Source of the DNA: a virus | IMG/VR virus record: IMGVR_UViG_3300030380_003487 | Span: 1-23,157 of that record | DNA: 23,157 nt | Strand: one strand, 5' to 3' | Shown here: in pieces, positions 1 through 23,157 of the stretch | How positions within the stretch are numbered: position 1 is the first letter of the stretch | How the letters are laid out: every line of letters begins with the position of its first letter | Program-made: the position numbers and the translations under genes | Notes under the pieces: model-generated | The model's input: the letters and a program-made list of their open reading frames with translations, nothing else | Database searches by the model: none | What the model was told of the DNA's origin: nothing

Positions 1-651
1 TTTAATAACTTCTTTTGTATAATTAGAAACTGATTTTGCAACTTCATCAAACGAATCATCCACACCTGTAAAGACATCAACTGTTTGTTTACCTGCTTCT
101 TTGACATCTGCCATTGCACCAGAAAAATCTCCCTCAAATACTTTTTTTATTGCAGATCCTAAAAAACCTAAAACCTCTAATGCTTGATTAAATCTATCTA
201 TAATTCCTTGCTTTATACTATTAGAAAAATCTTTTAAAGTTCCTAATGGGTCTTTAAATAATGCATCCATGAATTGTTTAACCTTATCAATATTTCCAAC
301 TAAAAGATTTACTAGGTCATTTAAAACAAGTGAAACTGCTTCTGTTGCAACTGCAAAGAAATCCACCACTTTCTGATTCTCACTTAACACTTCTTTAAAC
401 TTATTAAATATGCTAACAGCAATTCCAACAATTCCACCAATAGCCAATGCACCTTTTAAAGTTTTTCCCAAACTAAAAGAAGATTTTGATGCATCTTTTG
501 CACCCTTTTCTAATGCAGACATTCCTGCTTCTGCATCTTGACTTGTTGTTTCTAAATTTTTATTCAGATCAACAATAGTTTTATTAACATCTTCAATATT
601 TTTAGTTGACTTTTTAGTGTCAGCTACTAATTCAAATTCTATCTTTTCCAT
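1..651 (-). CDS. Tail tape measure protein, N-terminal part (runs off window)
   Basis: The first 217 codons are present and the reading frame is open to the window edge. The protein begins MEKIEFELVADTKKSTKNIE, a predicted helical coiled coil, followed by a Gly/Ala-rich hydrophobic segment (about residues 70-83, GALAIGGIVGIAVS). Then comes a stretch with DPLGTLKDF, RFNQALEVLGF and FTGVDDSFD that I recognise from tape measure proteins of Bacteroidota phages. In that family the protein sets tail length and is threaded inside the tail tube. It follows the other tail genes and its start overlaps the end of a 47-codon gene by 13 nt. The identification rests on motif memory and position. The length cannot be judged because the 3' end is missing. 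Confidence 0.85.
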   Translation of the reverse strand, partial: MEKIEFELVADTKKSTKNIEDVNKTIVDLNKNLETTSQDAEAGMSALEKGAKDASKSSFSLGKTLKGALAIGGIVGIAVSIFNKFKEVLSENQKVVDFFAVATEAVSLVLNDLVNLLVGNIDKVKQFMDALFKDPLGTLKDFSNSIKQGIIDRFNQALEVLGFLGSAIKKVFEGDFSGAMADVKEAGKQTVDVFTGVDDSFDEVAKSVSNYTKEVIK

Positions 652-782
652 TTTATTTCTGTTTTAAATTGTTTCCATCCCTCTCTTATAGTAGTGGGCA
701 GTTTATGTTTACCCTGAGCAATTTTAATATTCTCAGTTTCTCCTTTTGCTATTTGTAATGCTCCTATAATTATTTTTATCAT
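639..782 (-). CDS. Small protein upstream of tape measure (47 aa)
   Basis: This short reading frame starts with ATG at 782 and ends with TAG at 639. Its start codon overlaps the stop of the 718-residue tail protein as ATGA, and its end overlaps the tape measure start by 13 nt. That is the same coupling seen between most genes here, so I call it real. The product starts MIKIIIGALQIAKGE and ends in a basic tail (FKTEIKWKR). I do not recognise a family. Its place directly before the tape measure gene is where other phages put chaperone-type genes, but here the likely chaperone lies elsewhere (4979-5721), so no function is assigned. Confidence 0.7.
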   Translation of the reverse strand: MIKIIIGALQIAKGETENIKIAQGKHKLPTTIREGWKQFKTEIKWKR

Positions 783-2935
783 GATACTACATTTAAGAGT
801 TCTATATCACTTTTGCCATTTGTTAAATTTGTTTTAAGTGAGTTGATTATGTATTCTTGTGAGCCAATACTCACTCTGTCATTCATCTTTAAATTATAAA
901 TAATTTTTAATGGTAAATAAGCTGTGATTTTTGTTATTCTTCTTTGTTCAGCAAATACATCATTTATGTATGTGCTATAAAATTGGTCAAATAAGTTTTC
1001 TGTAAATGCGAAGTTTCTTGTGAATTCATTTCTTTCTGTTATAAAATGTATGTTCTTTTTGCTTGACCCAGAGCTTATTGCTAAACTATTTGATGGAATA
1101 TTGTAAGCAGTTTGCTGTGTTTTGTTTCCTGATTCAAAACCAAATGAAATTGATGTTGCACTTGTTTGATGAATAGCATAAAAAATTAAAGGCAAACCAT
1201 GTGTAGCATTTCTGCTTTGGTCTACACTCCATCCCCATTGTATATCAGTAGCACCACCACCTGAAGCATTAAATAATCTTTCAAATTGCATATGTTCAAA
1301 TGGTATCTCAACTTTATAAGAATCGCCTGGTGCTGTATATTTAGCTTGTTGTAGTGAATAACTATTTGATCCCCATTCTCTATTATCTAATTGTTGATAT
1401 TGAACTGCTAAAAATGTTTTTAATCCTTTATATTGAAATCCAACTTCTTTAAAAGGCAAAGCTACATTAACCTGACTTTTTGTTTTATCTATATATTCAT
1501 CTAATGCCCATGCTTCTGTTCCAACAACAACCCCTTTTCCTGAAGCATAAAAGCTGTCTAGTGTTTGCACTTTTATTGTTCCATTATCTTCAACAAATGC
1601 AGTTAAATTAAACATCTTAAATAAAGCAGTTAAGAAATCAATAATTTTCATTTTAGGAATTTGTTGAGTTATAGTAAACTCAAATATGGTGCTTGTACTA
1701 AATAATGACCCACTTCTATATTCATCTGTATATCCACCTAGTGGTCCACCTGATGGACTTTCGCCACCAAGAAAACCTTCAATCTCCCATCTAATATTTC
1801 CACTATTAAAAGTAGTAGTTGATGATGATGCAATAAATATTGTATAAGTACCTGCTGTAAGTGGAAAATCTGATTGTGTGATTGTTTGTTGATTTTGCAC
1901 ATCATTTTTCTGAGCAACTAATTGAGATCCCCTATAAACTTGAATGTTATAAAGATTAGTTTGATTAGGAATAAATGTTATTGTATGTGCTAAAATATTA
2001 TTAGGACTTGTAACCAAATCGCCAATGACTGTGATTGCACCATTCTGCACAGATGTTTGCTGACCTAATGTTGAAGATGAAGAAAATATAGGAAAATTTG
2101 TTAGTTGCTTATATTGTAATGATACTTGTTCAGCAGGTTCAACATCTCCTTTTTTTCTGTGTAACCACATATAAAGATTGTAATATGCTAAATTAGTTGG
2201 ATTGAAAAAATCATTTGAAAAAACTATGCTACTAGGATATCCATTTGCTGTTGTATATTTGGCTTGTATTTCTGTTATAATCCTATGTAATCTTAAAGCA
2301 TATTTTAATTGTTTCCAATAAACCTGATTAGCAGAAGAACTATTTACCCAACGAACATTTCCATTTCCTTGTGCTGCTCCTGAGCTGTTATAAAATAATT
2401 GATCTGTATGTGTTATAAGTGGAACAATTAAATCTCCATTAGTTCCATTAGTTGATGGGTTTTGAACTAAATAATATCTTATTAATGAATCTGTATAATT
2501 CTCATTTAAATCATCCAAAGCACCTAAGTCTTGTAATTCATCATCCTCTAATAATGTTTTGAGGTTTACTGTTTCCCCAAAAAATGTAATCTTATAAGCA
2601 TGTAATTTATTATTTTTTAATTCTGTTCCATCTAATCTGACTGACCCTTTTTTGAAAGGAATATTATTTAATTCTATTTTAGCAGGAACTCTATTCCTCG
2701 CATCAAATGTATTTGTAATATTAAAATTATTATAATGTCTAAATAATTTGTTGTTTTCTTTGGATGCAGGTATTGTAAATGTTTGTGTAAAGTCAGTAAA
2801 TATTTTAGCTAGATCTCTAACATTCTGAATTGATTGAGTTAATGAAACTGTTTCATCTTTAAATAAATCAACCCTTTGATATGTTACTTGATTAGGATCA
2901 TAATTGCTATCTATATATAATTGTAATGTCTGCAT
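779..2935 (-). CDS. Large tail/baseplate structural protein (718 aa)
   Basis: A 718-residue protein in the tail module. The N-terminal part (residues about 20-75) contains DLFKDETVSLTQSIQNVRD and FTIPASKENNKLFRHY, a pattern I recall from uncharacterised structural proteins of Bacteroidota phages. The middle is rich in Ser, Thr, Asn and Gly as in beta-structured virion proteins. Near residue 430 is a segment (KMKIIDFLTALFKMFNLTAF, then DNGTIKVQTL) and the end carries MNDRVSIGSQEYIINSLKTN, both resembling baseplate-hub or distal-tail domains. ATG at 2935 overlaps the TAA of the upstream gene by one base, and its TGA overlaps the next ATG. Baseplate hub is an inference from position and fold-like patterns. 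There is no signal peptide or membrane segment. Confidence 0.7.
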   Translation of the reverse strand: MQTLQLYIDSNYDPNQVTYQRVDLFKDETVSLTQSIQNVRDLAKIFTDFTQTFTIPASKENNKLFRHYNNFNITNTFDARNRVPAKIELNNIPFKKGSVRLDGTELKNNKLHAYKITFFGETVNLKTLLEDDELQDLGALDDLNENYTDSLIRYYLVQNPSTNGTNGDLIVPLITHTDQLFYNSSGAAQGNGNVRWVNSSSANQVYWKQLKYALRLHRIITEIQAKYTTANGYPSSIVFSNDFFNPTNLAYYNLYMWLHRKKGDVEPAEQVSLQYKQLTNFPIFSSSSTLGQQTSVQNGAITVIGDLVTSPNNILAHTITFIPNQTNLYNIQVYRGSQLVAQKNDVQNQQTITQSDFPLTAGTYTIFIASSSTTTFNSGNIRWEIEGFLGGESPSGGPLGGYTDEYRSGSLFSTSTIFEFTITQQIPKMKIIDFLTALFKMFNLTAFVEDNGTIKVQTLDSFYASGKGVVVGTEAWALDEYIDKTKSQVNVALPFKEVGFQYKGLKTFLAVQYQQLDNREWGSNSYSLQQAKYTAPGDSYKVEIPFEHMQFERLFNASGGGATDIQWGWSVDQSRNATHGLPLIFYAIHQTSATSISFGFESGNKTQQTAYNIPSNSLAISSGSSKKNIHFITERNEFTRNFAFTENLFDQFYSTYINDVFAEQRRITKITAYLPLKIIYNLKMNDRVSIGSQEYIINSLKTNLTNGKSDIELLNVVS

Positions 2936-3927
2936 TATCTAACATTATTTATGTAATCAGCAGCTAGTTCAAAATCCATTGTATATTCAATTAATCTATC
3001 ATTCAATTTTGTTTTTTTTCTAAATTGAGATGTCTTAATTGTTACAGGTCTAACCACATCACTATTTGGGTTTGTTTGTGAATCATTAGAAATCCAAATT
3101 TGTTCTGATAATAATAATTCTTCAAACCATTGATTACACCACTCTGGATAATAACCTGAGCTTAATGTCATTGTCTGATTAGCTGTTGTATTAAATGGAG
3201 TTACCATATGATTGCTTGTAACATAGCGACCATCTTCTGTTATTATACTTCTTTTATATGTCTCTGATTTTTTATTTATTGTTTCTGTGTCTTTTAAGAA
3301 AAACCATAGTTCTTGTATTACACCATATTTATTTACAAATCTGACTTTATTTCCAAAATTATACTTTGTACAATTTACCCTCACAATGTTTAATTTTATT
3401 CCTGCATTTGTTCCTGTAGCTTCTGTGTCAGTTGATCCAAATTTATAATATTCTGCTGTACCATTTGATTTTATTAATGGAACATAACCCTGATATCCTG
3501 TTGGTATAAAAACATAAAATCTCTCATTAACACTTGTTGAGTCTGGGTCAAAAGAAATTAGCCATGTTGGTGCAGATTTTACTACAGTAGGGCTTGATCC
3601 CTCCATAAATGTCCCATATCCATCATACCCTGTATCAGCAAATGCTGCTGAATTTAAAGCTGAGCCACTTCCATCAGTTGAAGCATGAGAGCTTAAAGCT
3701 ATCACGATAGATATTGTTGGGCTAAGTGGTGTAGCTGAATATGCAATGTTTATATAATCTCTACATAATTCTGCAATTTCAAAACCAACTACTTGACTTC
3801 CTGAGCATTCTTTTACTATTGTATATCTTAATGTTCCATCAATAGTTATTGTCATTAAAGCACTATTAGCATTTGCATGTGATGTAAATGATTTATATTG
3901 TGGGCTTCTTAATACTATATTTGCCAT
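2935..3927 (-). CDS. Tail structural protein of unknown role (330 aa)
   Basis: A 330-residue, Ser/Thr/Asn-rich protein that begins MANIVLRSPQYKSFTSHANA. It lacks a signal peptide and membrane segments. Repeated short beta-type stretches (ALMTITIDGTLRYTI, VKIRFVNKYG-like text around residues 195-205) fit a virion protein. It lies between the HK97 gp10-like gene (3 nt gap) and the 718-residue tail protein (1 nt overlap), so it is very likely part of the tail, perhaps a tube or distal-tail component. I cannot name a family. A major tail tube protein should exist somewhere in this module and this is one candidate, though its length is greater than usual for a tube protein. Confidence 0.6.
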   Translation of the reverse strand: MANIVLRSPQYKSFTSHANANSALMTITIDGTLRYTIVKECSGSQVVGFEIAELCRDYINIAYSATPLSPTISIVIALSSHASTDGSGSALNSAAFADTGYDGYGTFMEGSSPTVVKSAPTWLISFDPDSTSVNERFYVFIPTGYQGYVPLIKSNGTAEYYKFGSTDTEATGTNAGIKLNIVRVNCTKYNFGNKVRFVNKYGVIQELWFFLKDTETINKKSETYKRSIITEDGRYVTSNHMVTPFNTTANQTMTLSSGYYPEWCNQWFEELLLSEQIWISNDSQTNPNSDVVRPVTIKTSQFRKKTKLNDRLIEYTMDFELAADYINNVR

Positions 3928-3930
3928 CTT

Positions 3931-4512
3931 CTATTTTTTTATTCCTAATATTAATTGTCTTTCCACATCTATTTTAAATGCTTCTAGAATCTCACTAGGT
4001 AGTTTTTTAAATTCTTTTCTAAATGCTTTTGAGAAAAATAAGGTTGGTTTTAATCCCTGAGCAAATATGCTTTTCTGAATCCAGAAAGCTATTGATCTAT
4101 AATTTCCTTTTTGAAATCTACCTTTTTCATCTCTAAATCTTATGTTTTTCATTTTTGCCCATTTCATTAATGGTTGCATGGGTGGCATTTTTGAAGTATA
4201 TGAAAATTTATTTTTGATTCCATTAGCACCTGTAAATAAAGAATTTGTTGATCTTCCTTTCTGTTTTCCTTTATGTCTTTTGGTTGTTGCCAAACTAGGT
4301 TTAGCACCCCAAACACCTGCATCTTGAAACATCCCATAATCCTCCATTAAGAAATCTAATAGAAAAGCATTTTGTTCTATTGTTAAATCACTTTTGAGAG
4401 ATTTATATAAACTCCCTTTTGCCATGTCATTTTTTTGCAGATTTATTTTTGCTGAATTAATGACTGCTTCTCCAAACTTTTCTAATGCTTCTTTGACTTC
4501 TTTATATTCCAT
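3931..4512 (-). CDS. HK97 gp10-like tail completion/neck protein (193 aa)
   Basis: The product resembles the HK97 gp10-like family, which acts at the head-tail connector or tail completion step. Supporting features are a helical N-terminus (VKEALEKFGEAVINSAKINL), the segment DYGMFQDAGVWGAKPS, where gp10-like proteins have a tyrosine-phe-aspartate-glycine turn, and the motif KMPPMQPLMKWAKMKNIR followed by FWIQKSIFAQGLKPTLFF. A longer frame begins at a TTG at 4518, but I chose the ATG at 4512 because it overlaps the upstream TGA as TGATG, the coupling used throughout the window. It is basic overall. Confidence is good for the family and moderate for the exact role. Confidence 0.7.
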   Translation of the reverse strand: MEYKEVKEALEKFGEAVINSAKINLQKNDMAKGSLYKSLKSDLTIEQNAFLLDFLMEDYGMFQDAGVWGAKPSLATTKRHKGKQKGRSTNSLFTGANGIKNKFSYTSKMPPMQPLMKWAKMKNIRFRDEKGRFQKGNYRSIAFWIQKSIFAQGLKPTLFFSKAFRKEFKKLPSEILEAFKIDVERQLILGIKK

Positions 4513-4982
4513 CAGCAAATTGTTATATCATTATAAATTACAATTTCTAAATCAGCAGTCCATCCTGCTAATTCATTCTCAAACCTATCATAAAAAGGTG
4601 TGCAATTAGGATCTCCAACTAATTGATATTTATCTCTATGCAAATCTCCTTTTCTTAATGTCATGATTAGTTTATTTAATACAGCTAATTGAGTATTCAA
4701 AACATCTTGCTCATTATTATTTCCAACAAATAAATCTGTAGTTTCTAATTTACTTCTGCTGACAATATCCATAGCTAATATGCTAATATTAAAAGATAAT
4801 GTTTGTTCTGAATCTGTAACACTATTTATAATTATGTGGCTTAGTGGAAATATATCTTGCTTTTGTAAATTAACATTACTCAAGTTTCCTGTTGTAACTG
4901 TATTGACATCAATATTATCCAACAGAGCATTCTTAATTGTTTCTGTTAATTGATAAAAACCTCTTATTCCCTGATTGCTCAT
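4512..4982 (-). CDS. Tail terminator-like protein (156 aa)
   Basis: A 156-residue protein lying between the tail chaperone and the gp10-like gene, the usual place for a tail terminator that caps the tail tube. The sequence has an N-terminal helix (GFYQLTETIKNALLDN), a central beta pattern (TLSFNISILAMDIVS), an amphipathic helix (TQLAVLNKLIMTLRKGD) and a C-terminal strand (GWTADLEIVIYNDITIC). This matches the alpha-beta layout of gpU-like tail terminators in a general way. Its ATG at 4982 overlaps the TGA that ends the -1 frame of the chaperone (ATGA), which links its translation to the frameshifted product. Family assignment is an inference from layout, not a motif match. Confidence 0.55.
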   Translation of the reverse strand: MSNQGIRGFYQLTETIKNALLDNIDVNTVTTGNLSNVNLQKQDIFPLSHIIINSVTDSEQTLSFNISILAMDIVSRSKLETTDLFVGNNNEQDVLNTQLAVLNKLIMTLRKGDLHRDKYQLVGDPNCTPFYDRFENELAGWTADLEIVIYNDITIC

Positions 4983-5721
4983 TTTTTAAATTTTTTCTTT
5001 ATTTGATTTGCTTCTAATTCGTTTTTTTCTTTTAAATATTCTAACATCATAAAACATTCATGAGCCTTTAATTCAGTGATATTTTCAAATCTTCTAATAT
5101 CCCCTTTAGCGAGTGAGAAAATTGCTTGATACCATCCCCATTTAGCATTAAATCCTGCTGCTGCTGATAAGGTATTTTTTTGATCTCCCTCTCCAAATAG
5201 CGATTCATAACTACTGACAAGTCTTTCCCTAAATGATAGAAAAAAAAAACTGATGAAATTACTGCATCCAAAGGCATATCTAATAACAGATCCTTTGTAT
5301 TGACATCATATTCTTTGATTGTATATCTCTCTCCTTTTTTTTCTTTTATGGGTCTATATAAGACATTCATTGCTGTATGAATATTTTCCCAATCTCCTAA
5401 ATAAGTATCAAGATCAATATATTCTCCAAAACTCATTTCATCTAAATCAGGAATAAATCCATATTCTATTCCATTCATACTGAATTTAGTAACCAGATTA
5501 GGTTTCTGTGTAAACATTTCTCCTAGTATTGCTGTTACTTTGTCTGCATCATTAAATTTGATTTTTAAAACATTCTCATGGCTGACCTCACAAAATATTT
5601 CAATCATTTTAATTTGTAAAAATCTTTCATCTACATCTTCTGTATTAAGTTTCACAAACTTTTGATATTTTCTTAGAGTGATTTCTGAGAGTTTATTAGG
5701 AATATTTAATCTTGCTTTCAT
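4979..5721 (-). CDS. Tail assembly chaperone, -1 frameshift extension (about 247 aa)
   Basis: The -1 frame is open from about 5310 to a TGA at 4981-4979. After a slip on the T tract the product would continue LSFRERLVSSYESLFGEGDQ, then AAGFNAKWGWYQAIFSLAKG, DIRRFENITELKAHE and LEYLKEKNELEANQIKKKF. The segment KWGWYQ-(I/S)-LAKGDI looks like real protein, whereas no ATG occurs in this frame before residue 50 of it. The frame ends with TGA overlapping the next ATG (ATGA), leaving no gap, while the zero frame would leave an untranslated 85-nt gap. This is the layout of the lambda G/GT pair. A slip at CAAAAAA (about 5187-5193) is an alternative site giving the same C-terminus. Confidence 0.65.
5068..5721 (-). 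CDS. Tail assembly chaperone, zero-frame product (217 aa)
   Basis: This 217-residue protein starts the tail module. It begins MKARLNIPNKLSEITLRKYQ, with a helix and strand layout typical of a family I recall from Bacteroidota phages (FGEYIDLDTYLGDWENIHTA, then VLYRPI). Near residues 158-161 the code is GTT TTT TTT TTC (ten T in a row). The zero-frame end reads LNGDGIKQFSHSLKGILEDL. In tailed phages such proteins bind the tape measure during tail assembly and are made in two forms by ribosomal frameshifting. A second open frame overlaps its end (see 4979-5721). The start at 5721 is 3 nt from a perfect palindrome. Moderate to good confidence. Confidence 0.7.
   Translation of the reverse strand: MKARLNIPNKLSEITLRKYQKFVKLNTEDVDERFLQIKMIEIFCEVSHENVLKIKFNDADKVTAILGEMFTQKPNLVTKFSMNGIEYGFIPDLDEMSFGEYIDLDTYLGDWENIHTAMNVLYRPIKEKKGERYTIKEYDVNTKDLLLDMPLDAVISSVFFFYHLGKDLSVVMNRYLEREIKKIPYQQQQDLMLNGDGIKQFSHSLKGILEDLKISLN
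5239..5250 (-). other. Probable -1 ribosomal slippery site (GT10C)
   Basis: On the coding strand the codons GTT TTT TTT TTC contain canonical X XXY YYZ heptamers, T TTT TTT and T TTT TTC. A one-base backward slip moves ribosomes into the long -1 frame described at 4979-5721. I did not find an obvious strong stem-loop directly downstream by eye. Because the run is ten T long, transcriptional slippage is also possible. Confidence 0.55.
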
Positions 5722-5724
5722 AAT

Positions 5725-5740
5725 GTTATACTTGTATAAC
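5725..5740. promoter_or_regulatory. Perfect 7-bp palindrome upstream of tail operon
   Basis: GTTATACTTGTATAAC consists of two perfect 7-base arms around a 2-base centre. It ends 3 nt upstream of the ATG at 5721 and lies just after a terminator, so it sits in the leader of the tail operon. It could be a protein operator or an RNA hairpin covering the start region. On the minus strand the sequence at 5751-5760 (TAAAATTTTG) is a poor match to a Bacteroidota -7 element, so the tail promoter is uncertain. Confidence 0.45.
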
Positions 5741-5762
5741 GAAAAATAAGCAAAATTTTACT

Positions 5763-5804
5763 AAAAAAAAAGGAGGCAAAGATCCTAAGACCTTTAAACC
5801 TCCT
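5763..5804 (-). terminator. Rho-independent terminator before tail operon
   Basis: In the minus direction AGGAGG (5804-5799) pairs with CCTCCT (5776-5771), with a further AAAG/CTTT pairing inside, followed by a run of nine T. It lies 22 nt downstream of the 91-residue gene ending at 5826 and separates the small-gene unit from the tail module. Confidence 0.8.
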
Positions 5805-5825
5805 ATCCAAACCACAAATTAATAT

Positions 5826-6101
5826 TTATAGATGGTATTCGTTTTTTTCTACATCCTCCCAAACTGCTTCATTAATTGAATCAAAAATTTGACCAGATAA
5901 AATATGCTGAACATATAAATCATGACTGCATTTGATTTCCTCTCCATCCTCTGATGTATAAGATATTAAATTAACTGAAATAATTTCTATATTATCAGGA
6001 TCAGGAGGTTGCATATAATCTCCTGCAAATGTAGATTTTTCATATATGTAATTAACTACAAATAAAAACTCCTCCCATTCATATTCCATTTCTTTTTCCA
6101 T
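5826..6101 (-). CDS. Hypothetical acidic protein (91 aa)
   Basis: A strongly acidic 91-residue protein (MEKEMEYEWEEFLFVVNYIY at the start, EAVWEDVEKNEYHL at the end). I recognise no family. It has no membrane segment or signal peptide, and one cysteine. It is the last gene of a four-gene unit between the structured leader at 6739-6825 and the terminator at 5763-5804, and starts 1 nt after the stop of the preceding gene (TAATATG). High negative charge and small size are common in phage proteins that inhibit host factors or mimic DNA, but nothing here proves that. Confidence 0.65.
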   Translation of the reverse strand: MEKEMEYEWEEFLFVVNYIYEKSTFAGDYMQPPDPDNIEIISVNLISYTSEDGEEIKCSHDLYVQHILSGQIFDSINEAVWEDVEKNEYHL

Positions 6102-6102
6102 A

Positions 6103-6378
6103 TTATAAATCTTTTAAATTATTATATTTTTCTTTTAACTCTCTCAATTCTAACATCACTTTATTTTTATCATAGCGATAATCACTAGATGCTCTTTTAT
6201 ATGCTTCTAGATCATGTTGCAAACTAATAATATAATGAGTAGTTCTGACTAAGACATTCGCTAAACTTTGTAGATCCTTATTGTCTGGTTTTTTTTCTAA
6301 CCAATTTTTTACAAGTGTTGATGCTAAAAGCATATCAGCATAATATTCTAAATCTTTGAGGTTTTGGATTTTGTCCAT
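6103..6378 (-). CDS. Hypothetical helical protein (91 aa)
   Basis: The product looks entirely helical, with heptad-like Leu spacing in MDKIQNLKDLEYYADMLLAS and at the end (VMLELRELKEKYNNLKDL), consistent with a coiled coil. I do not recognise a family. It begins with ATG at 6378, 11 nt after the stop of the upstream gene, and its stop is 1 nt from the next start. As part of the small-gene unit that sits where head genes would be expected, a role in packaging or morphogenesis is possible but unsupported. Confidence 0.65.
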   Translation of the reverse strand: MDKIQNLKDLEYYADMLLASTLVKNWLEKKPDNKDLQSLANVLVRTTHYIISLQHDLEAYKRASSDYRYDKNKVMLELRELKEKYNNLKDL

Positions 6379-6389
6379 AATTAAATTTA

Positions 6390-6605
6390 TTACTTTATTA
6401 AATCTAAATCAAGCTGATCAGCAACATAATTAATATGTTTTTGAGTTGTTCCTGACCAATATCCTAATTGTAATAATTTATCTCCTGCAATCATAGCAAC
6501 ATGAGTATTATAAGACCAAACTTCATTTCCTCTTATTGATAGATTTTGTTTATACTTATCTAATGTGTAGATATTATTGGATGTTTGTAAGTATACTTTT
6601 GACAT
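6390..6605 (-). CDS. Small conserved-type phage protein (71 aa)
   Basis: A 71-residue product starting MSKVYLQTSNNIYTLDKYKQ and containing VWSYNTHVAMIAG and LGYWSGTTQKHINYVADQ. I recall this SYNT-V-I and TT-KHINYVA pattern from small proteins of many phages and plasmids, without a known function. A longer frame starts at 6653, but it would run deep into the upstream gene. The ATG at 6605 gives a 32-nt overlap and starts right where the familiar pattern begins, so I prefer it. No membrane segment or cysteines. Confidence 0.65.
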   Translation of the reverse strand: MSKVYLQTSNNIYTLDKYKQNLSIRGNEVWSYNTHVAMIAGDKLLQLGYWSGTTQKHINYVADQLDLDLIK

Positions 6606-6723
6606 TATATAATTTGTTTTGTAGTTTATTAAATTCTTCTTTTGAACTAGCATATCTCATAGCTAATTCTAATATTCTGATTTCATCTCTAAGATCATCA
6701 GCTTGTGTTCTAAATTGTTTCAT
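6574..6723 (-). CDS. Small helical protein (49 aa), first gene after structured leader
   Basis: This short frame starts with ATG at 6723 and ends with TAA at 6574. The product, beginning MKQFRTQADDLRDEIRILEL, is a charged, probably coiled-coil helix. It is the first coding region after the promoter at 6830-6859 and the candidate structured leader at 6739-6825, with only 15 nt between the leader and the start codon. Any regulation by the leader would therefore act first on this gene. The upstream context is A-rich (AAATAAAATATG) without a Shine-Dalgarno, as usual in Bacteroidota. I do not recognise a family. Confidence 0.65.
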   Translation of the reverse strand: MKQFRTQADDLRDEIRILELAMRYASSKEEFNKLQNKLYNVKSILTNIQ

Positions 6724-6738
6724 ATTTTATTTATAAAA

Positions 6739-6825
6739 TCAATAAGGGATCTTGGTTATGATAGAGCGACATCTAATTTTTACAGGGCTCGCACCTGACA
6801 TCTCCTAAACTTTCCCCCTCATTGA
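6739..6825 (-). ncRNA. Candidate structured 5' leader RNA (about 87 nt)
   Basis: Read on the minus strand, TCAATGAGGG (6825-6816) pairs with CCCTTATTGA (6748-6739) to give a 10-bp closing stem with one G-U pair. Inside is a hairpin CAGG-TGCGAGC-CCTG (about 6797-6783). Its loop sequence GAGC can pair with GCTC at about 6766-6763, which would form a pseudoknot. The element GATGTC occurs twice (about 6803-6798 and 6774-6769). The region is far richer in G and C than its flanks. The predicted transcription start of the promoter at 6830-6859 falls at the base of the closing stem, so this would be the very 5' end of the mRNA. I do not recognise a known riboswitch or ribozyme. Folding is by eye only. 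Confidence 0.5.
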
Positions 6826-6829
6826 TATT

Positions 6830-6859
6830 CAAATATAACACTTATTTAGTTATAAACAA
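6830..6859 (-). promoter_or_regulatory. Bacteroidota-type promoter (TTG, 19 nt, TATATTTG)
   Basis: On the minus strand TTG (6859-6857, inside a T run) is followed after exactly 19 nt by TATATTTG (6837-6830). This is a full match to the TAnnTTTG -7 element with a -33 TTG element known from Bacteroidota. Transcription should begin near 6825-6823, directly at the structured leader, just after the large terminase stop at 6879. Confidence 0.7.
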
Positions 6860-6878
6860 AAAATTTAATAAGTATTTT

Positions 6879-8042
6879 TTAGTGAATAGAATATTTTCCA
6901 AAATTTGGTCTAGATAATATGGAGTAAGTCGCATATCTACATGGATCAATAATATGGTTATGTAAATCCTCTGCTATATTAATCATCTTTCCAGATTTAT
7001 CTTCTTTCCATTTATAATTCCTAAATTCCTGAATTGCATTATTTGAATTACTTGTTATATGAATCTTATATCTTTTTAATAAATCAATTCCTGCATTAAC
7101 TGAATCTCTCCCCTTTATACTTGGATGAATATTATGACCCATTTTTCTCAATTCAGAAATTAATCTTGGCTCTGCTGAATCAGCATATATTGGATTGCTT
7201 AACAAATTCTCTGATCTTAGAAATTGATTAATATCATTAGTAGTCATTTGAGTTCTATATAGATGCTCATGAATATAAAGATTATGATCTAATGTATAAA
7301 CAGAAACCAAAGTTGTAGGATCATGGGTATATCCAAAGTCCATGCCATATGCAATCAGTTTTGCATCACTAGGAACTTTATTAATCTCAACATATCTAAA
7401 AATAGTTCTTCTAGAACTTGACCTCTCTCCTAATCCATATATTTGCCAATATTGTTCATCAGTATCTTTTAATCTTTCTATCTCCTCTCTAATTGAATCT
7501 TCTAAAAAAGGATTATCTAAATAAGTTGTTTTAAAAAACTGACAATCTTCTCTAGGTATTACTTTGTCATATATCCAATGATATTCATCTGATGGATTAA
7601 AGTCAATTATTATTCTTTCCTGAGTTCTAAATATCAGCTGTTGCCAATCCTCCCAATATAATTCATTCGCTTCGTTGATAAAAAGCAAATCTCTTTTTCG
7701 CCCTCTGATTTTCTGGCTCTGATCCAAGCTAGTAAATTCAACTAGATTCCCAAATAGATTATATTCTGAATTGGATTTATTATGATATTCCTCTCTGTAT
7801 ATTTGATGGTCTCTGAGGATGTGTAAAAAATCCCTGAGAACAGTTGCTCTTAAACTTGGAAATGTTTTTCTGCATATAGTAACAATCTTTCCAGAATGAT
7901 TAGTGCAATATTTAAAAATGATATATAAAAGAATATTATAAGTTTTGCCTGATCTTGTACCCCCCTGCTCAACTATAATTTTTGAATCACTATTCTCTAA
8001 GTGCTTATAAACTATATTAGTCTGTATCTTCTGTTTTATCAA
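6879..8042 (-). CDS. Terminase large subunit (387 aa)
   Basis: The DNA packaging motor. The ATPase has a clear Walker A motif GGTRSGKT at residues 27-34, a Walker B region DLLFINEANE at 118-127 and a coupling-type segment IIDFNPSDEYHW. The nuclease domain has acidic residues in MDFGYTHDP (D235), IYADSA (D288) and HIIDPCRYA (D366), as expected for an RNase H-like nuclease of the Terminase 3/6 group. The length of 387 is slightly short but has all motifs. The start is TTG at 8042, because no ATG precedes the Walker A motif. It overlaps the small subunit by 26 nt. Unusually, no portal gene follows it. Confidence 0.95.
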   Translation of the reverse strand: MIKQKIQTNIVYKHLENSDSKIIVEQGGTRSGKTYNILLYIIFKYCTNHSGKIVTICRKTFPSLRATVLRDFLHILRDHQIYREEYHNKSNSEYNLFGNLVEFTSLDQSQKIRGRKRDLLFINEANELYWEDWQQLIFRTQERIIIDFNPSDEYHWIYDKVIPREDCQFFKTTYLDNPFLEDSIREEIERLKDTDEQYWQIYGLGERSSSRRTIFRYVEINKVPSDAKLIAYGMDFGYTHDPTTLVSVYTLDHNLYIHEHLYRTQMTTNDINQFLRSENLLSNPIYADSAEPRLISELRKMGHNIHPSIKGRDSVNAGIDLLKRYKIHITSNSNNAIQEFRNYKWKEDKSGKMINIAEDLHNHIIDPCRYATYSILSRPNFGKYSIH

Positions 8043-8376
8043 TTATCTCAATTTGAAAGTTAGTAGGCATTCCATCTGCTCCTGTAATCTCCTGTCTTTC
8101 TATGTAACCTCTTTTCTTGCCTTTGGTTTTTAGGTAGAAAATAGTTGCTGCTGTTGAATTGTCTGCTATCTGTCTATGTAATTGACTTTCTACAAAATCT
8201 AATGCGATATTATCAATGTCCTGAACTTTCTGAGCAAAATCATCATCTTCTTTCATCCACTTATAAAAAGTGCTTCTAGGTACATCTGCTTTCTTGCAAG
8301 CCATATTGACCACCCCTAAACTCTGCTCTAATGCTTTTAAAACTGATTCCTTTTTTATGTGTCTACTTTTGTCCAT
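8017..8376 (-). CDS. Terminase small subunit (119 aa)
   Basis: A 119-residue protein with an N-terminal helix-turn-helix (KESVLKALEQSLGVVNMACK, then KADVPRSTFYKWMKED, residues about 8-47), a helical oligomerisation part (FVESQLHRQIADNSTAATIF) and the segment YLKTKGKKRGYIERQE that is typical of phage small terminases. It recognises the packaging start site on phage DNA and hands it to the large subunit, whose gene overlaps its end. The start ATG at 8376 overlaps the glycosyltransferase stop by 1 nt (TAATG). The classification is secure because of both motif and position. Confidence 0.88.
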   Translation of the reverse strand: MDKSRHIKKESVLKALEQSLGVVNMACKKADVPRSTFYKWMKEDDDFAQKVQDIDNIALDFVESQLHRQIADNSTAATIFYLKTKGKKRGYIERQEITGADGMPTNFQIEIIDKTEDTD

Positions 8377-9092
8377 TATAGATTTAATTTTATTGTAAAT
8401 TCATTTGCTTTTCTTTTGACCTGAGAAATCATTGATGGATATAATTTGATCAAATCTTTAATCGCTTTTCTTTCTATTTGAATTGTTCTATAATCTTTGC
8501 AACCTCCATCTTGATCCCAATGGTCATTCTCCCAATGTAAATATCTAATTCCTAGAATCCCCCCTTTGTCTTTTATATGTCTTAAACAAATTTCATAATC
8601 TTCTTTTACTACAAAATTTTCATCAAAATAATATTCTCCATCATTTATAATTCCCATCAAAGATGCAGTCACATATGTTCTGGTTAATATAGGTTTGTAT
8701 GGGTATGATCCTCTAGGGCTTGATTCTGTTCTTGTTCCCCAAATCTTATATCCCATTTGCTCACATAAATCAAAATATTTTAAAAATTCCTCCATCCAAA
8801 AACCCTGATCTTTTATTTGTACTTTTCTTGTATTTCTTTTATCTAAAAAATTATAGCCAACATTCTTAGCATCATCATCTATCATGACCACCCACTTCTC
8901 CTTGCTATTTTTCAAGATCCAATTTCTAGTAGGTGTAATTCCCCTGACCTCTTTTGGAATACAAACTATATTTTTAACTAATCCTTTATATTGATGATAC
9001 TCACTTTCTGGAATAAAAAAAGTAGCATCAGGTAATATTTTATTTGTGCTAGTTAATCCTGCTCTGCCTTTACTTGGTACTGCTATTAACAT
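8376..9092 (-). CDS. TET-associated-type glycosyltransferase, GT-A fold (238 aa)
   Basis: The N-terminus MLIAVPSKGRAG, followed by TFFIPESEYHQY, GITPTRNWILKNS and VVMIDDDAKNVGY (D72-D74, the metal-binding DXD-like site of a GT-A glycosyltransferase), matches the family called TET-associated glycosyltransferases (TAGT). In phages described by comparative genomics these lie beside TET/JBP dioxygenases and ParB-like genes and are proposed to glycosylate hydroxymethylated DNA bases. Here it is next to a ParB-like gene and the terminase genes, but no TET/JBP gene is in the window. The C-terminal part has VKEDYEICLRHI and GCKDYRTIQIERKA. The family call is from memory. Substrate is not known. It could act on DNA, or on another substrate. 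Confidence 0.75.
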   Translation of the reverse strand: MLIAVPSKGRAGLTSTNKILPDATFFIPESEYHQYKGLVKNIVCIPKEVRGITPTRNWILKNSKEKWVVMIDDDAKNVGYNFLDKRNTRKVQIKDQGFWMEEFLKYFDLCEQMGYKIWGTRTESSPRGSYPYKPILTRTYVTASLMGIINDGEYYFDENFVVKEDYEICLRHIKDKGGILGIRYLHWENDHWDQDGGCKDYRTIQIERKAIKDLIKLYPSMISQVKRKANEFTIKLNL

Positions 9093-9696
9093 TTAATCTT
9101 CTTTTAAATTCATCCCAATATAAAACTCTTTCTAAACTTACAGCATCAAATCCACTTCCTTTTTTATAACCTCCTCGCCTGACCATTTTTAATTTTAATA
9201 TCTCTTTTAACTCCTCCCAATCAACTGAATTTGGCTCAGCCATTATCAAAATATATTCTTTTGGAGGAACTAATTGAACTGATTGAGGTAATTCAATTTC
9301 ATCATCATCTTCTAAATTATCTATCTGATCATTTATTGGAAGATCTAAACCCCAATCTTCTAAGAGATCAACATCCCATTCATTTGCTAATATATCCCAA
9401 TCCCAATCTCCAAAAGATGAATTGTCTTTTATTATAAATTCTTTTTTCTGATCCTCTGTTAATTCATCTGTTTGTATAGCATATATTTCTTTGAGCCCTG
9501 CTTCTATGCAAGCTTTATATCTCATATTTCCCCCCAGAATTATATTGTTTTCATCTACAACAATTGGTCTAAGTTTTAACATTTCTGGAAAATCTTTTAT
9601 TGACTTTACTAATTTATCAAATTTTGCACCCTTTATAAATCTAGGATTTTCAGGATTCATTTTAATTTTATGTATTTTTACTTTTACAGGTTTCAT
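9070..9696 (-). CDS. ParB-like nuclease-domain protein (208 aa)
   Basis: A ParB/Srx-fold N-terminal domain: PVKVKIHKIKMNPENPRF at the start, FDKLVKSIKDFPE, RPIVVDENNIILGGNMRYKA (the GGNMRYKA box at residues 55-62), then KKEFIIKDNSSFGDWDWD and EWDVDLLEDWGLD, which are typical of phage ParB-like proteins. The C-terminal part (VPPKEYILIMAEPNSVDWEE on) is a separate small domain I do not recognise. Such proteins bind DNA and may hydrolyse CTP or act as nucleases. I chose the ATG at 9696, 4 nt after the upstream stop; an upstream ATG at 9723 would add 9 residues. Position beside the glycosyltransferase and terminase fits a role in DNA modification or packaging. Confidence 0.82.
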   Translation of the reverse strand: MKPVKVKIHKIKMNPENPRFIKGAKFDKLVKSIKDFPEMLKLRPIVVDENNIILGGNMRYKACIEAGLKEIYAIQTDELTEDQKKEFIIKDNSSFGDWDWDILANEWDVDLLEDWGLDLPINDQIDNLEDDDEIELPQSVQLVPPKEYILIMAEPNSVDWEELKEILKLKMVRRGGYKKGSGFDAVSLERVLYWDEFKRRLNVNSSTK

Positions 9697-9700
9697 ATTA

Positions 9701-10084
9701 TTATAACGAGTTTTGACATTCATTTAATTTATTTTCTAATAATTTCAGTTTGTTTTCTAAATAGTGAACTCTGTCAATCTGATCAATATTTAAATTACTT
9801 TTAAAAGAAAACATTTTTTCTAAACTATCTAATTCTTTATTATATTTTTTATACATATAATAATTCTTTACAGAGTGGATGCAACTTGCATGAGTCATGG
9901 TTTTATTATTATCATTAAAAAATTTAGCTATATTCAACCATCTCATATTTAATTTTGCTCTTAACAAATAACAAACTAAGGATCTAAATTCTATATATTT
10001 TTGTTTTCTTGTATTTTCAAAAACATTGACCCCTGTTTCTTTTATAATTTTATTTGCTATTTCTATTGGTTTCAAATTCTTCAT
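9701..10084 (-). CDS. DnaA domain IV-like DNA-binding protein (127 aa)
   Basis: The segment RKQKYIEFRSLVCYLLRAKL, LNIAKFFNDNNKTMTHASCI and HSVKNYYMYKK resembles the C-terminal DNA-binding domain of DnaA, in which a helix-turn-helix is followed by a signature containing D-H-(T/S)-T-V. Here the equivalent is KTMTHASCIHSVK. There is no ATPase domain, so this is a stand-alone DnaA-type binding domain with a C-terminal coiled coil (LENKLKLLENKLNE). It may bind a phage origin or modulate host initiation. The ATG at 10084 overlaps the exonuclease stop as ATGA. A longer frame from 10111 is therefore less likely. Confidence 0.7.
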   Translation of the reverse strand: MKNLKPIEIANKIIKETGVNVFENTRKQKYIEFRSLVCYLLRAKLNMRWLNIAKFFNDNNKTMTHASCIHSVKNYYMYKKYNKELDSLEKMFSFKSNLNIDQIDRVHYLENKLKLLENKLNECQNSL

Positions 10085-10803
10085 GTTCTTAATTTTAATA
10101 AATGATAGCACTCAATATATTTCAATTTAGCTTTTCCTCTATATTCTTTTATAAATAATTCATATAATTTTCTAGTATATTGATATTTACTAGTGCAATC
10201 TTCAAAATATTTTTCTGCAAACTTTTTGCCTTTGCCTTTGAAATAATTAACATTATCTGCTGTGTCTCCCATAATCATTTGCTCATAAAAATTATATAAA
10301 GCATCTGATTCACTAATATCTAAAATTACTTTATGCTTATAATGATAATTGTAAAGCAAACATGGAAACTGCTTATAATCTTTGTCAATGCTTACTATCA
10401 TGACTTCATCCCTACCAAATTCATCACTTAATTTTTTCCAATATCTAGCAACCAAATCATCTGTCTCCATTCCAAAGCAATATTTACTATCATAATTATC
10501 TTTTACATATTGATGCATAGGATGTAATAATGGTGGAAGAATCTGTTTTTTTCTATTTGCTTTATAATCTGGAGTTATCTGTTTTCTAAAATTTCCTTTT
10601 GATCCATTAAAAGTAACAATAGAATCAATAGTATATAATTCTTCCAGATCATTTACTATCTTCATATATTGCTCATTAAATTTGTTTATACTATCCTCCA
10701 TGTTAGTATAAAAATTATCTGGATATAAATGAAAATTAATATCATTCTTTGACCTATAGCAACTAGCAAAGATCAAGCTGTCTGCATCTATCAATAAAAT
10801 CAT
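10081..10803 (-). CDS. 5'-3' exonuclease, FEN/PIN family (240 aa)
   Basis: Phage 5' nuclease of the FEN family, which removes RNA primers or trims DNA 5' ends. Metal-binding acids are in LLIDADSLIF (D6, D8), GMETDDLVA (E113, D115, D116) and IVSIDKDYKQF (D140, D142). YKANRKK (80-86) is the conserved basic arch segment, and GDTADNVNYFKGKGKKFAEK (179-198) is the helix-three-turn-helix that binds DNA, with its two aspartates. The ATG at 10803 starts the conserved MILLIDAD motif and overlaps the stop of the 45-codon gene as ATGA; a longer frame to 10857 adds a Tyr-rich stretch that is really the end of that small gene read in another frame. Confidence 0.9.
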   Translation of the reverse strand: MILLIDADSLIFASCYRSKNDINFHLYPDNFYTNMEDSINKFNEQYMKIVNDLEELYTIDSIVTFNGSKGNFRKQITPDYKANRKKQILPPLLHPMHQYVKDNYDSKYCFGMETDDLVARYWKKLSDEFGRDEVMIVSIDKDYKQFPCLLYNYHYKHKVILDISESDALYNFYEQMIMGDTADNVNYFKGKGKKFAEKYFEDCTSKYQYTRKLYELFIKEYRGKAKLKYIECYHLLKLRT

Positions 10804-10937
10804 TTCTTTGTAATAAATATAAAAATAATAGTAATCACTAGACCCAATAAAGACCATCCTAGCATTTTATTATTTTTTGTTTGTTGTTTAGGAGATCTGC
10901 CTTGATTACTCCTGTATTGTCTCTGTTTTTTTTCCAT
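10800..10937 (-). CDS. Small single-pass membrane protein (45 aa)
   Basis: Found from the overlap pattern. ATG at 10937, TGA at 10802-10800 that overlaps the exonuclease ATG (ATGA). The product has a very basic N-terminus (MEKKQRQYRSNQGRSPKQQ) and one membrane segment (residues 26-42, LGWSLLGLVITIIFIFI) ending TKK. The orientation is probably N-in. Its start lies inside the end of the 58-residue gene (32-nt overlap). I do not know its function. Membrane location, and position directly before a 5' nuclease gene, could suggest tethering of replication or interference with host membrane proteins, but that is speculation. Confidence 0.65.
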   Translation of the reverse strand: MEKKQRQYRSNQGRSPKQQTKNNKMLGWSLLGLVITIIFIFITKK

Positions 10938-11082
10938 CTGATTTATGTAAAATTTGACCCTCTAAATCAACAACTATATAATTATGCTCTAATAATAATT
11001 CTATTGCTTCATGTATTTTTTTTACTTGTTGTCTATAATGACCAAATATTTGATTCTCAAAAGCATTATGATCGTGTTTCAT
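10906..11082 (-). CDS. Hypothetical small protein (58 aa)
   Basis: A 58-residue protein starting MKHDHNAFENQIFGHYRQQV with a helical first half and an end of LEGQILHKSDGKKTETIQE. Not recognised. Its ATG at 11082 overlaps the upstream stop as ATGA, and the next gene begins inside it, which supports real translation. No membrane segment or cysteines. Confidence 0.65.
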   Translation of the reverse strand: MKHDHNAFENQIFGHYRQQVKKIHEAIELLLEHNYIVVDLEGQILHKSDGKKTETIQE

Positions 11083-11369
11083 CTTTTATATTTTTTTAAT
11101 TCTTTTAATTCATCTAAGATATTTCCTAAATAATAATCTTGCATTTTCTGATTTTCTTTTACAACCTGACTTATTATAAATGGAAGATCCTTAAAAAATT
11201 CATCAACATTAATGACCAGATGTTTCTCATTTCCACTCTCCCAATCTCCATGATCAATATGTAATTCTCCATCTCCAACCCAAACATTGTTAGAGTGATG
11301 CAGATAATGATTCTTTTTAGCAGATTCTAATCTTTCTTTTAAGTTCTTAATTTGTTCTTTTTGTGTCAT
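11079..11369 (-). CDS. Hypothetical protein (96 aa)
   Basis: A 96-residue protein with an N-terminal coiled coil (KEQIKNLKERLESAKKNHY), a central acidic His-rich part (VWVGDGELHIDHGDWESGNE) and a C-terminal helix (YLGNILDELKELKKYKR). The His/Asp-rich centre could bind metal, but I recognise no family. The ATG at 11369 overlaps the upstream stop as ATGA, and its own stop overlaps the next start in the same way. Confidence 0.65.
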   Translation of the reverse strand: MTQKEQIKNLKERLESAKKNHYLHHSNNVWVGDGELHIDHGDWESGNEKHLVINVDEFFKDLPFIISQVVKENQKMQDYYLGNILDELKELKKYKR

Positions 11370-11857
11370 AATTTTCTAGGTATTTTAATTGATTTAATAT
11401 CTTGACTATCTATCAGAGTTAGCACATCTTTACTCCCTGATCTATTATATAATTTATAAAGAGGAAAGTGATTCACATAAACCTTTTCAACTCTATCTTT
11501 CAATAGTTGAACTAAATCTTCTCGCCACACAAATAGCCATTGCGATTCTTGTTTAAAAGCAATATAATGAGCTTTTCCAAATGCCCATCCATCAAAGCCA
11601 TATGGGTTTTTTATTTCAACCCATAAATATTTATCATTTTTAGGTTGACCTCTTTTTAAACTTTTTCTGTCTTTTATATCTGTAGTTATTTGAGTTTCTA
11701 CAGCTAGAGTAGTGAATGAAATTTTGCCATCAATATGGTCATATTTATTCTCATTAAGAGTAACAGATTCAAATTCTAAATCTTTTAAATCTTGTTCCTC
11801 AATAGGATTGTATCTCTTTATAAGTTCCTGAGATAATTTTCTATTATATTCATTCAT
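11366..11857 (-). CDS. Possible PD-(D/E)XK nuclease-like protein (163 aa)
   Basis: The central part has KYLWVEIKNPYGFDGWAFGK followed by AHYIAFKQESQWLFVWRE, in which E-I-K within a beta strand resembles the E-x-K half of a PD-(D/E)XK nuclease, with a beta strand and a helix after it as in resolvase- and restriction-like folds. The upstream Asp would be D43 region (DGKISFTTLAVETQI). This is a layout match only. The gene starts with ATG at 11857 and overlaps the next one by 4 nt. The promoter at 11862-11891 lies 5 nt upstream, so the mRNA may begin at the start codon. Other possibilities are a general DNA-binding protein. Confidence 0.5.
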   Translation of the reverse strand: MNEYNRKLSQELIKRYNPIEEQDLKDLEFESVTLNENKYDHIDGKISFTTLAVETQITTDIKDRKSLKRGQPKNDKYLWVEIKNPYGFDGWAFGKAHYIAFKQESQWLFVWREDLVQLLKDRVEKVYVNHFPLYKLYNRSGSKDVLTLIDSQDIKSIKIPRKL

Positions 11858-11861
11858 GAAA

Positions 11862-11891
11862 TAAATATAATAAAAATAAACTTATAAACAA
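11862..11891 (-). promoter_or_regulatory. Promoter (TTG, 19 nt, TATATTTA), probably leaderless
   Basis: TTG (11891-11889) and TATATTTA (11869-11862) are separated by exactly 19 nt, the same spacing and near-identical sequence as the promoters at 6830 and 14849. The expected start point is about 11859-11855, which coincides with the ATG at 11857. Confidence 0.6.
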
Positions 11892-11896
11892 AATGT

Positions 11897-12106
11897 TTAC
11901 AACCCTCCTTTATAAATATCATTTAAATCCTGTATCCACCTTTTGATTTCTTTTGGATTACAGGTGCAGGGTTTGTAAAAACTATGCTTTTTATATCTGC
12001 TGTGCAAGTCGCATACCAACTCAAACTCCCTACCAGATATTGTTGACCTAGTGGAATTTCTAAATTTTGACCATTTGTCATAATCTTCTTTGTTAAATTT
12101 TACCAT
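11897..12106 (-). CDS. Small Cys-containing protein (69 aa)
   Basis: A 69-residue protein with REFELVCDLHSRYKKHSFYK followed by PCTCNPKEIKRWIQDLNDIY. C32, H35, C47 and C49 could form a zinc site, which suggests a small DNA- or RNA-binding protein. The pattern C-x2-H...C-x-C before a Trp helix is familiar from small phage proteins of unknown role. It starts 7 nt inside the end of the 59-residue gene. It is the last gene before the promoter at 11862-11891. Confidence 0.65.
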   Translation of the reverse strand: MVKFNKEDYDKWSKFRNSTRSTISGREFELVCDLHSRYKKHSFYKPCTCNPKEIKRWIQDLNDIYKGGL

Positions 12107-12279
12107 CTTTTTATCTTAATATTATTTAATGCTTTTTGTCTATCATCACAACCACAATCTTCATATCCTAATTTATTAGCTATCCATTTTGAAATTTTTT
12201 TTCCCTGACCTAATGTTAAGACCTTAATAATAAAAGCAATCAGATCTCCAATTTTAATTCTATAATAATCATTTTTCAT
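12100..12279 (-). CDS. Small protein with CxC motif (59 aa)
   Basis: A 59-residue protein not obvious in standard length cut-offs. It runs from ATG at 12279 (overlapping the sigma factor stop as ATGA) to TAA at 12100. It has a hydrophobic helix (IGDLIAFIIKVLTLGQGKKI) and a C-terminal motif GYEDCGCDDRQKALNNI, a CGC-x2-R-x3-LN pattern I recall from many small phage proteins. Two cysteines near each other may bind metal with a partner. No function is known to me. Confidence 0.65.
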   Translation of the reverse strand: MKNDYYRIKIGDLIAFIIKVLTLGQGKKISKWIANKLGYEDCGCDDRQKALNNIKIKRW

Positions 12280-12749
12280 AATAATTTTTTTAACCTTTCT
12301 TTGACCTTTGTATAAGTATTATAAAGAGAATAATAAGGGATATGAGTTTTTCTAGATAGAGATGCAATGCTTTCTCCTCCATTAATTAATTCAAATATTC
12401 TTTTGTCGTACCAATACATTTTATCTAATTCTTTTTGAACAGCTTCATATGTTCCTAAATAATCAGGATCATCACTTTTATTTTTTATATTTTCTAATCC
12501 CTCTATATAAATATTTTTTTTCTTTCTAGTTAAATCTATAAACAAGCTGTTTAGTGTTCTAAATATATAGTAATAATTTATTTCAGTTTCATTATATCTA
12601 ATGTCTAATCCTTTTTTTACTTTGATTATTATTTTAACATACATCTCCTGCACCAGATCCTCAGCTATTGCATCATTGCAACCAAATGATTTCACGATTT
12701 TAATCCATGTTTTGTGTTTATCATAAAGTTGTTCAATATCTTTTTTCAT
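12276..12749 (-). CDS. Phage RNA polymerase sigma factor, ECF-like (157 aa)
   Basis: The protein has a sigma region 2-type segment (GCNDAIAEDLVQEMYVKII, residues 23-41, with the typical A-E-D-L-V-Q-E core) and a C-terminal sigma region 4-type helix-turn-helix (ESIASLSRKTHIPYYSLY, then NTYTKVKERLKKLL). The length of 157 suits a minimal ECF-type factor. It would redirect host RNA polymerase to phage promoters, likely middle or late ones, and could be what reads the promoter-like motifs that lack a -33 TTG. Its start overlaps the ATPase gene by 17 nt. Sigma activity is a family-based inference. Confidence 0.8.
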   Translation of the reverse strand: MKKDIEQLYDKHKTWIKIVKSFGCNDAIAEDLVQEMYVKIIIKVKKGLDIRYNETEINYYYIFRTLNSLFIDLTRKKKNIYIEGLENIKNKSDDPDYLGTYEAVQKELDKMYWYDKRIFELINGGESIASLSRKTHIPYYSLYNTYTKVKERLKKLL

Positions 12750-13581
12750 TTTCTTTTAATGGATCATATAAATCCCCTACTATCTCAGGCAAACCTAAAT
12801 CATTTATTTTAAAACTAAATGTCTCAAAAGCATATCCCCTACTTCTTTTGCATTTAACTGTTATCCATTCCTTATTAACTGTATTTGCTTCCAACTCAAT
12901 TTGAGTTTCACATTTTTTTTCTAAGAAAGATCCTAAATGTCCTGTGGGTTTAGAACTTCCATAATTAGAATGTATTACAGTAATGATATGGCATTCGTAA
13001 ATTGAACTCCATTCCATTAATTTTTGTACACAAGCATTTGATTCTTCTAAATTGTTAACATCTCCCACTAAATCAGCTATGCCATCAATAATAATCAATC
13101 CTGTATTCATGATTTTATCTTTTAACAAATACTCAATAAAATCTATTCTCTGCTTAAATCCAATTTGTCTTAATGCATATGTATAATAACATTGTGACCC
13201 ATCCAGATCTGACATATCAATTGCTCGCTTAAATACTCTCTGAGCATGCCATGTTCCCTGTTCTGTATCTATATGTAAAAGACATTGATCTTTTCTATGT
13301 CCTTTAATATCTCCTCCAAAATGATTAGATCCTGAAAGATATACACTGCTTAACAAAGATATAAAAAATGTTTTCTTTGTTTTTGGTGGGCTTTGAACGA
13401 ATGAAAAGTTGCCATATGTTCCAATAGGTATGGGTAACATTTGACCACCATCTTTAGTTTGTATATATTTTTTTCCTAATGATAATGCGACAGGTGGGTA
13501 ATCTATTCTTTCAGAATTATCAACTAGACATTCTGCCTCAATTTTTTTCATGAGGATTTCATGTTCTGTTTTGTTTTGCAT
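12733..13581 (-). CDS. RecA-fold ATPase, RepA/AAA_25-like (282 aa)
   Basis: A RecA-type ATPase of the kind used as replicative helicase or helicase loader. It has a P-loop region SPPKTKKTFF (residues 64-73) in which the usual Gly before Lys is replaced by Lys (K-K-T), then LLHIDTEQGTW (102-111), a Walker B strand LIIIDGIADL (162-171) and VIHSNYG (202-208). These are typical of the RepA/DnaB-like group that has KSKKT-type loops. The ATG at 13581 is next to a possible -7 element at 13585-13592. It overlaps the sigma factor by 17 nt. No primase domain is seen, so a separate primase may be elsewhere. Confidence 0.75.
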   Translation of the reverse strand: MQNKTEHEILMKKIEAECLVDNSERIDYPPVALSLGKKYIQTKDGGQMLPIPIGTYGNFSFVQSPPKTKKTFFISLLSSVYLSGSNHFGGDIKGHRKDQCLLHIDTEQGTWHAQRVFKRAIDMSDLDGSQCYYTYALRQIGFKQRIDFIEYLLKDKIMNTGLIIIDGIADLVGDVNNLEESNACVQKLMEWSSIYECHIITVIHSNYGSSKPTGHLGSFLEKKCETQIELEANTVNKEWITVKCKRSRGYAFETFSFKINDLGLPEIVGDLYDPLKENEKRY

Positions 13582-13584
13582 ATT

Positions 13585-13592
13585 TAAATATA
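13585..13592 (-). promoter_or_regulatory. Possible -7 element before ATPase gene
   Basis: TATATTTA on the minus strand, in the context TATATTTAAATATG, ends 3 nt before the ATG at 13581. No TTG lies 19 nt upstream; that stretch is the terminator. It may be a promoter for a leaderless mRNA that depends on another sigma factor, or chance in AT-rich DNA. Confidence 0.3.
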
Positions 13593-13621
13593 AAAAAAAG
13601 GGAGGATAAATTTCCCCCCTT
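13592..13621 (-). terminator. Rho-independent terminator after SSB gene
   Basis: On the minus strand AAGGGGGG (13621-13614) pairs with CCTCCCTT (13605-13598) with one G-U pair, an 8-nt loop, and eight T follow. It separates the ERF/SSB unit from the ATPase unit. Confidence 0.8.
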
Positions 13622-13627
13622 AATTAA

Positions 13628-13686
13628 AAATGTGAATTATATTGTGAGATGATCAATCCCTGTTCCTCGTTTGGTACAACACATTT
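13628..13686 (-). other. Possible long hairpin in the 3' untranslated region of the SSB gene
   Basis: AAATGTG (13686-13680), which overlaps the SSB stop codon, can pair with CACATTT (13634-13628); TTGT and ACAA just inside can extend it. The enclosed sequence is less AT-rich than the surroundings and includes the palindrome TTGATCAT region near 13651-13658. It may be chance, or a processed RNA or origin-type structure. Confidence 0.25.
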
Positions 13687-13975
13687 AGAAAGGAAGATCA
13701 TCATTAGCCACTGGCTCTGATGTTTCTTCTTTTTGAGCTAAGACAATATTGCCATCAGTCCAAACAACTTTTCCATTGCCCAGATAATTTTTTGGCTTTT
13801 TTGCTTCTCTTTCTTCTTGAGTTTGAGAATCTGTTATCGCTACATTATTTCCATATCTAGATTCATCTGAAACTGATATAGTCAAATTATAGTAAACAGC
13901 ACCATCTTTGCCTTTTATGAATTTCTCCTTTGGGAGTTTATCCACGCGAATGCTCGCATTCATTAATACACTCAT
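13685..13975 (-). CDS. SSB-like single-stranded DNA-binding protein (96 aa)
   Basis: A small OB-fold-like protein with strands SIRVDKLPKEKFIKG and VYYNLTISVSDESRYGNNVA, and the acidic C-terminal tip NDDLPF that single-stranded DNA-binding proteins use to recruit partners. At 96 residues it is shorter than bacterial SSB, as is common in phages. It follows the ERF gene by 2 nt. It would coat single-stranded DNA in replication and in ERF-mediated annealing. A second in-frame ATG four codons in is also possible. Confidence 0.75.
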   Translation of the reverse strand: MSVLMNASIRVDKLPKEKFIKGKDGAVYYNLTISVSDESRYGNNVAITDSQTQEEREAKKPKNYLGNGKVVWTDGNIVLAQKEETSEPVANDDLPF

Positions 13976-13977
13976 AA

Positions 13978-14499
13978 CTAATCTAATTTAAAATTTAACA
14001 ATTTTTCTTGCACTTCTGGACTAACAGAATAAACCTTTCTGATGTCATCTATTGATGCTCCCTCTCTAAGTCCTTTCTGTGCGTTATAAAATTCAGGTGT
14101 TTTGAATCTAAGAGAGGATTTTTTTTTAACTATCGCTTTATTGCCATCATCATCCTCAGCCTGTAAAGCTAATAATGACTGCAATGTATATCTTCTATAA
14201 TAAGTAATTGCTGATCCTAACTTTTGAGGATCTTGAATATCTGGTAATCTTATTGAAGATTCTACATGACCAGATCCATTTATTTCTCTGATGATACTAT
14301 AAACCTGCTGATCATTTATTGGTTGTAATAATAACAAACCATGCTTTTTTAACAAAGGATGTAATTGTCCTATAAGAGAATTTATATCAAAATACTTTGA
14401 TTTATAAAATGGATTAGTAACATCCTTACTAATTATTCCAATCTCTAATTGCAATTTATATAATTTATTATATATTTCGCTTTGGGTGTTTTTTTCCAT
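13978..14499 (-). CDS. erf: ERF-family single-strand annealing recombinase (173 aa)
   Basis: Clear ERF superfamily signatures: NPFYKSKYFDINSLIGQLHP (residues 29-48), KKHGLLLLQP and KLGSAITYYRRYTLQSLLAL (93-112) followed by QAEDDDGN (113-120). The protein anneals complementary single strands during phage recombination and repair. Its partner SSB gene follows directly. A C-terminal helical tail (SIDDIRKVYSVSPEVQEKLL) is present. The start ATG at 14499 lies inside the end of the 50-residue gene. Confident for the family. Confidence 0.92.
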   Translation of the reverse strand: MEKNTQSEIYNKLYKLQLEIGIISKDVTNPFYKSKYFDINSLIGQLHPLLKKHGLLLLQPINDQQVYSIIREINGSGHVESSIRLPDIQDPQKLGSAITYYRRYTLQSLLALQAEDDDGNKAIVKKKSSLRFKTPEFYNAQKGLREGASIDDIRKVYSVSPEVQEKLLNFKLD

Positions 14500-14620
14500 A
14501 TCTAATTTTTAATTTTTGACCTGTTTGAATTTCTATGCAAGTTTCTAATTTATCAATATGATTTAATAAAGCATCTATTCTTGCAAGATAATATTCTGAC
14601 TGGTTATAATTGTGAAACAT
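14468..14620 (-). CDS. Small helical protein (50 aa)
   Basis: ATG at 14620 and TAA at 14468, overlapping the upstream gene by 17 nt and the ERF gene by 32 nt. The product (MFHNYNQSEYYLARIDALLN, then HIDKLETCIEIQTGQKLKI) is a plausible helical protein with a basic end (RYGKKHPKRNI). Without this gene, about 100 nt would be non-coding. Not recognised. Moderate confidence, because it has no ATGA coupling. Confidence 0.5.
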   Translation of the reverse strand: MFHNYNQSEYYLARIDALLNHIDKLETCIEIQTGQKLKIRYGKKHPKRNI

Positions 14621-14807
14621 CATTGACTATATTTAGTTCGTTTTCTAAACACTCTAATGCTAGCTGTCTGATATAGAGATTGTCCTGTGCTTTCTGCACA
14701 TCTTTAGTATAATAATCAACTTGCCATTGAGCATCTTTGATTAATCTTTCTAGATCTTCTTTTGATCTAAGGGATTTCCCTGTGAATTGTATGTTTTGTT
14801 CTGTCAT
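14604..14807 (-). CDS. Hypothetical coiled-coil protein (67 aa)
   Basis: The first gene after the promoter at 14849-14878, with a 36-nt leader that contains an inverted repeat. The product is helical and charged (LRSKEDLERLIKDAQWQVDY, then RQLALECLENELNIVNDV). Not recognised. Being the first gene of the recombination unit, it is likely early expressed. Confidence 0.65.
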   Translation of the reverse strand: MTEQNIQFTGKSLRSKEDLERLIKDAQWQVDYYTKDVQKAQDNLYIRQLALECLENELNIVNDVSQL

Positions 14808-14822
14808 AATAAAATAAATTAA

Positions 14823-14846
14823 CCACTTAGTTCATTCTAAGTATGG
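14823..14846. promoter_or_regulatory. Inverted repeat in leader (possible operator)
   Basis: CCACTTAG and CTAAGTATGG, with CTTAG/CTAAG as the perfect core and the CCA/TGG ends extended across a 2-nt bulge, separated by TTCATT. It covers the expected transcription start of the promoter at 14849-14878 (about 14843), which is where a repressor site or leader hairpin would act. Confidence 0.35.
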
Positions 14847-14848
14847 CA

Positions 14849-14878
14849 TAAATATAAACAAAAAAGTTAATAAAACAA
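14849..14878 (-). promoter_or_regulatory. Promoter of recombination unit (TTG, 19 nt, TATATTTA)
   Basis: TTG (14878-14876) and TATATTTA (14856-14849) are separated by exactly 19 nt. It lies directly after a terminator and before the 67-residue gene. Together with 6830 and 11862 it defines one promoter class. Confidence 0.6.
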
Positions 14879-14886
14879 AATTAGAC

Positions 14887-14920
14887 AAAAAAAAAGAGCC
14901 AATAAAATCAACTCCTTTTT
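14887..14920 (-). terminator. Rho-independent terminator after NinG-like gene
   Basis: On the minus strand AAAAAGGAGTTGA pairs with TTGGCTCTTTTT (13 pairs including four G-U) around a TTTTA loop, followed by T. It lies 39 nt after the stop of the NinG-like gene. The stem is weak in G-C pairs but the T tract is good. Confidence 0.6.
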
Positions 14921-14958
14921 CTAAGACAAAACAAACAGAACTTAAACAAATATAGTAA

Positions 14959-15351
14959 TTATTTTAAATTATCAAATAATTCCTGATATTTTTTAATCAT
15001 TTCTAATAAATCATTTGTGCTAAATTTTACTTCTGTTTGAGATTTAATATGAAGATCATTCGCAGTTGTTGATCCATATTTTTTATTTAACTCTAAACTA
15101 AATTTATATTGCTCTCCATGTTTAAATAAATTGCATCCAGAGCATTGCACCTGACAATTTTTATCATCCCACCTAGTAGCATAATGTCTGCGACTTTGAA
15201 AATGTCCACATTGTAAATATTTCCATTCATCTACCTTTCCACAAGTAAAGCAAGTTGCTTTTCCATGAACAGAATTTTTTTTTCTGATATACTTACTAAA
15301 TATTGCATCTAATTTTTTCACAATTTTAGATCTGGATAATTTTTTTTTCAT
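14959..15351 (-). CDS. ninG: NinG/Rap-like recombination protein (130 aa)
   Basis: Matches the lambda NinG (Rap) family, an HNH-like Zn-binding DNA junction endonuclease. Motifs are ATCFTCGK (C34, C37), LQCGHFQSRRHYATRWDDKN (C48, H50; residues 46-65), VQCSGCNLFKHGEQY (C70, C73, H78) and LELNKKYG. The order of Cys and His residues in pairs is the family hallmark. Such proteins act on branched DNA during recombination, in keeping with the ERF and SSB genes downstream. The ATG at 15351 overlaps the upstream TGA as ATGA. 130 residues is shorter than lambda NinG (about 200). Confidence 0.85.
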   Translation of the reverse strand: MKKKLSRSKIVKKLDAIFSKYIRKKNSVHGKATCFTCGKVDEWKYLQCGHFQSRRHYATRWDDKNCQVQCSGCNLFKHGEQYKFSLELNKKYGSTTANDLHIKSQTEVKFSTNDLLEMIKKYQELFDNLK

Positions 15352-15581
15352 TTATCCTGATATTGCAAAAATTTATTCCCTAATTCCTTATCTATTTTAG
15401 ATATTGCTCTGTATATATATCTGCTGTTTTTCTTAACTTGTTCTTTTTCTGACTTACTAGAATCTTTTCCTAGATTACAATATTGTATTGCATCTATATG
15501 TAACATTCTATCTATTTTATCTCTTTTTTTTAAAGATGTATATGAGAGAATTTTATCTATTTTATCATTTGAATAAATCAT
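15348..15581 (-). CDS. Hypothetical helical protein (77 aa)
   Basis: The start at ATG 15581 gives a basic, helical protein (MIYSNDKIDKILSYTSLKKR, then IDAIQYCNLGKDSSKSEKEQ). A longer frame reaching 15686 would add a run of Phe coded by the T-rich non-coding tract, so I reject it. The stop overlaps the NinG start. Sequence pattern DRMLHIDAIQYCNLG-DS, SYIYKAI-like is familiar from small phage proteins but has no known function. Confidence 0.6.
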   Translation of the reverse strand: MIYSNDKIDKILSYTSLKKRDKIDRMLHIDAIQYCNLGKDSSKSEKEQVKKNSRYIYRAISKIDKELGNKFLQYQDK

Positions 15582-15614
15582 TTCATTTTTTTTAAATATA
15601 GTTATTATTGCAAT

Positions 15615-15658
15615 AAAAGAAAAAAAGAAAAAAAAACCCCCAAAAAAAAAGAAAAAAA
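15615..15658. repeat. Homopurine tract with A9-C5-A9 core
   Basis: The plus strand has almost only A and G from 15615 to 15636, then CCCCC (15637-15641) and nine A (15642-15650), G and seven A. It lies between the terminator at 15666-15717 and the 77-residue gene. A perfect 12-base palindrome TTATTGCAATAA is immediately to its left (15605-15616). Together they form the promoter-side region of the NinG unit, with an AT-rich -7-like TATATTTA near 15590-15597. Confidence 0.6.
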
Positions 15659-15665
15659 TCTTAAT

Positions 15666-15717
15666 AAAAAAAGTTGCAAGATCCAACAGAGAGTGGTTAC
15701 CTGAAGTTTAGCAACTT
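15666..15717 (-). terminator. Terminator of lysis cassette, AAGTTGC/GCAACTT stem
   Basis: On the minus strand AAGTTGC (15717-15711) and GCAACTT (15677-15671) form a 7-bp stem around a 33-nt loop, followed by a run of seven T. The loop is long, so it may contain further structure (see finding). It lies 43 nt after the stop of the 41-residue gene. Confidence 0.6.
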
Positions 15718-15740
15718 GACTAGATTTGCGACTAGGATGT

Positions 15741-15748
15741 CAAATATA
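15741..15748 (-). promoter_or_regulatory. Possible -7 element (TATATTTG) before terminator
   Basis: A full match to TAnnTTTG on the minus strand, but no TTG is at the -33 position. A transcript from it would end after about 70 nt at the terminator, so it would be a small RNA. Could equally be chance. Confidence 0.3.
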
Positions 15749-15759
15749 TATAATTTTTT

Positions 15760-15885
15760 TTATCTCCCCTGTCCTCTATATGGTTTTTTATATTGTTTGC
15801 TTGTTTTTAACCTACTCAAATTTTTGCTGTGTGGATGCGATTTCCTCTTTCTTTTTACAAATGTTGATATTATTTTCTTTGGCAT
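15760..15885 (-). CDS. Very basic 41-aa protein of phage type
   Basis: Begins with ATG at 15885, overlapping the holin-like stop as TAATG, and ends with TAA at 15760. The product is highly basic (MPKKIISTFVKRKRKSHPHS) and ends KKPYRGQGR. I recall many phages of Bacteroidota having small proteins with a K/R-rich start and the ending YRGQGK/R, of unknown function. It is too short for ordinary gene finders. It is the last gene of the lysis cassette. Nucleic acid binding or a tiny virion component are both possible. Confidence 0.7.
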   Translation of the reverse strand: MPKKIISTFVKRKRKSHPHSKNLSRLKTSKQYKKPYRGQGR

Positions 15886-16292
15886 TATTTTCTGATAATT
15901 TTAGCTGTTTTTTCAATACCTCTAGATGTAAAATAAAAACCTAAACTCATAATTACTATCTGACCTAGTAAATCTACATACTGATTTGCTATATTAAATT
16001 CTCCAATGTTTCCATCAGTTATTGCAAATAAAGTATAAAGCACTAAACTAAAAATAGTTAATAATGGTCTGATGTTTTTACTCAACCATGAATCAGATTG
16101 CATATCATTTTTATGCCTTTCACTTATTTCTTTTTCTAAACTCAATTCATGTGACATAAATATGTTAGTCATTTCCTTTTCAAACTCAGCTTTTTCATCT
16201 TTTGTTTGTACAAATTTATCAACAACTCCAGAAATTTTGTCAGCTATACTACCTCCTGCTGATCCAAATATTTTTGCTAATATATTTTTCAT
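15885..16292 (-). CDS. Holin-like protein, GTA_holin_3TM type (135 aa)
   Basis: The N-terminus is amphipathic (MKNILAKIFGSAGGSIADKI). A soluble helix follows, then DMQSDSWLSKNIRPLLTIFS with a membrane segment (residues 76-92), a charged turn (TDGNIGEFNIANQ) and a second membrane segment (residues 105-122), with a basic tail (SRGIEKTAKIIRK). The motif S-D-S-W-L-S-K-N-I-R-P and the R-G-I-E-K end match the 3TM-type holin family seen in phages and gene-transfer agents. It would open the inner membrane for the endolysin of this cassette. It begins inside the end of the 46-residue gene. Confidence 0.8.
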   Translation of the reverse strand: MKNILAKIFGSAGGSIADKISGVVDKFVQTKDEKAEFEKEMTNIFMSHELSLEKEISERHKNDMQSDSWLSKNIRPLLTIFSLVLYTLFAITDGNIGEFNIANQYVDLLGQIVIMSLGFYFTSRGIEKTAKIIRK

Positions 16293-16389
16293 AACTGTAT
16301 TTTAAAATAATTACTAATAATGTGATTGTGAAAATGTTAGCATGCCAATGATCTCCACAGATTCCTAAAATGTGTTTTAATGTTTCCAT
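16249..16389 (-). CDS. Small membrane protein (46 aa)
   Basis: ATG at 16389, TAG at 16249, overlapping the holin gene by 44 nt. The product is METLKHILGICGDHW followed by HANIFTITLLVIILKYS, one membrane segment, and a basic end (KNIWISRR). I recall this start (ETLK-ILG-CG-H-H-N) from tiny phage proteins located in lysis cassettes of marine phages. Perhaps an antiholin- or holin-helper-type peptide. The upstream gene stops 1 nt before it. Confidence 0.65.
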   Translation of the reverse strand: METLKHILGICGDHWHANIFTITLLVIILKYSYEKYISKNIWISRR

Positions 16390-16390
16390 A

Positions 16391-16717
16391 TTATTGTTCT
16401 ATTAAAATTCTATTTATTGATTTTTGAATGTCTTCTTTTGTTGCTTGTATTTTAAAAGATAGATCAGCAGCATATTGCATTTTTACTCTACCATCTTTTC
16501 CTAAAATAACAATCACAGGAACTGTCTTAATAGTTTCAACTATATTTTGTGGCTGTTCCTCTAGCCAAGCATATTGCACTTTTGCATTTTGTAAACCTCT
16601 AAGATTATAATCATTTCTAGAGTTCCATTTATAATTAAAATGTATAACTGTAATTTTGTCTTGAGCATTAGCTAAAAAGCCAAATAACATAAATGCTATT
16701 AAAATTAAATTTCTCAT
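16391..16717 (-). CDS. Exported thioredoxin-fold protein without CxxC (108 aa)
   Basis: The first 18 residues are a signal peptide (MRNLILIAFMLFGFLANA, cleaved before Q19). The mature part resembles a thioredoxin fold: strand KITVIHFNYKWN (where thioredoxins have FWA-WCxxC), helix QPQNIVETIK, the cis-proline strand TVPVIVILGKDGRV (P67) and a C-terminal helix KEDIQKSINRILIE. The catalytic cysteines are missing; the mature protein has none. It would be in the periplasm. In a lysis cassette it may assist folding of, or bind, a cell wall enzyme or receptor. I recall similar proteins from flavobacterial phages. The fold is an inference. Confidence 0.6.
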   Translation of the reverse strand: MRNLILIAFMLFGFLANAQDKITVIHFNYKWNSRNDYNLRGLQNAKVQYAWLEEQPQNIVETIKTVPVIVILGKDGRVKMQYAADLSFKIQATKEDIQKSINRILIEQ

Positions 16718-17022
16718 CTTTTGTAAACTTTATCTTCTATTTTATTTATTCTTTCCTTATTATCTAGAATATCTTCTTTTAATCCATCAGTAGATTTTTC
16801 AATTTGAATTATTGTGCTTCGCACCAACTCGTCCTTTAATTGAAACTCCATTTTTTGAACAAATTCATCTCCTGTAAAATTTTCAATTTTGTTGTTTATG
16901 TCTTGAATTTCTCCCTGTAAACTAAACCACATGCTAGCTAGAGAGATAACCCCACCAACAAGCAAGCCAATAGTTTTAAGGTCAAGTTTTACTTCTGTAT
17001 CTTCACTTAGTTTTTTTGCCAT
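16714..17022 (-). CDS. Single-pass membrane protein with coiled coil (102 aa)
   Basis: One membrane segment (residues about 17-36, TIGLLVGGVISLASMWFS) followed by a long charged coiled coil (VRSTIIQIEKSTDGLKEDIL and on). This layout (N-in, C-out) fits XhlA-like or i-spanin-like lysis proteins, though the lipoprotein partner of a spanin pair is not seen. The start ATG at 17022 is inside the end of the 53-residue gene and its stop overlaps the next start as ATGA. Confidence 0.65.
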   Translation of the reverse strand: MAKKLSEDTEVKLDLKTIGLLVGGVISLASMWFSLQGEIQDINNKIENFTGDEFVQKMEFQLKDELVRSTIIQIEKSTDGLKEDILDNKERINKIEDKVYKR

Positions 17023-17164
17023 TGTCTTTTTCTATTATTTTTTTTATTGTATAAATTATTGTGCAGATTAATAAAATTATTTTTAATGATAATTCTATTT
17101 CTGTCATTGATATACCAAGTGCTATTGTGTTGAATAAATATATTTTCATATCTACATTTTCCAT
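17003..17164 (-). CDS. Small membrane protein (53 aa), holin-like position
   Basis: ATG at 17164 to TGA at 17003, overlapping the next gene by 20 nt. Two short hydrophobic parts (YLFNTIALGIS, residues 9-19, and LKIILLICTIIYTI, 27-40) and a basic end. I recall small phage proteins with IYLFNT-AL-IS, TEIE-TLKI-LL pattern from marine Bacteroidota phages, in lysis cassettes. It begins 1 nt after the upstream stop. A second holin-type protein is possible. Confidence 0.65.
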   Translation of the reverse strand: MENVDMKIYLFNTIALGISMTEIELSLKIILLICTIIYTIKKIIEKDNGKKTK

Positions 17165-17165
17165 T

Positions 17166-17609
17166 TTATTTTTTATCTATTTGTTTCAATTTATTTATAG
17201 CCCATTCAACCCCAGAAGTGCCACCCCAAGCATCCCACATAATGCCACCACATCCCTCAGAATATGGCACATCTTTGCTTTTTTGATGCCTTTTAAAAGA
17301 TGCCATTCTTGCAATAGTATCTCTGGATATATTTTTTTTGTCTGCTAGCTGTCTAGCCCTTGTCCACCCTACCTGAGTTCCACATGAAGATCCTTTTTCT
17401 TCTTTCCATTTTATTGCTCTCTTAGCATTATTACTAGCAGAATCAGGATAATCGTTGTATGATTCTAATTCAACCTCACTAGAGCCTTTAAAAGCCTTAT
17501 AACACATTGCTACAGCTTGTTCTCTAGGATGATATTTCATCAACTGAGGTATGCATCTAATCATAAATGCAGATTGTTTCTCATTTTGTTTTCTCTTTGG
17601 TATTGGCAT
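17166..17609 (-). CDS. Phage protein with two small Cys-containing domains (147 aa)
   Basis: The N-terminal third (MPIPKRKQNEKQSAFMIRCI, then REQAVAMCYKAF) has a C19...C36 pattern seen at the start of many phage and mobile-element proteins. The rest (YNDYPDSASNNAKRAIKWKE, then CGTQVGWTRARQLADKK, RDTIARMASFKRHQ and CGGIMWDAWGGTSGVEWA) is a second widespread domain that in other phages is fused to or near prohead protease and portal genes. No enzyme motif. Found here in a lysis cassette. It is the most Gly- and Cys-rich protein of the area. Function unknown. Confidence 0.7.
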   Translation of the reverse strand: MPIPKRKQNEKQSAFMIRCIPQLMKYHPREQAVAMCYKAFKGSSEVELESYNDYPDSASNNAKRAIKWKEEKGSSCGTQVGWTRARQLADKKNISRDTIARMASFKRHQKSKDVPYSEGCGGIMWDAWGGTSGVEWAINKLKQIDKK

Positions 17610-17610
17610 C

Positions 17611-17760
17611 TTAATATATTTTTATGTGCAATACTAAAAAAAGGAAATAAAAATTGATTTCTAAAAAATCATTAGCATTATCTTTTGGGTGTATAGAAAC
17701 TCCTAGAATAAAAGAATAGCATTGTAGCGTTCTATCTATTATAGCAATTTCATATTTCAT
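17611..17760 (-). CDS. Small hydrophobic protein (49 aa)
   Basis: ATG at 17760 (overlapping the endolysin TGA as TGATG) to TAA at 17611. The product is MKYEIAIIDRTLQCYSFILG followed by a hydrophobic end (NFYFLFLVLHIKIY). I recall small phage proteins with a FLGV-I pattern and a C-terminal membrane-like helix. It may be membrane-attached or form a beta structure. Function unknown. Confidence 0.6.
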   Translation of the reverse strand: MKYEIAIIDRTLQCYSFILGVSIHPKDNANDFLEINFYFLFLVLHIKIY

Positions 17761-18242
17761 CACATTCTAAAATAAGTTACTCTGCTCCCTTTATATTTAG
17801 CCCTTAGCACATCTTTTCTATTATCTTTTTTATTCTTGTAACTCACATGTATCCATCTTGGGTTTTCATCATTTCCAAATTCCCATATGAGTTGGTCAAA
17901 CTCTAATTTTTCTTTTATATACTCAAATAATTCTCCATTTGTTTTTTTTCCTAATGTAGAAATATCTATTGCTTCTCCAGACATATGACTGCTAGTCAAA
18001 CTTCCTTTCAAAGCAGAATTTAATTTTGGAGATCTATAAAAAGAATTTACATTAATTGGGTGTTTGCACCATTCTCTCAATGGCTCAAATACTTCTTCTG
18101 CAACCACCACCATTTTTTTTAAAATGTCATCTGTTGGTTTATTGTCAATCTTCAACTTAGTAGCAGTTGCAGATCTAACACCCTCATTGTATGATATGTG
18201 TTTACTTATTATCTTCTTCTTTGATTTCTTCGTAGCTTCCAT
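17760..18242 (-). CDS. Endolysin, peptidase M15 family (160 aa)
   Basis: Zinc peptidase of the M15 family (D-Ala-D-Ala carboxypeptidase-like), which cuts peptidoglycan peptides. The signature SSHMSGEAIDI (residues 84-94, H86 and D93 as zinc ligands) and WIHVSY (H132 as third ligand) are present, along with SFYRSPKLNSAL (R70). N-terminal basic (KKSKKKIISKHIS), no signal peptide, so export depends on a holin. It lies upstream of several membrane proteins. 160 residues is usual for the Peptidase_M15_3 type. High confidence. Confidence 0.92.
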   Translation of the reverse strand: MEATKKSKKKIISKHISYNEGVRSATATKLKIDNKPTDDILKKMVVVAEEVFEPLREWCKHPINVNSFYRSPKLNSALKGSLTSSHMSGEAIDISTLGKKTNGELFEYIKEKLEFDQLIWEFGNDENPRWIHVSYKNKKDNRKDVLRAKYKGSRVTYFRM

Positions 18243-18441
18243 CTTTTAAATCTATGTTTATTTTTCCATAAGAATCTTCCAATTCCTTTTTAAGTTCCTC
18301 TTGTTTACCAACTTCATCAGCATACATATGCAATAAGCTATGCTTTTGAGTTTCTAATAATCCTAAATCATGCTTTATAGCACCTAATTTTTGTTGGAAC
18401 TCTTGTAATTTTTCTAATTCTTCTTTTTTAATTTTTGACAT
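18202..18441 (-). CDS. Coiled-coil protein (79 aa)
   Basis: Long helix with heptads (KKEELEKLQEFQQKLGAIKH, then LGLLETQKHSLLHMYADE) and an acidic end (DGSYEEIKEEDNK). I recall this LEKLQE-QQ-LG-L-LQKH-LL pattern in small phage proteins that follow tail fibre genes. It may be a scaffold or fibre-chaperone-type protein, but that is not shown. The end overlaps the endolysin start by 41 nt. Confidence 0.65.
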   Translation of the reverse strand: MSKIKKEELEKLQEFQQKLGAIKHDLGLLETQKHSLLHMYADEVGKQEELKKELEDSYGKINIDLKDGSYEEIKEEDNK

Positions 18442-18469
18442 TGTTTTTAAATTTATTGTTAATAATATT

Positions 18470-18477
18470 CAAATATA
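18470..18477 (-). promoter_or_regulatory. Possible -7 element (TATATTTG) before lysis cassette
   Basis: TATATTTGAATATT on the minus strand, nearly identical to TATATTTGAATATC in the promoter at 6830. It is 11 nt after the tail fibre stop and 28 nt before the next ATG at 18441. No TTG at -33, so the sigma factor of the phage may be needed, or it is chance. Confidence 0.4.
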
Positions 18478-18488
18478 AAGATTATTTA

Positions 18489-21400
18489 TTATTGGTCTGT
18501 ATAATATGAAAATGTAATTCTACATTCGTGTGTTCCTGCCCCTAATTCATTTCCATAATTTCCATTATAATCAGACCCCATAAATAAACCTAATGTAGTA
18601 TTATTTTCTGGAACTGAAAATAAAATTGGATTTGTATCATTTTTCATAAAAATAACAACTGCAGAATCTCTATTTAAATTATTAGCACCTCTGAATGGGA
18701 AATTTTTAATACCAACATTATCATTTACAGGTGAACCTGTTATAGTCCAATTTATTGAAATCCATACTGTAACTAAACTTCCTACTTTTGTATAAGTTCC
18801 TGTTGCTGCATTATCTGTTGTGTTTCCTTGATCTGTTGAATTTTGATAATATGCTTGAGGTGTCCAAGTTCCTTCTTCATAATCATCTAATAAATTAGCA
18901 CTTCCTGTACCACCTAAATAAATTCCTTTTCCTGCTGTTTCAACTAAAATACTTCCTGTTTTAACTTCAATATCCCCTGTATCATTAATAACCATTCTTT
19001 TTGCAGGCACAGCAGTTCCATCAGAAGAAGTATGAAATTCCAATCTTCCAGGCATATCCCCTGAGCCAGGTGTTCCATCAATTGCACTACGAATATCAGC
19101 TATTCTTTTATAAGCACCTCCATCATAACCATAAAAACCAATTAAACCTACTGTTTCATTAGCTTGTACTATTGTTGGACTTGCACCTGTTCCACTTGAT
19201 TTTCCTAATCCTATAAATGAGAAATTCCCTACTGCATCACTATGTGACATAATTTGAGCAGAAGCAAAAGTATCATTTTCAACATTTAAATCTCCTGTTC
19301 CATAATTAGTGTTAGAAGATGGGCTGTCTGTACCAATACAAACATCTCCTGTTGATAATATTGACATTTTTTTATCAGTCCCTGCACTACCTTTTATAAA
19401 ATCTAAACCATAAGCATTTGCACCACTTACTGGGTTAGACCTTAATGTCCAAGTTGAGCCACTTGTAATATCCAATTCAGCAGCAGAAGTTCCTGCTGTA
19501 TTTATTGTTCTTATTGCACCCTCTACATCTAATTTTTTAGCAGCAACTTTACCAATACCAACTCCACCTGATGAGTCAATAGTCATGCGAGTAGTAGCAC
19601 TTGTGCTAAATTTTACAGCTCCTGCAAAATCATTATCAATATGAATATCTCCCACATCATCATTTCTAATTATAATACCTGCTGAATTTGCACCTGTATT
19701 TCTTAGATATGATGTTCCCTTTGTATTATCTATAAACAAATGACTTCCATTATGCTCAATAGTTGCATCTGCATCTGTTCCAAATCTCGCTTTAACTTGG
19801 TCAAGATGTGTAGTATGATCATTAAAAATAACTGCTGCAGAAAATGATGAAGTTCCTGATGACCCATCAATAGTTAATCTTGCAGTGCCATCAGTATATA
19901 AGAACATATCATCTTTAGCTCGCAAGTGCATATCACATCCTGCAACATTTCCTGTTGATAAATCTACCACACCAGCTGTACTTGCATGTTCATTTCCATA
20001 TAACCTCATTCTAGCACCTCTACCATCACTATCTGCACCACCACCTGCTAGACTTAATTGTTTTGTATCTGAGCCATCAGCAGTATTCATTGAAAGAACA
20101 GTAGTGTTTGCAGTTGCTCCTGTAAATTGTATGTTTCCTGAGCTATCAACCCTCATTCTTTCTAAACCACTTGTAGCAAAAAGCATAGCATTTGAATCGT
20201 GTTTATAAGAAATACTACCAATGGTTGAGCCTGCATCTGCAGCATCATTTGAATCTGCAAATGTTAAATCGCTTGATTTAGTGTCACCTGCAGTAATTGC
20301 TAACCTTGTATGACCACTTGTTGTTCCTACTTGTAAAATATTATTGTATGCACCACTAAAAGGGTTTGGTATTGTTGAAGTCCCTATGCCTACAAAACTC
20401 GTAAAACTTGCATTTCCTGTATTTTGTGCAATTTCTAATGCTTGACCATGATTAGGAACAAAAAATGTCATACTTCCTGCAGTACTTTGAAAAGTAGTAG
20501 CTGCTTTGACAATGCCTGTTGAAGTTACACTACCTGAATTTATTGTTCCTGCAAAAGTTGCATTTTGATTATTGTCTATGGTTAAACCAACTGCTCTAGA
20601 ACCTGCAGAACCTGTTTCTAATATTGTTTGGTAACCTGATAGAACTGCTCCTGCACTTGATTTATAAAATACAGCATCCCCAGTTGTAGGAGTTGAGGTG
20701 TCTGTACTACACAAAACCTGACCTGCTGTAGAAATATTTGATAAAACACTTAAAGTTCCTGTTGATAAACCAACTGTTAAAGCTGTTAGACTTGTTGTTG
20801 ATATTGTGAAATCTGTACCAGATGCTTTAAGAATAGGATCAGCTCCACCTCCTGCTAAATTATTAAATTTAAGTTCAGGATTACTTTTTCCAATTTCTAC
20901 ATTTCCTGCAAATGTCGTTTTTTGATTAACATCTATTGTGACTGCTGTTGTGTAACTTGAGCCATTAACTAAAAATAAATTTCCACCTGCTGAAGTACCT
21001 ACATATAAATCGTTACTTGAATCTAATTCAAGAGTAGTTCTTTCTGTTCCACCACTATCTTTAAACCTTATTTCTGTATTGTTGTCAATGACAAGTTTAT
21101 TTGAAAAAGATGAATTGCCACCTACATTTAAATTTTGAGTTGTTGTTAATCCACCTGTAACTGTGATTGTACTTCCTGATTCTGCCATTATAGAATCTGC
21201 AATAACATTTGTAGAACTAAATTTAGCAATGTTTCCTGGTGATCCTGTTCCATCAACTTGAGTATGGTCTAATTTTTCCCAAACATTTCCTGCTCCTGCA
21301 ATAACCCAATCTCCAACTGCCCAATTTGATAATCCATTCAATGATTGAGTTCCACCAACTGAAACCACAAAATAATGACCCTGAGTTATAAAAGGAGAGT

Positions 21401-23157
21401 TGTCTATTGTATATGCTTGACCTGACACCATGATGTCTGCATCAAGTGTTAATTGTGTGTTACTATCAACATTTGTAACAAGAGCTGTTGCTCCTGATGC
21501 TTGATTAACAACTTGGTCACCATTTGTAACTGTGCTTGTAAAGTTTTGACCTGACTGAATTAATTTATTTGTAGCTGTTCCTGTTGTAGTTCCTGAATCT
21601 GCTTCTCCACCACCACTTTGTAAAGTAGGTGTATTTGTGTTTGCATTCCATGTTCCCATGAATCTTAATCCACCTGCCAAAGTATTGATTTGACTTTGTG
21701 CTTTTCCAAATGCCTGTAAAATAGAATCACTTGCTAATATGTTTGAAGCTGTTGGAGATGCTAAACCTGTTAGCACTTTTCCTGTAACAGAATCATTGTC
21801 TAATGTGACTGCACCAGATACATTTGAACTTCCATCAAAGCTACTTATAGTAGCAGTCGCTTGACCAGTCAGAGAGATGTCTCTAGCAGTTTGAAGTGCT
21901 GTTGCTGATGCAGAGTTCACACTAATTGAACTTGGTAAACCTATTTGTAGTTGCTGATTACTAGCTGTGGTTTCTACTTCATTTGCAGTACCAATAACAC
22001 TAAATGTTTGTGTATTAAGTGCAACATCTCCTGTTCCAGAATCTCCACCAAAATCTAAATCACTTGCAGCATCTAAATCATCTACATATTTTTTTGTAGC
22101 AGCATCTTGTGCTAGAGTAGGGTCTGTTAATCCTGATAATCTTCCTGTTATTGTAACACCTGTTGATGTTGTCTCAAGTTTTTTAACATCGTTAAAGAAT
22201 AAATCAACACCTGCATTTTCAGTTAAAGTTATCCACGCTTTGCCAGTTCCATAAGTTTGAAAATACATATTGTCAGATGACCTCAAATATAAATCTCCTG
22301 TACCTGATTCATCAATAAACGAATTACCATTATGATAAATTTCTAAACCATCACTAGCAGTTCCATAAATGCTTTTTACATTGTCATTATGGATAGTACT
22401 GCCTGTCATAGTTCCCCCTGCCAATGGCAAGAAAGACCCACCACTTCCTGTGATAGTTCCTGTGACTTCTAAGTTTCCTGTTACTTTTGCACCTGCTGTA
22501 ACTGTCTCAAATCTTTTTGTATTATTATAATATAATTCATTTCCCTCATCTTTAAGGAATCTAGCCATTGTATCTCCTGCATCATCTAGAATATTAACCC
22601 TATTCCCTCCTCTTAAAATAAGGTTTCCTGCACCTGTTTCTTTTATATAAGAATTACTGCCATCATGGTAAATTTCTAAATCCTGACTTGCTCCAAATCT
22701 TGCCTTTGCATCATCTGCAAAATCTATATTTCCTGCAATTCCAACATTGCCACTCAATGCAGGGTTTGTTACTATTCCAATTTGTAATGTATTTCCACCA
22801 ACTGAAGGTACTGTTGTCTCAATCTCATTTGCTGTTCCTAAAATGATAAATTTTTCACTATCTAAATCAACATCTCCATCAACTGTTGCATCATCCCCTC
22901 TAAAATCTAAATCTTGAGCAGTAACATGAGTTTCTACAAAATCTTTGACTGCTTTACTTGTAGGAATAGATGTGTCATTATTGTTGTTTGGTATGCCATC
23001 TGCAGAATCTACAAACTTTGTGATTACAATGTTTTCTGCTGTATCTTTTAATGAGCCAAATGCTAAAACTGAATTTACTCTAAAATCTCCTGCATTATTA
23101 ACAAACAAACCTGTTGCATTTCCAGATCCATCAGTTAATTCTTTTAATGTTGCAGAA
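18489..23157 (-). CDS. Tail fibre/virion adhesin, C-terminal 1556 codons (runs off window)
   Basis: The frame is open from the window edge to TAA at 18489. Because upstream codons are open (ATLKELTDGSGNATG), the TTG at 23108 is not needed as start; the start is outside. The protein is Gly/Ser/Thr/Asn-rich with repeated modules: KARFGASQDLEIYHDGSN, LEIYHNGNSFIDESGTGD and KARFGTDADATIEHNGSH, and paired NxTFAG-type turns (DNNQNATFAG, DVNQKTTFAG). It also has a collagen-free beta-rich shaft, TKKYVDDLDAASDLDFG-type links, and a C-terminal GIYLGGTGSANLLDDYEEGT end (near 18950-18870) like other marine phage fibres. No S74 peptidase signature is visible. It probably binds the host receptor. Confidence 0.85.
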   Translation of the reverse strand, partial: SATLKELTDGSGNATGLFVNNAGDFRVNSVLAFGSLKDTAENIVITKFVDSADGIPNNNNDTSIPTSKAVKDFVETHVTAQDLDFRGDDATVDGDVDLDSEKFIILGTANEIETTVPSVGGNTLQIGIVTNPALSGNVGIAGNIDFADDAKARFGASQDLEIYHDGSNSYIKETGAGNLILRGGNRVNILDDAGDTMARFLKDEGNELYYNNTKRFETVTAGAKVTGNLEVTGTITGSGGSFLPLAGGTMTGSTIHNDNVKSIYGTASDGLEIYHNGNSFIDESGTGDLYLRSSDNMYFQTYGTGKAWITLTENAGVDLFFNDVKKLETTSTGVTITGRLSGLTDPTLAQDAATKKYVDDLDAASDLDFGGDSGTGDVALNTQTFSVIGTANEVETTASNQQLQIGLPSSISVNSASATALQTARDISLTGQATATISSFDGSSNVSGAVTLDNDSVTGKVLTGLASPTASNILASDSILQAFGKAQSQINTLAGGLRFMGTWNANTNTPTLQSGGGEADSGTTTGTATNKLIQSGQNFTSTVTNGDQVVNQASGATALVTNVDSNTQLTLDADIMVSGQAYTIDNSPFITQGHYFVVSVGGTQSLNGLSNWAVGDWVIAGAGNVWEKLDHTQVDGTGSPGNIAKFSSTNVIADSIMAESGSTITVTGGLTTTQNLNVGGNSSFSNKLVIDNNTEIRFKDSGGTERTTLELDSSNDLYVGTSAGGNLFLVNGSSYTTAVTIDVNQKTTFAGNVEIGKSNPELKFNNLAGGGADPILKASGTDFTISTTSLTALTVGLSTGTLSVLSNISTAGQVLCSTDTSTPTTGDAVFYKSSAGAVLSGYQTILETGSAGSRAVGLTIDNNQNATFAGTINSGSVTSTGIVKAATTFQSTAGSMTFFVPNHGQALEIAQNTGNASFTSFVGIGTSTIPNPFSGAYNNILQVGTTSGHTRLAITAGDTKSSDLTFADSNDAADAGSTIGSISYKHDSNAMLFATSGLERMRVDSSGNIQFTGATANTTVLSMNTADGSDTKQLSLAGGGADSDGRGARMRLYGNEHASTAGVVDLSTGNVAGCDMHLRAKDDMFLYTDGTARLTIDGSSGTSSFSAAVIFNDHTTHLDQVKARFGTDADATIEHNGSHLFIDNTKGTSYLRNTGANSAGIIIRNDDVGDIHIDNDFAGAVKFSTSATTRMTIDSSGGVGIGKVAAKKLDVEGAIRTINTAGTSAAELDITSGSTWTLRSNPVSGANAYGLDFIKGSAGTDKKMSILSTGDVCIGTDSPSSNTNYGTGDLNVENDTFASAQIMSHSDAVGNFSFIGLGKSSGTGASPTIVQANETVGLIGFYGYDGGAYKRIADIRSAIDGTPGSGDMPGRLEFHTSSDGTAVPAKRMVINDTGDIEVKTGSILVETAGKGIYLGGTGSANLLDDYEEGTWTPQAYYQNSTDQGNTTDNAATGTYTKVGSLVTVWISINWTITGSPVNDNVGIKNFPFRGANNLNRDSAVVIFMKNDTNPILFSVPENNTTLGLFMGSDYNGNYGNELGAGTHECRITFSYYTDQ
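19735..22720 (-). repeat. Imperfect coding repeats in tail fibre
   Basis: Three copies of a module with the amino acid pattern (K)ARFG....(L/T)(I/E)E(I/H)(Y)HxGS, near 22660-22720, 22320-22380 and 19735-19800, plus related SSNDLYVG and RLYGNEH modules. The DNA is only partly similar, so these are old duplications of a structural unit, not recent repeats. Confidence 0.5.

Follow-up and report, generated by a model that had tools for sequence, protein, structure and literature searches.

In the phage HK022, the put RNAs are structured RNAs of ~70 nt that belong to early transcripts and act in cis without a dedicated protein, and one of them, putL, lies just behind its promoter (PMC9378689). In Flavobacteriaceae, a structured RNA motif named Flavo-1 has been described in 5' transcribed regions (PMC9723704). 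RNA-based control in marine Bacteroidota phages is little known. Here we describe an RNA element of ~89 nt (6738-6826, minus strand) in a window of 23,157 bases, which is the whole stretch of DNA analysed, an IMG/VR virus record that we read as an uncultured marine Bacteroidota phage. Judging from its homologues in eight other viral records and their covariance-model scores, the element seems to belong to a small, new family of RNAs in phages.

Promoter and predicted transcription start

The minus strand of the window carries terS, terL (6879-8042), a glycosyltransferase-like gene, nuclease and recombination genes, a holin, an endolysin and a tail-fibre-like gene, and the closest cultured relatives of its TerL, at ~35% identity, belong mostly to Flavobacterium phages. 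The stretch 8376-9092 (minus strand), beside the terminase genes, matches a PHROG for beta-glucosyl-HMC-alpha-glucosyltransferase and possibly has to do with DNA modification.

Ahead of the element lies a Bacteroidota sigma-A promoter (6830-6860, minus strand), made up of TTTG (6860-6857), a 19-nt spacer and TATATTTG (6837-6830). The match is exact, as the initial annotation had it when it described a full-match promoter feeding a compact leader, and the full pattern is found twice in the window versus 0.42 times expected by shuffling. Because the flavobacterial -7 box spans -12 to -5 in Flavobacterium psychrophilum (PMC9723704), we place the predicted transcription start (+1) at 6825 (minus strand), the first or second base of the closing stem, P1; a start at the base of this stem had already been proposed. 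Start codons in the fetched phage loci support the offset: among 25 deduplicated ATGs at most 15 nt from a TAnnTTT(G/A) box, 12 follow it at a distance of exactly 4 nt and each of the other offsets is seen 0-3 times, as for leaderless mRNAs that start at the A of the ATG. This peak, which includes L046, L089, L091, L099, L107, L130, L163, L171 and others, suggests that leaderless mRNAs are frequent in Bacteroidota phages.

A TAnnTTTG promoter stands directly ahead of the element in every copy, and P1 begins at +1 or +2. For comparable promoters in the same loci the leader measures 29 nt in the median, consistent with the median of 24 bp in F. psychrophilum (PMC9723704), and the median fold energy is 0, whereas the leader with the element measures ~100 nt and folds with -17 to -27 kcal/mol, which is unusual. 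Long closing stems behind promoters show no general enrichment (7 observed versus 15-22 in swapped controls). As a separate observation, 10 of 58 promoters (two terminators included) are immediately followed by a small hairpin whose loop is AANNAA, where 1.9 would be expected, a trend that weakens in a broader set. The six-base loops seen are AATTAA, AATGAA, AACGAA and AATAAA, on stems that differ, and the loci are the window itself (~14848-14810, minus strand), L009, L015, L023, L043, L047, L049 and L051.

Distribution of the element

The element was found in the window and in eight other IMG/VR records, which provide six distinct sequences from two phage lineages; between these lineages the element is ~76-82% identical. 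A TerL search returned 80 related loci, among which only L002, L004, L005 and L013 carry it, and pattern scans added L085. A diverged copy turned up by chance in L167 when strong promoters of the same kind were scanned for, after which L211 and L212 were found with a relaxed core pattern. The element adjoins terL only in the window lineage. In L013 and L085 it comes after another gene and a terminator, and in L167, L211 and L212 it stands between a nuclease-like gene (our own reading; Pfam gave no match) and a 5'-3' exonuclease region that comes after it. Because it occurs in these other gene contexts, we reject the link with the terminase, and with it the role as a packaging RNA that had been suggested. 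The predicted protein that adjoins the element's exonuclease gene in L167 (5218-6417) consists of an ATPase-like half and a GNAT acetyltransferase half.

A covariance model (R1) scores 105-117 bits on the known copies and at most 20 bits on everything else in ~1.3 Mb plus 38 whole virus records. The matches of 15-20 bits (L221, L222, L223 and L224) are at chance level, the one in L221 lying within apparent coding sequence, and were rejected. We also took as chance a match in Bacteriovorax (L086), made of the core string alone with no surrounding element, and a similarity of the element core to terS DNA (L007 and relatives), which falls in the score range of unrelated loci. No homologue was found in the cultured phages or plasmids searched, Bacteroidota host genomes scanned for the exact core string gave a single chance match, and we found no description of the element in the open-access literature.

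Conserved structure

P1 closes the element with a 5' arm, AUCAAUGAGGGG (6815-6826, minus strand), and a 3' arm, UCCCUUAUUGAU (6738-6749, minus strand). The 10-bp stem described initially (6825-6816 with 6748-6739) is fully paired and, with G-U included, reaches 12 pairs (6826-6815 with 6749-6738). Across the family P1 measures 9-12 bp, with 93% of cells paired: L013 and L212 each lack one pair (U.U and A.C, respectively), and in L167 and L211 the second pair from the outside, U-A, is missing. Compensation of changes in the closing stem was a test set by the initial annotation, and three P1 pairs are changed on both sides. Inside P1, the hairpin P2 is formed by CAGG (6794-6797, minus strand) and CCUG (6783-6786, minus strand), which become CGGG and CCCG in L212, a two-sided change. 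The CAGG/CCTG hairpin reported earlier is real, but its loop (6787-6793, minus strand) has the seven nucleotides UGCGAGC and not the six of GCGAGC.

Over the six distinct sequences of our alignment (A2, effective number 1.19), 94.8% of the cells in P1 and P2 are paired, and the four pairs with two-sided changes, three in P1 and one in P2, go from U-A to C-G, from G-C to A-U (twice) and from A-U to G-C. The covariation score is 0.233, against 0.153 +/- 0.024 in shuffles and reached by 1 of 500, figures that are not probabilities because the sequences are related. If the partner is slid by 1-3 columns, pairing falls to 32-58%, and RNAalifold run unprompted on A2 returns P1, P2 and a weak inner helix. 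We regard the P1/P2 structure as well supported by these comparisons, and the eight further records together with the two-sided pair changes place the element, at the level of sequence, beyond chance. The fold of the window region alone is weak support (z = -2.4 to -2.7, with equally good folds in 3 of 200 and in 13 of 1000 shuffles). The region is GC-rich relative to its flanks, as originally pointed out (~38% versus 20-30%); the GATGTC repeat mentioned along with this occurs twice in the window, but neither copy is present in L167 or L211. The best inner helices of the window, GCGA/UCGC and AUG/CAU, were rejected, as L004 breaks both. A candidate third helix, UAGG/YCUA, would join columns 24-27 to columns 66-69; its pairing reaches 92%, and all its changes are one-sided.

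The consensus of the T-loop motif is UNCRANY closed by G-C or C-G, in which position 4 may be any purine and position 7 any pyrimidine. The P2 heptaloop (UGCRAGY in the family) agrees with this sequence consensus: it is found as UGCGAGC, UGCAAGC and UGCAAGU, varying only at positions 4 and 7, and its closing pair is G-C in 6 of 6 distinct sequences. The same G-to-A change that fits a T-loop breaks the pseudoknot previously proposed for the loop, as the pairs between columns 41 and 67 (GAGC/GCUC) and between columns 41 and 63 (GCGA/UCGC) are A.C in L004, L167, L211 and L212. The single strand UAAAAAUUAGAU (6771-6782, minus strand) is identical in all six distinct sequences.

Conservation in this part of the element could also reflect a short leader peptide from a 20-codon frame (in the window, MSGASPVKIRCRSIITKIPY), selected either alone or as a translation-dependent attenuator. 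Its frame is open in 6 of 6 sequences, with GASPVKIR kept and a possible start (ATG, GTG or TTG) always present, and from column 35 on 7 of the 11 variable columns are third codon positions. These third-position changes, however, fall on the two T-loop positions that are free to vary and on the two-sided P2 pair, and P1 pairing is kept where the end of the peptide changes. Neither the start codon nor the C-terminus is conserved, the frame of L167 and L211 contains a 1-nt indel, in L211 the next gene is reached before any stop, and tblastn in phages gave no match. We hold a selected peptide to be improbable. An insertion without function, neutral or in decay, that passed between phages not long ago would agree with the small number of carriers and with the differing presence and absence among sister phages; yet two lineages that are ~76-82% identical have retained P1 and P2 by changing both partners of pairs, and have the promoter spacing in common as well, which makes this explanation extremely improbable.

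Downstream genes and exchange of leaders

Behind the stem, and outside it, a U run and an A-rich spacer (6724-6737, minus strand) lead to the start codon of a 49-aa gene (MKQFRTQADDL...; 6574-6723, minus strand), an open frame with no PHROG or Pfam match. A small gene had been placed 15 nt behind the element; it is indeed there, with its ATG at 6723, and we count the gap from the stem as 14 nt. L167 and L211 likewise have an A-rich start region of ordinary type directly after the element, with the start codon outside the stem. The genes that come next are unrelated: the window lineage has the 49-aa gene, L167 and L211 have one of 51 aa, and L212 has a 29-aa peptide ~125 nt away. This last interval (L212:7032-7165) has no annotated gene before the peptide, which is membrane-like, and holds GTATCGGAAATAAC, resembling a stretch within the next gene.

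Relatives with the same gene order were originally expected to carry the element. In L003 and L089 (98% TerL identity) the 49-aa gene sits at the start site itself, predicted to be leaderless, without the element, and in L007 and L091 the gene is present and the element absent. The expectation fails for L003, L089 and L007, but their lack of the element marks it as optional, not as unreal; by this comparison it appears dispensable for the gene behind it. L014 has the promoter and the downstream gene family of L013 with a different structured leader of ~100 nt (2900-3020), closed by UAUAAUUGA and UCAAUUAUA, whose core was found by exact search in no other viral record. The position thus looks, from these sequences, like a site where leaders are exchanged. 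Compared with L013, the window shows 97.8% identity in the element, 82.1% in terL and 76.4% in the next gene. The backbone of L004 is closer to the window (91.9% in terL), and its element has diverged further (93.3%). This pattern fits exchange plus constraint.

The U run suggests a different explanation, namely that the element is transcribed from its own promoter as an independent small RNA of ~95 nt, which ends at the U run and acts in trans on the phage or its host, the gene behind it being reached by read-through only. At least four U stand directly at the foot of P1 in all copies (6 of 6 distinct sequences), whereas TTTT occurs in only 3 of 61 comparable short leaders; the unrelated downstream genes and the ~125 nt without a gene in L212 point in the same direction. 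Against it, the P1 foot is A-U-rich, unlike the phages' own terminator with a G-C stem and T7 (L013), the U run of the window is short and interrupted (UUUAUAAA after P1), the loop of P1 measures ~65 nt, and the terminator scanner makes no call. Antisense targets in the window neither clearly beat those of shuffled elements (best 31 versus at most 29 in ten shuffles) nor are conserved, the matched stretch being altered in L004. We consider a small RNA somewhat unlikely, and the conserved U after P1 keeps it in play.

Proposed function

The reading that we prefer, and to which we would give about an even chance, is that the element forms, together with its promoter, a portable cassette of marine Bacteroidota phages, a new family of 5'-terminal RNA that would act in cis on its own transcript. 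Comparison of the loci brings out its placement at the predicted start site, P1, P2, its independence of the following gene and its optional character; the action in cis we infer. Transcription would start at the foot of the 9-12 bp P1 that closes the RNA, and within P1 the transcript would present the P2 hairpin, with its T-loop-type loop, and the long invariant single strand. The folded 5' end might then engage RNA polymerase during elongation, in the manner of HK022 put RNA, or alternatively cap and protect the mRNA, while the start codon, 14 nt beyond the stem, would stay open. For the T-loop we would expect either docking on the conserved strand or binding of a factor from the host or the phage.

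As the start codon lies outside the fold, simple occlusion is unlikely. With unrelated genes behind the element, control of a specific gene is less plausible than a general effect on transcription elongation or on the lifetime of the mRNA, or than a separate RNA. A pattern scan of the minus strand over 1-9000 found no terminator for an antiterminator to pass, and the absence of a gene within ~125 nt of the element in L212 counts against a leader.

A ligand- or protein-sensing attenuator of riboswitch type, with the interior as aptamer and P1 plus the U run as switch, would account for the closed P1, the T-loop hairpin and the invariant interior bases, which resemble the architecture of an aptamer. 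Its T-loop string GGUGCRAGYCC is, we presume, similar to L4 of the cobalamin riboswitches (RF00174 and relatives). No riboswitch of Rfam was matched with E up to 10, though, the downstream genes have no pathway in common, and we see no alternative expression platform, the start codon being outside the fold; we judge such an attenuator unlikely.

More specifically, the cassette that we favour may represent a class of gene-independent 5'-terminal RNAs carried by phages, which acts on the host RNA polymerase in a put-like manner or on a host factor through the T-loop; we advance this only tentatively, as possible and not as probable. With its covariation support, a predicted start, and natural pairs with and without the element before the same gene, the function is directly testable by reporter. 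If put-like, the element would modify the polymerase by RNA alone in phages that are not lambdoid.

Comparison with known systems

The view of the initial annotation that the element is no known tRNA or riboswitch holds. Rfam 15 at the gathering cut-off matched no family in the window, with E up to 10 the element regions of the window, L212 and L167 gave chance-level matches far below the cut-off, and ARAGORN found no tRNA or tmRNA in the window. The cobalamin riboswitches differ from the element also in that its downstream genes have no recognised link to cobalamin. Flavo-1 is likewise a structured RNA of 5' transcribed regions, whereas the element matches no Rfam family and is known from phage contigs only. 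The small 5'-terminal hairpins of related phages (L047, L009 and L015) begin, like the element, right behind the same promoters, but they are 20-30 nt long with an AANNAA loop and no inner domain, and are weakly enriched.

The closest likeness is to HK022 putL and putR: in both cases a structured RNA forms part of a phage transcript, close behind the promoter for putL and for the element, and the action, predicted for the element, is in cis on any gene that follows. Put RNAs have two stem-loops, whereas in the element a T-loop hairpin is enclosed by a single long stem, and the host phyla differ; put-type antitermination would be an analogy. We do not file the element as a put RNA; by sequence and predicted structure, it belongs with the structured leader RNAs of phages, a known kind, and within these we class it as a new family.
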